In this document: positions 1 to 64,000 of the stretch, one piece after another
Numbering within the stretch: the first letter of the stretch is position 1
Layout of the letters: the number at the start of each line of letters is the position of its first letter
DNA from: Acidobacteriota bacterium
Lineage (GTDB): Bacteria > Acidobacteriota > Vicinamibacteria > Vicinamibacterales > UBA2999
Reading direction: 5' to 3'
DNA: 64,000 nt
Assembly: GCA_016184455.1 (NCBI GenBank)
Contig: JACPCS010000127.1
Span: 1 to 64,000, forward strand
Made by a program: the position numbers and the translations under genes
The notes under the pieces: model-generated
Databases searched by the model: none
The model's input: the letters and a program-made list of their open reading frames with translations, nothing else
Told to the model about the DNA's origin: nothing

Positions 1-1113
1 GTCGGCGGGAGCGGCGTCGTCGCGACCGAGCTGGGCAAGGCGCTCGCCCGCCGCGGCCATCAGGTGCATTTCATCAGCACGGAGACGCCGTTCCGGCTCG
101 GCGAGTTCCAGGCCGGGCTCGCGTTCCACCAGGTGCTGACGCCGACCTACCCGCTCTTCCGCGAGCCGCAGTACCTGCTCTCGCTGTCGAATCGGATCGT
201 GCAGGTGGCGCGCGAGTTCCACCTCGACATCATCCACGCGCACTATGCCGTGCCGCACGCGACCGCTGCGTTCCTGTCGCGCCAGGTGCTCGCCACGACC
301 GGCAATGGCCCCGCGCCGCGCGTCGTCACGACGCTGCACGGCACCGACATTACGCTCGTTGGCAACGACCCCTCGTACTCGCGCATCGTCGCGTTCTCGA
401 TCGAGCAGTCGGATCTGGTGACCGCGGTCTCGGAGAGTCTTCGTGCGGCGACGTACGCCGAGCTCGGCGTGACGCGTGAGATCAGGGTCATCCCGAACTT
501 TCTCGACTGCGCCATTCACCGCCGGCAGAGCGTCCCCGACCTGCGCCGTCGGCTTGCCGGCGACGACCCGCGCGTGAAGATCGTGACGCACGTCTCGAAC
601 TTCCGGCCGGTCAAGCGCATCGAGGCGGTGCTGCGCATCTTCGATCGCATCCGCCGGGCCGTGCCGTCGCGGCTGCTGCTCGTCGGCGACGGCCCCGAGG
701 TCGGCACCGCGCACCGCGTGGCGCGCGAGCTCGGCATCAGCGCGCTCCTGCATCTGGTCGGCGCGCAGGAAGAGGTCGTGCCGCTGCTGTCGGTCAGCGA
801 TCTCTTCCTGCTGCCGTCGGCGCAGGAGAGCTTCGGCCTTGCCGCGCTCGAGGCGATGGCGTGCGAGGTGCCGGTCGTCGCCTCGCGCGTCGGCGGGCTG
901 CCCGAGGTGATCGAGCACGGGGTCAGCGGCTACCTGCATCCGCCCGAGGCGCTCGACGAGATGGCGGCGAGCGCCATCATGCTGCTGACCGAGGGGCAGC
1001 GCCACACGGAGGTCGCGACCGCTGCGTGCCGCCGCGTCCAGGTGCACTTCTGCGTCGAGCGTGTGGTGCCGATGTACGAAGAGTGCTACTCGGCGCTGGC
1101 CGGTAGCCGGTAG
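1..1113 (+). CDS. bshA: N-acetyl-alpha-D-glucosaminyl L-malate synthase (5' partial)
   Basis: GT4-family glycosyltransferase that joins GlcNAc from UDP-GlcNAc to L-malate, the first step of bacillithiol synthesis, in the cytosol. The frame is open from base 1, so roughly the first dozen residues lie outside the window. The 370 visible residues start in the glycine loop GGSGVVATELGKALARRGH and continue with HAHYAVPHA, TLHGTDIT, HVSNFRPVKR and the nucleotide-sugar EX7E region ESFGLAALEAMA. Order and spacing match Bacillus BshA closely. No other bacillithiol gene is adjacent. The TAG stop is the first TAG of the tandem array that follows and the last residues (AGSR) are encoded by array words, so the array may have rewritten the native C-terminus. 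Confidence 0.93.
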   Translation, partial: VGGSGVVATELGKALARRGHQVHFISTETPFRLGEFQAGLAFHQVLTPTYPLFREPQYLLSLSNRIVQVAREFHLDIIHAHYAVPHATAAFLSRQVLATTGNGPAPRVVTTLHGTDITLVGNDPSYSRIVAFSIEQSDLVTAVSESLRAATYAELGVTREIRVIPNFLDCAIHRRQSVPDLRRRLAGDDPRVKIVTHVSNFRPVKRIEAVLRIFDRIRRAVPSRLLLVGDGPEVGTAHRVARELGISALLHLVGAQEEVVPLLSVSDLFLLPSAQESFGLAALEAMACEVPVVASRVGGLPEVIEHGVSGYLHPPEALDEMAASAIMLLTEGQRHTEVATAACRRVQVHFCVERVVPMYEECYSALAGSR

Positions 1114-1192
1114 CCGGTAGGTGGTAGCCGGTAGGTGGTAGCCGGTAGGTGGTAGCCGGTAGGTGGTAGCCGGTGGCCGGTGGCCGGTGGCC
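1098..1192. repeat. Tandem array of paired heptamers, left of the 4HB gene
   Basis: Four exact copies of the 14-bp unit TAGCCGGTAGGTGG run from 1111 to 1166. Each unit is two related heptamers. Degenerate TAGCCGG and CCGGTGG words extend the array on both sides. The bshA stop codon is the TAG of the first full unit. There are no unique spacers, so this is not a CRISPR array. The reverse complement of the same words recurs at 1720-1785, on the other side of the small gene at 1319-1690. Confidence 0.95.
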
Positions 1193-1200
1193 TTGAGTCC

Positions 1201-1238
1201 GGTGGCAGAATTTGCCACCGTCCTCCCACATGGACGGT
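1201..1238 (+). other. Two overlapping hairpins upstream of the 4HB gene
   Basis: GGTGGCA at 1201-1207 pairs perfectly with TGCCACC at 1213-1219 across a 5-nt loop. ACCGTCC at 1217-1223 pairs perfectly with GGACGGT at 1232-1238 across an 8-nt loop. The two stems share three bases, so both cannot form at full length together. They lie between the left array and the 4HB start, where a structured leader or small RNA could sit. The function is unknown. Confidence 0.5.
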
Positions 1239-1318
1239 GCAATTTCGTCGTACGGTCGCTTCATCTGCTCGAGTTCTGGCCAAAATGCGCGTGCATGCGT
1301 TGTGCAAGGGTTCGTCGC

Positions 1319-1690
1319 ATGACGCAGACCGGATCGTTCCGCGATCTCAAGGTGTGGCAGCAGGCGATGGGACTCGTCGAAGACGTGTATCGCGTGACGT
1401 CGCAATTCCCACTCGACGAGCGTTTTGGTTTGACCGCGCAGCTGCGACGTGCCGCCGTGTCGATCCCATCGAACATCGGAGAAGGCCGGCGGCGGAAGCG
1501 ACAGCGGGCCTACCTTCATTACCTGGACATCGCGCTCGGATCGCAAGGCGAGGTGGAGGTGCAGCTCGAAATCGCACGTCGTCTCGGGTTTCTCGTGACG
1601 CAGGACTACGAACGTCTGGCCGCTCTCACCGTGGCAATCGGCAAGATGTTGAACGGCCTCATCGAGTCGATGCAGCCGTACGACAGCTAG
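1319..1690 (+). CDS. Four-helix-bundle protein (S23/Avd-like family)
   Basis: A 123-residue protein, the usual length for the bacterial four-helix-bundle family first named for proteins encoded in 23S rRNA intervening sequences and later seen to include the Avd accessory proteins of diversity-generating retroelements. The hallmark is QLRRAAVSIPSNIGEGR near residue 45, after an N-terminal FRDLKVWQQAMGLVEDVY helix. The start ATG has CAAGGG about 8 nt upstream; an in-frame ATG at 1292 is possible but lacks that site. The stop TAG touches the right-hand array. The gene sits alone between inverted tandem arrays, unlike its neighbours. Family members outside retroelements and rRNA have no agreed function. 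Nucleic-acid binding is an inference from Avd. Confidence 0.88.
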   Translation: MTQTGSFRDLKVWQQAMGLVEDVYRVTSQFPLDERFGLTAQLRRAAVSIPSNIGEGRRRKRQRAYLHYLDIALGSQGEVEVQLEIARRLGFLVTQDYERLAALTVAIGKMLNGLIESMQPYDS

Positions 1691-1785
1691 GTTGTAGCCG
1701 GTGGCCGATAGCCTGTAGTTGCTACCGGCTACCACCTACCGGCTACCGGCTAGAGAGAGCTACCGGCTACCACCGACCGGCTACG
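1691..1785. repeat. Inverted counterpart array, right of the 4HB gene
   Basis: GTAGCCGGTGGCC words at 1694-1717 are followed by the opposite orientation, CTACCGGCTACCACC, repeated with variation from 1722 to 1785. The segment can fold on itself and is also the reverse complement of the left array at 1098-1192. With that array it brackets the 4HB gene like terminal inverted repeats. The converging cupin gene takes its TAG stop from the last word. Confidence 0.92.
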
Positions 1786-2779
1786 GGCCAGAGCGCCAGC
1801 CTTCCACGTCATACCGGATCAGCCACGCCCGGAAGCCCTTCATGTCGGTGAAGTGGTGCGGCACGCCCGGCGGCACGTACAGGAGATCGCCGGCATGGAC
1901 GGTCCGTGCCATGCCGTTGCGGATCGTCCCCGCGCCATTCGCCTGAACGATCTCGCCGTCGGTGCGCGCGACGGCCTCGCCGGCGGTCACGAGCCACAGG
2001 TCGGCCGTGCCCTCGTGGGTGGCCGGCGGGTCGCCCGGATTGACGATGCGGACGTTGGCGCTGATGTTGGCGGGTCCGTTGAAAATCCGCGAATTAATCC
2101 GCTTCAGCTTTTCGTCTTCCGCCCACCGCGCCTCGATGTCGGCGGCAGTCCAGAACATCGTCTTGTCGGTCGCCAGGTCGGGAACGGGCGGTGCCGCCGC
2201 GCCGCGGCCGCCGCGCCCGGCTCCGGGTTCGCCCGCGGCCCCTCGACCCCGTGCCGCCGCCCCTTCCGGCGCCGGCGGCGGACCGGTTCGCACCAGACCC
2301 AGCGTGTCGAAGCGCATCAGCCACGCCCGGAAGCCCTTCATCTCGGTGAAATGGTGCGGCACACCGGGGGGCACGTAGAGGACATCACCCGCCTTCACCG
2401 GCCGCGTGGTGGCATTCGCGATCGAGCCGCCCGCAAGCTTCCCGTCGGTACGCGCCACCGCTGTTCCTGCGGTGACAAGCCAGAGGTCCGCCGTGGTTTC
2501 GTGCACGAGCGGTTCGTCCTCACCGGCCACGATCCGCACGTTTGCGCTGATGTTGGTGGGGCCGTTGAAGAGGCGCGAGTTGTTCCGCTTCAGCCGCTCG
2601 TTCTCGGCCCATCGCGCCTCGATGTCGGTCGCCGGCCAGAACATCGTTTTGTCCGTGGCGAGCGTCGGCACTGCCGGCGCCGCCCCACCGCGTCCGCGTC
2701 CGCCGTCCTGAGCGCTCACGGCAATCGCGAATGCGATGCCGGCAAAAAGAGTGACGGTGAAGAACGTCTTGTTGCGCAT
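1781..2779 (-). CDS. Secreted bicupin with internal duplication
   Basis: A 332-residue exported protein with a signal peptide (MRNKTFFTVTLFAGIAFA, cut near AQD) and two cupin domains, roughly residues 35-170 and 195-332, joined by a Gly/Arg-rich linker. The halves are strongly alike: both contain ATDKTMFW, DIEARWAE, NISANVRIV, TADLWLVTAG and DLLYVPPGVPHHFT or its DVLYVPP variant, followed by MKGFRAWL. This points to a recent tandem duplication. The VPPGVPHHF metal-binding style region is kept in both. The substrate is unknown. The start was placed at 2779 because the signal peptide begins there; 13 further upstream codons are open but look non-coding. The stop lies in the flanking array. Confidence 0.82.
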   Translation of the reverse strand: MRNKTFFTVTLFAGIAFAIAVSAQDGGRGRGGAAPAVPTLATDKTMFWPATDIEARWAENERLKRNNSRLFNGPTNISANVRIVAGEDEPLVHETTADLWLVTAGTAVARTDGKLAGGSIANATTRPVKAGDVLYVPPGVPHHFTEMKGFRAWLMRFDTLGLVRTGPPPAPEGAAARGRGAAGEPGAGRGGRGAAAPPVPDLATDKTMFWTAADIEARWAEDEKLKRINSRIFNGPANISANVRIVNPGDPPATHEGTADLWLVTAGEAVARTDGEIVQANGAGTIRNGMARTVHAGDLLYVPPGVPHHFTDMKGFRAWLIRYDVEGWRSGP

Positions 2780-2826
2780 GGTGCGTGGAGTCTCTTTCCG
2801 ACCGCCGGCCGCGGTCAAGCGTTATC

Positions 2827-2860
2827 TGCCGGCTACCGCCGACGACCACCTGCCGGCTAG
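2827..2860. repeat. Short inverted array of CCGGCTA words
   Basis: TGCCGGCTACC at the left and CCTGCCGGCTAG at the right flank a CGACGACCA core. The words belong to the family of the arrays at 1098-1785. The spacer lies between the glyoxalase-like gene and the bicupin, and the glyoxalase stop (TAG on the minus strand, 2857-2859) is formed by the terminal CTA. Confidence 0.7.
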
Positions 2861-3396
2861 CCGAACGGCGCCAGCTTCTTGAACGTCGCGAGCATCCATT
2901 TGTAGCCGTCGGGATCGGTGACGGCTGCCACGCGGTCGCCCCACGGCTTGTCTTGCGCCTCGTCTACTCCTGCGCCAGCCTCCCGCGCGCGTGCGAGCGC
3001 GCGGTCCACGTCGTCCACATAGGTGTAGAGCGCCGCGGCGCCGCTGGTCGGCGCGGTGCCGTCGCCTTTGCGGATCAGCATCACGACCGAGTCGTGGTGC
3101 CACATCTCGGCGTAGCGGAGCCGTCCGTCGGTGTCGGCGAGCGCGACGCCGCGGGTGAATCCGAACGCGCGTTCGAGGAATTCGACCGACGCGGCGACGT
3201 TGGCGACGGCGAGGTGGCTGTTGATGGCCCGCATCCCCGGCGCGAGGCCGCTGTCGGCGGGGGCGGTCCGCCGCGCGCCGGCTGCGGGCGCAGGCACGCG
3301 CACGCGCGGGGCGACGGCTCGCGCTCGGCGGATCGCTCCGCGTCGCGGGCGTGGATGGCGGCGCCTTGCAGTGGCGCGTGCTCTTTTGCGGGCCAT
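2857..3396 (-). CDS. Glyoxalase/bleomycin-resistance (VOC) family protein
   Basis: A 179-residue protein. Residues from about 58 on form one vicinal-oxygen-chelate domain (INSHLAVANVAASVEFLERAF, then RLRYAEMWHHDSVVMLI, DRVAAVTDPDGYKWMLAT), of the PhnB/YCII-like type in which H and E residues bind a metal. The first 55 residues are very Arg/Pro/Ala-rich and probably unstructured. A start at GMRAINSH, close to the domain, is an alternative. Substrate unknown; many family members are metal-dependent isomerases or thiol transferases. A bacillithiol gene is nearby, but a functional link is only speculation. Confidence 0.75.
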   Translation of the reverse strand: MARKRARATARRRHPRPRRGAIRRARAVAPRVRVPAPAAGARRTAPADSGLAPGMRAINSHLAVANVAASVEFLERAFGFTRGVALADTDGRLRYAEMWHHDSVVMLIRKGDGTAPTSGAAALYTYVDDVDRALARAREAGAGVDEAQDKPWGDRVAAVTDPDGYKWMLATFKKLAPFG

Positions 3397-3536
3397 CGAG
3401 CGGTGCGATTGTACCAGCGCCCGGACACGGAACTGTAATCCGTGCGTCGGATTTCGCATGACGGCCGTCACGGAAATTTCACCGTGTTCGCGCCGGCAGT
3501 CGCGGCATACAATTGGCTTCTTCCCGAACCATCCCC

Positions 3537-4976
3537 ATGGTGCGAGAGAACTGGCAGGTCGAACATCTGCTTCGGCGGGCGGCATTCGGCCCGAGCCGCA
3601 CGGACCTCGCTCGCTTCGCCGAGTCTCCGACGTCGGCGGTCGTCGAGTACCTGATCGAGTACCAACGGCAGCCGGACGACGTCGACACCTACATCGGGCG
3701 CCCCGAGTACGTGAGCGTGACGACGCGGGGCGGCGCGTTCGCGCCGAATACCAACATCGAGGATGCGCGCCAGCGGTGGCTGTTTCGGATGGTGCATTCC
3801 GAGCGGCCGCTCCAGGAGAAGATGGCGCTCTTCTGGCACAACCACTTCGCGACCGCCTACTCGAAGGTCGCGGGCTTCGCCGGCGGACTCCAGGGCACGA
3901 AAATGATGTCGGCGCAGATCGACCTGTTCCGCCGGTACGCCCTGGGCAATTTCCGCAGCCTGTTGATCGACGTCGCGAGCGACGCCGCGATGATCGTCTG
4001 GCTCGACGGCCGGACGAACTTCCGCGCGCGGCCGCAGGAGAACTTCGCGCGCGAGATCATGGAGCTGTTCACGTGGGGCGTCGGCAATTACACCGAACAG
4101 GACGTGTACGCGGCGGCGCGCGTCTTTACGGGCTGGAACCTGCAGCGCATCCCGCCGAACGGCAGCAACAACGATCCCGAGACGGACTACCAGTTTCTCT
4201 ACAACCCCGGCCAGCACGACACGTCGGCGAAAACGTTCACCTTCCCGATTTATGCCGACGGCGGCCGAACGATTCCGGCACGATCGGCGGCGGAGGGGAT
4301 TCAGGACGGCATCGACTTCATCGCCGCGCTGGCGCGTCATCCGGAAACCGCCCGGCGCCTGGCGCGCAAGCTGTGGGCCTTCTTCGTCAGCGAAGTGCAC
4401 CCGGCGGATCCGGCGTTCGTCGAGGCGGTGACGGACGAGTACCTCCGCAACAACACGGAGATGAAGCCGGTCCTTCGCTACATCCTGCGTTCGCCCTGGT
4501 TCAATGATCCGGACGTCTGGTTCACGCGCTACGCCTGGCCGGTCGAGTTCGTCGTCCGCGCGATTCGCGAAGTGGGGTGGACGGGCTTCTCGGTGGATGC
4601 CGCGCGCACCCCGCTCACGAACATGGGGCAGACGCTCCTCGAGCCGCCCGATGTCGCCGGCTGGGAGCTCGGCGCTGGGTGGTTTTCGACCGGGGCGATG
4701 CTGGCGCGGATGAACTTTGCCGCGACGCTGGCGGCGAACCAGCGATTCAACCTCGCGCGCGCGTTGGGCTCGGCGCGGACCTCACCCGATCAGATGCTCG
4801 ACTACTTCCTCTTCGAGCGCCTGTCGCCCGCGCCGTTCGAGCTCGGCCCGTACCGGGAGCTGTTGGCCTATGTCAACACGGCCACCCCGTGGACGGGCTC
4901 GGACGCGCAGGTCAATGCCAAGGCGGCCGGCGTGACGCGCCTGATCGTTGGGTCGTCCGAGTACCAGTTCGTATGA
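3537..4976 (+). CDS. DUF1800 family protein
   Basis: A 479-residue protein of the DUF1800 family, almost always encoded next to a DUF1501 protein, as here 7 nt downstream. Family signatures seen are HLLRRAAFGPS at the N-terminus, EKMALFWHNHFAT, NFAREIMELFTWGVGNYTE, and PPDVAGWELG near the C-terminus. Function is not established; the pair is common in Acidobacteria and Planctomycetes and is thought to act in the cell envelope. The ATG at 3537 is preferred over a TTG at 3513 because a TACAAT -10-like hexamer at 3508-3513 would leave a short leader to the ATG; no good Shine-Dalgarno is visible. Confidence 0.88.
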   Translation: MVRENWQVEHLLRRAAFGPSRTDLARFAESPTSAVVEYLIEYQRQPDDVDTYIGRPEYVSVTTRGGAFAPNTNIEDARQRWLFRMVHSERPLQEKMALFWHNHFATAYSKVAGFAGGLQGTKMMSAQIDLFRRYALGNFRSLLIDVASDAAMIVWLDGRTNFRARPQENFAREIMELFTWGVGNYTEQDVYAAARVFTGWNLQRIPPNGSNNDPETDYQFLYNPGQHDTSAKTFTFPIYADGGRTIPARSAAEGIQDGIDFIAALARHPETARRLARKLWAFFVSEVHPADPAFVEAVTDEYLRNNTEMKPVLRYILRSPWFNDPDVWFTRYAWPVEFVVRAIREVGWTGFSVDAARTPLTNMGQTLLEPPDVAGWELGAGWFSTGAMLARMNFAATLAANQRFNLARALGSARTSPDQMLDYFLFERLSPAPFELGPYRELLAYVNTATPWTGSDAQVNAKAAGVTRLIVGSSEYQFV

Positions 4977-4983
4977 GACGCTG

Positions 4984-6249
4984 ATGGCACAGATCACCCG
5001 ACGGGAGTTCCTCAGAGACGGCGTGGCGGCGTTCACGGTCAGCTTCGCCGCTCCGGCGTTTCTGAGCGATCTCGCGGTCGCGCAGGGCGCCCGCGCGCGC
5101 AATCTCGTCGTCGTGTACCTGGGTGGCGGCAACGACGCGCTCAACACGGTCATTCCATATCTGGATCCGTTCTATTTCAGCCGCCGTCCGGCCATTGCGG
5201 TTCCTGCCGGGCAGGTGCTGCAGATCGGCAGCGACGCGGGCAGGAAGGCGCTCGGCCTGCACCCGCGGCTCACGGGCCTGCAGACGATCTTCAACGAGGG
5301 GCGGCTCGCGATCGTGCAGCGGACCGGGTATCCGAACCCCAGCCGGTCGCACTTCCAGGGCCTCGACATCTGGGGCACCGCGAATCCAAACAGCACCGCC
5401 GGCCTCGGATGGCTCGGCCGGTATCTCGACGCGCTGCCGAGCCCGGTCGACCCGCTATCCGGCTGGAACGCCACGCGCGAGACGCCGCGGGCGCTGGTTG
5501 CCCGGACGGTCGCCGTGCCGGCGATTCCCGACGCGCGCGCCTACAGCCTGGCGAGCCCGAACAGCGGTGTCGAAGCGCAGAACGAGCGACTGACGGCCAC
5601 GCGGATTGCGTCGCACGTGCCGGTCGACCGTCCGCACCTGTCGTTCGTCAACGGGACGGTCGGCGGCGCGTTCGCCACACTCGACCGCGTGGGCTCGGTC
5701 AACAGCTACGTGCCGACCGCGACGTACCCGAACAACGGGTTCGCGCAGGCGCTGCGGACGGTGGCCGCGTCGATCGTCCGCGGCATCGGCACGCGCGTGT
5801 TCTGGACCCAGACGGGCGGGTTCGACACGCACTCCGGACAAGGGAACACCGGCGGCGGCCCGTACGCGACCCTGATGGGCACGTTCGGCGACGGGCTGCT
5901 GGCGTTCTATACCGACCTGCGCAACCAGGGGTTGCTGAACGACACGCTGATCCTGCAGTTCTCCGAGTTCGGCCGCCGGATCAGCGAGAACGGCAGCCAG
6001 GGGACCGACCATGGCGCCGCCGGCGTGATGATGGCCATCGGCGGTGCGGTGCGCGGCGGCATCTACGGGAACGCCGCGTCCCTCGATCCGAACCCCGCCA
6101 ACACGACGCTCGAAAACAACGGCGCCGACGTCCGGTACGAGACCGACTTCCGGGCTGTGTACTCGAGGGTGCTGGACGGCTGGCTCGGCGCCGACTCGAC
6201 CGCCATTCTGGGCGGCAACTTCAGGACCGGCGCTCCGGCGATCATCTGA
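4984..6249 (+). CDS. DUF1501 family Tat-exported protein
   Basis: A 421-residue protein with a twin-arginine signal, TRREFLRDGVAAFTVSFAAP, followed by the DUF1501 core: NLVVVYLGGGNDALNTVIPY, RSHFQGLDIW, TGGFDTHSGQ, LQFSEFGRRISEN and GTDHGAAGVMM. The His/Asp pattern resembles the alkaline-phosphatase/sulfatase fold, and DUF1501 is distantly placed there. Its substrate is unknown. It is translated just after the DUF1800 gene in the usual order for this pair. The start follows the DUF1800 stop by 7 nt, so coupled expression is likely. The TGA stop abuts an AT-richer tandem array. Confidence 0.9.
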   Translation: MAQITRREFLRDGVAAFTVSFAAPAFLSDLAVAQGARARNLVVVYLGGGNDALNTVIPYLDPFYFSRRPAIAVPAGQVLQIGSDAGRKALGLHPRLTGLQTIFNEGRLAIVQRTGYPNPSRSHFQGLDIWGTANPNSTAGLGWLGRYLDALPSPVDPLSGWNATRETPRALVARTVAVPAIPDARAYSLASPNSGVEAQNERLTATRIASHVPVDRPHLSFVNGTVGGAFATLDRVGSVNSYVPTATYPNNGFAQALRTVAASIVRGIGTRVFWTQTGGFDTHSGQGNTGGGPYATLMGTFGDGLLAFYTDLRNQGLLNDTLILQFSEFGRRISENGSQGTDHGAAGVMMAIGGAVRGGIYGNAASLDPNPANTTLENNGADVRYETDFRAVYSRVLDGWLGADSTAILGGNFRTGAPAII

Positions 6250-6353
6250 AACCTACGATTTACGAATTTACGAATTTACGGATTGACGAATTAGGCGTAT
6301 TTCTAATGCGTTATGAATTCGTCAATTCGTAAGTCCGTAAACTCGACAATACG
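6250..6353. repeat. TACGAATT-word array in inverted halves
   Basis: The left half reads TTTACGAATTTACGAATTTA with GATTGACGAATTAG; the right half carries AATTCGTCAATTCGTAAG and CCGTAAACTCG, close to the reverse complement. The array begins at the DUF1501 stop. It is far more AT-rich than its surroundings. The first 14 codons of the next gene are written in the right half, so the array has intruded into, or supplied, a protein N-terminus. Confidence 0.9.
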
Positions 6354-7029
6354 GGTTGTCGCCGCGGCCGTTGCTGCGGTCGCCGTGATGGGTCTGTCGA
6401 GCTTTGCCGACGCCCGGCAGGACTCGGAAGAGGCGCGGCGCGTGCGCGAGGCGGCCACGGTGTTCGGCGAGATCATGAATGCCGAGGACCAGGCGATACC
6501 ACGCGCCATTCTCGGCAAGGCCGAGGCGATTGCGGTATTCCCCAGTACCGTGCGTGCCGGCTTCATCGTCGGCGGCATGCGCGGCCGAGGCATCATCAGC
6601 GCGCGCACCGAGGGCGGCTGGTCGGCGCCCGGCTTTCTCACGTTGACCGGCGGCAGCTTCGGCCTTCAGATCGGCGGCCAGGCCGCCGACATCGTCCTCG
6701 TCGTCAACAACCGGCGCGGTCTCGAGAATCTCGTCGCCAACCAGTTCACGCTCGGCGCCGACGCCGCGGTGGCGGCCGGGCCCGTCGGCCGCGACGCGAA
6801 GGCGGCCACCGACGTGCAGCTGCGCGCCGAGATCCTCAGCTACTCGCGCGCGCGGGGGCTCTTCGCCGGCGTAACGATCAACGGCAGCACCGTGCGGCCC
6901 GACCGCGACGCCAACGAGCGCTTCTACGGCAAACGGCTCGAGACCAGGCAGATCATCTTCGGCCCCGCGCCCGGCACGCCGGCGCCGGTGCCGCTCTGGC
7001 TCGAAGCGCTGAACAAGTACACGCGGTGA
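6313..7029 (+). CDS. SYLF (Ysc84-like) lipid-binding domain protein
   Basis: A 238-residue exported protein. After a signal-like segment (RVVAAAVAAVAVMGLSSFADA) comes a SYLF domain: AILGKAEAIAVFPSTVRAGFIVGG, GWSAPGFLTLTGGSFGLQIGGQAADIVLVV, NQFTLGADAAVAAGPVGRDA, then YSRARGLFAGVTINGS. SYLF domains bind phosphoinositides in eukaryotes; bacterial members are envelope proteins of unknown role. The first 14 residues (MNSSIRKSVNSTIR) are encoded by the tandem array, an unusual origin for the head of a signal peptide; no better start exists between there and residue 26. Confidence 0.85.
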   Translation: MNSSIRKSVNSTIRVVAAAVAAVAVMGLSSFADARQDSEEARRVREAATVFGEIMNAEDQAIPRAILGKAEAIAVFPSTVRAGFIVGGMRGRGIISARTEGGWSAPGFLTLTGGSFGLQIGGQAADIVLVVNNRRGLENLVANQFTLGADAAVAAGPVGRDAKAATDVQLRAEILSYSRARGLFAGVTINGSTVRPDRDANERFYGKRLETRQIIFGPAPGTPAPVPLWLEALNKYTR

Positions 7030-7035
7030 GGGCTG

Positions 7036-7053
7036 GTCCGGCTAACGCCGGAC
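7036..7053. repeat. GTCCGGC hairpin between convergent genes
   Basis: GTCCGGC at 7036-7042 and GCCGGAC at 7047-7053 form a perfect 7-bp stem with a TAAC loop, lying exactly between the SYLF stop and the stop of the converging receptor remnant. A related word, GTGTCCGGC, occurs at 20833-20841, also between convergent 3' ends. There is no T-tract, so it is a weak terminator candidate and may be a dispersed palindromic repeat. Confidence 0.6.
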
Positions 7054-7059
7054 ACGACG

Positions 7060-7610
7060 TCAGAAGCTGATGTCCACGCCGACGCGCACCGTACGCGGTT
7101 GCACGGGATGCGAATGGCCTTCCCTTCGCCGCTGTGCTGGCTGATGACCAGTCCCGGCACCGTCTCCAGTACTTCTCCGGGCCGCAGCAGCGGGCGGTGC
7201 TCGATCTGCCTCGCCGTGACGGCGCCTTCGGAGGCGGCGCTGGCCAGCCCGATGAGACTCGCGCCGGGATCCTCCACTTCAGCGAGGTTGCGAAACGTCC
7301 GTCGTCCGCTCACGACGACGTCGGCGAAAAATGTCAGCGGCAGCACGGCGTCGACGACGATCACGCGTTCCCCCGCCGCGGTGAATGGCTTCACGACCTC
7401 TCCGAAGTTGACGAGTGAGAAGCGGAGCTCATAGCGGCCGGGAGCGGCCAGGAGGCGATACGAGCCGGACTCGTCGGTGATGATGTCGGCCACCACGGTC
7501 GCATCGGGTGCACGGAGTGTCACGCTGACGCCGGGCAAGCGCTGGCCCGACTCGTCTGTGACACATCCGGCGACGAGCAGCAGTGCAACCTGAATGGCGG
7601 TATTGAGCAC
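7060..7610 (-). pseudogene. TonB-dependent receptor remnant with large internal deletion
   Basis: From a GTG at 7610 the frame encodes a signal segment, a carboxypeptidase-regulatory-like domain (CVTDESGQRLPGVSVTLRAP, DESGSYRLLAAPGRYELRF) and the start of a plug domain (LLRPGEVLETVPGLVISQH, then SGEGKA). In family members the plug and a beta-barrel of about 500 residues follow. Here, within about 10 codons near 7105, the sequence changes to PRTVRVGVDISF and a TGA at 7060, a typical receptor C-terminus, but in a different frame. Almost the whole receptor has been removed with a frameshift. It is divergent from the sigma/anti-sigma pair. Confidence 0.82.
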
Positions 7611-7688
7611 GGCTATGGTTTCTACGGGCCAGCCGGGCTGCCGGATTTCTGCGTGATACCATCCGGGCGCGCGCGGGGCACGTAGAGC

Positions 7689-8300
7689 ATGGTGATGGGG
7701 CTGCTGGCGGTGGTAGCCGCGTTCCGGAAGGACGCCGGGGATACGCAGGCGGAGGACGTCGATTGCCTGCGGCGCCTGGCGTCGGGTGACGGCGACGGCG
7801 CGGCCCAGCTCTACGACCGTCATTCCCGTGCCCTCTACTCCCTCATCTTCCGCATCATCGGCGACGAAGGGGACGCCGAGGACGTCCTCCAGGACGTGTT
7901 CGCGCAGGCGTGGCGCCAGGCCTCGCGCTACGACCCGTCGCGCGGCGCCGTGGCAGCATGGCTTCTCATGATGGCGCGGACACGGGCGATCGATCGGCTT
8001 CGCGCACGGCAGGCCCGTCCGGTGGCCGATGCCGTGGGACACGAACGGCTCGCCGCGGTGCCCGCCGACACGCGCGACGCCGCCGCCGACATGATCGACG
8101 CCGAGGAGGCGCGGCGGGTCCGGCGCGCGCTCAGCGAGCTGCCGCTGCTCCAGCGCCTTGCCATCGAGCTTGCCTACTACGAGGGATTGACACAGCGTGA
8201 GATCGCCGAGCGCCTCGAACAGCCGCTCGGCACGGTGAAGACCCGCATGCGGACCGGGCTGCTGAAGCTGAGGGACGCGCTTGCGGAGGGCCCGTCATGA
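7689..8300 (+). CDS. ECF RNA polymerase sigma factor (SigK-like)
   Basis: A 203-residue sigma-70 family factor of the extracytoplasmic type. Region 2 spans about residues 40-110 (AAQLYDRHSRALYSLIFRI, DAEDVLQDVFAQAW, AWLLMMARTRAIDRLRARQA). Region 4 spans about 140-198 (LPLLQRLAIELAYYEGLTQ, REIAERLEQPLGTVKTRMR). It ends in a 4-nt ATGA overlap with a zinc-finger anti-sigma gene, the SigK/RskA arrangement, so release from that membrane anti-sigma should control it. Likely targets include the secreted DUF4331 gene downstream, an inference from position. Confidence 0.92.
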   Translation: MVMGLLAVVAAFRKDAGDTQAEDVDCLRRLASGDGDGAAQLYDRHSRALYSLIFRIIGDEGDAEDVLQDVFAQAWRQASRYDPSRGAVAAWLLMMARTRAIDRLRARQARPVADAVGHERLAAVPADTRDAAADMIDAEEARRVRRALSELPLLQRLAIELAYYEGLTQREIAERLEQPLGTVKTRMRTGLLKLRDALAEGPS

Positions 8301-9106
8301 CTCCGTCGCACGACGACCTCAAGGCCTACGCCGGCGCGTACGTGCTGGGGAGTCTCGATCCGGACGAGCGTGCGGAGTTCGAATCACACCTTGCCGGCTG
8401 CGAGGACTGCGCGGCCGAAGTGCGTGCGTTGGGCCGGGTGACGGAGGCGCTCGCCCGCGGTGTGGCGCAGCGCACACCGCCGCCGGAGCTGCGCGATCGT
8501 GTGCTCGCCACCTTCGGTGCGCCGCCGCAGGCGAGGCCTGCGGCCCGTGTTCGTGCCGGCGCGCGCTCGTGGCTGCCGCTCGCGGCGCTCGTGGTGCTGA
8601 CGGTGGGCATCGGCGTCTATGCCGCGTGGCTGCAGGTGCGGGTCACGGTGCTCGAAGATCGGCTCGAGCAGGCGCTGCTCCAGGCCTCGGCGGCCGAGGC
8701 GGCCGTGGCCGAGGCCCGGCGTGTGAACACGGAACTGCAGACGACGATGGGCGTGCTCGCGGCGCCGGATCTCGTGCGGATCGATCTCGCCGGCCAGGCG
8801 CCCGCGCCGCAGGCGACGGCGCGCGCGCTCTGGAGCCGCGCCCGCGGCATGGTGTTCACCGCCACGAATCTGCCCCCGCTCCCGGCGGGCCAGGTGTACC
8901 AGGTCTGGGTCGTGACCGCCGCGCAGCCGCCGATCAGCGCGGGCCTGCTGATGCCCGACGCGGGCGGCGGCGGTCAGACGTACTTCAACACGCCGCCCGA
9001 CATTCCTCCGCCTGCCGCCGTGGCCGTGTCGATCGAGCCGGCCGGCGGTGTCCCCGCACCCACCGGCGCGATCTATCTGGTGGGCAAGCCGGGCGCGACT
9101 TCGTAG
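8297..9106 (+). CDS. RskA-like anti-sigma factor
   Basis: A 269-residue membrane protein. The cytoplasmic N-terminus has a zinc-finger anti-sigma motif (ESHLAGCEDCAAEV, HX3CX2C) at about residues 30-45. A single membrane span, PLAALVVLTVGIGVYAAWL, follows near residues 95-113. A periplasmic RskA domain with VYQVWVVTAAQPPISAGLL comes after a short coiled-coil-like stretch. It is the expected partner of the overlapping sigma gene, holding it at the membrane. The TAG stop opens a tandem array. Confidence 0.9.
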   Translation: MTPSHDDLKAYAGAYVLGSLDPDERAEFESHLAGCEDCAAEVRALGRVTEALARGVAQRTPPPELRDRVLATFGAPPQARPAARVRAGARSWLPLAALVVLTVGIGVYAAWLQVRVTVLEDRLEQALLQASAAEAAVAEARRVNTELQTTMGVLAAPDLVRIDLAGQAPAPQATARALWSRARGMVFTATNLPPLPAGQVYQVWVVTAAQPPISAGLLMPDAGGGGQTYFNTPPDIPPPAAVAVSIEPAGGVPAPTGAIYLVGKPGATS

Positions 9107-9175
9107 GCCCCAGCCCCCAGGGCTCAGGCCTCAGAGCCCCCAGCCCAAAGCCCAAAGTCCAAAGCCGAATCAATC
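9107..9175. repeat. CCCAGCC / CCCAAAG word array
   Basis: Variants of GCCCCAGCCC, GGGCTCAGGCCTCAG and CCCAAAGCCCAAAGTCCAAAG follow the anti-sigma stop directly. Heptamer phasing is clear in the CCCAAAG part. The related words GGCCTGAGGC and CTTTGGGCC occur in the array at 43799-43893, mostly on the opposite strand. Confidence 0.8.
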
Positions 9176-9216
9176 CAGCCGGCTGCGTCATCCGTAGAAG
9201 CCTCAGGAGGTGCTGT

Positions 9217-10728
9217 GTGAGGAAGCTTGCCTACATCGCGTTGGTGTGTGTCGCCGCGATGCCGTTCATGACGCCCGCGCAGGCGTCGAGTCACCGGGAG
9301 GCGCTGGCCGTGCTCAACGAGCCGTGCGCCGACAACACGGACACGTATGCGTGGGTGGCGGACGGATCGCACGACAAGCTGTATCTGATCATGAACTTCA
9401 ACCCGCTCCACGAGCCCGGGCAGGGCAATCACGGTCTGCGTGCGTGCGACGGCTACCGGTACGAGTTCCATATCGGCATCGGCGAGAAGCTGCTGGACCA
9501 GGCGGTCTACCGCATCGAGTTCACCAAGACGCTGACGCCCGAAGCCGCGCCGGGGCCGTCGGACAACGTCGGCGGCGGCAACGAGCTGCTGTGGCAGCTC
9601 ACGGGCGGTACCGAGACGATGACGGTGACGCGGCTCTTCGCGCCGGCGAGCGGCGGCGAAGCCGTGCTCGGCCGCGATCTCGCGGTGCTGCCGAACAACC
9701 ACGGGCCGCAGACCGATCGGCTCGTGTTCGGGCTCGATCGATTCCGCGGCTACGGCTCCGGCGATCGGACCGAGCGCGAGGTGGGTCTCTACGATCAGGC
9801 GTTCGTCGACAGGTATATCCACACCCTGTCGAACGGCGGCCGGGTCATCGCGGGCCAGTTCGACGATCCGTATCAGCTCGACGAGAAGGGGATCTTCGAT
9901 CTCATCAACCTCGCCGACACGGATCTCGGCGGCATTCGCGGTGCGCGCCGCGGCCCGGCGAAGGACGTGTTCACCGGGTTCAACGTCTTCTCGATCGCGC
10001 TGGAACTCCCGATCCGCGATGTGTTCCCGAGCGGCGTGCCCCACAACGGTCAGCTCAATGCGAACTCGACCGACAGCCTGCTGCGCGTCTGGTCGCGCAT
10101 CACGCGCCAGCAGATGATGACCGTCGACGCGCGGCAGACCATTACCGGGCGGACGGGTGACGGTCCCTACGTGCAGGTCGGCCGCAACGCGCTGCCGCTC
10201 TTCAATGCCGGGCTCGTGGGTGCGCAGCGCCAGACGCTGTATCTGCACTCGGACCCGAGCGCGGACGTCACCAACTTCGGCGCGGACATTCTGTATCCGG
10301 TGCTCGTGCGCGACCTCGAGGCGCTCGGGGTCTACCAGGCACTGGGCGTCCCGTCGGGAACCGTCTCGACGCTCAAGGGCCCGCGCACCGACATCATCCA
10401 GGCAATCAACCTGGGACGGCCGATTCCGGTTGCCGACGGCTTCACGGGCGACGTGATCACGCTCGACGCGGCCGTCGATTCGAGCTTTCCCAACGGCCGG
10501 CGTCTGGGCGGCGGCACGGCGCCGAACCGCAATCAGGTGAACGTGAACACCGTGCTCATCAGCCTGATCGCCGCCGGCAACCCGGCGGCGGGCCTCGCCA
10601 AGGGCGTCGAGGAGAACGACAAGAACTATCTCAATCGGTTTCCGTTTCTGGCGCCCGCCCATCAGGGGCTGCTCCAGGGGCACGGCGGCACGAACAGCCC
10701 GGTCGTTCCCACCATCCCAACGCCGTAG
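9217..10728 (+). CDS. Secreted DUF4331 family protein
   Basis: A 503-residue protein with signal peptide VRKLAYIALVCVAAMPFM ending near AQA, followed by the DUF4331 start SSHREA. Further family segments are DTYAWVADGSHDKLYLIMNF, YRYEFHIGIGEK, DVFTGFNVFSIALELP and RNALPLFNAGLVGA. DUF4331 proteins are exported and their function is unknown; they often occur with ECF sigma factors and with HupE/TPR proteins, as here. The GTG at 9217 is chosen because AGGAGG lies at 9205-9210, 6 nt upstream. Regulation by the upstream sigma factor is plausible but not shown. The TAG stop adjoins an array. Confidence 0.88.
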   Translation: MRKLAYIALVCVAAMPFMTPAQASSHREALAVLNEPCADNTDTYAWVADGSHDKLYLIMNFNPLHEPGQGNHGLRACDGYRYEFHIGIGEKLLDQAVYRIEFTKTLTPEAAPGPSDNVGGGNELLWQLTGGTETMTVTRLFAPASGGEAVLGRDLAVLPNNHGPQTDRLVFGLDRFRGYGSGDRTEREVGLYDQAFVDRYIHTLSNGGRVIAGQFDDPYQLDEKGIFDLINLADTDLGGIRGARRGPAKDVFTGFNVFSIALELPIRDVFPSGVPHNGQLNANSTDSLLRVWSRITRQQMMTVDARQTITGRTGDGPYVQVGRNALPLFNAGLVGAQRQTLYLHSDPSADVTNFGADILYPVLVRDLEALGVYQALGVPSGTVSTLKGPRTDIIQAINLGRPIPVADGFTGDVITLDAAVDSSFPNGRRLGGGTAPNRNQVNVNTVLISLIAAGNPAAGLAKGVEENDKNYLNRFPFLAPAHQGLLQGHGGTNSPVVPTIPTP

Positions 10729-10803
10729 TTGGTGGTTGGTGGTTGGTGGTTGGTAGTTAGTGGTTCGTCCTGCTACCAGCTACCAGCTACCGACTACCGG
10801 CTA
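10729..10803. repeat. TTGGTGG / TACCAGC heptamer array
   Basis: Three to four TTGGTGG heptamers with TTGGTAG and TTAGTGG variants are followed, after TTCGTCCTGC, by TACCAGC, TACCAGC, TACCGAC and TACCGGC in the opposite sense. The halves are imperfect inverted partners. The array starts at the DUF4331 stop (TAG) and its last word runs into the GGAGG ribosome-binding site of the next gene. Confidence 0.92.
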
Positions 10804-10813
10804 GGAGGATCTC

Positions 10814-11602
10814 GTGAAAAGACTGATGCTCGTACCAATCGTGCTGACGCTCGCCAGAGCGTCCCTCTCGGCTCACGACGTGTGGATCGAGCCGACGACG
10901 TTCGCACCGCGGACGGGAGAGATTGTCGGCGTCCGGCTGCGCGTGGGGCAGGACTTCCTGGGCGATCCGCTGCCGCGCGATCCGTCGCTCATCAACGAGT
11001 TCATCGTCGAAGACCCGGAAGGCCGGAAGCCGGTCGTGGGGCGGCCCGGCGCGGATCCCGCCGGCCTGGTTCGCGCCGCCGCGCCCGGGCTGCTGGTCGT
11101 CGGCTACCGCAGCAACCCGAGCCGCATCGAGCAGAGCCACGAGAAGTTCACGCAGTACCTGAAGGAAGAAGGCCTCGAGTCGATCATCGCGCTAGGCGCG
11201 CGGCGCGGCGACGCGCGGCCGGTTCGGGAGCTGTTCGCGCGCTGTGCGAAGAGCCTGATCTCGTCCGGAGAGACGGACGGCTCGGCGGGCGACCGGCCGC
11301 TGGGGTTCACCCTGGAGCTCGTGGCCGAGCGGAATCCGTTTGCCATGAACGCGGGCCAGGAACTGCCCGTGCGGCTGACGTATGAGAACCGGCCGCTCGC
11401 GGGCGCGCTCGTCGTGGCGATCAACCGCGCGAACCCGTCCGAGAAGCTGAGCGCGCGGAGCGATCGTGACGGCCGTGTGCGGTTTCGTCTTCCGCGCGCC
11501 GGCGCGTGGCTGGTGAAGGCGGTGCACATGGTGGAAGCGCCTGCCGCTTCAGGTGCGGATTGGGCCAGCTACTGGGCGTCGCTGACGTTTGAGCTGCCAT
11601 GA
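10814..11602 (+). CDS. Exported DUF4198 family protein
   Basis: A 262-residue protein with a short signal peptide (MKRLMLVPIVLTLARASLSA) and mature start HDVWIEP, the typical entry to DUF4198. Later segments are GEIVGVRLRVGQDFLGDPL, SIIALGARRGDARPV, RNPFAMNAGQELPVRLTYEN and VRFRLPRAGAWLVKAVHM. DUF4198 proteins are periplasmic and often encoded with metal-uptake systems; the ligand here is unknown. GGAGG lies 8 nt upstream of the GTG start. The 3' end overlaps the HupE-like gene by 4 nt (ATGA), so the two are probably made together. Confidence 0.85.
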   Translation: MKRLMLVPIVLTLARASLSAHDVWIEPTTFAPRTGEIVGVRLRVGQDFLGDPLPRDPSLINEFIVEDPEGRKPVVGRPGADPAGLVRAAAPGLLVVGYRSNPSRIEQSHEKFTQYLKEEGLESIIALGARRGDARPVRELFARCAKSLISSGETDGSAGDRPLGFTLELVAERNPFAMNAGQELPVRLTYENRPLAGALVVAINRANPSEKLSARSDRDGRVRFRLPRAGAWLVKAVHMVEAPAASGADWASYWASLTFELP

Positions 11603-13071
11603 AGTCGCTGGCCATGACCGCCGCCACGTGGGTGGGTGTGGCGCTGCTCGTGTGCGGGGCGCGCGTGGCCGCGCACGAGATCGGCACGACGCGTGTGGCG
11701 GCGACCGTGCACGACGATCGTCGCTACGACATCGAAATCGTGACCGATGCCGCCGCGCTCGCGGAGAAGCTCGACGCGCTCTCGGGCCAGCGCGTCGAGA
11801 CACACAGGGTGGCAGCCTTTGACGACCTGTTCCGGAAGCGCGTCACCGTCGCGTTCGATGGCGCGGCCGACCACCCGGCGATCCGGTACGCCGTTCGGCC
11901 GCAATCCGATGCGAGCCTGCCGCCGGTCGCGACGATTCGACTGAGTGGCGAGATCCCCGCCGGTGCGCGGCGTTTCAGCTGGACGTACGGATGGACGTTT
12001 GCCTCGTATGCGCTGTCGATCACGACGCCGGGCACGACCGCGCCCCTGACTGAGTGGCTGGAGGGCGGTCAGACGAGCACGCCGTTCTCGCTGACGGCCA
12101 TTCCGCCTCCACCGCGCCGCGCCGCCACGGTCTGGCGCTATCTCGTGCTCGGCTTCACGCACATCGTGCCGCACGGCGTGGATCACGTGCTGTTCGTGCT
12201 GGGTATCGTCCTCTTGACCAGGCGGATGCGGGCCGTGCTGTGGCAGGTCAGTGCGTTCACCGCGGCGCACTCCATCACGCTCGCCCTGAGCATCTACGGT
12301 GTGATTGGCGTCTCGTCCGCGATCGTCGAACCACTGATTGCGCTCTCGATCGCGTACGTGGCGATCGAGAACCTCGTCCTGACCGAGCTTCGGGCGTGGC
12401 GCGTCGCGCTGGTGTTTGCCTTCGGTCTGCTGCACGGGATGGGCTTTGCCGGCGTGCTCCAGGAGATTGGCTTACCGCGCTCGGAATACGTCACCGCGCT
12501 GCTGACGTTCAACGTCGGCGTGGAGGCGGGGCAGCTGGCGGTGATTGCAACCGCCAGCGCGCTGGTGGGGTGGCATCGGTGGAGCGATGCGACGTTCCGC
12601 CGCTGCGTGGTCGTCCCTGCTTCGGTGCTGATTGCCTGTACGGCCGTCTACTGGACGATCGAACGGGCGGCGACCCCGGTATCGGCGCTCGTCCTCAGCA
12701 CGAACGACACCGCTGGCGCTGATGCGGGAGCGCTGGCGCTGGAGCACGCGCGCGCGGGCGACCTGCTCTTCGACCGGGGACACGTCGACGCCGCTGCCGT
12801 CGAGTACCACCTGGCCGACCAGGCGTCTCCGAATCATCTGCGTGCCCGTACCGGACTGGCTCGTGTCGCGGCGGCCCGCGGCCACTACACGCGGGCGCTG
12901 GAGCTGTATCGGTCGGTGATGGAAGACGCGCCGACGCCCGAGGTCGCCGCGGCGATCGACGACATTCTCGCGCTTACGCGTAGATCGCCCGCAGGGCCGG
13001 TTCGAGCTGTGGGTACTGGAACTCAAACCCGAGCGAGCGCGCTTTCTCCGGAAGCACGCGCTGGCCGGTGA
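11599..13071 (+). CDS. HupE/UreJ-type membrane protein with C-terminal TPR
   Basis: A 490-residue protein in three parts: signal peptide and periplasmic domain (about 1-175); a HupE/UreJ-2 membrane domain (about 180-370) with FTHIVPHGVDHVLFVLGIVL, AAHSITLALSIYG and LLHGMGFAGVLQEIGLP; and a C-terminal segment (about 385-465) with TPR-like helices LEHARAGDLLFDRGHVDAAA and RARTGLARVAAARGHYTRA. HupE family proteins are proposed nickel or cobalt permeases, and the conserved membrane His/Asp fit that. The last about 30 residues run 98 nt into the convergent epimerase gene and look unconserved, so the natural stop may have been lost. Confidence 0.83.
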   Translation: MKSLAMTAATWVGVALLVCGARVAAHEIGTTRVAATVHDDRRYDIEIVTDAAALAEKLDALSGQRVETHRVAAFDDLFRKRVTVAFDGAADHPAIRYAVRPQSDASLPPVATIRLSGEIPAGARRFSWTYGWTFASYALSITTPGTTAPLTEWLEGGQTSTPFSLTAIPPPPRRAATVWRYLVLGFTHIVPHGVDHVLFVLGIVLLTRRMRAVLWQVSAFTAAHSITLALSIYGVIGVSSAIVEPLIALSIAYVAIENLVLTELRAWRVALVFAFGLLHGMGFAGVLQEIGLPRSEYVTALLTFNVGVEAGQLAVIATASALVGWHRWSDATFRRCVVVPASVLIACTAVYWTIERAATPVSALVLSTNDTAGADAGALALEHARAGDLLFDRGHVDAAAVEYHLADQASPNHLRARTGLARVAAARGHYTRALELYRSVMEDAPTPEVAAAIDDILALTRRSPAGPVRAVGTGTQTRASALSPEARAGR

Positions 13072-13867
13072 GTACCACATCCGCCATTTCGCCCAGCGCG
13101 AGCCGCACGGCAAAGGCCGGCGTCGGCAGGATCGCCGGCCGCCCGAGCACGCGGCCGAGCGTGCGGGCGAGCTCCAGATTCGTGACCGGGTTGGGAGCCG
13201 TCACGTTGAGCGGACCCGAGACGGCGGTGTTCATCAGCGCCCAGACGACCATCGCCGTCCAGTCGTCGCGATGAATCCAGGAGACGTACTGCCGGCCTGA
13301 TCCGATCGGTCCGCCCGCGAACAGCCTGAACGGCAGCGCGAGCTGCGGGAGCGCGCCGCGCTCCCGCGCGAGGACGACCCCGGTCCTGAGCAGCACCACC
13401 CGCGCGTGGGGAGCGGCGGCGACCGCCTCCTTCTCCCAGGCGACGCCGAGCCCCGCGAGAAAGCCCGAGCCGGCGCCGCTCTCTTCGGTGAGCGCTTCGT
13501 CATGGTGCGGTCCGTAGATGCCGACGGCCGAGGCATTGACGAGCGTCGCCGGGACGGCCCGCACGCTGGTCATCGCCGCCACGAGCGACCGCGTGACGTG
13601 CACGCGGCTGTTCCACATCGCGCGCTTGTGCGCCGCCGTCCATCGCGTGTTGATCGGCGCGCCGGCCAGATTGACCACGGCGTCGGCGTCCTCGAGGGCG
13701 TGGGCCCACGTGGTCAGCGGGCCGTACGGATTCCACCGCAGGTGGTGGCTTCGGGCCGGGCGCCGCGTCAGGACGGCGACGCTGTGGCGGTCCTTCTGGA
13801 GCCGCTCGACGAGCGCCGACCCCAGAAAGCCGGTGCCGCCGGCGACCACGATGCGCACCTCTGGCAA
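12974..13867 (-). CDS. TIGR01777 family NAD(P)-dependent epimerase
   Basis: A 297-residue short-chain dehydrogenase of the TIGR01777/YfcH group. The nucleotide-binding GGTGFLGSALVERL is at the N-terminus, followed by DADAVVNLAGAPI, LVNASAVGIYG, the family-typical GPIGSGRQYVSWIHRDD (about residue 190), and a C-terminal DUF1731 part ending LGFEFQYPQLEPALRAIY. Reaction unknown; homologues are linked to sugar or lipid epimerisation and to cell division. The start is TTG at 13867, or GTG three codons on. It is divergent from the efflux operon, 90 nt away. Confidence 0.88.
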   Translation of the reverse strand: MPEVRIVVAGGTGFLGSALVERLQKDRHSVAVLTRRPARSHHLRWNPYGPLTTWAHALEDADAVVNLAGAPINTRWTAAHKRAMWNSRVHVTRSLVAAMTSVRAVPATLVNASAVGIYGPHHDEALTEESGAGSGFLAGLGVAWEKEAVAAAPHARVVLLRTGVVLARERGALPQLALPFRLFAGGPIGSGRQYVSWIHRDDWTAMVVWALMNTAVSGPLNVTAPNPVTNLELARTLGRVLGRPAILPTPAFAVRLALGEMADVVLTGQRVLPEKARSLGFEFQYPQLEPALRAIYA

Positions 13868-13907
13868 TGGTATACCGGCGGTCCTTGGTCGAGGCGGGCG
13901 GGCGCGC

Positions 13908-13936
13908 TTGACAGGCCGGCGCCGCGGGCGTATTAA
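13908..13936 (+). promoter_or_regulatory. Sigma-70 promoter of the efflux operon
   Basis: A consensus -35 TTGACA at 13908-13913 and a -10 TATTAA at 13931-13936 are separated by exactly 17 bp. Transcription would begin near 13943, leaving about 15 nt before the TetR ATG at 13958. The -10 is the left arm of the palindrome below. Confidence 0.75.
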
Positions 13937-13954
13937 CTAACTAGTTGGTTAATA
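13931..13954 (+). promoter_or_regulatory. 24-bp palindromic operator over the -10 box
   Basis: TATTAACTAACT and AGTTGGTTAATA form two 12-nt half-sites with no gap and one mismatched pair. The AT-rich dyad stands out in a high-GC background and ends 3 nt before the TetR start. Size and placement fit a TetR-family dimer site, and binding would block the -10 element, so autorepression of the whole operon is expected. Confidence 0.75.
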
Positions 13955-13957
13955 CGG

Positions 13958-14587
13958 ATGGGCCGGACGAAGCGACCCCGTGGCGACTCCCAGGCCGCCG
14001 TCTTCCGCGCGGCCGCGCACGAGTTCGCCGAGCGCGGGTATGAGGCCGCCCGCGTCGACCGCATCGCCCAGCGCGCGCGCGTCAACAAGGCGATGCTCTA
14101 CTACCACTACCGCAGCAAGCAGGGCCTCTACACCGAGGTGCTGCGCGACATGCTCCGGGCTGTCGGTCTCCGCGCCCGCACCATCGCCGACGGTCCCGGG
14201 CCCGCCGGCGTCAAGCTCGACACGTGGATTGCCGCGCTCGTCGAAGAGGCCGCCGCGCGGCCCTGGTTCCCCCCGATCATGCTGCGCGAGATCGCCTCGG
14301 GTGCGCCGCATATCGACGAGGCGACGTTCGCCATGATGAACGGCGTCTATCTCGCCGTGCGCGACGTGATCGAGCAGGGGCAGCGCGAGGGATCGTTCCG
14401 CCAGGGCGATCCGCTGCTCGCGTATTTCATGATCCTTCCCTCGATCCTGATTTTTTTCGCGCGCCAGCGCGTGATCTCGCAGCGCAAGGGCGTGAGGGGA
14501 TTCGCGGCGGCGGCGCCGCGGACGACCGACGAGTTCGTCCGGCACGTGCAGCGGTCGGCACGGGCCATGCTGCGGAGCGACACATGA
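13958..14587 (+). CDS. TetR family repressor of the efflux operon
   Basis: A 209-residue TetR regulator. The N-terminal helix-turn-helix (about residues 12-58) reads AVFRAAAHEFAERGYEAARV, DRIAQRARVNKAMLYYHYRS. The rest is a helical ligand/dimer domain with RPWFPPIMLREIASGAP, a CecR/TetR_C-like feature. It is the first gene of a seven-gene operon, preceded by its own putative operator. Its stop overlaps the HlyD ATG by 4 nt. The inducer is unknown. The organisation recalls E. coli cecR-ybhGFSR, where the regulator also heads the transporter genes. Confidence 0.92.
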   Translation: MGRTKRPRGDSQAAVFRAAAHEFAERGYEAARVDRIAQRARVNKAMLYYHYRSKQGLYTEVLRDMLRAVGLRARTIADGPGPAGVKLDTWIAALVEEAAARPWFPPIMLREIASGAPHIDEATFAMMNGVYLAVRDVIEQGQREGSFRQGDPLLAYFMILPSILIFFARQRVISQRKGVRGFAAAAPRTTDEFVRHVQRSARAMLRSDT

Positions 14588-15588
14588 CGATGAGAGGCCA
14601 GTGGTGGATCGTGGCTGTGGCGCTCGCGGTCGCGGGATGCCGGGAGCCCGAGCCGTCGAACACGATCCGCGTGTCGGGACACGTGGAGGCGACGGAGGTC
14701 CAGGTGGCGCCAGACGTCGGCGGCCGGCTCCTGGAGCTGCGGCCCGCTGAAGGGGATCGCGTCTCGCCCGGTGACCTCGTGGCGCGCCTCGACACGCGCG
14801 ACACCGAGCTGCAGATTGCGCGCGCCCGCGCCGAGCGCGCGGGCGCCGACGCGCAGCTGCGGTTTCTGCAGCGCGGCGCCAGGGTCGAGGACATCCGGCA
14901 GGCGCGGAACCAGGCCGACGCCGCGGCGGCCGAAACGGCTGCGGCCGCCGCCGACCTGCAGGCCGCCGAAGCCGACCTGGCCCGCTTCGAGGCGCTGCTC
15001 GCCGCGAACGCGGGGTCCCGGAAGCAGCGCGACGACGCGCAGGCGAGGGTCGACGTCGCGCGCGAGCGGGTGCGGAGCGCCGAGGAGCGGACCGCCGCTG
15101 GGGGCGACGTGGTGGCGCGTCTCGAGGCGGGCCCGACGCGCGAGGAGATCGACGGGGCCCGCGCCCGCGTGGCCGCTGCCGACGCGCAGGTGGCCGTGCT
15201 CGAGAAGGCGCGCGCCGATGCCACGGTCGTCGCGCCGGCTGGCGGCGTCGTGACCCAGAAGCTGACCGAGGCCGGCGAGATCGTGGCCCCGCGCATGCCG
15301 CTGCTCGTCATCACCGATCTCGACAACGCCTGGGCAAACCTTTTCGTGCCCGAGCCGGTCATCCCGCGCGTCGCGCTCGGCCAGGCCGCCACGATTCTGA
15401 CCGACGCCGGCGACCGCCTGCCCGGCACGGTCACCTACATCTCCCCGCAGGCTGAATTCACGCCGCGCAACGTGCAGACCGCCGACGAGCGCTCGAAGCT
15501 CGTCTACCGCATCAAGGTGTCGGTGGACAACCGTGCCGGCACGCTGAAGGTCGGCATGCCGGTCGACGCGGAGCTGACGCTGCCATGA
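14584..15588 (+). CDS. HlyD-family membrane-fusion lipoprotein (YbhG-like)
   Basis: A 334-residue periplasmic adaptor. A lipobox (VALAVAGC) at about residue 18 suggests a lipoprotein. A biotinyl-lipoyl half (VSGHVEATEVQVAPDVGGRL) is followed by a long Ala/Arg/Glu-rich coiled-coil hairpin (about 75-200), the second lipoyl half (ATVVAPAGGVVTQKLTEAGE) and a beta-barrel domain (NAWANLFVPEPVIPRVALGQ). It should connect the ABC permeases to the TolC-type channel encoded two genes on. Both ends overlap neighbours by 4 nt. Confidence 0.9.
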   Translation: MTMRGQWWIVAVALAVAGCREPEPSNTIRVSGHVEATEVQVAPDVGGRLLELRPAEGDRVSPGDLVARLDTRDTELQIARARAERAGADAQLRFLQRGARVEDIRQARNQADAAAAETAAAAADLQAAEADLARFEALLAANAGSRKQRDDAQARVDVARERVRSAEERTAAGGDVVARLEAGPTREEIDGARARVAAADAQVAVLEKARADATVVAPAGGVVTQKLTEAGEIVAPRMPLLVITDLDNAWANLFVPEPVIPRVALGQAATILTDAGDRLPGTVTYISPQAEFTPRNVQTADERSKLVYRIKVSVDNRAGTLKVGMPVDAELTLP

Positions 15589-16316
15589 GCGCCGCCATCG
15601 GGCTGCGCGGCGTCGTGAAGCGCTACGGCGCCACGCGCGCGCTCGACGAGGTGACGTTCGAGGTCGGGCGCGGCGAGATGTTCGGGTTGATCGGGTCCGA
15701 TGGCGCGGGCAAGACGACCGCCATCCGCCTGATGTGCGGCCTGCTGCGAGCCGACGCCGGGGAGGTCCGCACGCTCGGCCGCGATCCGGTCGGCGAGCAC
15801 CACCGCATCACGGCGCGCGTCGGGTACCTCTCGCAGCGCTTCAGCCTCTACGGCGATCTCACGATCGACGAGAACATCGCGTTCTTCGCCGAGGTGCACG
15901 GCGTCGGCGACTATCGCCGGCGCCGCGACCAGCTCCTCGAGATGACGCAGCTCGCGCCGTTCCGGGCGCGGCTGGCCGATCGCCTCTCGGGAGGCATGAA
16001 GCAGAAGCTGGCGCTCGTCTGCACCCTCGTCCACGAGCCCGAGCTGCTCCTGCTCGACGAGCCGACGACCGGAGTCGACCCGGTGTCGCGGCGTGAGTTC
16101 TGGAAGCTGCTGTCGGAGTTCCTCGCACAGGGCATCACGATTCTGATGTCCACGCCGTATCTGGACGAGGCGGAGCGCTGCACGCGCGTGGCGCTGCTGC
16201 ACGAAGGCCGGCTGCTGGCCTGTGACGACCCGACCACGCTGCGGTCCGCGGCGGGCCAGATGGTGCCGCTCGAGGACGTGTTCGTCAATCTGCTCGCGAA
16301 ACAGGTTGCCTCATGA
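15585..16316 (+). CDS. ABC transporter ATPase, first of two (YbhF N-half-like)
   Basis: A 243-residue ATPase. Walker A is GSDGAGKTT, the signature is LSGGMKQKLAL, and Walker B with the catalytic Glu is LLLLDEPTTGVD, followed by the H-loop region, where a serine-rich ITILMSTPYLDEAE replaces the usual His. In E. coli YbhF the two ATPase domains are fused; here they are separate genes with tolC between them. Loss of the canonical switch His (STPYLDEAE instead of STHYLDEAE) is typical of one YbhF half. It should power export with the second ATPase and the two permeases. Confidence 0.9.
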   Translation: MSAAIGLRGVVKRYGATRALDEVTFEVGRGEMFGLIGSDGAGKTTAIRLMCGLLRADAGEVRTLGRDPVGEHHRITARVGYLSQRFSLYGDLTIDENIAFFAEVHGVGDYRRRRDQLLEMTQLAPFRARLADRLSGGMKQKLALVCTLVHEPELLLLDEPTTGVDPVSRREFWKLLSEFLAQGITILMSTPYLDEAERCTRVALLHEGRLLACDDPTTLRSAAGQMVPLEDVFVNLLAKQVAS

Positions 16317-17647
16317 GTGCCGTCAAATTCTTCGTGTTCGTTGTGGCCATTCGTCTGTGTGTCCTTGAAGGCATCGCTGCGGCGCAGGATCTTGCACCCG
16401 AGCGGCTCTCCCTCGATGAGGCGCGCATGCGCGCGGTGGCGGCGAGCCACCGGCTCGCCGAGGCGCGGGCGCGCGCGGCGGCGGCCGAGGAGGCAGTGGC
16501 CGTGCGCGCCGCGGCGGAGCGTCCCCTCGTCGCAGCGCTCGGGACCTACACCCGCACCAATCACGTCACGGAGTTCATCGTCCCCTCGCCGACCGGCGGC
16601 GCGCCCCGCGTGCTCTATCCGGATGTGCCGGACAAATACACGACGCGGCTGGATCTGCAGTGGCCGATCTACAGCGGCGGACGCACCGATGCGCTCGAGC
16701 GCGCGGCGCGGGCCGAGGCGTCGGCGGCATCCGCCGACGTGGCGGCGGCGCAGGGCGACCTGCGGCTCGAGGTGACGCGCGCGTTCTGGGCGCTGGTGAC
16801 GGCACGGGCGACCTTTGGCGTGCTGGAGCAGAGCCTCACGCGCACCGATGCGCACGTGCGCGACGTCCGCGAGCGGTTCCAGACCGGTCTCGTCCCACCC
16901 AACGAGATCGCGTCCGCCGAAGCGCAGCACGCCCGCCAGCGGATGCTGCTCGTCGAGGCGCAGAATCAGCGCGACATCGCGTCGGCGGAGCTGGCGCGCC
17001 TCCTTGGCCTCGATCTCCTGCAGCCGATCGAGCCGGTGGAGACGCTCGAGGCGCCGCCCCTGACCGCCGCGCCGCTCGCGACGCTGCTCACCGAGGCGCG
17101 CACCATGCGCCAGGAGCGCCGATCGCTCGAGCAGCGGATTCAGGCTGCCGACTTTCAGCGCGCCGCCGCGGCCGCTGGAAGCCGGCCGACCGTGGCCGTG
17201 ACGGGCGGATTCGATTACGCACGCCCGAACCTCCGCATCTTTCCGATTGCCGAACGCTGGGACGACTCCTGGGACGCCGCGATTGCCGTCCGGTGGCCGC
17301 TCTGGGACGGCGACCGCGCCCGCACGGAAGCGGCGCAGGCGGGGCGGCTGGTCGAGGCCGCGCGGCAGCGGCTCGCCGAGTTCGACTCGGTGCTCGCGCT
17401 GGAAGTGCAGCAGCGGCTGCTCGAACTCGCGTCGGGGCGCGCCGCCATCACGGCCGCCGACGAAGCGGTGCGCGCCGCGTCCGAGGCGCGGCGCGTCGTG
17501 AATGAACGTTACCGCGCCGGCGTCGCCACGCAGACGGAAGTGCTCGACGCCGACGTCGCGCTCCTCCAGGCCGAGCTCGATCGCACGCGGACGTTCGCGG
17601 GGGTCCGGCTGGCGGAAGCGCGCCTCGATCGCGCGCTCGGACGATGA
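16313..17647 (+). CDS. TolC-family outer-membrane efflux protein
   Basis: A 444-residue protein with a signal peptide (cleavage near AAAQD) and two OEP repeats rich in long coiled-coil helices: LSLDEARMRAVAASHRLAEA at the start of repeat one and TEARTMRQERRSLEQRIQAA at the start of repeat two, each ending with a VTRAFWALVTARA- or ALEVQQRLLEL-type helix. YSGGRTDALERAARAEA is the usual entry to the periplasmic barrel. As a trimer it would form the outer-membrane channel of this export system. It lies between the two ATPase genes, an unusual position for tolC. Confidence 0.9.
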   Translation: MSAVKFFVFVVAIRLCVLEGIAAAQDLAPERLSLDEARMRAVAASHRLAEARARAAAAEEAVAVRAAAERPLVAALGTYTRTNHVTEFIVPSPTGGAPRVLYPDVPDKYTTRLDLQWPIYSGGRTDALERAARAEASAASADVAAAQGDLRLEVTRAFWALVTARATFGVLEQSLTRTDAHVRDVRERFQTGLVPPNEIASAEAQHARQRMLLVEAQNQRDIASAELARLLGLDLLQPIEPVETLEAPPLTAAPLATLLTEARTMRQERRSLEQRIQAADFQRAAAAAGSRPTVAVTGGFDYARPNLRIFPIAERWDDSWDAAIAVRWPLWDGDRARTEAAQAGRLVEAARQRLAEFDSVLALEVQQRLLELASGRAAITAADEAVRAASEARRVVNERYRAGVATQTEVLDADVALLQAELDRTRTFAGVRLAEARLDRALGR

Positions 17648-18585
17648 ACGCGATCGAAGTCGAGCAGCTCACGCGGCGCTTCGGCGCCTTCGTGGCGGTC
17701 GACCGTGTGAGCTTCGAGGTGCGCCAGGGCGAGATCTTCGGCTTTCTCGGCGCGAACGGCGCCGGTAAGTCGACGACCATTCGCATGCTGTGCGGCCTGC
17801 TGCGGCCTTCCTCGGGGGCGGCGCGCGTGGGCGGCATCGACGTCGGCCGGCGCCCCGAGGACGTCAAGCAGCGCATCGGCTACATGTCGCAGCGCTTCTC
17901 GCTCTACGAGAAGCTGACGGTCGATCAGAACATCGCGTTCTTCGCCGGTATCTACGGCCTGAGGGGCGAGCGCTTTGCGGCGCGCCGCGCCTTCGCGCTC
18001 GAGATGGCGGGGCTCCGCGGGCGCGAGTCGGTGCTCGCCGGATCGCTGTCCGCCGGCTGGCGCCAGCGTCTGAGCCTCGGCTGCGCCATTCTCCACGAGC
18101 CGCCGATCGTGTTCCTCGACGAGCCGACCGGCGGCGTCGACCCGCTCTCGCGGCGCCGCTTCTGGCGTCTCATCAGCGAGCTGGCGCGCACGGGGACGAC
18201 GGTGCTCGTCACCACGCATTACCTCGACGAAGCGGAGCACTGCCATCGGATCGCCATCATTCACGCGGGCCGGCTCGCGGCGCTGGGCACCGTTGCGGAG
18301 CTGAAGGGGGTGTTCGCCGGGCGGCCGATTCTCGAGGTCCGTGCGCCGCAGCCCGTCGAGGCGATGCGTCTGCTGGACGGGATGCCGGAAGTGGAGAAGA
18401 CGAGCGTCTTTGGCACCGCCGTGCACGCGGTGCTGCGACCCGATGCGGGCGCGGCGCAGACGTCGCCCCTGCCCGACGAAATTGCCGGACGGCTTCGCGG
18501 CGCCGGCGTTGCCGCAACGTGCCGCGCGGTCGATCCGTCGCTCGAAGACGTGTTTCTCGACATCGTGGAACGGAGCGGCCGATGA
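17644..18585 (+). CDS. ABC transporter ATPase, second of two (YbhF C-half-like)
   Basis: A 313-residue ATPase with Walker A GANGAGKST, signature LSAGWRQRLSLG (Gly-Trp replaces the usual Gly-Gly), Walker B VFLDEPTGGVDPLSRR and an intact H-loop, TTHYLDEAEH. About 80 C-terminal residues beyond the ATPase form the small DUF4162-like tail of drug exporters. This half keeps the switch His that the first ATPase lacks, so the pair may be asymmetric. It overlaps the tolC gene upstream and the first permease downstream by 4 nt. Confidence 0.9.
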   Translation: MNAIEVEQLTRRFGAFVAVDRVSFEVRQGEIFGFLGANGAGKSTTIRMLCGLLRPSSGAARVGGIDVGRRPEDVKQRIGYMSQRFSLYEKLTVDQNIAFFAGIYGLRGERFAARRAFALEMAGLRGRESVLAGSLSAGWRQRLSLGCAILHEPPIVFLDEPTGGVDPLSRRRFWRLISELARTGTTVLVTTHYLDEAEHCHRIAIIHAGRLAALGTVAELKGVFAGRPILEVRAPQPVEAMRLLDGMPEVEKTSVFGTAVHAVLRPDAGAAQTSPLPDEIAGRLRGAGVAATCRAVDPSLEDVFLDIVERSGR

Positions 18586-19709
18586 GAAAGACGCTGAGCA
18601 TCGGCGTCAAGGAGTTCCGGCAGATCGCGCGCGACCGCCGGACGCTCCTGATCCTGCTCTTCGTCCCTGCCTTCTTCCTGCTCCTCTACGGGTACGCGCT
18701 CAGCTTCGACATCCGCAACATCCCGCTTGCCGTCGAGGACAACGACCGAAGCAGCGCGAGCCGGGAGGTGATTTCCGCGTTCGTCAACTCCGGCTACTTC
18801 GACTTCGCCGGCGACATCACCGACGATGCGGAGATCGTTCGAATGCTCGACGAGGGCCGGGCACGGGCCGTCCTGGTGATTCCGTCGAACTTCGGGCGCG
18901 ACGTCCGGAGCGCGCGCGCCACACGCGTCCAGCTCATCGTCAATGGCGACAACGCGAACACGGCAACGACGGTCGTCGGGTACGCGGTGGGCCTCGTGAA
19001 CGCCGTCTCGGCGCGGTACGAGGTGGAAGCGCGCGTCGCGTCGCCGGCAGGCCCGGTGCTCACCACCGAGACGCGCGTCTGGTACAACCCGGAGCTGCGC
19101 AGCACGCTCTTCCTCGTCCCCGGCCTGATTGCGTACATCGCGATGCTCACGGCCGTGGTCTCGACGGCCCTCTCCATCGTCCGCGAGAAGGAGGTGGGGA
19201 CGATGGAGCAGGTGCGGATGTCGCCGGTGGGGCCGCTCGCCTATGTGGTGGGGAAGACCGTACCGTACTTTCTCGTCTCGCTCGTTTCGGCCCTCGGCAT
19301 CATCGTCGTGTCGATGCTGCTGTTCGACCTGCCGGTGCGCGGCTCGTGGTGGCTGCTGCTGCTGTCGGTATCGCTCTTTCTGGTCGGAGCCCTGGCGTTT
19401 GGCGTGCTCATCTCCACGCTGGCGGAGACGCAGCAGGTCGCCTTCCAGGTCGCGCTGCTCACCTCGTATCTGCCGACGCTGATGCTGTCGGGCTTCATCT
19501 TCCCGATTTCGAGCATGCCGGCAGCGCTCCGGGCGATCACGTACGGCGTGCCGGCGCGGTACTTCCTGAGGGCGCTTCGGGCCATCCTGCTGAAGGGGGT
19601 CGGCATCGAGATGTTCTGGCGCGATCTCGTCGCGCTGGCGGTCTTCGCCACGCTGGTCCTCGCGCTGTCGTCGCTGCGGCTGCGGCGGGAATGGAAGCTG
19701 AGCCGATGA
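18582..19709 (+). CDS. ABC-2 type permease (YbhS-like)
   Basis: A 375-residue permease of the ABC-2 family. One N-terminal span (LLILLFVPAFFLLLYGYAL) is followed by a periplasmic domain of about 140 residues and a block of five or six spans containing VREKEVGTMEQVRMSP and the family-typical SGFIFPISSMPAALRAITY. It should form the transport pore with the next gene product. The substrate is unknown; relatives export drugs, cations or lipids. All junctions are ATGA overlaps. Confidence 0.9.
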   Translation: MRKTLSIGVKEFRQIARDRRTLLILLFVPAFFLLLYGYALSFDIRNIPLAVEDNDRSSASREVISAFVNSGYFDFAGDITDDAEIVRMLDEGRARAVLVIPSNFGRDVRSARATRVQLIVNGDNANTATTVVGYAVGLVNAVSARYEVEARVASPAGPVLTTETRVWYNPELRSTLFLVPGLIAYIAMLTAVVSTALSIVREKEVGTMEQVRMSPVGPLAYVVGKTVPYFLVSLVSALGIIVVSMLLFDLPVRGSWWLLLLSVSLFLVGALAFGVLISTLAETQQVAFQVALLTSYLPTLMLSGFIFPISSMPAALRAITYGVPARYFLRALRAILLKGVGIEMFWRDLVALAVFATLVLALSSLRLRREWKLSR

Positions 19710-20821
19710 ATCGCATCGGGCATCTGATTCGGAAGGAGTTTCTCGAGCTCCGGCAGGATCCGCGGCTCTTCGGCATCGTCATCATGGCGCCGCTGATTCA
19801 GCTGACGATGCTCGGCTACGCCGCGACGACCGATGTGCGCGACGTGCCGATCGTCGTTGTCGACCAGGATCGATCGACGGCGAGCCGGGAGCTCGTCTCC
19901 CGGTTCGAGGCGTCGGAGAACTTCGTCGTCGCCGATACGCTGTCGTCCGTGGACGAGATCGACGCGTATCTCGACAGCGGGCGCGCGTGGCTGGCGCTCG
20001 CCATCCCGCCCGACTACGGCAGGCACGTGCGGACAGGGCGGCCCGTGGCGGTGCAGGTCGTCGCCGACGGCACCGACGCGAACTCGACGAACGTGGCGCT
20101 CGGCTACGCGGGCGCGCTGATGCTGACGTACGCGCGCGAGCTGGCGGCGGCAAGCGGTCGGGCCCGCGCCGAGCCGCTCGTCGGGGCCGACATCCGCGTC
20201 TGGTTCAACCCGACGCTCGAGAGCCGGCACTTCATGATCCCCGGCATCCTGGCGCTGCTGCTGCTCGTCGTCTGCGCCACGCTGTCGTCGATGGCGATCG
20301 TCCGTGAGAAGGAGTTGGGGACGCTGGAGCAGCTGAACGTCACGCCGCTCGCGCGGTGGGAGCTCATCGTCGGCAAGCTCGTGCCCTACGCGATGATCGG
20401 GATGCTCGACGTGTTTCTGGTGGTCGGCGTCGCCGTCGCCTGGTTCGAGGTGCCGCTGCGCGGGAGCTTCGCGCTGCTGCTGCTGATGTGCCTCGTGTAC
20501 CTGCTGACGGCGCTCGGGCTCGGCCTGTTCGTCTCCACCATCTCGCGCACCCAGCAGCAGGCGATGATGACGACATCGTTCTTCTTCTTCCTGCCGATGG
20601 TGTTCCTGTCGGGGTTCATCTTTCCAATCGAGAACATGCCGCAGTGGATCCAGCCGATCACGTACCTGATCCCGTTGCGCTATTTCCTGGTGATTCTGCG
20701 GGGGATCTTCCTGAAGGGGATCGGGCTGGAAGTGTTCTGGCGCGACGGGCTCGCGCTGCTCGCCTGGGGCCTGGGAATTCTGACGCTCGCGACGCTGCGA
20801 TCGACCAAGCGGCTCGCGTAG
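19706..20821 (+). CDS. ABC-2 type permease (YbhR-like)
   Basis: A 371-residue paralogue of the preceding permease with the same plan: N-terminal span, periplasmic domain (VVVDQDRSTASRELVSRFEA, IRVWFNPTLESRHFMIPGIL), then spans including VREKELGTLEQLNVTPLARW and SGFIFPIENMPQWIQPITY. It is the last gene of the operon and ends with TAG at 20819-20821, 33 nt before the stop of a convergent broken gene. Together the two permeases and two ATPases make one complete exporter. Confidence 0.9.
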   Translation: MNRIGHLIRKEFLELRQDPRLFGIVIMAPLIQLTMLGYAATTDVRDVPIVVVDQDRSTASRELVSRFEASENFVVADTLSSVDEIDAYLDSGRAWLALAIPPDYGRHVRTGRPVAVQVVADGTDANSTNVALGYAGALMLTYARELAAASGRARAEPLVGADIRVWFNPTLESRHFMIPGILALLLLVVCATLSSMAIVREKELGTLEQLNVTPLARWELIVGKLVPYAMIGMLDVFLVVGVAVAWFEVPLRGSFALLLLMCLVYLLTALGLGLFVSTISRTQQQAMMTTSFFFFLPMVFLSGFIFPIENMPQWIQPITYLIPLRYFLVILRGIFLKGIGLEVFWRDGLALLAWGLGILTLATLRSTKRLA

Positions 20822-20854
20822 TTCGTGACGTGGTGTCCGGCTTCAGAGGGACCA

Positions 20855-21746
20855 TCACGGCAGACCGAGCAGGCGTGCGGGGTTGTGTCTGGCCATCTGG
20901 TCGATCTCCTGCGCAGAGAACTTCCGTGTCCGCATGGCCTCGAGGAACGACCGGGAGCGGGTTGCCCATCTGGCCGAGATCGGTCGAGAGGATGCAGAAT
21001 TCCGGCCCGATCCTTCTGATGGCGTCGGCGAACCGGTTGTAGCGCGCCGCTGCGTCGGCCGCCACGTGCGAGCTCCCGACGAACTCGATGAACGCGCCGA
21101 GCTTCGCCGCTTCCTGCATCTGCAGCACCGTCATCTGAATCGGCGGATTCATCGCATGGGTGACGACCATGCGCTGGACGCCCTGACGCCGCGCCTCGCG
21201 AAGCAGCATCAGCGCGTCCTGCGCGGAGGAGTGCCCCGTCGCGAGCACGAGATTGTGTTTCGCGATGAGCGCGATCACCTCGCGGACGGCCGGCAGGAGC
21301 GCGCCGCTGCGCGAGACGCTGACGAAGGGACGTGTGTCCTTGGAGAACCTGACCTGGTTCTCGGCGTCGAACGTCGGCATCCAGACGATGCGTCCCCAGC
21401 CACCGGTGACTTTCGTCATGTGCTCGACGGCGGCCGGGTTGATGCCGCCGACGGTCAGATTCAGGTCGATGCCGCCGAACACCTCGATGCCGGGAACGAG
21501 CGTGCGCACGAGATAGGCGAGCCCCGCCGTCGATTCGTAATGATTCTTGAGCACGATCGCCCGCATGCCGCGGGCGCGCGCCTCCCGCGCCGCGTCGAAG
21601 GCGTCGAGCGCGCGCGGCCGATCGTCGGGCAGCGTGTGCACGTGGACGTCGATCGTGCCCGCGAGCGGCGAGGCCGCGCCCTGCTGGCGCCCCGCAAGCG
21701 GCACCGACAGGAGGACGACACAGAGTGCGGCAAGCAGGCTTTTCAT
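20855..21746 (-). pseudogene. DUF6282-type amidohydrolase-like gene, frameshifted near the 3' end
   Basis: A signal peptide (MKSLLAALCVVLLSVPLAG) leads into GTIDVHVHTLPDDRPRALDA, AREARARGMRAIVLKNHYES, IAKHNLVLATGHSSAQDALM and CILSTDLGQMGNPLP, the TIM-barrel metal-hydrolase pattern of DUF6282. After GNPLP, near 20955, the original frame drifts into unrelated sequence, while the next frame gives SFLEAMRTRKFSAQEIDQMA and ends RHNPARLLGLP with TGA at 20855, exactly the family C-terminus. A few bases have been lost or gained. It is the last gene of a minus-strand group with the sugar dehydrogenase remnant and the MFS gene. Confidence 0.8.
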
Positions 21747-21756
21747 CGGTCGCTCC

Positions 21757-22775
21757 TCAGGACGCCGGGGTCAGGCGCAGAATGCGGTCGTCGGTCGCCG
21801 CAGGCGTGCCCCGGCCGTCGCGATTGTGCGTCGCCACGTACAGCAGGCCATCCGGGCCGGTCGCCACGTCGCGCAGACGTCCGAATCTGCCGTCGAGCAG
21901 CCGCTCCTCCGAGAGGATCCGCCGCGGAGAGGACGGATCGATGACGTCTGGCTGCCTTCGATCCGCGGCCAGCCGTAGTTCGCACCTCGGTCGATCACGT
22001 TCACCTCGTCGTTGCCGATGTTGCCGTGTTCCGATGCCCACAGGTCCCGCGTCGTCGGATGCCAGTCGATCCCCTGTGGATTCCGGTGGCCGTACGAATA
22101 GATCGGCGAGCTGAACGGATTGGTCCGCGGCGTCGAGCCGTCGGGGTTGAGCCGCAGGATCTTGCCCGCGAGCGACCCGAGGTCCTGGGCGAGCCCGGCG
22201 TTCGCCGCATCGCCGGCCGTGATGTACAGGAGCCCGTCCGGCCCGAAGCGCAGGCGTCCGCCGTCGTGAATCCCCTCACCGGGAATGTTGTCGAGCAGCA
22301 CGACGCGCTCGCCGAGCGTCGATCCGGCTTCGCGATAGCGCACGACGCGATTGACGGGACGACCCGTTGGCAGGCGGACGGTGTAATAGAGATAGACCAG
22401 CCGCGTTTGTGCGAAGGTCGGATCGAGCGCCAGCCCGAGCAGCCCCGCCTCGCCCTGGCTGAACAGGTCGTCGAGCGTCAATGCAAGGTCGGAACGGCCG
22501 CTCGCGAGGTCGAGGATTCTGACGCGACCGGGGCGCTCGGTCACGAACAGCCGGCCGTCGGGCGCGAAGGCCATCGACCACGGCGCTTCCAGGTTCGTGG
22601 CGACGGTTTCGATGGTGAAGCGCACGCCGTCGGTCGTGGTGAACACCTCTCCCGACGATGAGCCTGGCGGTGGGGTGGTCGTGCCCGTCGTCGGCTCCGG
22701 CGAGCACGCGCGGGCGTCGACGGTCTGCACGGCGACGACGAGAGCGAGGACCCCGGCGACGGCGCTCGAATACAT
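21757..22775 (-). pseudogene. PQQ-dependent sugar dehydrogenase (secreted), internal deletion with frameshift
   Basis: From ATG 22775: signal peptide, then TIETVATNLEAPWSMAFAPD, GRLFVTERPGRVRIL, GEAGLLGLALDP, HRNPQGIDWHP and NYGWPRIEGSQ, the soluble glucose/aldose dehydrogenase beta-propeller. Near 21945 the frame shifts: the third frame resumes with ILSEERLLDGRFGRLRDVAT, GPDGLLYVATHNRDGRGTPA and RILRLTPAS with TGA at 21757. In relatives some 50 residues separate GSQ from EERLLDG, so one blade segment is missing as well as the frame. The gap to the MFS gene is 11 nt, so the three genes were once one unit. Confidence 0.82.
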
Positions 22776-22786
22776 TACCGGTGATT

Positions 22787-24088
22787 CTATGGTGAACGCC
22801 GCGCCTGAGCTTCGCCCTCCGCGACGTCGACGCGCGTCAGGACAAGGGCGCCGGCGATGAAGAACAGAATCACGGACAGTACGGCCGCGCGGCTGGAGCC
22901 GAAGATCGTCACCGACGCCGCGAAGAGTCCCGGTCCGGCGACGCCGGCAAATTTCTCGAACACCGAAAAGAAGCCGAAGTACTCCGACGATTTGTGCTTC
23001 GGAATCATCCGCGCGAAGAGCGAGCGGCTGAGCGCCTGGCTGCCGCCCTGCACGGTGCCGACGAGGAAGGCGAGCGCGAAGAACTGCCACTCCGTTCGCA
23101 GGAAGTACGCCATGATGCTCACCACCGTGTAGACCGCGACGGCCACGAAAATGGCGGGCTTTGCGCCAATACGGTCCGCGGCTGCGCCGAAGAGGAACGA
23201 GCATGGCACGCCGACGAACTGCACGATCACGAACGCGGCGATCTGGGCGTTCGCGTTGATGCCGACCTCGGCGCCGTAGATCGCGGCCATCCTGATCATC
23301 GTCTGGATGCCGTCGTTGTAGAGGAGGAACGCGACGAGCATCAGAAACGCGTTCCGGTAGCCGCGCAACTCGTGAAACGTCTGGCGCGCATGAACGAAGG
23401 CCAGACGGACGGCGTCGCGTTGTGCGACGTCGCCGGGGGCGGCGGCTGGCGGTTCCGGCACCCGGCGGAACAGCGGAATCGAAAACAGCAGCCACCAAGC
23501 GGCCACGCTGACGAAGGCGGCTTTGGTCGCCGTGGCGGTGTCGCGCAGCCCGAAGGTCGCCGGACTGAGAATCCACGCCAGATTGATCAGCAGCAGAACT
23601 CCGCCGCCGAGGTAGCCAATCGCATAACCCGCCGAAGACGCGCGGTCGACCTCGTGGGCGGAAGCGATATGCGGCAGCAGCGAGTCGTAGAAGACCCACG
23701 CCAGCCGGTCGCCGATGTTCGCGGCGATGAAGATCAGCAGCGCGACGATCCAGGCGCCCCGTTCGATGCCGGCCATCAGCAGCACGGCGCCGGCGCCCAG
23801 GGCCAGGAACACGGCCAGCAGCCGCTTCTTCCACGCGCGGTAATCGGCGACCGCACCGAGTACCGGGCTCAGGACCGCGACAATGACCACGGCGATGGTC
23901 GTTCCCCAGGCGTAGCGCGTGGTCGCCACGACCGGCTCGAGACCGAACGCGGCGTAGCTGCTGAAGAACAGCGGGAAGACGGCGTTGACGACGGTGGACT
24001 GGAAAGGGGAGTTCGCCCAGTCGTACATCGCCCACGCGCGCAGCTCCGGGCGATGCAGGCCGAGGCGCTCTAACGCAGTAAGGGGCAT
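22787..24088 (-). CDS. MFS transporter, UMF1/Atg22 family
   Basis: A 433-residue membrane protein with about 12 spans. The UMF1/Atg22 hallmarks are AWAMYDWANSPFQSTVVNAV at the N-terminus, SPVLGAVADYRAWKKR after span 2, YDSLLPHIASAHEVDRAS, FLLYNDGIQTMIRMAAIYGA and GGSQALSRSLFARMIPKHKS. Yeast Atg22 effluxes amino acids from vacuoles; bacterial substrates are unknown. It is the first gene of a minus-strand group with two broken genes downstream. An array lies immediately upstream of the ATG, so expression signals must be inside or beyond that array. Confidence 0.9.
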   Translation of the reverse strand: MPLTALERLGLHRPELRAWAMYDWANSPFQSTVVNAVFPLFFSSYAAFGLEPVVATTRYAWGTTIAVVIVAVLSPVLGAVADYRAWKKRLLAVFLALGAGAVLLMAGIERGAWIVALLIFIAANIGDRLAWVFYDSLLPHIASAHEVDRASSAGYAIGYLGGGVLLLINLAWILSPATFGLRDTATATKAAFVSVAAWWLLFSIPLFRRVPEPPAAAPGDVAQRDAVRLAFVHARQTFHELRGYRNAFLMLVAFLLYNDGIQTMIRMAAIYGAEVGINANAQIAAFVIVQFVGVPCSFLFGAAADRIGAKPAIFVAVAVYTVVSIMAYFLRTEWQFFALAFLVGTVQGGSQALSRSLFARMIPKHKSSEYFGFFSVFEKFAGVAGPGLFAASVTIFGSSRAAVLSVILFFIAGALVLTRVDVAEGEAQARRSP

Positions 24089-24090
24089 CT

Positions 24091-24166
24091 CCTCTCGGCT
24101 CTCGGCTTTGGACTTTAGGCTTTGGGCTGTGGCTCTGGGCTATCGGCCTTCAGGGCCGCCCGGCAT
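24091..24166. repeat. CTCTCGG / CTTTGGG word array beside the truncated 4HB gene
   Basis: CTCTCGGCTCTCGGC is followed by CTTTGGACTTTAGGCTTTGG, GCTGTGGCTCTGGGC, and TATCGGCC with the CTTCAGGGCC tail. Heptamer phasing is visible. The words are close to those at 9107-9175 and 43799-43893. The array lies between the MFS start and the 4HB fragment. Confidence 0.8.
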
Positions 24167-24191
24167 GCGGCTTGCTCTTGTCAGCAGCCGC
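24167..24191 (+). other. Hairpin just before the 4HB fragment
   Basis: GCGGCTTGCT at 24167-24176 can pair with AGCAGCCGC at 24183-24191 with one bulged base and a loop of about 6 nt. It ends one base before the GTG of the truncated 4HB frame, as the intact 4HB gene at 1319 is also preceded by hairpins. No common sequence is obvious. Confidence 0.4.
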
Positions 24192-24192
24192 C

Positions 24193-24312
24193 GTGAGTCG
24201 CGATCCCCGCAAACTCGATGTGTTTCAGCTGGCCGACGCGCTCGTCGTGCGAGTGTACCATGCGATTCGCGCCGTTCCGGCAGAGGAACGCTACGGAATT
24301 CAGAGACCCTAA
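24193..24312 (+). pseudogene. Four-helix-bundle protein fragment (N-terminal third)
   Basis: GTG at 24193 opens 39 codons reading VSRDPRKLDVFQLADALVV, RVYHAIRAVPAEERYGIQ and then RP stop. The first 37 residues match the start of the 4HB family (compare FRDLKVWQQAMGLVEDVY and DERFGLTAQ in the intact gene at 1319). The conserved LRRAAVSIPSNIGEG block and everything after it are missing. The break falls where the convergent ATPase gene ends, and the two 3' ends overlap by 4 nt. The missing 3' part is not found on the other side of the ATPase gene. Confidence 0.78.
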
Positions 24313-25454
24313 TAGGTTTTCCGCGCGATCCATTCGCGGAAGAGCGAATCGATGACGACGTACTGCTGCCCTTCCTTGAGCAGCAGATCGTGCTTGACGA
24401 GCGCGGCGAGCGAGGCCTGGATGCTCGAGGGTCCGCCCAGCCGGTGCCGCGCGCGCGTGTCGGCCGAGAGGAGCTCGCGGCCGCCCTGCAGCACGACGGC
24501 GCGGAGCACGGCACGCTGAGCGAGCGTGAGACGCTGCCAGACGGCTTCGAACATCGTGTCCTGTTCCGAGAGCAGGCGCGTCAGCGTGGCATGGAGCTGC
24601 TCGAGGCCCGCGCGCCGTCCCCCGGACGACCGCACATCGTCCCAGGTTTCGTGCGCGAGGCGCTGCACGTCGTAGGGCAGATTGCCGGCCAGATCGACGA
24701 TGGCGGCACCGAGACCGGGCTCCGCGCGAATGCCGCTGCGGGCGAATCGGGCCTCGATGAACTCCGCGAACACGGCAGGGGGAATCTTCTCCAGCCGCAT
24801 GACCGGCCCGGCCTTGTAGAAGGGCCGGCGCGGCCCGATCATCTTCTCCATCAGGCTCGGCTCGGAGCCGGCGAACACGTAGCCGACCTGCCGCTGCTGC
24901 TGCGCGGCGGCCCGCAGCGCGTGCTCCACCTCGCCGCCGTCGAAGGCGTCAATCGCCTGGAACTCGTCGAGCGCGACCACGACCGTTCGCTTCCGGTCGG
25001 CGGCGAGCCGTCCCGGGAGCGAGAAGATTTCATTCGCCAGCCTGTTGACCTCGCGCGCGGTACGTACCAGCGGAAACGCGACCGAGAAGCGCCCCGGCCC
25101 GCCCTCTTCCGGCTCGTACCGCAGCTCGGGCCGCGTGGTCGCGATGACGTCGGCCAGCCAGGCCCGCGCCTGCTGCCATGTCGTCTCGACGGTCGCCAGC
25201 GCGCGCGCGTAGCCCTCGAGAAAAGCCAGGTACGAGCTGTAACTGCTGACCGTGAGCTCGAGGGTGAGCGCGCCGTGCCGCGAGAGCGTGTGAAGCGCGC
25301 GGTGAACGAGCGAGGACTTCCCGTACCGGCGCGGCGAAATCAGAAAGACCTTCTGGGCCGACGAGAGGTCGGCGACCAGGCGGTCGAGCTCCGTCTCGCG
25401 GTCGGCAAACGCCTCGTCGGGGACGATCTCGCCGTAGATGAAGGGGTTCTCCAC
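24309..25454 (-). CDS. AAA ATPase, archaeal-type ATPase_2 family
   Basis: A 381-residue P-loop ATPase. The start motif NPFIYGEIVPDEAFADRE is typical of the ATPase_2 (archaeal-type STAND-like) family. Walker A is the family variant SPRRYGKSSL (about residue 40), Walker B is VVVALDEFQAID (about 160), and a sensor region YVFAGSEPSLMEKMI follows. The C-terminus has a winged-helix-like part, TLAQRAVLRAVVLQGGRELL. The function of these standalone ATPases is unknown; they are patchily distributed and often near mobile DNA. The GTG start at 25454 sits beside a palindrome cluster. It lies between a truncated 4HB gene and the his operon. Confidence 0.85.
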   Translation of the reverse strand: MENPFIYGEIVPDEAFADRETELDRLVADLSSAQKVFLISPRRYGKSSLVHRALHTLSRHGALTLELTVSSYSSYLAFLEGYARALATVETTWQQARAWLADVIATTRPELRYEPEEGGPGRFSVAFPLVRTAREVNRLANEIFSLPGRLAADRKRTVVVALDEFQAIDAFDGGEVEHALRAAAQQQRQVGYVFAGSEPSLMEKMIGPRRPFYKAGPVMRLEKIPPAVFAEFIEARFARSGIRAEPGLGAAIVDLAGNLPYDVQRLAHETWDDVRSSGGRRAGLEQLHATLTRLLSEQDTMFEAVWQRLTLAQRAVLRAVVLQGGRELLSADTRARHRLGGPSSIQASLAALVKHDLLLKEGQQYVVIDSLFREWIARKTY

Positions 25455-25459
25455 CGCGC

Positions 25460-25498
25460 TACGTCGATCGACGTAATGATTACGTCGAACGCCGTAAT
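25460..25498 (-). promoter_or_regulatory. Cluster of overlapping palindromes upstream of the ATPase
   Basis: TACGTCGATCGACGTA (25460-25475) is a perfect 16-bp palindrome. ACGTAAT and ATTACGT (25471-25485) form a second dyad around one central base. ATTACG (25479-25484) and CGTAAT (25493-25498) form a third with an 8-bp gap. The half-site CGTAAT/ATTACG therefore occurs three times in 27 bp, the look of a multi-dimer operator, within 50 nt of the ATPase start. Confidence 0.65.
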
Positions 25499-25502
25499 GG
25501 TA

Positions 25503-26186
25503 TCAGAAGTCGTCGAGCGCGAGCTGCCCGGTGTAGATGGCCATCCCGACGACGGCGTCGACGCCTTCGGTGTGGAGGCGATCGATCTCAGCGCGGGTCG
25601 TGATGCCCCCGGCGGCCGTAAGGCGGCGGCGCGTCGCGCGCCGGACGGCGAGGATCGCCTCCATGTCGGTGCCGTGCATCAGCCCTTCGGTGTCGACGTG
25701 CGTGTAGAGGAATTCGCCGCAATACGGCTCGAGCGCCCGCACGGCGTCGACCGCCGTGATCGGCAGCACCGTGCGCCAGCCGTGAATGGCGACGTGCCCG
25801 CTGCGGCTGTCGACGGCGGCAATGACGCGGTCCGGCCCGATCGCCTCGGCGAGCATGGCGGCGAAGTCGAGGTCGACCGCCCCGTCGCGGAAGAGGGCCG
25901 AGCTGACGATGACCGCGTGCGCGCCGGCATCGAGCACCGCCTCCGCGCGATCGATCGTCCGGACGCCCCCGCCGACGCGGCAGGGGAGTCGGGCGCAGAT
26001 CATGGCGACGAGATCCGCGTTGTCGCCCTCACCCTTGGCAGCATCGAGATCGATCAGCTGTATGCGCGGAAACCGCGCGAACCGCGCCAGCCACGGCTCG
26101 GGATCGGTGGCCTCGAGCGCGAGCCGTTCGCCCTGCACGAGCTGGACGATGCGCCCGCCCTGGAGATCGATCGAAGGGATCAGCAT
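25503..26186 (-). CDS. hisA: ProFAR isomerase (phosphoribosylformimino-AICAR-P isomerase)
   Basis: Fourth step of histidine synthesis, an Amadori isomerisation of ProFAR to PRFAR. A 227-residue TIM barrel with [20 protein letters not shown] and the catalytic first Asp, IQLIDLDAAKGEGDN, RVGGGVRTIDRAEAVL, second catalytic Asp region VIAAVDSRSG, TDMEAILAVRR and ITTRAEIDRLHTEGVDAVVG. It is slightly shorter than usual. It is the last his gene, starting in a 4-nt overlap with hisF. Confidence 0.95.
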   Translation of the reverse strand: MLIPSIDLQGGRIVQLVQGERLALEATDPEPWLARFARFPRIQLIDLDAAKGEGDNADLVAMICARLPCRVGGGVRTIDRAEAVLDAGAHAVIVSSALFRDGAVDLDFAAMLAEAIGPDRVIAAVDSRSGHVAIHGWRTVLPITAVDAVRALEPYCGEFLYTHVDTEGLMHGTDMEAILAVRRATRRRLTAAGGITTRAEIDRLHTEGVDAVVGMAIYTGQLALDDF

Positions 26187-26941
26187 CAGATGCGGATCGG
26201 GATGCCTCTGGCGTGAAGAAAGCGCTTCAGCTCCGCGACGCCGGTATCGGCGTAATGGAAGATCGACGCCGCCAGCGCGGCATCCGCGTGGCCGCGGGTG
26301 AACACGTCCGCGAAGTGGTCGAGACCGCCGGCGCCTCCGGAGGCGATGACGGGAATGTTCACCGCGTCGGCAACGGCGGCCGTCAGCTCGCAGTCGAAGC
26401 CGGCCCGGGTGCCGTCGCGGTCCATCGACGTCAGCAGGATCTCTCCCGCGCCGCGCGACTCCGCCTGGCGCGCCCACTCGACCGCGTCGCGGGCGGCGTC
26501 GGTGGTGCCGCTGCGGACGAAGACGCCGAAGCCGCCGTTGCGCCGCTTGGCGTCGATCGCGACGATCACCGCCTGGCTGCCGTATCGGCGCGCGAGCGTG
26601 GTGATGAGCTCCGGCGAGCGGAGGGCGGCCGTGTTGAGGCTCACCTTGTCCGCTCCCGCGTCGACCGCCGCCGCCGCATCGTCTTCGGACCCGATGCCGC
26701 CGCCGACCGTCAGCGGCAGGAAGATCTCGTGCGCCACGGCCCGGATCGTCTGCGCCAGCGCGCGGCGGCTCTCCAGCGTGGCGGTGATGTCGAGAATGAC
26801 CACCTCGTCGATCCCTTCGACGTTGTACCGGCGGGCGAGCGCCGCCGGGTCGCCCGCGTGCCGCAGCTGCTGGAACTGCACGCCCTTGACGACCTGACCG
26901 TCGCGCACGTCCATGCAGGCGATGATGCGCTTGGTCAGCAC
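26186..26941 (-). CDS. hisF: Imidazole glycerol phosphate synthase, cyclase subunit
   Basis: A 251-residue TIM barrel that uses ammonia from HisH to convert PRFAR into IGP and AICAR. Motifs are [20 protein letters not shown] with the catalytic Asp, [61 protein letters not shown] (second catalytic Asp) and [14 protein letters not shown]. The start is GTG at 26941, overlapping the hisH stop by 7 nt, which fits subunits made in step. Confidence 0.96.
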
Positions 26942-27546
26942 GAGGACAGGTCCAGGAAATTGCGCAGGATCCGCAGCCCGGTCTCGCCCGATTTCTCCGG
27001 GTGGAACTGGACGCCGAAGACGCGGTCGCGTTCGACCGCCGCCGCGAACGGCTCGGCATGCGTGGTCGCGGCCACGCAGTCGGGGGTCACGGGCGCGGCG
27101 TAGGAGTGCGTGAAATAGACGTGCGCGCCCGATGAAAGGCCCGCGAGCAACCGGCTGGTCCCGCGCGTCACCTCGAGCGCATTCCAGCCGACGTGCGGAA
27201 TCTTCAACCGCTCGGCCGCGTTGCCACGCAGCAGCCGGCAGCGGCCCTCGACAAGGCCGAGGCCGGGTACCTCCGGCGCCTCCTCGCTCCCTTCGTACAG
27301 CCACTGCATGCCGACGCAGATGCCGAGCAGCGGCGTGCCGGCTCGGACGGCGCCGGCAATCGCATCGCGCCACTGCGGGTCGAGCGCGGAGGTCGCCGCA
27401 AAATGGCCGACGCCCGGGACGATCAGCGCCTTCGCCTCCGCGCACTGCGCGGGCGAGTCGGGCACGACGAACTCCGCGCCGAGCGACGTCAGCGCCTTCT
27501 TGACCGAGGTCAGGTTTCCCGCGCCGTAGTCGATGAGCGCGATCAC
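26935..27546 (-). CDS. hisH: Imidazole glycerol phosphate synthase, glutaminase subunit
   Basis: A 203-residue class I glutamine amidotransferase. GTG at 27546 gives [19 protein letters not shown]. The nucleophile Cys is in [20 protein letters not shown], and the catalytic His-Glu is in [19 protein letters not shown]. It partners with the hisF product. The start overlaps the hisB stop in a GTGA arrangement. Confidence 0.96.
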
Positions 27547-28190
27547 AGCAGCCCCTTGGTGCTCGGCAGCATCTTCGCGAGCCGTGCGTCGCGGGCGCAC
27601 GCCACGCGCAGCGCGCGCGCAAACGCCTTGAAGACCGCCTCCACATGGTGGTGGCTCGAGCGGCCGTACAGCACCGTCGCGTGCACGTTGGCGCGCGCCG
27701 CCGACGCGAACCCGTCGAAGAAGTCGTGGATGAGCTCGCTCTGCAGATCGCCGACGCGGTCGATGCGCAGCTTCAGGTCGACGACCGCGTGAGGACGCCC
27801 GCTCAGATCCACAGCGGCCACGGCGAGCGTCTCGTCCATCGGCATCACGAAGTATCCGGCGCGGTTGATCCCCTTGCAATCGCCCAGGGCGGCGAGCGTC
27901 GCCTCTCCGAGCGCGATGCCGACGTCCTCGACGGTGTGGTGCTGGTCGACGTCGAGATCGCCGCGGGCGTGCAGCGTCAGGTCGAAGCCGCCATGCCGGG
28001 CGAACAGCTCGAGCATGTGGTCCAGGAAGCGAATACCGGTACGGACGTCGTACCGCCCCTGGCCGTCGATCACGAGCTGGCCGTGGATCTGTGTCTCCGT
28101 CGTCCGGCGATCGAAGACCGCACGGCGGGTCCGCTTCGCGCTTCGACGGGTCCCGCCCGCGGAACCCGCCCTCCGTACGGTCCGTGCCAT
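27543..28190 (-). CDS. hisB: Imidazoleglycerol-phosphate dehydratase
   Basis: Sixth step of the pathway: dehydration of IGP to imidazole acetol phosphate by a Mn-dependent enzyme. A 215-residue monofunctional protein with [57 protein letters not shown] (metal-binding HH), [11 protein letters not shown] and [20 protein letters not shown] (second metal motif). About 25 Arg-rich residues precede the domain. No HisB-N phosphatase domain is present, so histidinol phosphatase must be encoded elsewhere. Confidence 0.95.
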
Positions 28191-29224
28191 CAGGCGTGCC
28201 TCGCGGCCTTGACCGATTCGAGTGCGTCGATGGCCGCCTCGGTGTGCTCGACAATGCCCGCCGTGATCCGGATGCAGCCGGGCGTGACCGGATCCTTCGA
28301 GCGGTCGCGCACGTGGATCTTCCGCGCCGCCAGCGCCGCCACGAACGGCGCCGCCTCGCCGACGCGCACGAGCACGTAATTGGCGGCGCTCGGCCAGTAC
28401 TGCAGACCAAGCCGGTCGCACGCGGCATACAGCCGCTCGCGTGACTCGCGGACTTGCGCGGCGTAGCGAGGGAGGAACTCCGTATCGCCGAGCGCGGCCC
28501 CGAGCGCCGCGAGCGCCACGCCGTTGATGTTGAAGGGGAGCGTCACCGTCCTCACCGGCGTCAGCACGTCCGGGTGGCCGATGACGACCCCGACGCGCAG
28601 CCCGGCGAGTCCGTAGGCCTTGGAAAACGTACGGCCGACGAGCACGTTGCTGAACCGCGGCAGCTCCGGCAGAAAGGACGTCCCGCCGAATTCGATGTAC
28701 GCCTCGTCGATGAGCACCACTGCATCCGGAGCGGCCTCGCTGATCCGGACGAGGTCGGCGATCGGGATCAACTGGCCCGTCGGGTTATTCGGCGTGTTCA
28801 GAAAGATCATCCGCGTGCGCGGCGTGATGGCCTCGACGACCGCCTGCGTGGGGAATGCGAAGTCGCGTCCGGGTGGAATACGGATCGGCGTCGCGCCGAC
28901 CGCCGCCGTCGAGTTCGGATACGGATCGAACGCCGGAAGCGGAATGATCGTCTCCGCGTCGTGCCGGCGCATCCGCGCGATGTGGCCGACCGCCGCCATC
29001 AGGATGCCTTCGTCGAGGCCGTTCGTGAGGAGCACCCAGTCGGGATCGACGCCGAAGTGGCGCGCGGTCGCGACCACCGCCTCGTCGTACGAGGGATAGG
29101 TCGACACCTCCGACGGCCGCACGCGGCGGATCGCCTCGAGCACGCGCGCCGAGCACCCACCGGTGTTCTCGTTGAGGTGCAGCCGCAGCCCTTCGCCGGG
29201 ATTCGGATAACCCTGTATGACCAT
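28190..29224 (-). CDS. hisC: Histidinol-phosphate aminotransferase
   Basis: A 344-residue PLP enzyme, fold type I, that transaminates imidazole acetol phosphate. It contains [65 protein letters not shown] and the PLP lysine in [20 protein letters not shown]. The two terminal Arg are in [17 protein letters not shown]. The start at 29224 overlaps the hisD stop by 4 nt and hisB starts in its stop, so the junctions are coupled. Confidence 0.95.
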
Positions 29225-30462
29225 CACCTGATCCTGATGCCGATTGAGGCGGCGTGTGCGTGCAGCCCCTCCGCGCCCGCCAGCGTCATGGCGGTGCCGC
29301 CGATCCGCCGGAGTCCCGCGCGCGTGAGTCGCTGCACGGTGAACTGGCGCACGAAATCGGCGGCCGAGAGGCCGCCGCGCGCGCGGGCGGCGCCGGAGGT
29401 CGGCAGCACGTGATTCGATCCGATCGCGTAGTCGCCCGCCGCCTGCGCCGACCACGGTCCGACGAACACCGACCCGGCGCACCGCACCATCCGGGCGAGC
29501 CGCTCGTCATCGACCACGAGGTGCTCGGGCGCCGCGACGTGTGCCAGCTCCATCGCCTCGGCGGCCGACGAGGTGACCACGATGCCGCCGTGCGCCTCGA
29601 GGGCGCGGCGGGCGGGGCCCGCGTCGGGCATCCGCGCCTCGACTTCGCGTGCGACGCGCGCCGCGAGCGTGCGGCTCGGCGTAATGAGCACCGAGCGCGC
29701 GTCGGGGTCGTGCTCGGCCTGCGCAATCAGGTCGACCGCGATCCAGGCCGCCGGTCCGCGCGCGGCGACGATGACGATCTCCGTGGGACCGGCGTAGAAG
29801 TCGATGCCGCACTCGGAGGCGACGAGCGCCTTGGCCGCCGCGACGTACCGGTTGCCGGGACCGACGATCTTGTCGACGCGTGGCACCGTCTCGGTGCCGT
29901 ACGCGAGCGCCGCGATCGCGTGCGCGCCGCCGAGCCGGAACAGCCGCGAGACGCCGGCCTCGAGTGCGGCCGCCATCACGACCGGCGCCGGCTTCGGGCA
30001 CGCGACGACGACCTCGCCGACGCCGGCCGCGGCGGCGGGAATCGCGGTCATGAGCAGCGAGGACGGCAGGGGATAGCGGCCGCCGGGCACATAGCAGCCG
30101 ACGCGCTCGAGCGGCACGACGCGCTGCTCGACGACGACGCCCGCGGCGACGCGGGCCCGCCACCCGCGGGGGACCTGCTGCCGGGCGACGCGGCGGATGT
30201 TGCGCGCCGCGGCGCGCAGGGCGGCACGGACCGTACGCGGCACGCGCGCGGCGGCCTCGCGCATCTCGGCCTCGCTCACCTCGATCGATCCGTCCAGGCC
30301 GTCGAACCGCCGCGCGTACTGCAGCAGCGCCCGGTCGCCGCCGCGCCGCACGTCGGCGACGATCCGCGCGACGCGCCGCGCGGTGGCGGCATCGCCCACC
30401 CGCGGCGACGTGAGCAGCGCCCGCACCGCCCGCCGGTTGCCGGCGTCAACGATCTTCAACAT
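29224..30462 (-). CDS. hisD: Histidinol dehydrogenase
   Basis: The last two oxidations from histidinol to histidine, NAD- and zinc-dependent. A 412-residue protein with VVPLERVGCYVPGGRYPLPS, VDKIVGPGNRYVAAAKALVA, IDFYAGPTEIVIVA, LIAQAEHDPDARSVLIT and APEHLVVDD, plus GSNHVLPTSGAARARGGLSA. The start is taken as ATG at 30462 (MLKIVDAGN). Eight more upstream codons are open but are encoded by the repeat that fills the hisG-hisD gap. It is the only his gene that does not overlap its upstream neighbour. Confidence 0.95.
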   Translation of the reverse strand: MLKIVDAGNRRAVRALLTSPRVGDAATARRVARIVADVRRGGDRALLQYARRFDGLDGSIEVSEAEMREAAARVPRTVRAALRAAARNIRRVARQQVPRGWRARVAAGVVVEQRVVPLERVGCYVPGGRYPLPSSLLMTAIPAAAAGVGEVVVACPKPAPVVMAAALEAGVSRLFRLGGAHAIAALAYGTETVPRVDKIVGPGNRYVAAAKALVASECGIDFYAGPTEIVIVAARGPAAWIAVDLIAQAEHDPDARSVLITPSRTLAARVAREVEARMPDAGPARRALEAHGGIVVTSSAAEAMELAHVAAPEHLVVDDERLARMVRCAGSVFVGPWSAQAAGDYAIGSNHVLPTSGAARARGGLSAADFVRQFTVQRLTRAGLRRIGGTAMTLAGAEGLHAHAASIGIRIR

Positions 30463-30489
30463 CAATGACCAACCCCCAACCACCAACTA
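30463..30489. repeat. TTGGTGG-type words in the hisG-hisD gap
   Basis: The minus strand reads TAGTTGGTGGTTGGGGGTTG then GTCATTG between the hisG stop (TAG) and the hisD ATG. These are the same heptamers as the array at 10729-10760. The other six his junctions overlap, so this 24-nt spacer looks like an insertion of array words into the operon. Confidence 0.7.
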
Positions 30490-31377
30490 GACCACGATCT
30501 TATTGAGCGGATACTCCACGATCCCCTGTCCGCCGGCGGCCTTCAGCTTCGGAATCAGGTCGCGGACCGTGCGCTCCTCGATGATGGTATTGACCGCCAC
30601 CCACTCGCGATCGCTCAGCGACGAGATCGTCGGCCGCTGCAGCGCGGGCAGGAGCGCCAGCACCCGGTCGAGATCCGCGCAGCGGACGTTGAGCATGAGC
30701 CCGACGCGGCCCTGCGCCTCGATGGCGGCGCGCAGCAGCAGCGCGATGTTCTCGATCTTCGTGCGCTTCCACGGGTCGGCGAGCGCCGCGTCGTTGGCGA
30801 TGAGCTGCGTGTTCGACTCCATCACGGTGTCGAGGATCCGCAGGCGGTTCGCGCGCAGCGTGGATCCGGTCTCGGTCGCCTCGACGATCGCATCGGCGAG
30901 CACGGGCGGCTTGACTTCCGTGGCGCCCCACGAGAACTCCACGTTCACCGGCACCTCGAGCCTGTCGAAGTACGCCTTGGTCACGCGCACCAGCTCGGTC
31001 GCAATCGTCGCGTTGGCGAAGTCGGTCGGCGACTTGAAGCGGGAGTCTTCCGGTGCGGCAAGCACCCAGCGCACCTTGCCGAAGCTCTGTTTCGCGTACA
31101 CCAGATCCGCGACGCTCGTGATGGCGTGCTTCACCTGTCCCCCGAGCTTGTGCTCGGCGATCCAGTCCTGCCCGGTGAGCCCCGCGTCGAGAACGCCGTC
31201 GCAGACATACCGCGCCATCTCCTGCGCGCGAATCAGCATGCACTCGATCTCGGGATCGTCGATGGTCGGGAAATAGGATCGCGAGCTGACGTAGACGTTG
31301 AAGCCCGCGCGCGCGAACAGCTGGATGGTCGCGTCCTGGAGCGACCCCTTCGGAATGCCGAGCTTGAGCGTCGTCAT
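30487..31377 (-). CDS. hisG: ATP phosphoribosyltransferase, long form
   Basis: First committed step: ATP plus PRPP to phosphoribosyl-ATP. At 296 residues it is the long, hexameric form with its own C-terminal ACT-like regulatory domain (about 215-296, including [38 protein letters not shown]), so feedback inhibition by histidine is expected without HisZ. The catalytic part shows [37 protein letters not shown] and the PRPP loop region [16 protein letters not shown]. It starts in a 4-nt overlap with hisI. Confidence 0.95.
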
Positions 31378-31700
31378 GGAATCGTCACGCCCTCCGCGCG
31401 TTGAAAGAAGCAGCTGCGCTCGCCCGTGTGGCAGACGTTGCCGTCGCCGAGCCGCTCGGCTTTGACGAGCACCGTGTCCTCGTCGCAGTCGACGAGGATC
31501 TCGCGGACCGCGAGGCGGTTGCCGGAGGTCTCGCCCTTGGTCCAGAGCGCGTTGCGCGTGCGGCTGAAGAACGTCACGTAGCCGGTGCGCCGCGTGACGT
31601 CCCACGCCTGCTCGTTCATGAAGCCGACCATCAACACCTCACCGCTGACGTGGTCCTGCACGACCGCGGGAATCAGGCCATCGAGCTTTGAGAAGTCCAT
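31374..31700 (-). CDS. hisI: Phosphoribosyl-AMP cyclohydrolase
   Basis: Third step of the pathway, a zinc- and magnesium-dependent ring opening. A 108-residue monofunctional HisI with [50 protein letters not shown] (metal-binding Asp/Cys) and [11 protein letters not shown] (second Cys pair region). The HisE pyrophosphohydrolase domain is absent and must be encoded elsewhere. It is the first structural gene of the operon, 33 nt downstream of an intrinsic terminator and preceded by a histidine-rich leader. Confidence 0.94.
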
Positions 31701-31733
31701 CGTGCTGCGTTCCGGGTTCCGAGTTCGTACAAC

Positions 31734-31763
31734 AAAAAACCCCGCCACATCGTGCCGGCGGGG
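31734..31763 (-). terminator. Intrinsic terminator in the his leader (attenuator)
   Basis: On the minus strand GGGGCGG-type arms at 31740-31746 and 31757-31763 form a 7-bp G:C stem (CCCCGCC with GGCGGGG) with a 10-nt loop, followed by six consecutive T at 31739-31734. It lies between the leader peptide stop and hisI, where read-through must be decided. The competing antiterminator pairing was not worked out. Confidence 0.85.
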
Positions 31764-31802
31764 CTGCCTGCGATCTGCTGTGTCGGCCTTAGCGTCGGTC
31801 CT

Positions 31803-31874
31803 TCAGCGTGCGCAGTCCTCCCGGCCGGCCGGATGGCCGTGGTGATGGTGCGCGTGGTGGAGGAGGTTCGACAT
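31803..31874 (-). CDS. hisL: his operon leader peptide
   Basis: A 23-residue reading frame, MSNLLHHAHHHHGHPAG then REDCAR and TGA. Seven of the nine residues at positions 6-14 are histidine, encoded by five CAC and two CAT codons. It ends 40 nt before the terminator stem and 103 nt before the hisI ATG, the classical layout of ribosome-mediated his attenuation known from enteric bacteria. Stalling at the His run when charged tRNA-His is scarce should favour read-through. The ribosome-binding site is weak (AGGGA about 12 nt upstream). Confidence 0.88.
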   Translation of the reverse strand: MSNLLHHAHHHHGHPAGREDCAR

Positions 31875-31930
31875 CGGCGCCAACGGTCCCTGCAGGCTAC
31901 CAAAAAGCGCAGACCATACGCAAGCCGCGT

Positions 31931-31936
31931 ATCATA
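31931..31936 (-). promoter_or_regulatory. Possible -10 element of the his transcript
   Basis: TATGAT on the minus strand would start transcription near 31924, about 50 nt before the leader peptide. No convincing -35 is visible. The complementary TATCAT also lies just upstream of the divergent gene at 31950, but would leave almost no leader there. Confidence 0.35.
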
Positions 31937-31949
31937 GGCGCGCAATTCC

Positions 31950-33176
31950 ATGCAGCGGCTGCTTCGCGCACTCCTCGTACTGGCGATCGCGGCGAGCGCC
32001 CGTGTGGCCGCGGAGGACTGGCCGCAGTTCCTCGGGCCCGAACGGAATGGCGTCTATCGCGGACCGGCGCTCGCCGAAAGCTGGGGACCACAGGGTCCGC
32101 GCGTCGTCTGGCGCAGGCAGGTGGGTGCGGGCTTCGCCGGCCCGGCCGTCGTGCAGGGCCGCGTCATCCTGTTTCACCGCGTCGGCACCGAAGAAGTGGT
32201 CGAGTCGCTCGACGCGCGCACCGGCAGCACGCAGTGGCGCTACGGGTATCCCACCACGTATCGAGACGACTTCGGCTTCGACGAGGGTCCGCGCGCGGTG
32301 CCCGTCGTCTCCGGCGTCGTCGTCTATACCTTCGGCGCCGAAGGGCAGCTCCATGCGATCGATCTCGCGAAAGGGACGCGGATCTGGAGCGAGGACACGA
32401 TGCGGCGCTTCAAGGTGCCGAAGGGCTTCTTTGGCGCCGCCGGATCGCCGCTCGTCGAGGACGGCCGCGTGCTCGCGAACGTCGGCGGCCCCGAGGCGGG
32501 CATCGTCGCCTTCGACGCGAAGAGCGGCAAGGTGCTGTGGACGGCGACGAGCGATCAGGCGAGCTACTCGTCGCCCGCCGGAGCGACGATTGGCGGACGG
32601 CGTCTCGCGATCTTTCTGACGCGCGCCGGCCTCGTGGGGCTCGATCCAGCGACCGGCCGCGTGCAGTTTCAACGCCCCTGGCGCGCCCGGATCGCGGCGT
32701 CGGTCAACGCCGCCACGCCCATGGTCATTGGCGACCTGATTTTCGTGTCGGCCGAATACGGTCCCGGCGCCGGCGTGTTCCGGCTCGAAGGCACGATGCT
32801 CAGCGAGCTCTGGACGTCGAACGAGGTGCTGACCAATCACTACGCGACGAGCGTGCACCTCAACGGCGTTCTCTACGGGTTCCACGGCCGGCAGGAGTTC
32901 GGACAGAGCTTCCGCGCGGTCGAACTGCGGACCGGAAAAGTGCGCTGGAGCCAGGAGCGATTCCTGGCGGGCACCGTGACGCTCGTCGGCGACCGGCTGC
33001 TGATTCTGCGCGAGCGCGGCGAGCTCGTGCTGGCTCCTGCCTCGCCTGACGGCTTCAAGCCGCTCGCGCGCGCGCAGATTCTGCCGGGAGTGGTCCGTGC
33101 CTATCCGGCCCTCTCGGACGGATTGCTGTTCGCGCGCAACGAGAACACCCTCGTGTGCCTCGATCTGCGGAAATGA
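31950..33176 (+). CDS. Exported PQQ-like beta-propeller protein
   Basis: A 408-residue protein with signal peptide (MQRLLRALLVLAIAASARVA) and mature start EDWPQFLGPERNGVY, the usual opening of outer PQQ_2/BamB-like WD-type propellers. Repeats include VVWRRQVGAGFAGPAVVQGR, LHAIDLAKGTRIWSED, IVAFDAKSGKVLWTATSD and LVGLDPATGRVQFQRP. No quinone-binding Trp-docking pattern of true dehydrogenases is evident, so a scaffold or sorting role is more likely. It heads a four-gene unit of exported proteins joined by 4-nt overlaps. Confidence 0.85.
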   Translation: MQRLLRALLVLAIAASARVAAEDWPQFLGPERNGVYRGPALAESWGPQGPRVVWRRQVGAGFAGPAVVQGRVILFHRVGTEEVVESLDARTGSTQWRYGYPTTYRDDFGFDEGPRAVPVVSGVVVYTFGAEGQLHAIDLAKGTRIWSEDTMRRFKVPKGFFGAAGSPLVEDGRVLANVGGPEAGIVAFDAKSGKVLWTATSDQASYSSPAGATIGGRRLAIFLTRAGLVGLDPATGRVQFQRPWRARIAASVNAATPMVIGDLIFVSAEYGPGAGVFRLEGTMLSELWTSNEVLTNHYATSVHLNGVLYGFHGRQEFGQSFRAVELRTGKVRWSQERFLAGTVTLVGDRLLILRERGELVLAPASPDGFKPLARAQILPGVVRAYPALSDGLLFARNENTLVCLDLRK

Positions 33177-33766
33177 TTGCGCTCCTGGTTGTCGCCCTCC
33201 TCGCGCAGACGGCAAGCCTGGATCGTGCGGTCGCGCACTTCGAGGCGGGACGCATTGCGGAATCGGCCGCGGAGTTCGACCGCCTCGTGCAGGCCGATCC
33301 GCGCGTGATGCCGTATCTCTGGCAGCGCGGCATCGTGCTGTATTACGCGGGGCGTTACCGGGATTGCCGCGAGCAGTTCGAGCGGCATCGCACCGTCAAT
33401 CCCAACGACGTCGAGAACGCGGCCTGGCACTTCCTCTGCGTGGCGCGTGCGGAATCGCCGGCTGCCTCGCGCAAGGCGCTGCTGCCGGTTGGACCCGACG
33501 CGCGCGTGCCCATGCGGCAGGTCTACGAGATGCTGCGCGGGAACATGAGCTCTGACGAGGTGCTGCGGGCGGCCGGCGCGCAGCCGACCGCACAGTTCTA
33601 CGCGCACCTCTATCTCGGTCTGTACTTCGAAGCCGTCGGTGACAGCCGCCAGGCGCTCGAGCACATCAAGGCCGCCGCGGCCGATCGGTACGCGGCCGCC
33701 GGCGATTACATGCACATGGTGGCGCGGGTACATTTGAAGCTGTTGCAGACAAGGAGAAGCCGATGA
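33173..33766 (+). CDS. TPR-repeat protein, exported
   Basis: A 197-residue protein with a short hydrophobic N-terminus (MIALLVVALLAQTASL) and TPR-like helices: DRAVAHFEAGRIAESAAEFD, YLWQRGIVLYYAGRYRDCRE, AWHFLCVARAESPAASRKA and LYLGLYFEAVGDSRQALEHI. The layout resembles NlpI-type TPR proteins, but no lipobox Cys is seen. The ATG at 33173 overlaps the upstream stop, and the gene overlaps the next one in the same way. A role as a protein-interaction partner of the co-encoded exported proteins is inferred. Confidence 0.8.
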   Translation: MIALLVVALLAQTASLDRAVAHFEAGRIAESAAEFDRLVQADPRVMPYLWQRGIVLYYAGRYRDCREQFERHRTVNPNDVENAAWHFLCVARAESPAASRKALLPVGPDARVPMRQVYEMLRGNMSSDEVLRAAGAQPTAQFYAHLYLGLYFEAVGDSRQALEHIKAAAADRYAAAGDYMHMVARVHLKLLQTRRSR

Positions 33767-34773
33767 TCCACCGAGTGGTCGCTGCGCCGGCCTCGGCGAT
33801 CCTGATCGTCGTCGGGTGGCTGGCCGTCGAGGCCGTGACCGCGCAGGCGCCGGGCGCAAAGCCGTTCACGCCGCCGTCGTCCACCTACACTCCGCCGCGT
33901 ACGCCGTGGGGCGATCCGGATCTCATGGGCGTCTGGGACTATCAGTCGCTCATCCGCATGGAGCGGCCCGGCGAGCTCGCCGGCAAGCCGCGCTTCGCGA
34001 ACGAGGCCGAGTACCGGGCCTGGGCCAAAGCCAACGCCCCGAACAGAGACAGCGAAACGGGCGTGGGTGCGTACAACGAGTGGTGGAACGATCGGAACTT
34101 CGTCGTGAACCTCAACACCTCCCTCATCATCGACCCGCCGGACGGCACGTTCCCGCGGCTCACGCCGGCGGCGGAGCAGCGGCGGAAGGAGATTCTTGCC
34201 AGAGCGAGCGAGCTCGCCTCGTGGGAGGACTACCACGCACTGGCGCGCTGCATTGCCTCGCAGACGCCGAACGCGCCGCAGGCGTACAACAGCGGCACCT
34301 ACATCATGCAGTCGCCCGGATGGGTCGCCATCATCCGTGAGCGCCTCGACACGCGTCTCATCCCGCTCGACGGCCGGCCGCACGTCGGCGACCCCATCCG
34401 CCACTGGAACGGAGACCCGGTCGGCCGCTGGGAGGGCAATACCCTGGTCGTCGAAACCACGCATTTCACCGACAAGCAGCGGCTCGGCGGCATGTCGGGG
34501 GCGAGCGTGCCGGCAGGCATCCCGTTCGGCAACTTTCGTCTGATCGAGCACTTCGTGCCCGTCAGCCGCAATCGGATCGAGTACTACGCCACCGTCATCG
34601 ATCCGACGACGTGGACGAGGCCGTGGACGTTCAACCTGCCGTGGGAGCGGGACGAGGATTACACACTCTTCGAGTACGCCTGCCACGAGGGCAACCTGGC
34701 CCTGACGAATTCGCTGCGCGGCGAGCGTGTGCAGGAGGCCGACGCCGCGAAGAAGCGCGAAGCCGGAAGATGA
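33763..34773 (+). CDS. Exported protein of unknown function (GRWEG family, member 1)
   Basis: A 336-residue protein with a signal peptide ending near TAQ and mature residues PWGDPDLMGVWDYQSLIRME. Near residue 220 it has GRWEGNTLVVETTHF and near 270 a block IEYYATVIDPTTWTRPWTFN. Both recur in the next gene, so the two are paralogues of a family that is abundant in Acidobacteria and has no assigned function. I recognise no catalytic motif. It ends in a 4-nt overlap with its paralogue. Confidence 0.75.
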   Translation: MIHRVVAAPASAILIVVGWLAVEAVTAQAPGAKPFTPPSSTYTPPRTPWGDPDLMGVWDYQSLIRMERPGELAGKPRFANEAEYRAWAKANAPNRDSETGVGAYNEWWNDRNFVVNLNTSLIIDPPDGTFPRLTPAAEQRRKEILARASELASWEDYHALARCIASQTPNAPQAYNSGTYIMQSPGWVAIIRERLDTRLIPLDGRPHVGDPIRHWNGDPVGRWEGNTLVVETTHFTDKQRLGGMSGASVPAGIPFGNFRLIEHFVPVSRNRIEYYATVIDPTTWTRPWTFNLPWERDEDYTLFEYACHEGNLALTNSLRGERVQEADAAKKREAGR

Positions 34774-35606
34774 AGACACACGCAATCGGCGCCATGACCG
34801 CCTGCCTGGGAGTGGCCGTGGTGTGTCTCGCCGCGGCGCGGCCCGCCGCTCAGACCGAGCCGCTGCAGGTGCAGATTCCGCGGACGGCTGCCGGCAGGCC
34901 CGATCTGAACGGGATCTGGCAGGCGATGAACACGGCCGACTACGATCTCGAGGATCACGGCGCGGCGCCGTCGCCGGTCCTCCTGATGGGCACGCTCGGC
35001 GCCCTCCTCCCGGGCGAGAGCGTTGTCGACGGCGGCCGGATTCCGTATCGGCCCGAGGCCTTGGCCAGGCGCAACGAGAACCGCCGGAACGCCGTGCCGG
35101 CAAAGCCCGGTCGTCATCTCTCGGCCGACCCCGAGCTCAATTGCTTTCTCCCGGGCATCCCCCGGGCGACGTATCTGCCCCACCCATTTCAGATCTTCCA
35201 GAGTCCGAACGTGATCTGGATCGTCTATCAGTACTCGTACGCGCGGCGTGAGATACCGCTGAACAATCCGACGGAAGCGCCGTACGAGTCGTGGATGGGA
35301 TGGTCGAATGGCCGGTGGGAAGGCGATACGCTCGTCGTGGACGTCACCGGGTTCAACGATCAGACGTGGTTCGATCGGGCGGGGAACTATCACAGCGACG
35401 CGCTGCACGTGATTGAACGCTACACGCCGATCAGCGCGTACCACCTGCTGTACGAGGCGACGATCGAAGACCCGAAGGTCTTCACGCGGCCGTGGAAGAT
35501 CGCGATGCCGCTCTATCGGCGCATCGACCGGACCGTGCGGCTGCTGGAGTTCAAGTGCCCGGAGCTCGTCGAGGAGCTGCACCTGGGCGAGTACCGGAAG
35601 AGGTAG
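34770..35606 (+). CDS. Exported protein of unknown function (GRWEG family, member 2)
   Basis: A 278-residue exported protein with signal peptide ending near RPAAQ and mature segment AAGRPDLNGIWQAMNTADYD. It shares GRWEGDTLVVDVTGFND and LLYEATIEDPKVFTRPWKIA with the preceding gene, but the N-terminal halves differ. A single Cys sits in PELNCFLPGIPRATYLPHPF. Function unknown. It is the last gene of the group and ends with TAG, 27 nt before the stop of the convergent HTH-TOBE gene. Confidence 0.75.
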   Translation: MKTHAIGAMTACLGVAVVCLAAARPAAQTEPLQVQIPRTAAGRPDLNGIWQAMNTADYDLEDHGAAPSPVLLMGTLGALLPGESVVDGGRIPYRPEALARRNENRRNAVPAKPGRHLSADPELNCFLPGIPRATYLPHPFQIFQSPNVIWIVYQYSYARREIPLNNPTEAPYESWMGWSNGRWEGDTLVVDVTGFNDQTWFDRAGNYHSDALHVIERYTPISAYHLLYEATIEDPKVFTRPWKIAMPLYRRIDRTVRLLEFKCPELVEELHLGEYRKR

Positions 35607-35633
35607 GCGAAGGCCTTCAGGCCTCCGCGATGA

Positions 35634-36056
35634 TCACGTCGGCTCGCGCGCGATCATGACTTCGGTCGCCTTGATCACGGCGAGCGCGGGCTCGCCGCGC
35701 CTCAGCTTCAGCTCCTCCACGGCGTCGCGCGTGATGACGGCGGTCAATCGCTGATCGCCGATCCGCAGCCGCACCTGGGCCAGCAGTCCTTCCACGCGCA
35801 CCTCGTCGACGATACCTCGAAGCTGGTTCCGCCCGCTGAGCGCGACGAGCACGCCCGGTGCGCGGCGCGCGCGGCGGGGGAGCGCGGGCAGACGTCCGTG
35901 CGCCGCGAGCAGGCGCTCGATCTCCGATTCGGCGACGCGGTGATGCCCGCCACGTGTCCGGACGGTGCGGACGGCGCCCTTGTAGATCCACTGCTTGACG
36001 GTGGAGTAGCTGACGCCCAGCCGCTCGGCGGCCCCCCGGACGGTGAGGAGCGCCAT
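35634..36056 (-). CDS. HTH-TOBE molybdate-type regulator
   Basis: A 140-residue protein. Residues 1-55 are an excisionase/MerR-like helix-turn-helix (LTVRGAAERLGVSYSTVKQW, then IYKGAVRTVRTRGGHHRV). Residues about 70-135 are a single TOBE/Mop domain (GRNQLRGIVDEVRVEGLLAQ, VRLRIGDQRLTAVITRDAV, LRRGEPALAVIKATEVM) that binds molybdate or tungstate. It is divergent from modA across a 71-bp AT-rich region, so it probably controls modABC in response to oxyanion, the task ModE performs in other bacteria. Confidence 0.85.
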   Translation of the reverse strand: MALLTVRGAAERLGVSYSTVKQWIYKGAVRTVRTRGGHHRVAESEIERLLAAHGRLPALPRRARRAPGVLVALSGRNQLRGIVDEVRVEGLLAQVRLRIGDQRLTAVITRDAVEELKLRRGEPALAVIKATEVMIAREPT

Positions 36057-36127
36057 CTACGGCAGAACTAAAAACAGTAGAAAAGCGTGCTTCATATCGG
36101 TGAGAATCATACTAAATTGTAGACAGC
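36057..36127. promoter_or_regulatory. Divergent mod control region with repeated sites
   Basis: The region is unusually AT-rich for this window. ACTAAAAACAGTAG (36067-36080) and ACTAAATTGTAG (36111-36122) form a direct repeat about 44 bp apart, one near each divergent start; each also has CTA...TAG ends. CATACT at 36109-36114 could be a -10 for modA. These are candidate sites for the HTH-TOBE regulator. Confidence 0.5.
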
Positions 36128-36922
36128 GTGCGCACCCGGATTCGAGTGTCCCTGCTCGCCCTCGTCGCCGTGCTCGCCGCGGGCGCCCTGCCGACGGCCG
36201 GGCAGTCCGCTGGCGGTTCGGCAGTCGTGCGCGTGGCGGCCGCGGCCGATCTGAAGCTTGCGCTGGACGAAGCGGCCGCCCGGCTGGCGCGGCGCCGGCC
36301 GGCGCTCCGGATCGAGGCGATTTACGGCTCGTCGGGCAGCATGCACGCGCAGCTCCGGCAACGCGCGCCCTACGACGTGTATCTCTCGGCCGACGTCGAG
36401 TACCCGCGCGACCTCGTCGCGGTGGGCATCGGATCGAGTCGCGACCTCTTCACCTACGCGACGGGCCGTCTTGTCGTCTGGGTGCCGGCGGCGTCGGCCC
36501 TGCCGATCGAGCGTGACGGCCTGCGCGTGCTCCCGCGCGCGACGCGCGTGGCGATGGCCAATCCGCGGCATGCGCCGTACGGGCGCCGAGCGGAGGCGGC
36601 GCTCCGACATGCGGGCATCTGGGAGCAGGTGAAGGGGCGGATCGTGCTCGGCGAGAACGTGGCGCAGGCCGCGCAGTTCGTCCAGAGCGGCGCCGCCGAC
36701 GCGGCCATCATCGCGAAATCGCTTGCGGTGGCGCCGGCGCTCCGCGCGATCGGCCGCTTCCAGGACGTGCCGGCGGATGCGCATCCGCCGCTCGTGCAGG
36801 GCGGCCTCATCCTGCCATGGGCGCGCTCGCGGGCGGCCGCCGACGAGCTGCGCGATTTCCTGCTCGGCGCCGAGGGTCGCGAGCTGCTGAGCGCGTTCGG
36901 GTTCGGTCCTCCTCCGCAGTAG
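36128..36922 (+). CDS. modA: Molybdate ABC transporter, substrate-binding protein
   Basis: A 264-residue periplasmic binding protein. The signal peptide is followed by VVRVAAAADLKLALDEAAAR, IEAIYGSSGSMHAQLRQRAP (oxyanion-binding serines), YDVYLSADVEYPRDLV, VAMANPRHAPYGRRAEAAL and LGENVAQAAQFVQSGAADAA. This is the ModA/WtpA pattern, and tungstate binding is also possible. The start is GTG at 36128. modB starts 6 nt downstream. Confidence 0.93.
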   Translation: MRTRIRVSLLALVAVLAAGALPTAGQSAGGSAVVRVAAAADLKLALDEAAARLARRRPALRIEAIYGSSGSMHAQLRQRAPYDVYLSADVEYPRDLVAVGIGSSRDLFTYATGRLVVWVPAASALPIERDGLRVLPRATRVAMANPRHAPYGRRAEAALRHAGIWEQVKGRIVLGENVAQAAQFVQSGAADAAIIAKSLAVAPALRAIGRFQDVPADAHPPLVQGGLILPWARSRAAADELRDFLLGAEGRELLSAFGFGPPPQ

Positions 36923-36927
36923 TCGTC

Positions 36928-37590
36928 ATGGACTGGACCGCGATTGCCGTCACCGTGAAGCTTGCGGCGCTGACGACACTCGTCCTCGCCGTGATCGGCC
37001 TGCCGCTGGCGTACTGGCTCGCGACGACGAGGCGCCGCTGGCGGCCGGTCGTCGACGCGGCGGTTGCCATCCCCTTGCTGCTGCCGCCGACCGTCCTTGG
37101 CTTCTACTTTCTGATGTCCACCGGGCCCGAGACCGTTCCAGGGCGCGTGTACGCTCGGCTCGTCGGCGGCACGCTGCCGTTCTCCTTCACAGGGATCCTG
37201 ATCGCGTCGGTGCTGTACAACCTGCCGTTCGCGGTCCGTCCGTTTGCGTCGGGATTTGCCGCCGTCGATCGCCGGCTCATCGAAGCGGCGCGGTGCCTGG
37301 GCGCCTCGGGGTCGCGGACGTTCCTCACGGTCGTGCTGCCGCTCTCATGGCCCGCGGTTGCTGCGGGCCTCGTGCTCGCCTTCGCGCACACGGTCGGCGA
37401 ATTCGGCGTCGTCCTCATGGTGGGGGGAAACATTCCCGGCGTCACGCGTACGATCGCGCTCGCGATCTACGACGACGTGCAGGCGTTCGACTACGGAGCG
37501 GCGAATGAGGCATCGGCGGCGCTGCTCGTGTTTGCCGTGACGGTGCTGGCGGTGACCTACGCCCTGCAGCGGCGCACGCTGGCGTTATGA
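36928..37590 (+). CDS. modB: Molybdate ABC transporter, permease
   Basis: A 220-residue inner-membrane protein with five or six spans and the EAA loop EAARCLGASGSRTFLTVVLP, preceded by PLLLPPTVLGFYFLMSTG and PFAVRPFASGFAAVDRRL, all typical of ModB. FAHTVGEFGVVLMVGGNIPG follows the loop and is nearly invariant in the family. It dimerises in the membrane and receives molybdate from ModA. Its stop overlaps the modC start by 4 nt. Confidence 0.94.
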   Translation: MDWTAIAVTVKLAALTTLVLAVIGLPLAYWLATTRRRWRPVVDAAVAIPLLLPPTVLGFYFLMSTGPETVPGRVYARLVGGTLPFSFTGILIASVLYNLPFAVRPFASGFAAVDRRLIEAARCLGASGSRTFLTVVLPLSWPAVAAGLVLAFAHTVGEFGVVLMVGGNIPGVTRTIALAIYDDVQAFDYGAANEASAALLVFAVTVLAVTYALQRRTLAL

Positions 37591-38672
37591 CGCTGCTCGA
37601 CGTCGATTTCGAGTTTCGGTATTCGAGCGGTGCCGGCGTCCTCTGCCAGTGGAAGGATCCGGTCGGGGATCCGCGCGTCACCGTGTTCCTGGGCGCATCC
37701 GGATCGGGGAAGACCACGGTGCTGCGTTGTCTGGCCGGGCTCGAACGGCCCGAGCGCGGACACATCCGTTTCGGCGATCACGTCTGGTTCGACGCGGCGC
37801 GCCGCATTCATCTGCCGCCGGACCACCGCGATGTCGGTGTGCTGTTCCAGGACTACGCGCTCTTTCCGCACCTGACCGTGGCGCAGAACGTCGCCTTCGG
37901 CGCGCGCCACCTGTCGCGCGCGGCGGTCGCCGCCCGGGTTGGCGAGCTGCTGGAGACGTTCCGCCTCCGCGGGCTGGAGGAGCGCGTTCCGCGGCAGCTC
38001 TCGGGCGGGCAGCAGCAGCGCGTCGCGCTGGCGCGTGCCGTCTTCCGGCGTCCGAAATTACTGCTGCTCGATGAGCCGCTCTCGGCGGTGGACCGTCCTA
38101 CCGGAGACGAACTGCGCGAGGAGCTCCGGACGCTCATCCGCGCGCTGGCCATTCCCGCCTACATCGTCAGCCACGATCGTGTGGACGCACTGACGCTCGC
38201 CGATCGGACCGTGCTCGTCGACGACGGCCGGATCATCCAGAGCGGCACGACCGCCGACGTGTTCGATCATCCGGCGTCGCCGGCGGCGGCGCGGCTCGTC
38301 GGCATCGACACGATCCTGCTCGGCAGAATCGCCGCGTCCGAAGACGGCCTCGCCACGATCGTCGTGGCCGGCCAGGAGATTCGTGCGCAGGCGCCCGCCG
38401 AGGTGGGGCATGAGGCCGCGCTCCTCATCCGCGCCGAGGACGTCGCGCTCGCGCGGCACGACGTCACCGACTCGAGCGTGATGAATCGCTGGCGCGCACG
38501 AGTGATCACGCATGCGCGCGAAGGTCCGTTCGTGCGCGTGGCGCTCGACTGTGGCTTTCGCCTGTCGTCGCTCGTCACCCGCGAGGCCTGGCACCGGCTG
38601 GCGCTTCAACCGGGCGATGACGCGTGGGCGATCGTCAAGGCGGCGAGCATCCGGGCGCTTCCGCGCAACTGA
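37587..38672 (+). CDS. modC: Molybdate ABC transporter, ATPase with TOBE domain
   Basis: A 361-residue ATPase. Walker A is GASGSGKTTVLRCLAGLERP, the Q-loop VLFQDYALFPHLTVAQN, signature LSGGQQQRVALARA, Walker B LLLLDEPLSAVD, and H-loop YIVSHDRVDALTLADR. The C-terminal third (about 245-361) is a TOBE-like regulatory domain, as in ModC. It completes modABC. The following gene is separated by 68 nt and is probably independent. Confidence 0.93.
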   Translation: MTLLDVDFEFRYSSGAGVLCQWKDPVGDPRVTVFLGASGSGKTTVLRCLAGLERPERGHIRFGDHVWFDAARRIHLPPDHRDVGVLFQDYALFPHLTVAQNVAFGARHLSRAAVAARVGELLETFRLRGLEERVPRQLSGGQQQRVALARAVFRRPKLLLLDEPLSAVDRPTGDELREELRTLIRALAIPAYIVSHDRVDALTLADRTVLVDDGRIIQSGTTADVFDHPASPAAARLVGIDTILLGRIAASEDGLATIVVAGQEIRAQAPAEVGHEAALLIRAEDVALARHDVTDSSVMNRWRARVITHAREGPFVRVALDCGFRLSSLVTREAWHRLALQPGDDAWAIVKAASIRALPRN

Positions 38673-38740
38673 CGGCCTCGCGTGACACGTCGCGCGAACG
38701 CGTCTTGACACTGGCGGCTGCCCTCCGTCACTCTGAGCCC

Positions 38741-39244
38741 ATGAGATCCCCGCTTCATTTCGCGCTCATCTGCACGCTGCTTCTGATCGCCGCCGGGTGC
38801 CGGCAGCCTGACGGCCCGATGCCCACGCCCAGCCGCGACGCGCAGGAGGATCTGGCCGACATCAGCAAGGACCTCACGTATATCGCGACGGGATCCGATC
38901 CGGCCGGCCCGACCGACCTCGCGTATGACCTCCGGAAGTACGTCCCGGAGGACGAGAACGACGCGGCTCCGGTGGTCGACGAGCTCTCTCGGCGCGCGGC
39001 GACGGCCGTTAGGAGCAAGAAGCTGCCGGAGCAGACGGCGCAGCGCCTCGCGCACACGTTCTGGCTCACGATTTCGGCGCGCGACCTGAGCGACCGTCAG
39101 GTGGAGACGCTGCAGAACGACACGCAGTCGATGCTGATGTCGATCGGCGTCGTCGATCAGCAGGCAGAGCAGGTGGCGGCGCAGGTCGGCGAGGTACAGC
39201 GCGCGATCACTCGCCGCCAGCGCCGGTGGTATGAATGGTTTTGA
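38741..39244 (+). CDS. Small lipoprotein of unknown function
   Basis: A 167-residue protein with a lipobox, LLLIAAGCRQPDG, near residue 20. The mature part is helical and polar (DAQEDLADISKDLTYIATG, VVDELSRRAATAVRSKKLPE, DTQSMLMSIGVVDQQAEQVA). I recognise no family. TTGACA at 38705-38710 with a poor -10 about 17 bp on may be its promoter, suggesting independent transcription from modABC. It converges with metK, with 42 nt between the stops. Confidence 0.7.
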   Translation: MRSPLHFALICTLLLIAAGCRQPDGPMPTPSRDAQEDLADISKDLTYIATGSDPAGPTDLAYDLRKYVPEDENDAAPVVDELSRRAATAVRSKKLPEQTAQRLAHTFWLTISARDLSDRQVETLQNDTQSMLMSIGVVDQQAEQVAAQVGEVQRAITRRQRRWYEWF

Positions 39245-39286
39245 GCACCCCAACGCGCAAAGTCCGCGCGGTGGGGGCCCCGCGGT

Positions 39287-40423
39287 TCAACGCGCGACCG
39301 CCGCGGTCTTTTCGACAACCTCCCACGGCAGCCCCGGACGCCCGAAGTGGCCGTAGTTCGTCGTGCTGCGATAGATGGGCCGCAGCAGATCCAGGCGCTC
39401 GATAATCGCGCGCGGCCGGAAGTCGAACGCATTGGTCACGAATTCGGCCGCGGCCTGCTCGTCACCGGTGCCGAAGGTGTCCACCTTCACCGACACCGGC
39501 CTGGCCATGCCGATCGCGTAGCCCACCTGAATCTCGGCCTTCTTCGCCAGCCCTGACGCGACCACCTGCTTGGCGACGAAACGGCAGAAGTAGGCGCTGC
39601 TCCGATCGACTTTCGACGGGTCCTTGCCGCTGAACGCGCCGCCGCCGTGGCGCCCCGCGCCACCGTAGCTGTCCACGATGATCTTGCGGCCGGTGACGCC
39701 GGCATCGGCGGACGGCCCGCCGTGCGTGAAGCTGCCGGTCGGATTGACGTAGAGCGTGACGTTGTTCCGCCACCACTGGCCGAGCACCCGCGGCCCCAGT
39801 TCCTCGCGCACGTACTCGGTGATCCTCTTCTGGTCCGCGTCGGGCGAGTGCTGCGTCGAGACGACGACGGCGGTCACTTCTTTCGGCGTGTTGTGCTCGT
39901 ACAGGACCGAGACCTGCGACTTGCTGTCGGGACGAAGCCAGCTCACCGTGCCGGCCTTGCGGTCGTCGCTCAGCCCCTTGGTCAGCTTGTGGGCCAGCAG
40001 GATCGGCAGGGGCATGAGCTCCGGCGATTCATCGGTGGCATAGCCGAACATGATGCCCTGGTCGCCGGCGCCCTGATCGCCGCTCTGGCTCGTTGCGGCC
40101 GTCACGCCCTGGTCGATTTCACCGGACTGCCGCGTGATGAGCGAGATCACCTCGAGCGTCGTGTCGCAGAACGGCTCCGACGGATCCGAATAGCCGATGT
40201 CCTTGACCGCCTGCCGCACGATCCGCTCGTAGTCGAGCGTGGCCCTCGTCGTGATCTCACCCGCGACGACCACCGTGCCGCTCTTGCAGAGGGTCTCACA
40301 GGCCACCCGGCTGTGCTTGTCCTGTTCGATACAGGCATCCAGGATCGAATCCGAGATGTAATCGCAGACCTTGTCCGGGTGTCCCTCGGAAACCGACTCT
40401 GACGTGAAGATGTAACGCGACAT
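39287..40423 (-). CDS. metK: S-adenosylmethionine synthase
   Basis: A 378-residue enzyme making S-adenosylmethionine from methionine and ATP in the cytosol. It has the usual three-domain layout: TSESVSEGHPDKVCDYISDS, GEITTRATLDYERIV, GAGDQGIMFGYATDESPELM (ATP/Met binding), NPTGSFTHGGPSADAGVTGR, KIIVDSYGGAGRHGGGAFSG, KDPSKVDRSSAYF. All catalytic blocks are intact. It is divergent from sixA, with hairpin-rich DNA in between. No known SAM riboswitch motif was found upstream. Confidence 0.97.
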   Translation of the reverse strand: MSRYIFTSESVSEGHPDKVCDYISDSILDACIEQDKHSRVACETLCKSGTVVVAGEITTRATLDYERIVRQAVKDIGYSDPSEPFCDTTLEVISLITRQSGEIDQGVTAATSQSGDQGAGDQGIMFGYATDESPELMPLPILLAHKLTKGLSDDRKAGTVSWLRPDSKSQVSVLYEHNTPKEVTAVVVSTQHSPDADQKRITEYVREELGPRVLGQWWRNNVTLYVNPTGSFTHGGPSADAGVTGRKIIVDSYGGAGRHGGGAFSGKDPSKVDRSSAYFCRFVAKQVVASGLAKKAEIQVGYAIGMARPVSVKVDTFGTGDEQAAAEFVTNAFDFRPRAIIERLDLLRPIYRSTTNYGHFGRPGLPWEVVEKTAAVAR

Positions 40424-40433
40424 GGGGCTCCTT

Positions 40434-40579
40434 GGACCGCTATGCGGCCCGGAACGCGAATTTCGTACTCGTTGCGTCGGCCCGCATAGCGGTCCTAGCC
40501 GCGCGAAGCGCGGCAGAAGATACTGGCAGCCAGCCAAGGGGTTCCGCGGGGATATCAAGGGGCGGAGCCCCTTGGCTGG
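40434..40579. repeat. Inverted repeats in the metK-sixA spacer
   Basis: GGACCGCTATGCGG (40434-40447) and CCGCATAGCGGTCC (40482-40495) are a perfect 14-bp inverted pair with a 34-nt loop. CCAGCCAAGGGG (40530-40541) and CCCCTTGGCTGG (40568-40579) are a perfect 12-bp pair, and the small hairpin GGGGC-GGA-GCCCC (40559-40571) overlaps its right arm. They fill the spacer upstream of metK. They could be mRNA leader structures for metK or non-coding palindromic repeats. Confidence 0.8.
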
Positions 40580-40612
40580 TTGGTTGGGCGACGCAGTATA
40601 GATCATCTTACT

Positions 40613-41053
40613 GTGATCCTCCTGGTTCATCACGGCGAGGCGGTCGGGCCGGAGGTCGATCCGATGCGGCCGCTGTCGGCAGTCGGACGCGCCGCCGTGG
40701 CGCGGCTCTCGGCGGACGTGGCGCGTCGGGGGGTGCGGCCCGACGCGATCTGGCACAGCGGCAAGCTGCGCGCGCGGCAGACGGCGGAGCTCCTCTGGCG
40801 CGGGACGAACCCGCTCGCCGAGTTCTCGGCCGCCCGTGGTCTGCAGCCGGACGATCCCCCGAGCTGGATGCGCGACCGGCTGGCCGGCGAGACGCGCACG
40901 GTCGCGCTCGTCGGCCACATGCCGCACCTTGCACGTCTGCTGCACGCGCTGTGCGGCCGTCCGAGCGGCGAGACGCCAGACTTTCCGCTTCACGGCTGCG
41001 TGGCGCTGGAGAGTGACGGTGAAACCTGGAAGGAAGTCTGGAGGGTGAGTTGA
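40613..41053 (+). CDS. SixA-type phosphohistidine phosphatase
   Basis: A 146-residue member of the histidine phosphatase superfamily, SixA branch, which in E. coli dephosphorylates phosphohistidine in signalling proteins. The family signature LVRHGEA appears here as LVHHGEAVG, so the arginine before the catalytic His is replaced by His. Other features are DAIWHSGKLRARQTAELL and VALVGHMPHLARLLHALCG with the second catalytic His. Start GTG at 40613. The Arg to His change could lower activity, since that Arg normally contacts the phosphate. Confidence 0.82.
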   Translation: MILLVHHGEAVGPEVDPMRPLSAVGRAAVARLSADVARRGVRPDAIWHSGKLRARQTAELLWRGTNPLAEFSAARGLQPDDPPSWMRDRLAGETRTVALVGHMPHLARLLHALCGRPSGETPDFPLHGCVALESDGETWKEVWRVS

Positions 41054-41110
41054 GTCGTCCGGAACGTTCCGAACGTGCCGAACGACTCTCGAACGGTCCG
41101 AACGAGCTCA
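41054..41110. repeat. CCGAACG word array
   Basis: TTCCGAACG and TGCCGAACG sit in tandem (9-bp spacing), with GGAACG before and CTCGAACGGTCCGAACGAG after. It starts directly at the sixA stop and runs to the stop of the convergent barrel gene. It is a further array with its own word. Confidence 0.75.
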
Positions 41111-41112
41111 GT

Positions 41113-41676
41113 TCACCACCGGAACGTGAGGCCCGCGGTCGCGCGCCAGTAGTCGAGATCGCCGACGTCGAAATCGGCCTCGAGATCCTGGAACGCGCGG
41201 ATGTAGCGGATGTCTCCCCGGAAGCCGACGGTGTCGGTCATGAAGCCCATCGCGCCGGCGCCCAGGTTGAACCCCCAGTCGGTGCTGTCCACATCGAACA
41301 GGTCGTCCTCGTTCTGGATCTCGCTCTGGAGCATTCCGATTCCACCGGTGAAGTACGGCCGGAACCCCGGGCCGAACTGACCTCCGAGGGGCACGCCGGC
41401 GATCACATTGAACATCGCGGAGACAACGTTGCTCCCGTCGATGAAATCGAACTGCTGGTCATTGCCCTCGAAGAACTCCGGCGTGTACGAGAGATCCGCC
41501 TCCCAGCCCAGGATCCCGTCGCCCATCCAACCGAGCCCCACGCCATACGTGAAGTGCTCGCGACCGTTCGGTGTGGCGAACGTGGTGCCGAGATTCGGTG
41601 TCAACAGCCAGTCGGCACGCGCGCTCGACGGCGAGAGCGCGATCGCGAGCGCCGCCACAAACACCCATTTCTTCAT
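41113..41676 (-). CDS. Outer-membrane beta-barrel protein
   Basis: A 187-residue exported protein. The signal peptide is MKKWVFVAALAIALSPSSARA and the mature part alternates glycine/aromatic strands (TYGVGLGWMGDGILGWEADL, NVIAGVPLGGQFGPGFRPYF, TGGIGMLQSEIQ, LDYWRATAGLTFRW) ending in an aromatic residue, the signature of small OmpA/OmpW-like eight-strand barrels. GGAGG lies about 10 nt upstream of the ATG. No specific substrate can be assigned. Confidence 0.82.
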   Translation of the reverse strand: MKKWVFVAALAIALSPSSARADWLLTPNLGTTFATPNGREHFTYGVGLGWMGDGILGWEADLSYTPEFFEGNDQQFDFIDGSNVVSAMFNVIAGVPLGGQFGPGFRPYFTGGIGMLQSEIQNEDDLFDVDSTDWGFNLGAGAMGFMTDTVGFRGDIRYIRAFQDLEADFDVGDLDYWRATAGLTFRW

Positions 41677-41771
41677 GTCTTCCGTTCCTCCCTGGGAGCG
41701 CGATGCTGCAAGCGACATACCTGAGGAGGTCAATGGAAGAGCGAAGGGTGTGGTCGGGGTACAGCCGGACG

Positions 41772-43229
41772 CTACGTACGGGCCGCGCGATCCGCGGCGA
41801 GCTGGGCGGTATGTTCGCGCAGCAGCGCCCACGCGCGGGCGACGTGGGCGTCAGTGGTGCGCAGGTGCCCGACGGCGAGGCGCAGCGCGAGCCGATCGTT
41901 CAGTCGGGTGTGCGAGAGAAATACCTCGCCGGTGCCGTTCACCGCATCGAGCAGCTGCGTGTTCAACGCGTCGAGCTCGGCCTCCGGCAGGGGCGATGCA
42001 TGCGTCACCCCTCCCCGCGGCCGCGCGCGGAAGCAGACGACGCTGAACGGCGCAGGTGCGAGCCGCTCGAAATCGGGATCGGCGTCGACCCAGCCGGCGA
42101 AGCACTGCGCCAGACGGATGTGCTCGGCCAGCGCGGCCCGGATGCCGTCGGCACCGAAATGCCTGAGCACCATCCAGAGCTTCAGCGCGCGAAACCGCCG
42201 GCCGAGCTGAATGCCGGTGTCCATCAGATTGCGCACGCCTTGTGCGCCCTCCGTCGTCTGCAGGTACTCGGGGACGAGCGAGAACGCCTGCCGGACGACG
42301 TCCATGCGGCGGCAGTAGAACGCGCTGAGATCGAAGGGCACGAACAGCCACTTGTGCGGATTGACGACAATCGAGTCGGCGTGCTGCCAGCCATCGAATC
42401 GCGCGCGGTACTCGGGCATCATCGCCGTCACGCCCGCGTACGCCGCATCCACGTGCAGCCACACGCTCTCCCGACGGCAGACCTCCGCGATCTCGCGCAC
42501 GGGATCGACGCTCGTGGTCGACGTCGTGCCGAGCGTGGCCACGACGGCGAGCGGGGTGGCGCCCGCCGCGCGATCGGCGGCCATCGCGTCGCGGAGCGCG
42601 TCGACGCGCATGCGGAACTCGCCGTCGGCGGCAATGCGCCGCAGGCTGCGATGACCGAGTCCCAGCAGGATCACCGCCTTGTCGATCGACGAGTGCGCGT
42701 GCTCGGAGCAGTACACGCGCAGCGGAGGCGCGGCCGCGAGTCCCTCCTGCCGCGTCTCGGGGGCAGCTGCCTGCCGCGCCGCGGCGAGCGCGTGCAGGCT
42801 GGCAATCGAGGCGGTGTCGTAGATGACGCCCTCGAACGCGTCCGGCAGCCCGAGCAGCTGCCGCAGCCACCCGAGGGCGACCTCTTCGAGCTCGGTTGCG
42901 GCCGGGGAGGTCCGCCACAGCATCGCCTGCTGATTGAGCGCGGCGGAGAGAAACTCGGCGAGCACGCCCGGCGCGCTCGCGGTGATCGCGAAGTAGCCGA
43001 AGAACCCGGGATGGTTCCAGTGGGTCAGCGCGGGAACGAGGATCCGTTCGAAGTCGGCGAGGATCGCCTCGAACGGCTCACCGCGCTCGGGCGCCGCCGG
43101 CGGCAGCGCGCGGCGCACGTCGCCCGGCGCGACGCGCGGGAGGACAGGATAGCGGTCGGATCCCGCCAGGTACTCCGCAATCCACTCCACGAGCGCGCGG
43201 CCCTGGCGGCGGAACTCGGCGGGATCCAT
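41772..43229 (-). CDS. Aromatic-L-amino-acid decarboxylase family protein
   Basis: A 485-residue PLP enzyme of group II decarboxylases (DDC/TDC). Seen in order: LTHWNHPGFFGYFAITASAP, GVIYDTASIASLHALAAAR, VYCSEHAHSSIDKAVILLG, VVATLGTTSTTSVDPVREIA, VWLHVDAAYAGVTAMMPEYR and the PLP lysine in SIVVNPHKWLFVPFDLSAFY. Products are probably aromatic amines such as tryptamine or tyramine; specificity cannot be read from sequence. It ends 8 nt after a DUF442 gene begins on the other side and may share its transcript. Confidence 0.9.
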   Translation of the reverse strand: MDPAEFRRQGRALVEWIAEYLAGSDRYPVLPRVAPGDVRRALPPAAPERGEPFEAILADFERILVPALTHWNHPGFFGYFAITASAPGVLAEFLSAALNQQAMLWRTSPAATELEEVALGWLRQLLGLPDAFEGVIYDTASIASLHALAAARQAAAPETRQEGLAAAPPLRVYCSEHAHSSIDKAVILLGLGHRSLRRIAADGEFRMRVDALRDAMAADRAAGATPLAVVATLGTTSTTSVDPVREIAEVCRRESVWLHVDAAYAGVTAMMPEYRARFDGWQHADSIVVNPHKWLFVPFDLSAFYCRRMDVVRQAFSLVPEYLQTTEGAQGVRNLMDTGIQLGRRFRALKLWMVLRHFGADGIRAALAEHIRLAQCFAGWVDADPDFERLAPAPFSVVCFRARPRGGVTHASPLPEAELDALNTQLLDAVNGTGEVFLSHTRLNDRLALRLAVGHLRTTDAHVARAWALLREHTAQLAADRAART

Positions 43230-43237
43230 GCAGCCGA

Positions 43238-43765
43238 CTACTGGTGGCTCTTGATGTAGCTGGTGACGAACGCCTCGAGCCCCGGGTTGTTCAGCCCGAT
43301 CGCCTTGCCTTCAGCCAGCGCTTTTTCGAACGGCCACTTGTCCTGCAGCGCCCGTTTGATCGTCCACATGCCGCCGACGCGGCTCGCCGAGCCGCAGTGG
43401 ATGTACACCGGCTGGTTGCTCTTGTCCGCAACCGCGGCGAGGAAGCTGTCCACGACCTTCGGGTCGGGCTGCGCGGCGTTGAAAGGCAGATGGATGTACT
43501 TCAGGCCGGCGGCCTGCGCTGCGGCGCGGCCTGCCTCGACGTTGGCCCCTTCCTCGCTGGGCAGACGCAGGTTGATCACGGACACGAAGCCTTCCTTTCG
43601 CAGCGACGCCATGGCGGCCGGGTCGGTCTGGCCGCCGCAGCCGACGGTGGCGTCCACGCGCGAGTAGTTGCGGATGCCGGGGAACTCCTTCTTCTGGACC
43701 TGGGCGGTCGCGACGCTCGTCAGCAGCGCGGCGAAAAGAGCCGCGAACACGATACGTATCGGCAT
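43238..43765 (-). CDS. Exported DUF442/beta-lactamase-hydrolase-like phosphatase fold
   Basis: A 175-residue protein with signal peptide ending near ATA. The mature part carries SRVDATVGCGGQTDPAAMA, LRKEGFVSVINLRLPSEEGA and the active-site loop VYIHCGSASRVGGMW, matching the compact Cys-X4-Arg loop of the DUF442 family, related to dual-specificity phosphatases. It sits upstream of the decarboxylase gene, with an 8-nt gap. The substrate is unknown. Confidence 0.82.
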   Translation of the reverse strand: MPIRIVFAALFAALLTSVATAQVQKKEFPGIRNYSRVDATVGCGGQTDPAAMASLRKEGFVSVINLRLPSEEGANVEAGRAAAQAAGLKYIHLPFNAAQPDPKVVDSFLAAVADKSNQPVYIHCGSASRVGGMWTIKRALQDKWPFEKALAEGKAIGLNNPGLEAFVTSYIKSHQ

Positions 43766-43798
43766 AGGTGTGCTCCTGGCGGGCGATCTTACACCGAT

Positions 43799-43893
43799 GA
43801 AGGCCCCAGGCCTCGGGCCTCAGGGCTGGTCGAGGAATCAGTGCTGTGGCCTGAGCCAGGCCTGAGGCTTTGGGCCTGAGGCCTGAGGCCTGA
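43799..43893. repeat. GGCCTGA word array with inverted halves
   Basis: AGGCCCCAGGCCTCGGGCCT at the left and GGCTTTGGGCCTGAGGCCTG, with further GAGGCCTGA words, at the right form an imperfect inverted pair around GGTCGAGGAATCAGTG. The array ends exactly where the stop of the converging glycine-zipper gene begins. The words are shared with the arrays at 9107 and 24091. Confidence 0.85.
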
Positions 43894-44832
43894 TCATTTT
43901 TCGACCGTGACCGTGGTGGGCGTGATGACGCGGATCGTGACAGGCGTGCCGCTCGGCAGCGTCGCGGGATTGCGGCCGCCGGCGAGGGCCGCGGCCGTGC
44001 CGGCACCGGCGCCGATCGATCCGCCGATGGCTGCGCCCCTGGCCCCGCCAAGAATTCCGCCGATGATCGCGCCGCCGATGGCGCCGCCGCCAATCTTGGC
44101 CGCGCTCTCACCTGACGGCGCGTCGCCGTCGCGGTAAATCGTCTCGGTCTCGAGCGGCACCCGGGTGCCGTCGGCCAGGACGACCGACGTGAAGCGGACG
44201 CCGAGGCGGGCGCGGTCGCGCAGCCGCCCGCCGCGCTCGACCATCGTGACCTCGCCATGCACCTTCGAGCCCGCCGGAATGGCCACGCGGTCGCCCACGC
44301 GGACGTCGCGCGTCACGTGCGCGAGCACTTCGTCCTCGACGCGCGCGGTCTCGCTCGTCAGGGCTGTCTCGTTCTGCAGGCCGACCACCGCGTCGGTCGG
44401 GACGACCAGATCGACGAACTCGGGCGCCGGCGGTTCAGCGGGACGCGGCGGCTCGGGCTCGATCGCGGCCGGCGCCGGTGCCGCAGGGGGCGCGGCGGGG
44501 CGCACATCCGCGACGGCCGGTGGCGCGTCGATGACCGGCGCCGCGGGCTGCGGCTGCGCCGGTGTCCGACTGATCGCGGGCTCACGCGCCGCGGCACGCC
44601 GGGTTGGCGCCCGCTCGACGCGGGCAGCCGGAGGCGCTGCGAGGGCGTCCGGGCGCGGATCGGCCGCGACGGCCTCCGACGGCTCAATCGTCTGTTCCGT
44701 CTGCGTCACCTCGACCCCCGACGTCTCGACTGCCGCGGGTTCCGCCGCCCGGGTCGCCAGGTAGACGCCACCCAGGCCGGCCGTGACCGCAACGGCCCCA
44801 ATCACTCCGAGCGCGGTCTTGCCAATCTCCAT
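43894..44832 (-). CDS. Periplasmic glycine-zipper protein with TrbI-like segment
   Basis: A 312-residue protein. An N-terminal hydrophobic segment (LGVIGAVAVTAGLGGVYLAT) is followed by about 110 residues of Pro/Ala-rich linker and then VPTDAVVGLQNETALTSETA, VAIPAGSKVHGEVTMVERGG, and VVLADGTRVPLETETIY, which resemble the VirB10/TrbI beta-barrel fold. A glycine-zipper GGGAIGGAIIGGILGGARGA follows near the C-terminus. An envelope structural role is likely. No conjugation genes are nearby. Start ATG at 44832. Confidence 0.75.
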   Translation of the reverse strand: MEIGKTALGVIGAVAVTAGLGGVYLATRAAEPAAVETSGVEVTQTEQTIEPSEAVAADPRPDALAAPPAARVERAPTRRAAAREPAISRTPAQPQPAAPVIDAPPAVADVRPAAPPAAPAPAAIEPEPPRPAEPPAPEFVDLVVPTDAVVGLQNETALTSETARVEDEVLAHVTRDVRVGDRVAIPAGSKVHGEVTMVERGGRLRDRARLGVRFTSVVLADGTRVPLETETIYRDGDAPSGESAAKIGGGAIGGAIIGGILGGARGAAIGGSIGAGAGTAAALAGGRNPATLPSGTPVTIRVITPTTVTVEK

Positions 44833-44960
44833 CGCTGTCGCTCCTTCAGCGGTTGAGCCAGGCAAGGCTCGTGCCTGACGCGAATGGCGAGATCCACGCC
44901 GATAATCGCCGGATCTCTCAAAGATGCACTGGCCGATTTCGGTGATTCTGTCCTGCCGTG

Positions 44961-45192
44961 ATGTCAGGGGCGACGGCTCAGCTTGCTCGCGCGGTTCGAC
45001 GAGCGGCGGCTGCGGCTCGAAATCTGCGACGTGAGCCGCAACCCGGAGCGCGCCGAGGCAGACGCGGTGTACTTCACGCCGATGCTCGTGAAGCGCTCCC
45101 CGCTGCCGCGCGCCTTCGTGCTCGGTGATCTGTCGGACGCGAAAGCCATCGTGGAGCTTCTCGAGTCGTGCGGAGTGAATCCTCGCCGATGA
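44961..45192 (+). pseudogene. KaiB remnant, N-terminal half deleted
   Basis: From 44983 the frame reads LARFDERRLRLEICDVSRN, PERAEADAVYFTPMLVKRSP, LPRAFVLGDLSDAKAIVELL, a clear match to the second half of KaiB (compare the family pattern ATPTLVKKLPPP, IIGDLSD). The N-terminal LYVAG strand and first helix are missing. An ATG at 44961 opens MSGATAQ in a different frame, which looks like the original start, so about 25 residues seem to have been removed with a frameshift. A functional KaiB is unlikely. The stop overlaps the kaiC fragment by 4 nt, the normal kaiBC layout. Confidence 0.75.
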
Positions 45193-45443
45193 GCATGATG
45201 ACCAAAATCAAAACGGGCGTGCCCGGGTTCGACGTGATCAGCGCGGGCGGCCTGCCCGTCGGCCGCTCGACGCTCGTGGTCGGCCGGAGCGGCACCGGCA
45301 AGACGATCACCGGCGCGTGGATGTCGGAAGCGGCGCGGCAGCAGGGGCTCGCCAGCGGTGCTGACGCGTACCTCACCGAACCGATCGACGAGGTGACGCT
45401 GCTGCGCGAGGTCGTGAATCCGATCGAAGCGCGATCGCTTTAA
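45189..45443 (+). pseudogene. KaiC N-terminus fused to a receiver-domain tail
   Basis: An 84-codon frame. Residues 1-40 are the start of KaiC (KIKTGVPGFDVISAGGLPVG, RSTLVVGRSGTGKT, Walker A). Residues after about 42 (AARQQGLASGADAYLTEPID, EVTLLREVV) are the last helices of a response-regulator receiver domain. In related clusters a kinase or receiver gene follows kaiC, so a deletion of more than 1 kb could have fused the two in frame. Neither part can work as the original protein. Confidence 0.75.
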
Positions 45444-45850
45444 TCGTCCCACCGCCGCCGATCGACGCCGTTGGCTTCGAGCAGATCCCGAAGAATCTCC
45501 TGGACCGAGAGGTCGCAGGTGCTGAAGTGCACCTGCGCCGCGTCGTAGTCCCTCAGAACTTCCCGCACGGCGCGCAGCGCGCGCTGCGACTTCTCCGACT
45601 CGGCGCTCATGTACAGGATGAGGTCGACTTTGGGCTGCGGGGGTGTCGCTCGATCCGCGGACGAATCGGTGCTGCGCCGGGCGGGCCGTCGGAACGAATG
45701 CGCCAGGCGGCGCCTGCTTTCGCCCGCCGTGTCCGGCCAGCGCTCGATCGTCCGGTCGATGTCGAACGTCGGGCAAAACGGGACGTCGATTTCCTGAACG
45801 CCACGGTCCGCCACTGGTCCAACCGGGTACAGCGTTGCGTCGTCCAACAT
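45440..45850 (-). CDS. KaiB-like protein, middle of the domain apparently missing
   Basis: A 136-residue protein. After about 75 residues of unrecognised sequence comes VDLILYMSAESEKSQRALRA, VREVLRDYDAAQVHFSTCDL, which has the KaiB/thioredoxin-like first strand and helix (pattern LYxSxxSxxSxRAL). The end, LRDLLEANGVDRRR, resembles the last helix of the KaiB remnant nearby (VELLESCGVNPRR). The section between them, with the TPTL/LGDLSD blocks, is absent. It may be an in-frame deletion derivative or a distinct small protein. It converges with the KaiC fragment and overlaps it by 4 nt. Confidence 0.5.
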   Translation of the reverse strand: MLDDATLYPVGPVADRGVQEIDVPFCPTFDIDRTIERWPDTAGESRRRLAHSFRRPARRSTDSSADRATPPQPKVDLILYMSAESEKSQRALRAVREVLRDYDAAQVHFSTCDLSVQEILRDLLEANGVDRRRWDD

Positions 45851-45953
45851 ACCGATCGGTCCAGTAGCAAATGGCTTGCCGACCTGTGAAATATGTGTGA
45901 CAGAGGCGGTCTTCGCAGAACGAAAAGGCAGATGTGGCCGTAAGGTAGGAAAG

Positions 45954-46880
45954 GTGGGTAGGCGCACTCTGGCCATCGTGCTTCTCGGCTGCGCCAGCTC
46001 GGCCGGACTGCAGGCCCAGGCCGCGGTGGAGGACGCAGCGAAAGGCGCCGCACTGCTGGCGGACGCGCGCCAGGCCCTTGGAGGCGAGCCGCGCCTGGCC
46101 GCCGTCAAGGCGCTCGACGTCCGTGGCGAGTTCAAGCGGCTCGTGGCTCAGACGACGATCGAAGGCGAGCTCCAGATCCGCATCGAGCGTCCCGACAAAT
46201 GGCGGCGCGATGAGGACCTCAGTCCGCCTGGCGGCGGTCCGGCGATCATCCGCACCGAGGTGCTGAATGGATCCACGGTGTGGGAGGAGAACAGCGGCCG
46301 GGGCGGCTTCTTCGTCGGCGGATTCGGAGGTCGTGGCGGGGGCCGTCGTGGCGGAGATATCGGCGGGGGCGGCGCCGGCACGGGTGCCGACCCCGGACGC
46401 GGTACGGTCGATCCCGCCCAGATCGAAGCGGCACAGCGCCGCGCGTGGCAGGCCGAGCTCGCGCGCGTCCTGCTCGCGTGGCTGCTCGTGGTGGACGGAC
46501 CGGTCACGTGGGTGGGAACGGCGGAAGCGCCCGACGGCCGCGCCGACGTGCTGGAGATCACGCCGAGCGCGGGCCCCGTCACGCGGCTGTTTCTCGATCA
46601 GTCATCGCACCTGCCGCTCATGATCACGTGGCAGGGTGCGGCGCCGCAGCTCTTCATCGCGGGGCGCCGCGGCGGTGCGCGCGGCGACGGCGGTCCGCCG
46701 CCGGCACGAGGCGGACAGCCAGCGACGCTGCAGATGACGTTGACCGACTACAAGATCGTGAACGGAATCCGTCTGCCGCATCTCATCACGCGCGGCGTCA
46801 ACGACATGTCGACGGAGGAGTGGACGATCGACAGCTACCGCATCAATCCAACCTTCCGCGCCGACGTCTTCACGAAATGA
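45954..46880 (+). CDS. Exported lipoprotein paired with a TonB receptor
   Basis: GTG at 45954 gives a signal with lipobox (VGRRTLAIVLLGCASS) and a 308-residue protein; earlier in-frame starts (TTG 45876, GTG 45897) lack a good ribosome site. The mature part has DARQALGGEPRLAAVKALDV and IRIERPDKWRRDED, with the character of LolA-like outer-membrane lipoprotein-sorting folds, a Gly/Arg-rich insert (FFVGGFGGRGGGRRGGD) and the C-terminal strands LTDYKIVNGIRLPHLITR. It overlaps the receptor gene by 4 nt, so the two likely work together. Confidence 0.72.
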   Translation: MGRRTLAIVLLGCASSAGLQAQAAVEDAAKGAALLADARQALGGEPRLAAVKALDVRGEFKRLVAQTTIEGELQIRIERPDKWRRDEDLSPPGGGPAIIRTEVLNGSTVWEENSGRGGFFVGGFGGRGGGRRGGDIGGGGAGTGADPGRGTVDPAQIEAAQRRAWQAELARVLLAWLLVVDGPVTWVGTAEAPDGRADVLEITPSAGPVTRLFLDQSSHLPLMITWQGAAPQLFIAGRRGGARGDGGPPPARGGQPATLQMTLTDYKIVNGIRLPHLITRGVNDMSTEEWTIDSYRINPTFRADVFTK

Positions 46881-49531
46881 TGGTCGTCCGGACCGGCATC
46901 GTCGCCCTCGTGGCCCTTCTGCTTGCGGCGTCACCGCTCGCGGCGCAGGGTAACGAGGCACAGCTGCGCCTCACGGTGATCGATCAGACGGGTGCCTCGC
47001 TGCCCTCGGCGCACGTGCGGGTGACGAATGCGGCCGGCCTGGCGCGTGAGGCCGACGTCGACGAGCGCGGGCAGACCACGCTGGCGGCCCTGCCGATCGG
47101 CCCGGTGCAGCTGCAGGTCGAGGCGCGTGGATTCGCGCCGTACTCGGCGACCGTCACGCTGCGGCGCGGCGCGAACAATCAGACCGTGACGCTCTACATT
47201 GCGGGCGTGCAGGAAGAAGTGGTCGTCACGGAGGCCGCCGTGGGTGACACGCGCGGCAACGCGCTGACGACCACGCTCGAAGAGGGCGAGATCGCGGAGC
47301 TCTCGGACGACCCTGACGAGCTGCGCGCGCAGCTCGAGGCGATGACCGGCGGCGCGGGCGCCATCTTCAACGTCAACGGCTTCCGCGGCGGGCGGCTGCC
47401 GAATCGCGACGAGATTCGCCAGATCCGCTTCCGCACGAACTCGTTCTCCGCCGACAACCACGACGCCGGACGCGTCCAGGTGGACATCATCACGCGTCCC
47501 GGGCTGACGGAGTGGAGCGGCAACGCCAACTTCGGCCTGCGCAACGACGTGCTGAACGCGCGCAACGCCTTCGCGCGGACCGAGACGCCCGAGCAGTTCC
47601 GCCGGTTCACGGCCGGCCTCCGCGGGCCGATCGTGCGCAACCGCACGTCGCTCCGCTTCAACGTGGACGGCAATCGATCGTTCGACTCGACGACGATCGT
47701 GGCCCTGCGGCCAGAGGCACGGATCGCCGACCAGGTGAAGCGGCCGTTCGAGCAGACGAACGTGACGGCGGGTCTCGAGCACGGCCTGACGGCCAGCCAG
47801 ACGCTGCGGCTGGAGTACCGGCGCAACGAGGACGAGCGGCGCAACCTCGGCGTCGGCAATTTCAACCTCATGGAGCGGGCGTTCAGCCGCGCCTCGACCG
47901 AGCATCAGGTGCGCACCTCGGTGCAGAGCATCTTCGGACGCCGCGCGCTCAACGAGCTGCGCGTCCAGTGGAACTTCCAGGAGAACGCCTCGCGTTCGGT
48001 CTCCGAGGCGCCCGCGGTCGTCGTGATCGACGCGTTCAGCAGCGGAGGCGCCGGCGTGGCGAGCGAGGGGTCCACGCGGACGCTCGAGATTGCCGACGAC
48101 TTCGACTTCAACGTCGGCCGGCGCCACGCCATGCGCGCCGGGCTGCTCTTCGAGGCGGGCGCCTACCGCAACTTCGACGCGCGGAACGCGGCCGGCACGT
48201 TCACCTTCAGCAGCCTCGAAGCGTTTCTCGCGGGACGGCCGAACACGTTCACGCAGCGGCTCGGCGAGCTGCGCACGGCCTTCTCGCAGTACCAGCTCGG
48301 CGTCTACTGGCAGGACGACTTCCGCGTGAACCGCGCGCTGTCGCTCAGCATCGGCGTGCGCGAGGAGCTGCAGACGAACGTCGGCGACGCGATGAACCTG
48401 ATGCCGCGGTTCGGTTTCACCTTCACGCCGCGGCGTGCCCGGCTGACCGTGCGCGGCGGCTACGGGATCTTCCACGACTGGTATGAGGCGGACCTGCACG
48501 ATCAGACGCTGCGCGTGACCGGCGGTCCCGACGCACAGCGCGACCTGCTGATCCTGAACCCCGGCTATCCGGATCCGACGGGCGGCGTGGCTGCGACGAT
48601 GCTCGGCGGCGGCCGCGTGCAGGCCGCCCCCGATCTGCGGATGCCGTACGTGCATCAGGCCTCGATCGGGATCGAGCGTCCGATCACGCAGACCCTGACG
48701 TTCCAGACCTCGTACAACCGGATTCGCGGGCGCAACCAGCTGCGCTCGCGCGACGTGAACGCCCCCGACGCCTTCGGCGTGCGGAGGGAGCCGACCGTCG
48801 GCACGGTGGCGCAGATCGAGTCGACCGGCCGGTCGGCCAGCGATCGGATCAACGCCAATCTGTTCTACCGCGTGCCGCAGCGCCGCATGTTCATGGGCGC
48901 GAACTACACGTGGGCGAAGGTGCGCACTCACGCCGATAACCCGCTGTCGCTGCCGGCCGACAGCCACCACCCGGACGCCGAGTGGGGACCGTCGGCGCAG
49001 GACGTGCGCCACCGGTTCAACGCGATGATCAACGGCGGGCTGCCGCTGGGCATCCGCGCGTCCGTCAACGGCGTGGCGCAGTCGGCTCCGCCCTACACGA
49101 TCATCACGGGCGGCGACGACAACCGCGACGGCGTGACCAACGATCGGCCCGCAGGCGTTGGCCGCAACTCGGTGCGCAGCGCCGCGCGCTTCGATCTGAA
49201 CGTCCGCTTCACGCGCGGCTTCGGCTTTGGAGGGCCGCGTGAGGGGGGTCCGCGCGGTCCCGGCGGCGGCGGGCCCGTCGTGATCGCGGGGGGGCCCGGC
49301 GGCGGTCCCGGCGGGCCTGGTGGCCCGGGCGGCGGCGGCGGCGGCTTCTTCGGCCCGGGCGGCAACGACGACAGCCGCTTCCGGGTCGAGTTCTACGTGC
49401 AGGGCTTCAACGTGCTGAACCGAACGAATTTCCTCAACTTCAGCGGCAACCTCCAATCGCCATTCTTCGGCACCCCGACGTCCGCTGCGCAGGCGCGCCG
49501 CGTGGAAGTCGGGATGCAGTTTCGTTTCTGA
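46877..49531 (+). CDS. TonB-dependent receptor with carboxypeptidase-regulatory-like domain
   Basis: An 884-residue outer-membrane protein. Signal peptide to about residue 23; regulatory-like domain (about 27-110: LRLTVIDQTGASLPSAHVRV, VQLQVEARGFAPYSATVTLR); a plug region (IFNVNGFRGGRLPNRDEIRQ, IRFRTNSFSADNHDAGRVQV); and a long barrel ending RRVEVGMQFRF. The C-terminal region contains a Gly/Pro-rich loop of about 40 residues (GGPGGPGGPGGGGGGFFGPG). This is the Oar-like receptor type common in Acidobacteria. The ligand is unknown, and no TonB or ExbBD genes are adjacent. The stop opens a hairpin repeat. Confidence 0.88.
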   Translation: MMVVRTGIVALVALLLAASPLAAQGNEAQLRLTVIDQTGASLPSAHVRVTNAAGLAREADVDERGQTTLAALPIGPVQLQVEARGFAPYSATVTLRRGANNQTVTLYIAGVQEEVVVTEAAVGDTRGNALTTTLEEGEIAELSDDPDELRAQLEAMTGGAGAIFNVNGFRGGRLPNRDEIRQIRFRTNSFSADNHDAGRVQVDIITRPGLTEWSGNANFGLRNDVLNARNAFARTETPEQFRRFTAGLRGPIVRNRTSLRFNVDGNRSFDSTTIVALRPEARIADQVKRPFEQTNVTAGLEHGLTASQTLRLEYRRNEDERRNLGVGNFNLMERAFSRASTEHQVRTSVQSIFGRRALNELRVQWNFQENASRSVSEAPAVVVIDAFSSGGAGVASEGSTRTLEIADDFDFNVGRRHAMRAGLLFEAGAYRNFDARNAAGTFTFSSLEAFLAGRPNTFTQRLGELRTAFSQYQLGVYWQDDFRVNRALSLSIGVREELQTNVGDAMNLMPRFGFTFTPRRARLTVRGGYGIFHDWYEADLHDQTLRVTGGPDAQRDLLILNPGYPDPTGGVAATMLGGGRVQAAPDLRMPYVHQASIGIERPITQTLTFQTSYNRIRGRNQLRSRDVNAPDAFGVRREPTVGTVAQIESTGRSASDRINANLFYRVPQRRMFMGANYTWAKVRTHADNPLSLPADSHHPDAEWGPSAQDVRHRFNAMINGGLPLGIRASVNGVAQSAPPYTIITGGDDNRDGVTNDRPAGVGRNSVRSAARFDLNVRFTRGFGFGGPREGGPRGPGGGGPVVIAGGPGGGPGGPGGPGGGGGGFFGPGGNDDSRFRVEFYVQGFNVLNRTNFLNFSGNLQSPFFGTPTSAAQARRVEVGMQFRF

Positions 49532-49595
49532 ACCACGAAGGCCACGAAGATCACGAACCAGAAAAGAATTTCGTGAACTTCGTGTCTTCGTGGTT
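49531..49595. repeat. CACGAAG array forming a long hairpin
   Basis: AACCACGAAGGCCACGAAG with ATCACGAA at the left pairs with TTCGTGAACTTCGTG and TCTTCGTGGTT at the right, about 24 of 26 positions with one indel, around an 11-nt loop. The outer 10 bp (49531-49540 and 49586-49595) are perfect. It starts at the receptor stop and could end that transcript, although no T-tract follows. Confidence 0.9.
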
Positions 49596-49615
49596 CCTCC
49601 CGGTAGAATCGGGCT

Positions 49616-50704
49616 GTGACAGTGATCGTCGTCGGCGCCGGCGTGGTCGGCTGCGCCGTCGCGTACGAGCTCTCCGCGCGCGGCGCCGGCGTCCGCGTCG
49701 TCGATGCACGCGGGACCGGCCAGGGCGCGACGCGCGCGTCGGCCGGGATGCTCGCCCCCTACATCGAAGGGCATTCGGACGCGCTGCTCCGCCTCGGGAT
49801 CTGGAGTCTCGATCAGTACGAGGGATTCCTCGCCCGTGTGGCCGCCGACGCGCGGCGGCCGGTCGAGTACCGCCGGACCGGCACGCTGCAGGTGGCGCGC
49901 ACCGACCGTGGCGCCGAGCACCTTCGCGAGCGGCAGCGCGCGCTCGCCGACCTCGGAGTCGTCGCGTCGCTCCTCAACGGAGACGAGGTGCGGCGGTCCG
50001 AGCCGGCGCTCGCGGACGTTCGCGCGGGGCTTCGTGTGCCGCAGCACGGGTACGTTCGAGTCGCGGCGTTGATCGAGGCGCTCGTCGGCGCCGCGGTGAC
50101 CCACGGCGCCGTGTTTTCGGACGTGCGCGTCGAGGGCATCACGCGCCAGGGTGGGGGGGCTGCGGTCGAAACCGCGCAGGGCAGGATCGCCGGCGATGCC
50201 GTCATCCTGGCCGCGGGAAGCTGGTCGGGCGGCATCCCGATCGACGGTCCCGCTCCGCCGGTGCGGCCCGTTCGCGGTCAGCTGCTGCAGCTGCGGCTCC
50301 CACAGCCGCCGCTCTCGCATGTCGTCTGGGGCCCCAATTGCTATCTCGTGCCGTGGCAGGACGGCCGGGTGCTGGTGGGCGCCACGTCCGAGGACGTCGG
50401 CTTCGACGAGCGCGTCACGTCCGAGGGCGTCGCCACGCTTCTCGACAGCGCTCGCCGGCTGGTGCCGGCGCTCGGTGGCGCCACGTTCGAGGACGCGCGC
50501 GCGGGACTCCGGCCGGCGACCGCTGACGAGTTGCCGATCATCGGACGGTCAGCGACAATGCCCGGCGTGTGCTACGCGACGGGCCACTACCGCAACGGGG
50601 TGCTGCTGGCGCCGATCACCGCGTCGCTCGTGGCCGATCTCGTGCTCGGCGGACACGAGCGCCCCGAGCTCACGCTCGTGCGCCCCGATCGGTTCGGCCT
50701 GTGA
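49616..50704 (+). CDS. thiO: Glycine oxidase
   Basis: A 362-residue FAD-dependent amine oxidase (DAO family) that oxidises glycine to iminoglycine for the thiazole half of thiamine. The dinucleotide site TVIVVGAGVVGCAVAYELSA is at the N-terminus, followed by GATRASAGMLAPYIEG (characteristic of ThiO), VILAAGSWSG, RPVRGQLLQLRLP, VLVGATSEDVGFDE and GLRPATADELPIIGRS. Start GTG at 49616. No thiG or thiS is adjacent; a MerR-type gene follows. Confidence 0.9.
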   Translation: MTVIVVGAGVVGCAVAYELSARGAGVRVVDARGTGQGATRASAGMLAPYIEGHSDALLRLGIWSLDQYEGFLARVAADARRPVEYRRTGTLQVARTDRGAEHLRERQRALADLGVVASLLNGDEVRRSEPALADVRAGLRVPQHGYVRVAALIEALVGAAVTHGAVFSDVRVEGITRQGGGAAVETAQGRIAGDAVILAAGSWSGGIPIDGPAPPVRPVRGQLLQLRLPQPPLSHVVWGPNCYLVPWQDGRVLVGATSEDVGFDERVTSEGVATLLDSARRLVPALGGATFEDARAGLRPATADELPIIGRSATMPGVCYATGHYRNGVLLAPITASLVADLVLGGHERPELTLVRPDRFGL

Positions 50705-50745
50705 CCCTTCGACAAGCTCAGGGTCATCCCGAGCGGGGAGTCGAG
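50702..50745. repeat. Dispersed repeat CCCTTCGACAAGCTCAGGG
   Basis: GACCCTTCGACAAGCTCAGG then GTCATCCCGAGC follows the thiO stop. The core, CCCTTCGACAAGCTCAGGG, is an imperfect palindrome. From general knowledge this word recurs between genes of many unrelated bacteria, although I cannot search to confirm its copy number here. The MerR ATG is 3 nt beyond it. Confidence 0.7.
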
Positions 50746-50747
50746 GG

Positions 50748-51218
50748 ATGAAACTGAAGAAACACTACTCGTCGCGCGAGGTCGCCGCGCTCACCGGCCT
50801 CAGCGCGCGTCAACTCCAGTGGTGGGACGCGCGGCGGCTCTTCAAGCCGGCGGTGGCGCCGCATCGGACGGCCGCCGGCGGGTTCACCGAGCGTCGCTAC
50901 ACCCCGCTCGACGTGCTCGAGCTGCAGGTGCTCGCCGATCTGCGCCGCCGTGGCTTTTCGATTCCGCGGTTGCGGCGCCTCCTGGCGACACTGGGCGAGG
51001 TGTTCGGCGTGCGCCTCTACGAGGCGATCGGCGACGGCGGGCCGATGACGCTCTACATCGGCGGCGACCAGCTCTACGCGCGCATGGAGGACGGGCGGCT
51101 CTTCAACCTGGATCGTCCGACGCAGCCGCTGCTGATGGTGGGCGAGGAGATCGCCATCCGGCCGCTCACCGCGCGGCAGCGGAAGCGGCGGACGGGGGCG
51201 ATCGTGCGGAAATCTTGA
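50748..51218 (+). CDS. MerR family regulator
   Basis: A 156-residue protein. Residues 5-75 form a MerR-type winged helix (YSSREVAALTGLSARQLQWW, DARRLFKPAVAPHRTAAGGF, then YTPLDVLELQVLADLRRRGF, SIPRLRRLLATL). The remaining 75 residues (VRLYEAIGDGGPMTLYIGGD, LFNLDRPTQPLLMVGEEIAI) are not a coiled coil with metal-binding Cys, so it is not a metal sensor of the MerR/CueR class. The target is unknown. Start ATG at 50748, with GAGGGA upstream. Confidence 0.82.
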   Translation: MKLKKHYSSREVAALTGLSARQLQWWDARRLFKPAVAPHRTAAGGFTERRYTPLDVLELQVLADLRRRGFSIPRLRRLLATLGEVFGVRLYEAIGDGGPMTLYIGGDQLYARMEDGRLFNLDRPTQPLLMVGEEIAIRPLTARQRKRRTGAIVRKS

Positions 51219-51238
51219 GTCCGGCCGGCAGTCGCTCC

Positions 51239-51401
51239 CCACGGACCACCGAGACACAAAGACACCGAGGCCTATTCACGAAGAACACCAAGCTCACGAA
51301 GAACGGCGCAGCCCGCCAGTCGAACGGCGCCTGGTGAGCGTTGATGTAGCCTTCGTGGTTGAAGACCGCTCTCGGTGCCTCGGCGCCTCGGTGTTCCGTG
51401 G
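51239..51401. repeat. CACGAAG / CACCGAG arrays in inverted halves
   Basis: Left: CCACGGACCACCGAGACAC, AAAGACACCGAGG and CACGAAGAACACCAAGCTCA. Right: CCTTCGTGGTTGAAG, CTCGGTGCCTCGGCGCCTCG and GTGTTCCGTGG. The outer ends CCACGGA and TCCGTGG (51395-51401) are perfect partners over 160 bp. No gene is encoded between. The spacer separates the MerR gene from the receiver gene converging on it. Words overlap with the array at 49531. Confidence 0.88.
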
Positions 51402-51431
51402 AAGGGGTCTCCATACGACCGTCGGTGCGCC

Positions 51432-51833
51432 TCACACGGACTGCCGATCGCCCAGCACCTTCCTGATGACGGCGACGAGGTCCGCCGGCCGGCAGGGCTT
51501 CGTGAGATAGGCAGCACAGCCGGCCTGCGCGGCGCGGCGCGCACCGCCGGGCTCATCGCGCGCGGTCACGACGACGATGGGGATGTCGCGGGTCGCGTCG
51601 TCGGCCTTCAATCGCCGGCACACCTCCCAGCCGTCGATGTCGGGCAGCCCCAGATCGAGCAGGACGAGCACCGGCCGCGTGTCGCGCGCGCGGCGCCAGC
51701 CGTCGATACCCCGCGGCACCATCATCGCATTCAGCCCCAGGTCGGCGCAGACGTCGGACCAGAGCTCGGCGTGATCGCGCACGTCCTCGATGATCAAGAC
51801 CCAGGCAGCCCCGGCTCCCATGTGGCGCCTCAC
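51432..51833 (-). CDS. Single-domain response regulator
   Basis: A 133-residue receiver domain without an output domain. VLIIEDVRDHAELW carries the acidic pair, LVLLDLGLPDIDGWEVC the phospho-Asp, VVVTARDEP the Thr and YLTKPCRPADL the Lys. GTG at 51833 overlaps the hybrid-kinase stop (GTGA); an ATG four codons on (51821) is an alternative. Probably phosphorylated by the kinase encoded just upstream. Confidence 0.88.
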   Translation of the reverse strand: MRRHMGAGAAWVLIIEDVRDHAELWSDVCADLGLNAMMVPRGIDGWRRARDTRPVLVLLDLGLPDIDGWEVCRRLKADDATRDIPIVVVTARDEPGGARRAAQAGCAAYLTKPCRPADLVAVIRKVLGDRQSV

Positions 51834-54202
51834 ACGCTCTGGAGACCAGTGACGGTGACGATCGCGCGCATGAGCGCACCGAGGTCGACCGGCTTGGCCA
51901 CATGGCCGTCGTAGCCCGAGGCGATCGCTCTGTCACGATTCGCCGCTCCCGCGTCGGCGGTCACGGCAATGGCGGGCAGCCGCACCGCCCGCTCGTCGCG
52001 CTCGCGCGCGCGCACGGTACGGATGAGCGCATAGCCGTCCTCGCCCGGCATGCGCAGATCGGCGAGCAGGACGTCGGGCCTGCGCTCGCGGATGGCCGCG
52101 AGCGCCTCGGCAGCGGATCCGGCGGTGCGCACGCTCGCGCCCCGCGACTCCAGGAGGATCGCGAGCAGGTCGCGCGCCTCCGCCTCGTCGTCGACTACCA
52201 GCACGGTCAGGCCCGGAAGCCGATCGACACTCCCATGATCCGCGGCGGTGAGCGGCTGGGGCGGCAGGCGCGTGGCCGCGGTCGACAGCGGCAGCGTCAC
52301 CGTGAACGTGGCGCCGCGGTCTTCACCGGGGCTCTCGGCCATCACGATGCCGCCGTGGGCATGCACCATCTCGCGCACCAGGGCGAGACCGAGCCCCAGG
52401 CCCCCGATCGGCCGGCCCGAGCGGCTGTCGCCCTGCTTGAACCGATCGAACACGTACGGCAGAAACTCCGGACCGATCCCCTGGCCGGTGTCGGCAAACT
52501 GGACTGCGACGTGATCGTCCCGCTGCTGCAGCGAGACGACGACGCTCCCGCCGCGCGGCGTGAACTTGATGGCGTTCGACAGCAGGTTCCAGAACACCTC
52601 TTGCAGCCGGCCGGCGTCTCCGACCAGGGCAATCGTCTCTTGCGGCGTCTCGATCTCGATCGTGATCCCCTTCGCGTCGGCCTCCGGACGAACCGCATCG
52701 AGCGCTGCGTGCAGTACGTCGGCGATGTCGAGCCGTTCGAGATCGAGCTCCAGCTTGCCTGCCATGATCCGCGAGAGGTCGAGCAGCGCATCGACCATAC
52801 GCGCCTGGGCCTGGGCGCTTCGCTGGATTGCCGCCACGGCGTGCGTCGTGCGCTCGGCGGATAGCGTCCCGGCACTCAGAAGGTGGGCGTAGCCGAGCAC
52901 CGCATTGAGCGGTGTCCGCAGCTCGTGCGACAGCACGGCGAGGAATTCATCCTTCAGCCGGCTGGCGCGCTCGATCTCGGCGCGTGCGGCCTCTTCGCGT
53001 ATGAGCAGGCGGGCGCGCTCTTCGTCCACCGCCTTGCGCTCGGTGATGTCCGAGCAGACACCCACCATGCGCATCGGCTCCCCAGCGTCGTCGAGAAAGA
53101 GCTGCCCGCGGCCCTCGACCCATCGCACGCTGCCATCCGACCAGACGATGCGATATTCGACGTGGTGATCGTGGCGGCCGGCCGCGGCCGCCTGGATGGC
53201 GGCGAGCACGTGGTCCCGATCGTCAGGATGGATTTCAGCGCGGAAGGCCTCGAAGGTGCCGGGGAACGTGCCGGGCGCCATCCCGTGGATGCCCTCGAGC
53301 GCCGCCGACCATTTCACCTCGCCTTTACGAATCGTGTACTCCCACGTGCCCATGCGACCGGCTTCGAGCGCGACACGGAGCTGTTCGGTGGCGGTTTCGG
53401 CGGCGCGGCGTGCCGCGCGCTCCCGCTCGAGGAACGCCGCGTGCTCGCGCTCGGCGCGCCGGCGATCGGCGATGTCGCGAAAGACCATGACGACGCCGGT
53501 CATCGGGCCGTCGTCGGTCCGGATCGGCGCCGCGCTGTCGTCAATCGGAATCTCGCGGCCGTCCCTCGCAATGAGCAGCGTATGGTTGGCCAGCCCGGTC
53601 ACCGTCCCTTCGTGGAGGACCCGGTACACCGGATTGTGCGCGTGCTCGCGCGACTCTTCGTTGATGATGACGAAGACCTCGTGCAGCGGCCGGCCCGCGG
53701 CCTCATCGACCGTCCATCCCGTCAGCGCTTCGGCTATGGCGTTCAACCGCGTCACCCGGCCGCGCTCGTCCGTGGTGATCACCGCGTCACCGATGCTGGT
53801 CAGCGTGACCCGCAAACGTTCTTCGGACTCGGCGACCGCCGCGATGCCGCGGCGCCAGGCCTCGTTCAGCGCGCTGATGAGCCCGCCGATCGCGACGAAG
53901 GTCGCCAGCCCCAGCAGTTCGGGCGGGTTGGCGACTGCCCACGACCGCCTCGGCTCGATCCAGAGGTATTCGGCGGCGACGGAGCACAACAGCGTGGTCG
54001 TGATGCCCGGGCCAAAGCCGCCAAGCCAGGCGCTCAGCATGATGGCGGGAAAGAGCGTGATGTACGGCAGCTCCAACCCCCAGAGCGGGACGAGCGCCTC
54101 GCGGAAGAGCACTGCGGCGGCAGCCGCCGCGACGGCGACAGCATACCGCACCACCCGCGGCAGCCTCACTATGCGACTGGAGAGCGCAGCGTGACTGGAC
54201 AT
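51830..54202 (-). CDS. Hybrid sensor histidine kinase, KdpD-like membrane anchor
   Basis: A 790-residue protein. The N-terminus is a DUF4118-type membrane domain with about three spans (YITLFPAIMLSAWLGGFGPG). Two PAS domains follow (about 130-250, VTLTSIGDAVITTDERGRVT; about 275-395, VALEAGRMGTWEYTIRKGEV), then HisKA with SHELRTPLNAVLGYAHLL, HATPase (NLLSNAIKFTPRGGSV, GQGIGPEFLPYVFDRF), and a C-terminal receiver (VLVVDDEAEARDLL, LLADLRMPGEDGYA). Ligand unknown. Upstream on its own strand lie two copies of AAGTCGTACC, so the FixJ-type regulator encoded just before may drive it. Confidence 0.92.
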   Translation of the reverse strand: MSSHAALSSRIVRLPRVVRYAVAVAAAAAAVLFREALVPLWGLELPYITLFPAIMLSAWLGGFGPGITTTLLCSVAAEYLWIEPRRSWAVANPPELLGLATFVAIGGLISALNEAWRRGIAAVAESEERLRVTLTSIGDAVITTDERGRVTRLNAIAEALTGWTVDEAAGRPLHEVFVIINEESREHAHNPVYRVLHEGTVTGLANHTLLIARDGREIPIDDSAAPIRTDDGPMTGVVMVFRDIADRRRAEREHAAFLERERAARRAAETATEQLRVALEAGRMGTWEYTIRKGEVKWSAALEGIHGMAPGTFPGTFEAFRAEIHPDDRDHVLAAIQAAAAGRHDHHVEYRIVWSDGSVRWVEGRGQLFLDDAGEPMRMVGVCSDITERKAVDEERARLLIREEAARAEIERASRLKDEFLAVLSHELRTPLNAVLGYAHLLSAGTLSAERTTHAVAAIQRSAQAQARMVDALLDLSRIMAGKLELDLERLDIADVLHAALDAVRPEADAKGITIEIETPQETIALVGDAGRLQEVFWNLLSNAIKFTPRGGSVVVSLQQRDDHVAVQFADTGQGIGPEFLPYVFDRFKQGDSRSGRPIGGLGLGLALVREMVHAHGGIVMAESPGEDRGATFTVTLPLSTAATRLPPQPLTAADHGSVDRLPGLTVLVVDDEAEARDLLAILLESRGASVRTAGSAAEALAAIRERRPDVLLADLRMPGEDGYALIRTVRARERDERAVRLPAIAVTADAGAANRDRAIASGYDGHVAKPVDLGALMRAIVTVTGLQSV

Positions 54203-54266
54203 AGGCGGCCACGCCTACCCTATGCCTGGGCCCGGGCCACGGGCAATTGAGTAAGTGTCGGTGCGA

Positions 54267-54298
54267 GGTACGACTTCCGGAGAGTCTCGGTACGACTT
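54267..54298 (-). promoter_or_regulatory. Direct repeat upstream of the hybrid kinase
   Basis: GGTACGACTT occurs at 54267-54276 and again at 54289-54298, 22 bp apart or two helical turns. On the minus strand these are AAGTCGTACC copies about 65-95 nt upstream of the hybrid-kinase ATG. They lie directly behind the FixJ-type regulator gene, so that regulator or another dimer is a candidate binder. Confidence 0.6.
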
Positions 54299-54302
54299 TG
54301 GT

Positions 54303-54950
54303 CTAAGAGAGCCGGTGCAAGGGGTGCCGTCTGGCGGGCGAGATAAGGCTCGCGCTCATGTTGACCAGTTCCGCCACGGACTCCGCCTGCATCTTCTGCA
54401 TCACCTGTCCGCGGTGAACCTTCACCGTCGCTTCGCTGAGGTCCAGCTCAGCCGCAATCTGCTTGTTGGGCAAGCCGGCCACGACGCGTTCGAAGACCTC
54501 TCGCTCGCGCGGCGACAGGGAATCGAAGCGATGCTGCAGCGTGGCGAGATCGGCGCGTGCGTGGCGCATGTGCCCATCCAGCTCCACGGCGCGCCGGATG
54601 GCGTCGAGCAGATCCTGCTCGCGAAACGGTTTGGCCAGGAAGTCGACCGCTCCGCCCTTGATTGCCTGCACGGCCATCGGAATGTCACCGTGGCCGGTGA
54701 TGAACACAATCGGCCTGGGGGCGCGGGATCGGGCCATCTCACGCTGCAGATCCAGGCCGCTCATGCCCGGCAGGCGCACATCGAGTACCAGACATCCCGG
54801 CGTATCCGGCTGTGGCGCCTCGAGGTACGCCTGCGCGGTGCCGAACACCTCGACCTCGAATCCCGCCGACCGCAGCAGGTTCGCGAGCGATCGGCGGCTC
54901 GACGCGTCGTCGTCGACGACGAAGACGGTGGGCTGGGGAGCGGCCGTCAC
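54303..54950 (-). CDS. FixJ-type LuxR response regulator
   Basis: A 215-residue regulator. Receiver domain to about residue 125 (TVFVVDDDASSRRSLANLLR, CLVLDVRLPGMSGLDLQREM, FITGHGDIPMAVQAIKGGAV, FLAKPFREQDLLDAI), linker, then a LuxR helix-turn-helix (LSPREREVFERVVAGLPNKQ, IAAELDLSEATVKVHRGQVM). GHGDIPM is the FixJ signature. GTG at 54950 overlaps the PAS-kinase stop by 4 nt, so the kinase is its likely donor. Confidence 0.92.
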   Translation of the reverse strand: MTAAPQPTVFVVDDDASSRRSLANLLRSAGFEVEVFGTAQAYLEAPQPDTPGCLVLDVRLPGMSGLDLQREMARSRAPRPIVFITGHGDIPMAVQAIKGGAVDFLAKPFREQDLLDAIRRAVELDGHMRHARADLATLQHRFDSLSPREREVFERVVAGLPNKQIAAELDLSEATVKVHRGQVMQKMQAESVAELVNMSASLISPARRHPLHRLS

Positions 54951-57256
54951 ACGTCCTCCTCAGCGATCGGGATCGTGAACTGCACGATCACCCCAGGGCC
55001 GTCGTGCGCCGCCGCCCACACCTGGCCGCCGTGCTCCTCGACGATGGATCGCGAGATCGCCAGGCCCATGCCGAGCCCGTCGCGCTTGGTGGTGTAGAAC
55101 GGCTCGAAGATGCGGTCTCTGAGCTCGGGCGCGATGCCGACGCCCGAATCGCGGACGGCCACGAGCACGGTCGAGGGTCCGCCGCGCGCCACATCGATCG
55201 CGAGCTCCCGAGGCCGATCCCTGACGCCGCGCATGGCGTCGAGCGCGTTCACGACGAGGTTGAGCAGCACCTGCTGGATCTGCACCCGGTCGCCGAGCGC
55301 GTACGGCAGATCCGGCGCGACCTGCGTCTGCACCGCCACGCCGAGCCCGGCGGCCTGGGCCTTGACGATCGCGAGCGTGTCGCGCACGAGATCGCCGCCA
55401 TCGAAGGCCATCTTTGCGGGCGGCTGCCGTGCGAGCAGCGCCCGGATCCGCGCGATGACGTGGCTCGCACGATTCGCGTCCGCGATCATGTGCTGCACGC
55501 TCTCCCGCGCGGCCGCGAGCGCGGGCGGATCCTTCTGCAACCACCTGAGGCAAGCGGCGCCGTCATTCACGATGGCAGCCAGCGGCTGATTCACCTCGTG
55601 CGCGATCGACGTCGACAGCTCGCCCATCGTGGCGACCCGGGAGATGTGCGCGAGCTTTGCCTCGGCGTCGCGGAGCTGCTGCTCCCGCTGCCGTCGCTCG
55701 GACACGTCGCGCACGGCGGCGAGCACCATCGTGCCCTCATCCCCCTCGATGGGGCTGAGGCTGATTTCGACCGGCACCTCCGAGCCGTCGCGGTGGAGCG
55801 CCGTCAGCTCCAGACCGGCGCCCATCGGCCGCGGGCGCGCCGCCTGGAGGTACCCGCCGCGGTGCGCCACGTGCTCCGCCCGCCGCGCGGAGGGGACGAG
55901 CACTTCGACGCGCTTGCCGAGCAGCTCCTCGCGCCGGTAGCCGAGCAGGCGTTCCACCTGGGCATTGACCATGACGATCTGGCCGACGTGATCCACGATG
56001 ACCATCGCGTCCGGGGCCGCCTCGAGCAGGTCCCGAAGCTTCTTCTCCGCCCGTTTACGGTCGCCGATGTCTCGCGCGATGGTGGACGCACCGATGAGAA
56101 CCCCGCTGGCGTCGCGGATCGGCGAGATCTTGATGGACACATCGAGGCGCTGCCCCGCTTTCGTGACACGCTCGGTCTCGTAGTCACTAATGGCTTCACC
56201 GCGCTTCAGCGCCTCCAAGAGCTCTGGCACTTCATCGGAGTGATCGGCCGGCACCAGCACGCGAATCGGCCGGCCGATCATCTCGGTCGCAGGATATCCG
56301 TAGAGTCGCTCGGCGCCCGGATTCCAACTCGTGACGATTCCGTCAAGCGTCTTTCCCACGATGGCATCGTCGGAGTGCTCGACAATCGCGGCAATCCAGC
56401 GCAGCTCGTTCGAGATGGTCGCGATGAACTCGTCCTTGAGCCGCGCGAGCGCAACGCGCAGGAGTTCGTCATTCTGCTTCCGTTCCGTGATGTCGGCGCA
56501 CACGCCCACCATGCGTCCCGGCCGGCCGTTGCCGTCCGGCAGTACCTGACCGTGTGTTTCCACCCACCGGACGGACCCGTCCGGCCGCACGATTCGATAC
56601 TCGGTGTGGATCGGCTCCAGCCGCTCGATGGCTTCGGTGTACTCGCGAACGACCCGCTCGCAGTCCTCGGGATGGATCACGTTCCGAAAGTCATCGCTTG
56701 TGTGCGTGCCCGGCGCAAGGCCAAAGATCGCCTCCTGCCGCGGTGAGGACGTCACTTCACCGGTCGCAAACATCAGCTCCCCGATGCCAAAGCGCCCGGC
56801 CTCCAGGGCAAGCCGAAGCTGCTCCGCGGAGCGTTCGGCCTCCGATAGGGTCACGTGGAGCCGTTCCTCCGCCAGCCGCTGCTGGAGGATCATCGCTGTC
56901 TGATTGGCGGCCACTTCCAGCAGGAGGCTGTCGATCTCGGTCGGAAACTCCGGCCGCCTCGAGCCGACAACGAGGAATCCCACGCCTCCGTCGGCGCCGA
57001 TCTGTTGCACGGCCATCCGCATCGGTGCGTCGTCGCTGCCGTGCTGACGCAGCGCCTCGATCGCGGCGCCGTCCTGTGACGATGCGACGCGCACGAAGGC
57101 GAACTCCCCGGCGAGGCTCTTCAGCAGAATGTCCGCGAGGCCATCGGGAATCCTGGCCGTCGGCGTGCCGCGCCATGCGGCCGGCAGCGTCGACAGCGCC
57201 ACCAGCTCCCGCACGACGCGATGGAGCTCGAGCGGGTCGTCGGCAACGAGGGCCAT
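54947..57256 (-). CDS. Multi-PAS sensor histidine kinase, FixL/DctB-type
   Basis: A 769-residue soluble kinase. Residues 1-140 are GAF-like (GGVGFLVVGSRRPEF). PAS domains at about 145-260, 290-405 and 410-530 (FGIGELMFATGEVTSSPRQE; VEHSDDAIVGKTLDGIVTSW; LLEAAPDAMVIVDHVGQIVM). HisKA is about 545-610 with GELSTSIAHEVNQPLAAIVN, and HATPase ends the protein (NLVVNALDAMRG, DGLGMGLAISRSIVEEHGG). Residues 271-287, RLKDEFIATISNELRWI, look like a decayed first H-box in which Asn replaces the phospho-accepting His. Partner: the overlapping FixJ gene. Confidence 0.9.
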   Translation of the reverse strand: MALVADDPLELHRVVRELVALSTLPAAWRGTPTARIPDGLADILLKSLAGEFAFVRVASSQDGAAIEALRQHGSDDAPMRMAVQQIGADGGVGFLVVGSRRPEFPTEIDSLLLEVAANQTAMILQQRLAEERLHVTLSEAERSAEQLRLALEAGRFGIGELMFATGEVTSSPRQEAIFGLAPGTHTSDDFRNVIHPEDCERVVREYTEAIERLEPIHTEYRIVRPDGSVRWVETHGQVLPDGNGRPGRMVGVCADITERKQNDELLRVALARLKDEFIATISNELRWIAAIVEHSDDAIVGKTLDGIVTSWNPGAERLYGYPATEMIGRPIRVLVPADHSDEVPELLEALKRGEAISDYETERVTKAGQRLDVSIKISPIRDASGVLIGASTIARDIGDRKRAEKKLRDLLEAAPDAMVIVDHVGQIVMVNAQVERLLGYRREELLGKRVEVLVPSARRAEHVAHRGGYLQAARPRPMGAGLELTALHRDGSEVPVEISLSPIEGDEGTMVLAAVRDVSERRQREQQLRDAEAKLAHISRVATMGELSTSIAHEVNQPLAAIVNDGAACLRWLQKDPPALAAARESVQHMIADANRASHVIARIRALLARQPPAKMAFDGGDLVRDTLAIVKAQAAGLGVAVQTQVAPDLPYALGDRVQIQQVLLNLVVNALDAMRGVRDRPRELAIDVARGGPSTVLVAVRDSGVGIAPELRDRIFEPFYTTKRDGLGMGLAISRSIVEEHGGQVWAAAHDGPGVIVQFTIPIAEEDV

Positions 57257-57262
57257 GGCGCC

Positions 57263-57767
57263 CTAGACCGCGGCCTGGCCCTCGGCCACGCGCCGCCGCA
57301 GCTCCTCCAGGAACTGGTCGGGCGGCACGAAGAACGGATTGCTCTGCAGGAGCCCGCCGACAATCGCCATCGGGTGGGTGCGAAGAATGTCCATGACGAC
57401 AGCGGCGTCGAACCGCGCGAGGTCGTAGGTGCACACGACCGCGTCATCATAGTTCGGCAGTACGTAGTTCAGCCGCGTCTCGTACTCGACGATGTCGGTC
57501 ACGCCCGGCCGATCTTCCAGTGCCCATTCCATGTTGGCGACGAGCCGGGTCAGGGGAAACCCGAGGGCGTGGCCCGTCTTCAGGACCTCTTCGATGAGCG
57601 CGAGCATCGCACGCTGATCGAAGTGTCCACCCCGCAGGTACGCGTCCTGCCAGCCGCGCACTTCGAGCTGGCCGGTCCGCTGCACCTGCGCGGTGTCGAT
57701 GTCGACCGCGGCGAGCCGCTGCAGGTGCTCCGGCGCCAGCGAGGCGGACCGGCTGCTGCGAGACCAT
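57263..57767 (-). pseudogene. MEDS-domain sensor gene, internal deletion with frameshift
   Basis: A strong ribosome-binding site (GGAGGG) precedes ATG at 57767, which opens MVSQQPVRLAG, a known beginning for this family. Near 57735 the sequence passes, out of frame by one position, into APEHLQRLAAVDIDTAQVQR, TGQLEVRGWQDAYLRGGHFD, PLTRLVANMEWALEDRPGVT, VCTYDLARFDAAVVMDILRT, the second half of a MEDS (DcmR-sensor) domain. About 45 residues between are missing. The longer open frame to a TTG at 57826 overlaps the -35 box, so it is not the real start. It lies 6 nt upstream of the PAS kinase. Confidence 0.8.
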
Positions 57768-57796
57768 GGCGCTCCCTCCGGGCAAGAGAAAGGCCA

Positions 57797-57826
57797 CTTA
57801 TACGTCGCCACCCGCGCGAAACGCAA
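57797..57826 (-). promoter_or_regulatory. Promoter of the sensory operon
   Basis: On the minus strand TTGCGT (57826-57821) and TATAAG (57802-57797) are separated by 18 bp. Transcription would begin near 57790, about 23 nt before the ATG at 57767. This fits a start for the MEDS-kinase-FixJ unit. Confidence 0.55.
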
Positions 57827-57886
57827 ACGCAGACGCTGTTGCGCGCTTGACGGAAATCCAGCTCGAATTCCGCCAGTCGCTCTCGA

Positions 57887-58294
57887 TCAGCCGCCGGAGG
57901 GCGTACGGCGGGTAACGCGATCGAGATACTCGGTCAGCGCCTGATAGCTCTTCGGCTTGTAGAACACGAACGCCTTGTGGCGGGCGACGATGGTCTGCTC
58001 TTCCTTCGTCAGCACGCTTCCGGTGAGCACGACCGCAGGGATCTCGCGAAGCTTCTCGTCCTCGCGGATGATCGGCAGCAGATCCAGCCCCGACTGGGGC
58101 GCCATGCGCACGTCGAGGATGACCGCGTTGATGCGCCGCTGCTGGAGCAGCGGAATCGCCTCGGCGACGGTCGTGGCGATTTCGACCGCGTAGCCCTTCA
58201 CGGTCAGGAACCGCGTGAGCGTCGTGAGGATGTGGGGCTGGTCGTCCACCAGCAGGACCGTCAGCGTCTCGCCGGTTGTGGTCGCGTTACTCAT
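57887..58294 (-). CDS. Single-domain response regulator
   Basis: A 135-residue receiver. LTVLLVDDQPHILTTLTRFL has the acidic site, AVILDVRMAPQSGLDLLP the phospho-Asp, VVLTGSVLTKEE a Thr position, and VFYKPKSYQALTEYL the Lys. The loop after the phospho-Asp (MAPQSG instead of MPGMSG) is unusual. It follows a microcompartment shell gene by 15 nt on the same strand, so the two may be co-transcribed. No output domain. Confidence 0.87.
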   Translation of the reverse strand: MSNATTTGETLTVLLVDDQPHILTTLTRFLTVKGYAVEIATTVAEAIPLLQQRRINAVILDVRMAPQSGLDLLPIIREDEKLREIPAVVLTGSVLTKEEQTIVARHKAFVFYKPKSYQALTEYLDRVTRRTPSGG

Positions 58295-58309
58295 GGCGAA
58301 AAGCGCCGA

Positions 58310-58621
58310 TCAGCGGATCGGAAACACGTTCTCGAGATCCTCGGCGGGCCGCGGAATCACGTGGACGCCGATCAGTTCTCCAACGCGTCGCGCCGCCGCC
58401 GCGCCGGCATCGGTCGCGGCCTTGACGGATCCCACATCGCCCCGGATGAGCGCGGTGACGAGCCCGGCGTCGACCTTCTGCCAGCCGACGAGCACGACGT
58501 TCGCCGTCTTGAGCATCGCGTCGGCCGCCTCGATCATGCCGACGAGCCCACGCGTCTCGATCAGGCCGAGCGCATCGCCAATCTCTGCTTTATCAGAGGC
58601 GTCTTTCCTCGGAGTCGCCAT
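58310..58621 (-). CDS. Bacterial microcompartment shell protein, BMC-H type
   Basis: A 103-residue protein with one BMC domain (about 16-98): [80 protein letters not shown], all matching PduA/EutM-type shell hexamers. A short charged leader precedes it. No enzymes, encapsulation peptides or BMC-P pentamer genes are in the neighbourhood, so it is an orphan shell gene; the downstream partner is a receiver protein. Whether it forms compartments, a sheet, or has another role is unknown. Confidence 0.9.
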
Positions 58622-58633
58622 GCAATCGTTATC

Positions 58634-59158
58634 CTACCAGCCTTCGCGCTGGCGGAGCGACGTGATGTGCGCGACGTGGTGGTGGCAGTGCCATGCGTAG
58701 TGCTGCAGCTGGAGATCGAGGCTGACCGTCCCGATCTCGGGATGGTGGAAGATGCGCTCGAACTGCGGCGGCGTGAGCGATCGCCAGACGGCAGCCCACC
58801 GCGCATGCACGCCGTCGAGAATGCCAAGTGAGATGTCGATCGGCAGGCGGCTGTCGGCGAGCGGCGTCCACGCGTCCTGGTCGTACGGCTTGATGGTCGG
58901 TGCGGCTTCGGTCAACGCCAGCTTCGTCCGGATGTAGCCGTTCATGTGGCTGTCGGCCACGTGGTGCACGACCTGGCGCACCGTCCACCCGCCGGGCCGG
59001 TACGGCGTGTCGAGCCGCGCGTCGCTCAGGCCCGCGACTGCGGCGCGCATCCGCCGCGGCAGCTCGGCAATGACCCCCGTCGCGGGCCCGCGCATCTCCG
59101 GCGTCACGGGCGCGGTGAGATCGAACTGGCCGACGGGATAGCGGAGATCCGCCGTCAT
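58634..59158 (-). CDS. DinB/YfiT-like putative metal-dependent hydrolase
   Basis: A 174-residue protein of the DinB superfamily, YfiT branch. Opening: LRYPVGQFDLTAPVTPEMRG. The metal-binding His residues are in TVRQVVHHVADSHMNGYIRT and HYAWHCHHHVAHITSLRQRE. Further typical segments are KPYDQDAWTPLADSRLPIDI and SLTPPQFERIFHHPEIGTVS. B. subtilis YfiT binds nickel; bacillithiol S-transferases of this superfamily (BstA) make a link with bshA at the start of the window conceivable. Starts in a 4-nt overlap with the preceding gene. Confidence 0.87.
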   Translation of the reverse strand: MTADLRYPVGQFDLTAPVTPEMRGPATGVIAELPRRMRAAVAGLSDARLDTPYRPGGWTVRQVVHHVADSHMNGYIRTKLALTEAAPTIKPYDQDAWTPLADSRLPIDISLGILDGVHARWAAVWRSLTPPQFERIFHHPEIGTVSLDLQLQHYAWHCHHHVAHITSLRQREGW

Positions 59159-60924
59159 CGTTCCACGAGCCGCAGGCTGAGCGCCGATCGGTCGCCCGGC
59201 CGCAGCCGGAACGCCGTCGCCTGCGCCTTGAGTGATGCCAGCAGCTCGGCATCGGTCTCTTCGCCCTGCTCGAGATAATCGACGGCCACCGCGAGATAGC
59301 GATCGTCCGGCGGGAGCGCGCGGATCTTGAAGAGCCCCTGCTGATCGGGGCGCGCGGATCGCACGGAGCGCGACGGCGCCGCCCATCGCGTCTCGTCGTC
59401 CGGGAACACGACGACCGTGAAGTCGCGCGTCGTCGATTTGCCGTCGGCGGAGGTGACCGATCCCGAGACTTCCGTCACACGGTCCGTCACGACGATCCGC
59501 GCGCCGGTGATGTCGGCGTTCGGCGCGAACTCGAGCGGCCGGTCGGTGACGTCGCGGCCGTCGACGATCACCGACTCGAGCATCCACTCCTGCGGCAGCC
59601 CGTTGAGCCGGACGAGCCGCGACCCGAAGAGGTTGGTGAGCGTGAACGTCCCGTCCTCCGCAACGTTGCGGCCACCTCCGAACGGGCCTGGTCCGCCGCC
59701 AAGTCCGGGAAAGCCGCCAAATCCGCCGAGCCCGCCGTCGACGACCTGCGTGACGACCTGCAGGTTGGTGCGCGTGAGCGTCGCGTTGCTGCCCTGGGCG
59801 GCGACGACGGTGCCGGTGAGCGTGGCGCCGCGGCCGGTCACGACCGTGACGCCGGTGACGTCGTCGCCGGCAACGGCGATCGGCAGCGTTCCGATTTCGA
59901 TGTCGCCGCTGCCGCCGCCGCGCAGGCCGGGGCCGCCGTTGCTCGCCATCAGCATGTACGAGCCTGGTGCGACATTCGACAGCATGAACGTGCCGTCCGG
60001 ACGGATCCGGTTGCCCGCGCCGAACGCGAGAGGACTCGGGCCGGCGCCGTCGCGCGCCAGGAGCATCATCATGCCGTTGGCAAGCGGCACTCCCGTCGAT
60101 GTGATGACGCTGCCGGAAATGCGCGCCGTCCGGACGGCCTGCAGCGCAAACGAGATAGTCGCCTCCTCCGACACGCCGAGCGCGACCGGCTGCGCCTCGG
60201 TGACGCTGCCGGTGCCCGGGTAGTAGGTGGGCGCGTAGCCCGTGGTGTCGGTCGTGTCGTCGGCGGGAAGCGCCCGCAGGATGGCGCTGACGTAGTAGTC
60301 ACCGGGCATCAGGCCGTACAGCCGGAACGAGCCCGTATCGTCGGTCTGCGCCACCATCCCGGTCGGCGTCAGCCGGCGCGTGCCCTGCGCGAGCTGATAG
60401 CGGAGCGCCTGCACGCGCGCGCCCGTCACCGCGTCGCCGAACTCGTCCACGATGCGGCCGGCAATCACGGCGCCGCGCGGCAGCGCGAAGTTGACCTGCT
60501 GCACCACCTGGCCGTCGGCCAGCTCCAGCGGGCGTCCGGCTTCGAACGGCCGGCGCTGCCCGTAGCGCATCGTGACGTAGCCGCCCTTCGAGGCGGTCAG
60601 CTCCCAGCGCCCTCCCGGCAGATCGCGCAGCTCGAAGCGTCCCTCCGCGTCGGTGGTGACCAGTCTGGTCTCACGGCCTCCGGGTGACACGGCGCGAATC
60701 TGCGCGCGACGAATCGGCGTGCCGGTATCGGCGGTCTGCACGCGGCCGCGCACGACGGCCGTCCCCACCTCGCGTTCGCGGACGTCGCGCGGCGGACGCT
60801 GGATCGGCGCGCCGCCGCGGCCGCCGCCCTGCGGGCCCCCAAGGCCAGGAGTCTGCGCGAAGAACACCGTCGGACCAGCGAAGGCGGCGACGAGCACGAC
60901 AGCGGTCAGCAGGCGATCTCTCAT
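59155..60924 (-). CDS. Secreted protein with carboxypeptidase-regulatory-like domains
   Basis: A 589-residue exported protein. The signal peptide ends near FAQ and is followed by a Gly/Arg-rich stretch. At least three Ig-like regulatory-like domains follow: GRVQTADTGTPIRRAQIRAV with GRFELRDLPGGRWELTASKG; AGRIVDEFGDAVTGARVQAL with DDTGSFRLYGLMPGDYYVSA; and SGSVITSTGVPLANGMMML with DGTFMLSNVAPGSYMLMAS. No catalytic domain is visible. It follows the receptor gene by 6 nt and overlaps the DinB gene by 4 nt. A surface or periplasmic partner of the receptor is inferred. Confidence 0.83.
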   Translation of the reverse strand: MRDRLLTAVVLVAAFAGPTVFFAQTPGLGGPQGGGRGGAPIQRPPRDVREREVGTAVVRGRVQTADTGTPIRRAQIRAVSPGGRETRLVTTDAEGRFELRDLPGGRWELTASKGGYVTMRYGQRRPFEAGRPLELADGQVVQQVNFALPRGAVIAGRIVDEFGDAVTGARVQALRYQLAQGTRRLTPTGMVAQTDDTGSFRLYGLMPGDYYVSAILRALPADDTTDTTGYAPTYYPGTGSVTEAQPVALGVSEEATISFALQAVRTARISGSVITSTGVPLANGMMMLLARDGAGPSPLAFGAGNRIRPDGTFMLSNVAPGSYMLMASNGGPGLRGGGSGDIEIGTLPIAVAGDDVTGVTVVTGRGATLTGTVVAAQGSNATLTRTNLQVVTQVVDGGLGGFGGFPGLGGGPGPFGGGRNVAEDGTFTLTNLFGSRLVRLNGLPQEWMLESVIVDGRDVTDRPLEFAPNADITGARIVVTDRVTEVSGSVTSADGKSTTRDFTVVVFPDDETRWAAPSRSVRSARPDQQGLFKIRALPPDDRYLAVAVDYLEQGEETDAELLASLKAQATAFRLRPGDRSALSLRLVER

Positions 60925-60930
60925 GTGACC

Positions 60931-63900
60931 TTAGAAGTTTAGACGCAGTACGAGCTGGATGGTCCGGGCGCCTCCGGCCGGCGACACCGGCCCGATGCCG
61001 CCGCCAAGGGCGCCGAAGCCGCCCGATCCGTTGGCCCGGCCGAAGAGCGCCGAGGGGATGAACTGGCCCGTCGCACCCACGACGGTTCCGATCGACGCGT
61101 CCGGCTGCGCGAAGTTCGGGTGGTTGAACACGTTGTAGGCCTCGGCGCGCACAAAAATCGCGCGCCGGCCGCCGAACGGCAGCTGCCGCTGCAGCGCGAC
61201 GTCCGCCTGCCAGGTCGCAAAGCCGCGCACGCTGTTGCGGATCTCATTGCCGTGGCCGACCTGATTCCGGCCTCCTCCTGCGAACGCGCTCGCGGGGGGA
61301 CGGAAGGCGGTGGGGTTCAGCCGCCGCCCGCCGGGCGCGCGGCCGTCCGCGATCCAGAGCGGCTCGCCGCCGGCCACGTCGACGCGATAGGAGTACAGCA
61401 TGTTGTCGATGGGATCGCGATACGCATAGGTGACGTTGAGCGGTGGCGCGCTCTGCGCGTAGACGGTGACATTGATCGACCAGTCGCGCAGCAGCGCACG
61501 CGCGACGGGCGCAGCCGGCAGGAGGTACATGGCGGACACGTTCGCCATGTGCCGTCGATCGAACCGGGAATAGCCGTAGTAGTACGTCGGCCTCGTCGCG
61601 CTGTCGGCCAGATTCACGGTCGCATCGTCGGAGCCGGAGTCGGTGGCACGTGCGAGTGTGTAGCTGGCGAGCGCCTGCAGGCCGCCGGAGAGCCTGCGCG
61701 CGTACTGGAGCTGGAGGGCGTGATAGTCGGAGGTGTCGCCCCAGCCCGGATCGTTGCGCGTGATGTTCAGCCGCGCGGCCGGGAACGCCGGGTTCACCGG
61801 GCGGGCGACATCGAACCCGTAGAAGTAGCGGCGCAGGAGGCGGCGTCCGGCGCGGCCGGTGTAGGTCGCCGACAGCCGATCCGCGCGAAAGGCGTGGTCG
61901 ATGCCGGCCGACCACTCCCACGTGCGGGGCAGCGCATGGCGCGCGTCGACGATCGTGAAATCCTGCGCGCGGTACGGCGGGTCGAGGCTGAGCGGTGGCG
62001 CAGCCTGCGCTGCCCGGTCGTCGGTCGGAAACGGGACGTTCATCCGCCGCACGGACCGGTTGTACGGAAACATTCGCGCGGCGGCCGCCGTTGCCCCGGT
62101 GCCCAGGTCGTGATGCAGGCCGACCGCGCCGCGCAGGATCGTGCTCCGCGCGCCGCCGTCGCGCAGGCGGTACGCCGCACCCACACGCGGCCCCAGCTCG
62201 CGCCACCGCGTCGGATACAGCGGCGCGCCCGTCGGAGCGAGCGCCAGCGCCGTCAGATCGGGAAATCCGGTCAGTGTATAGAGCGGTTTGTCGAGACCGT
62301 GAGGCGCGGGATTGACCTCCCACCGCAAGCCGTAATCGATCGTCAGCCGCCGCGCCACCTGAAACGTATCCTGCGCGTAGGCCGAAAAGGCCAGAACGGC
62401 GAGCTGCACCTGATCCGACGAGCCGATGGCGAGTTGGTCGGCGCGGTTGGCGACAAGTGAGTCGATCGTGTTGAACGTGACGATGGCGCGGTATTCGGTC
62501 GGGCCGTAGGTCGGCGTCAACCGGCGGACATCGACGCCGACGCGTGCGCTGTGGCGCGCGGTGTTCCAGGAGACGCTCTCGACGAGGTTGACCTGCACCT
62601 GCCGGTTGGCGACAGAGGGCCCGAGCGAATAGTCCTGAATGGATCCCGGGAGCGATATCGACACGCTGGCGCTTTCGGGCGCGAAGTCCGGCAGCAGGGC
62701 GCGCTCGGTGATCGGCGATATGTCGAAGCGGTCGGTGATCGCGCTGCCGTTGTCGGCCGCGCCGCGGCTGTAGTTCACCGCCCACTCGTGCAGGAACCGT
62801 GCGCCGAACGCCGAGCGCCCGTTGATCGTCAGCGTCCGCGTGTCGCTGCCGTTGCGGCTCAACTGCGCGAGCATGTAGCTCGTGCGATCCGAGAGCCCCT
62901 GGTTCCACCGGCCGCTGAGGACCAGCCGCGGACCGAGCGTGTAGTCGATCTTTCCGCTGTAGGCGTTCGAGCTCTGGCGGCCCGGCGAGGCGTCGTAGAA
63001 TGGCGCGGCCCCGAGCGGCCGCCCCTGCGCGTCGAGGTATTCGGGGCCGTGCGGCAGCGGATACGCGTTCAGGAGCCGCACGAGCTGCGGCGCGAGCGTC
63101 GTCGCGCCGCGAAGCGTGAGCGACGGCACGCGCAGCTCGCGCACGGCCGGCGCCGAGTCGCGACGGCGACCTTCGTAGGAGAGAAAGAAGAAGGCGCGGT
63201 CGCGGGCGATCGGACCTCCGAACACGCCGCCGAACTGCTGCTGCCGGTACGGGGCACGCCGCGCGCGCGGAGTCGCATTGGAAAACCAGTCGCGCGCGTC
63301 GAGCCGCGAGTCGCGGAGGTACTCGAAGGCGCTTCCCGAGAACCGGTTCGTGCCGGATCGCGACACGAGCTGGACCTGCGCGCCCGACTGGCGGCCGTAT
63401 CGAGCCGGGTACGCCGAGGTATCCACGCGGACCTGCTCGAGCGCTTCGAGCTGGATCACGTCGCTCCCGCCGCCGAAGCCGCCGAGGACCGCGTTGGCCC
63501 CGGCCGCGTTGGTGTCGGTTTCGGCACCGGGCGGCGGGCGCACGCCGCCGACCGGCATCTGAGCCATCCGCGGCACGCCGATGTTGGCCGACACGCCGTC
63601 GATGGTGACGTAGTTGGTCGTCGTGCGTCCGCCGTCCGCGCTGAAGAGCCCCTCGGCCTGTGGCACCACGCCCGGGGCCAGCGCCACGATCGCCTGCAGC
63701 GACCGGCTCTCGAAGGTCAGGTGGTCGAGGACGTCGCGTCCGAGGACCAGCGCCGCGCCCGGCCGATCGTCGCGGAGGAAGCGTGCGGCGACGGAGACGG
63801 CTTCGTTGAACGGCGCCGGCTGCAGCTGCAGATCGAGGTCGAGCGTTGCGCCCGCCTCGAGCACGAGCGCGGTGCGGCGCACTGGCTCGAACCCCGCGAC

Positions 63901-64000
63901 CTCGACCAGGACGTCATACGTGCCGGGTGCGAGCGGTGAGAAGACGAAGCGTCCGCGCTCGTCGGTCGAGAGCGTCCGCTCGAGTCCGCGATCGGTGTGC
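60931..64000 (-). CDS. TonB-dependent receptor, 5' end outside the window
   Basis: At least 1022 residues, open to the right edge. The visible start is the end of a regulatory-like domain (RGLERTLSTDERGRFVFSP, LAPGTYDVLVEVAGFEPVRR). Then comes the plug (ALVLGRDVLDHLTFESRSLQ, VIQLEALEQVRVDTSAYPAR, YGRQSGAQVQLVSRSGTNRF, SGSAFEYLRDSRLDARDWFS) and a long barrel ending in RTIQLVLRLNF with a C-terminal Phe. It is the Oar/SusC-like acidobacterial type, intact apart from the missing 5' end. Ligand unknown. It heads the group with the regulatory-like protein and DinB genes. Confidence 0.9.
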   Translation of the reverse strand, partial: HTDRGLERTLSTDERGRFVFSPLAPGTYDVLVEVAGFEPVRRTALVLEAGATLDLDLQLQPAPFNEAVSVAARFLRDDRPGAALVLGRDVLDHLTFESRSLQAIVALAPGVVPQAEGLFSADGGRTTTNYVTIDGVSANIGVPRMAQMPVGGVRPPPGAETDTNAAGANAVLGGFGGGSDVIQLEALEQVRVDTSAYPARYGRQSGAQVQLVSRSGTNRFSGSAFEYLRDSRLDARDWFSNATPRARRAPYRQQQFGGVFGGPIARDRAFFFLSYEGRRRDSAPAVRELRVPSLTLRGATTLAPQLVRLLNAYPLPHGPEYLDAQGRPLGAAPFYDASPGRQSSNAYSGKIDYTLGPRLVLSGRWNQGLSDRTSYMLAQLSRNGSDTRTLTINGRSAFGARFLHEWAVNYSRGAADNGSAITDRFDISPITERALLPDFAPESASVSISLPGSIQDYSLGPSVANRQVQVNLVESVSWNTARHSARVGVDVRRLTPTYGPTEYRAIVTFNTIDSLVANRADQLAIGSSDQVQLAVLAFSAYAQDTFQVARRLTIDYGLRWEVNPAPHGLDKPLYTLTGFPDLTALALAPTGAPLYPTRWRELGPRVGAAYRLRDGGARSTILRGAVGLHHDLGTGATAAAARMFPYNRSVRRMNVPFPTDDRAAQAAPPLSLDPPYRAQDFTIVDARHALPRTWEWSAGIDHAFRADRLSATYTGRAGRRLLRRYFYGFDVARPVNPAFPAARLNITRNDPGWGDTSDYHALQLQYARRLSGGLQALASYTLARATDSGSDDATVNLADSATRPTYYYGYSRFDRRHMANVSAMYLLPAAPVARALLRDWSINVTVYAQSAPPLNVTYAYRDPIDNMLYSYRVDVAGGEPLWIADGRAPGGRRLNPTAFRPPASAFAGGGRNQVGHGNEIRNSVRGFATWQADVALQRQLPFGGRRAIFVRAEAYNVFNHPNFAQPDASIGTVVGATGQFIPSALFGRANGSGGFGALGGGIGPVSPAGGARTIQLVLRLNF

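What the first reader, a model, noticed from the sequence alone, without database searches (positions are those of the whole stretch)
31734..31874. Histidine attenuator in a probable acidobacterium
A 23-codon frame with seven His codons in a nine-codon run is followed 40 nt later by a GC stem with six Ts, 33 nt before hisI. This is the complete architecture of ribosome-mediated his attenuation, best known from Gammaproteobacteria and some Firmicutes. A leader this short is missed by gene callers.
Basis: partly seen in the sequence, partly recalled or inferred. Interest (0 to 1): 0.72.

Follow-up and report, generated by a model that had tools for sequence, protein, structure and literature searches.

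The report
Histidine attenuator of acidobacterial his operons
A tiny histidine-rich reading frame and a switchable RNA hairpin sit in front of the histidine-making genes of this bacterium and nearly all its relatives, so the cell can probably turn these genes on only when ribosomes run short of histidine; the switch type is known, but I found no description of it for this phylum, and its reading frame starts almost at the tip of the messenger RNA.

Summary
It is the only such frame in the window. Comparative evidence supports ribosome-mediated his attenuation. All 41 family genomes with hisI have a His-rich leader followed by a terminator; across the order (Vicinamibacterales, Acidobacteriota) 106 of 121 loci pass the strict His test, 12 more have a weaker leader behind the same promoter, 2 lack it, 1 is truncated. 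Three mutually exclusive helices (anti-antiterminator, antiterminator, terminator) each show compensatory changes. The leader also occurs in three other acidobacterial families, before hisI, hisG or hisZ. Rfam His_leader does not match. Transcription start, leader translation and histidine response were not testable. Verdict: a genuine his attenuator by anatomy and covariation, not found described for this phylum in the held literature, with a leaderless leader: a new variant of a known kind.

The parts
31918..31923 (-). predicted -35 box TTGCGT
   Evidence: TTGnnn at 17/18 nt from TAnnnT in 108 of 112 order leaders; about 1 expected in shuffles
31894..31899 (-). predicted -10 box TAGCCT (spacer 18); transcription start expected about 31885-31888
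   Evidence: start site itself not mapped
31803..31874 (-). his leader peptide ORF, 23 codons from ATG (26 codons if the in-frame TTG at 31883 is the start)
31833..31859 (-). regulatory His codons: 7 His in 9 codons
   Evidence: His kept with free third codon base in relatives
31849..31856 (-). segment 1 (CACGCGCA inside the His run), pairs with segment 2
31811..31829 (-). segment 2, 3' end of leader ORF (GCCGGC..CTGCG): pairs with segment 3 as antiterminator; its end (31814-31807) pairs with segment 1
31754..31772 (-). segment 3 (CGCAG + 5' arm of terminator): shared by antiterminator and terminator
31734..31765 (-). intrinsic terminator: 10-bp stem and T6
31377..31700 (-). hisI (phosphoribosyl-AMP cyclohydrolase), first gene of the controlled operon
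   Evidence: NCBIfam NF000768 above cut-off; start conserved in relatives
30487..31377 (-). hisG
   Evidence: TIGR00070, TIGR03455
29224..30486 (-). hisD
   Evidence: TIGR00069
25503..29299 (-). hisC, hisB, hisH, hisF, hisA
   Evidence: hisC and hisA best matches but below curated cut-off

Best explanation
A ribosome-mediated transcription attenuator for histidine. RNA polymerase starts just in front of the leader ORF; a ribosome loads at or very near the 5' end and translates the His-rich leader. With enough charged tRNA-His it runs to the stop codon, covers segment 2, segment 3 pairs with segment 4 and transcription stops before hisI. When charged tRNA-His is scarce, it stalls in the His run, masks segment 1, frees segment 2 to pair with segment 3, and polymerase reads into hisIGDCBHFA. 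Without translation, segments 1 and 2 pair and the terminator forms. Shown: anatomy, conservation, mutually exclusive helices with compensatory changes, promoter-like boxes at a fixed place. Inferred: transcription start, translation, stalling and the histidine response.
For: Leader plus terminator in 41/41 family genomes; in the order 106/121 loci with at least 5 His in 9 codons, 101 of those 106 with a terminator before hisI, 12 further weaker leaders. Covariation on A1: 1:2 pair 26-93 CG to UA in 6; 2:3 pairs 91-160 and 92-159 GC/CG to UA in 7 and 9; 3:4 pair 164-187 CG to GC in 17; cells with changes on both sides exceed all 500 shuffles in each helix, and sliding the partners lowers pairing. 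Nucleotides of segment 2 are kept while read in two frames (..GRPAGLRALRD or ..AVRQDCAR). His codons mix CAC/CAT freely except the codon whose third base pairs in helix 1:2 (CAC 34, CAT 1). Masking folds: 5' arm of the terminator is held upstream with mean P 0.81 when the ribosome stalls mid-run and 0.36 at the stop codon, higher when stalled (by over 0.2) in 96 of 101 genomes; antiterminator pairing beats dinucleotide shuffles (mean 0.81 v 0.59). Window: antiterminator -37.8 kcal/mol, terminator alone when segment 2 is covered. One strong copy per genome, at his.
Against: No expression data. In full-length equilibrium folds the terminator usually wins even in the stalled state, so the switch must work while RNA is being made. 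The window's own segment 2 pairs in a register slightly different from most relatives, and its P(5' arm upstream) does not exceed its own shuffles although its energy does (z -3.9). Helix 1:2 pair 23-96 is a mismatch in 28 of 41. The leader fold as a whole is not unusually stable (z -0.55).
Confidence: 0.93

Rival explanations
1. The His-rich leader is translated but its stalling controls hisI by another route (translational coupling or Rho), the stem being a weak secondary element.
For: In 4 of 8 loci of family f12 and one of f10 no terminator was called; Cys-rich leader ORFs of mycobacteria have no conserved terminator (PMC1262725).
Against: 101 of 106 leaders are followed by a stem with a T run at a narrow distance, with covariation in the stem.
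Confidence: 0.05
2. The ORF encodes a functional His-rich (metal-binding) micropeptide; the terminator is incidental.
For: His-rich peptides bind metals (general knowledge).
Against: Residues outside His vary, the C-terminus is read in two frames in related genomes, and RNA pairing is kept; position is tied to his operons.
Confidence: 0.01
3. Chance ORF plus an unrelated terminator of a neighbouring gene.
For: High GC makes stems common; terminator-like calls in 2 kb are not far above shuffles.
Against: The upstream gene is divergent (31950-33176), so no transcript needs ending there; leader and stem are conserved across the order.
Confidence: 0.01

Closest known systems
his attenuator of Enterobacteria (hisL; Rfam RF00514 His_leader)
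   Same: Run of His codons in a short leader, alternative antiterminator and terminator hairpins, T run, in front of the his operon (general knowledge of hisL; PMC9413887).
   Different: Rfam model does not match even at E<=10; operon begins with hisI, not hisG; the leader lacks a Shine-Dalgarno and starts about at the predicted RNA 5' end; compact three-helix layout largely inside the ORF.
Candidate his attenuators of Firmicutes (Bacillus cereus group, Peptostreptococcaceae, Erysipelotrichales; PMC9413887)
   Same: His-codon leader, terminator and antiterminator found by comparative genomics, not by Rfam.
   Different: 3-5 His in a row there; other phylum; no leaderless start reported in the passages read.
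Leaderless attenuators: Sinorhizobium trpL (PMC7298713), Corynebacterium ilvBNC (PMC11857589)
   Same: Leader ORF at the 5' end of the transcript; three-hairpin model for ilvBNC.
   Different: Trp and branched-chain amino acids, other phyla; the 5' end is known there, only predicted here.

Membership tests
Ribosome-mediated (leader-peptide) his attenuator | Short leader ORF with a run of codons for the pathway's product | tested here: met
   7 His in 9 codons; conserved in the order
Ribosome-mediated (leader-peptide) his attenuator | Intrinsic terminator between leader and first structural gene | tested here: met
Ribosome-mediated (leader-peptide) his attenuator | Antiterminator, exclusive with the terminator, using RNA freed when the ribosome stalls | tested here: met
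   covariation and masking folds; prediction, not probed
Ribosome-mediated (leader-peptide) his attenuator | Anti-antiterminator (1:2) helix inside the leader | tested here: met
   84.7% of cells paired, 6 CG-to-UA changes; one position mismatched in most
Ribosome-mediated (leader-peptide) his attenuator | Controls histidine biosynthesis genes (position) | tested here: met
   hisIGDCBHFA downstream
Ribosome-mediated (leader-peptide) his attenuator | Leader is translated; readthrough rises on His-tRNA limitation | not testable with these tools
   needs RNA or reporter data
Rfam RF00514 His_leader | Match to the covariance model | tested here: not met
   no match at gathering score or at E<=10
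His T-box | T-box RNA upstream of the operon | tested here: not met
   no Rfam T-box in the window
Leaderless leader ORF | -10 box too close to the start codon for a Shine-Dalgarno leader | tested here: met
   order: 97/112 with -10 ending 8-12 nt before the start, 106/112 without SD core; in the window itself only if TTG 31883 is the start
Leaderless leader ORF | Mapped RNA 5' end at the start codon | not testable with these tools
   no transcript data

The most novel reading that the evidence does not exclude
Histidine attenuation driven by a leaderless leader ORF is an old, widespread trait of Acidobacteriota, kept while the operon's first gene changed (hisI, hisG or hisZ), and ribosome loading directly on the emerging 5' end replaces the Shine-Dalgarno and pause-hairpin timing of the enterobacterial system.
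Probability: 0.4. Interest if true: 0.65.

Novelty: new variant of a known kind. Interest (0 to 1): 0.52.

Why it matters
[quoted passage not shown] This assigns one, for a whole order and at least three further families of a major soil phylum, with a leader list and a covariance model. It also provides over 100 natural variants of a probably leaderless attenuator, useful for asking how a ribosome keeps pace with polymerase without a Shine-Dalgarno.

Tried and rejected
Rfam at gathering and E<=10: nothing relevant. Whole-leader MFE z-score was uninformative. Second copies of the leader in the family: only weak matches at least 44 bits below the weakest true one, not followed. Other orders of the class: no comparable leader in 18 of 20 regions. 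hisI loci of 30 non-acidobacterial genomes: none. A promoter-anchored short-ORF scan of the window found no other leader (its -35 threshold is stricter than this leader's own TTGCGT box, so it is not a complete search). Literature: no paper on attenuation with Vicinamibacter, Solibacter or Acidobacteriota as a subject was found; subscription papers, such as the Russian comparative surveys of attenuation, are not in the library, so an earlier mention cannot be excluded.

Full report
Observation. The feature lies on the minus strand of G000:C107. The leader ORF 31874-31803 reads MSNLLHHAHHHHGHPAGREDCAR*. The stop codon is 37 nt before a 10-bp GC stem (31765-31738) that ends in six Ts (31739-31734); 33 nt further hisI starts at ATG 31700. 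Short ORFs with at least 5 His in 9 codons are rare: one in both strands of the window, this one, and two in 706 kb of strand sequence from relatives.

Operon. hisI, hisG, hisD, hisC, hisB, hisH, hisF and hisA follow on the same strand (NCBIfam; hisC and hisA are below their curated cut-offs but best matched there). The next gene upstream is divergent (31950-33176, BamB/PQQ-like propeller), so the terminator cannot belong to it. An open frame from GTG 31748 runs through the terminator into hisI; an automatic gene caller could start hisI too early and hide the attenuator.

Taxon. G035, same genus, has the same contig number and length (59843) as MELF01000003.1, Acidobacteria bacterium RIFCSPLOWO2_12_FULL_68_19; other relatives carry the names Vicinamibacteria, Vicinamibacterales and Luteitalea.

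Conservation. In the family 41 of 43 genomes have hisI and all 41 have a His-rich leader followed by a terminator. In the order 121 loci were read (41 + 80): 106 have at least 5 His in 9 codons, 101 of these with a terminator. Of the other 15, 12 have a leader with fewer His behind the same promoter, two (L072, L088) have none, and one contig ends too soon. Outside the order, a hisD-anchored survey found such leaders in family f26 (7 of 7, also hisI-first with promoter and hairpin), f38 (3 of 3, before hisZ or hisG) and f41 (one, before hisZ), and in none of the remaining families sampled within 4 kb; antisense gave none. A genome named Terriglobia (L264) also has one, while 30 hisI loci of other groups have none. 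A covariance model of the family leader gives one strong match in each of the 41 genomes, at his.

RNA switch. Three segments compete for a fourth. Segment 1 (CACGCGCA, encoding H-A-H) is complementary to the end of segment 2 (TGCGCGTG in many relatives); segment 2 is complementary to segment 3 (CGCAG plus the terminator 5' arm); segment 3 pairs with segment 4 as terminator. On alignment A1 each helix has compensatory changes: GCG to GTG in segment 1 (Ala to Val) with G to A in segment 2; GC/CG to UA at two neighbouring pairs of helix 2:3; CG to GC in 17 genomes in the terminator. Cells with changes on both sides exceed all 500 shuffles for all three; these shuffles do not correct for relatedness, but the slid controls keep it and fall below on pairing and covariation. 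Related genomes read the same segment-2 nucleotides in two frames, and the third base of His codons is free except where it pairs: the peptide is under selection for His, the RNA for pairing.

Ribosome logic. When RNA up to a ribosome stalled mid-run is masked, the terminator 5' arm is bound upstream with mean probability 0.81 before the 3' arm is made; with the ribosome at the stop codon it is 0.36; the difference has this sign, by over 0.2, in 96 of 101 genomes and the reverse in none. Part of that difference comes simply from having more RNA free; dinucleotide shuffles of the same stretch give 0.59, so real sequences pair better than composition explains. In the window, RNA from 31831 to 31754 forms the antiterminator (-37.8 kcal/mol, z -2.5); RNA downstream of the stop codon forms only the terminator among strong hairpins. 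At equilibrium the finished terminator usually wins, so timing matters, as in known attenuators.

Promoter and leaderless start. Of 112 leaders with enough upstream sequence, 108 have TTGnnn-17/18-TAnnnT, 51 of them exact TTGACA; in 97 the -10 box ends 8-12 nt before the start codon (0.12 expected in mononucleotide shuffles); 106 have no SD core. With transcription starting about 7 nt after the -10 box (general knowledge of sigma-70 promoters), the 5' UTR is about 0-5 nt. TANNNT about 12 nt before the start is the published mark of leaderless genes, estimated at 13% of genes in the Acidobacteria examined (PMC3160421). In the window the rule points to TTG 31883 as start; ATG 31874 would leave a UTR of about 12 nt. 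Leaderless leader ORFs are known for trpL of Sinorhizobium (PMC7298713) and ilvBNC of Corynebacterium (PMC11857589).

Known or new. The mechanism class is known. his attenuators are described in Proteobacteria and some Firmicutes (PMC9413887); Rfam amino-acid leader motifs are regarded as gammaproteobacterial in origin (PMC3766115) and do not match here. No held paper was found that reports one in Acidobacteriota. I file it with ribosome-mediated his attenuators by anatomy and covariation, not with RF00514, and as a new variant because of the probable leaderless start, the compact three-helix layout and the phylum. Function remains to be shown by experiment.

Noticed in passing
L161, L162, L172, L193: In families f38 and f41 His-rich leaders stand before hisZ or hisG instead of hisI, so the attenuator stays with the operon start although the first gene differs.
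   Followed up: partly
L207:12789-12863 (-), L209:1641-1715 (+): In another order of the class a conserved short ORF MTTPAQ(N/S)PLGPVWRGSVHHHRHHS lies about 2.8 kb upstream of hisG; could be a diverged leader.
   Followed up: no
L072, L088: Two genomes of family f14 have no His leader before hisI although relatives do; possible loss of attenuation.
   Followed up: partly
window 31377-31748 (-): An open frame from GTG 31748 runs through the terminator into hisI and could mislead gene callers into an early hisI start.
   Followed up: no
order-wide leaders: Leader His codons use CAT in 47% of cases against 6 of 40 in this genome's his genes; perhaps chosen for sensitivity to tRNA charging.
   Followed up: partly
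window 24309-25454 (-): 381-aa ATPase-like protein just downstream of hisA with no NCBIfam match.
   Followed up: no
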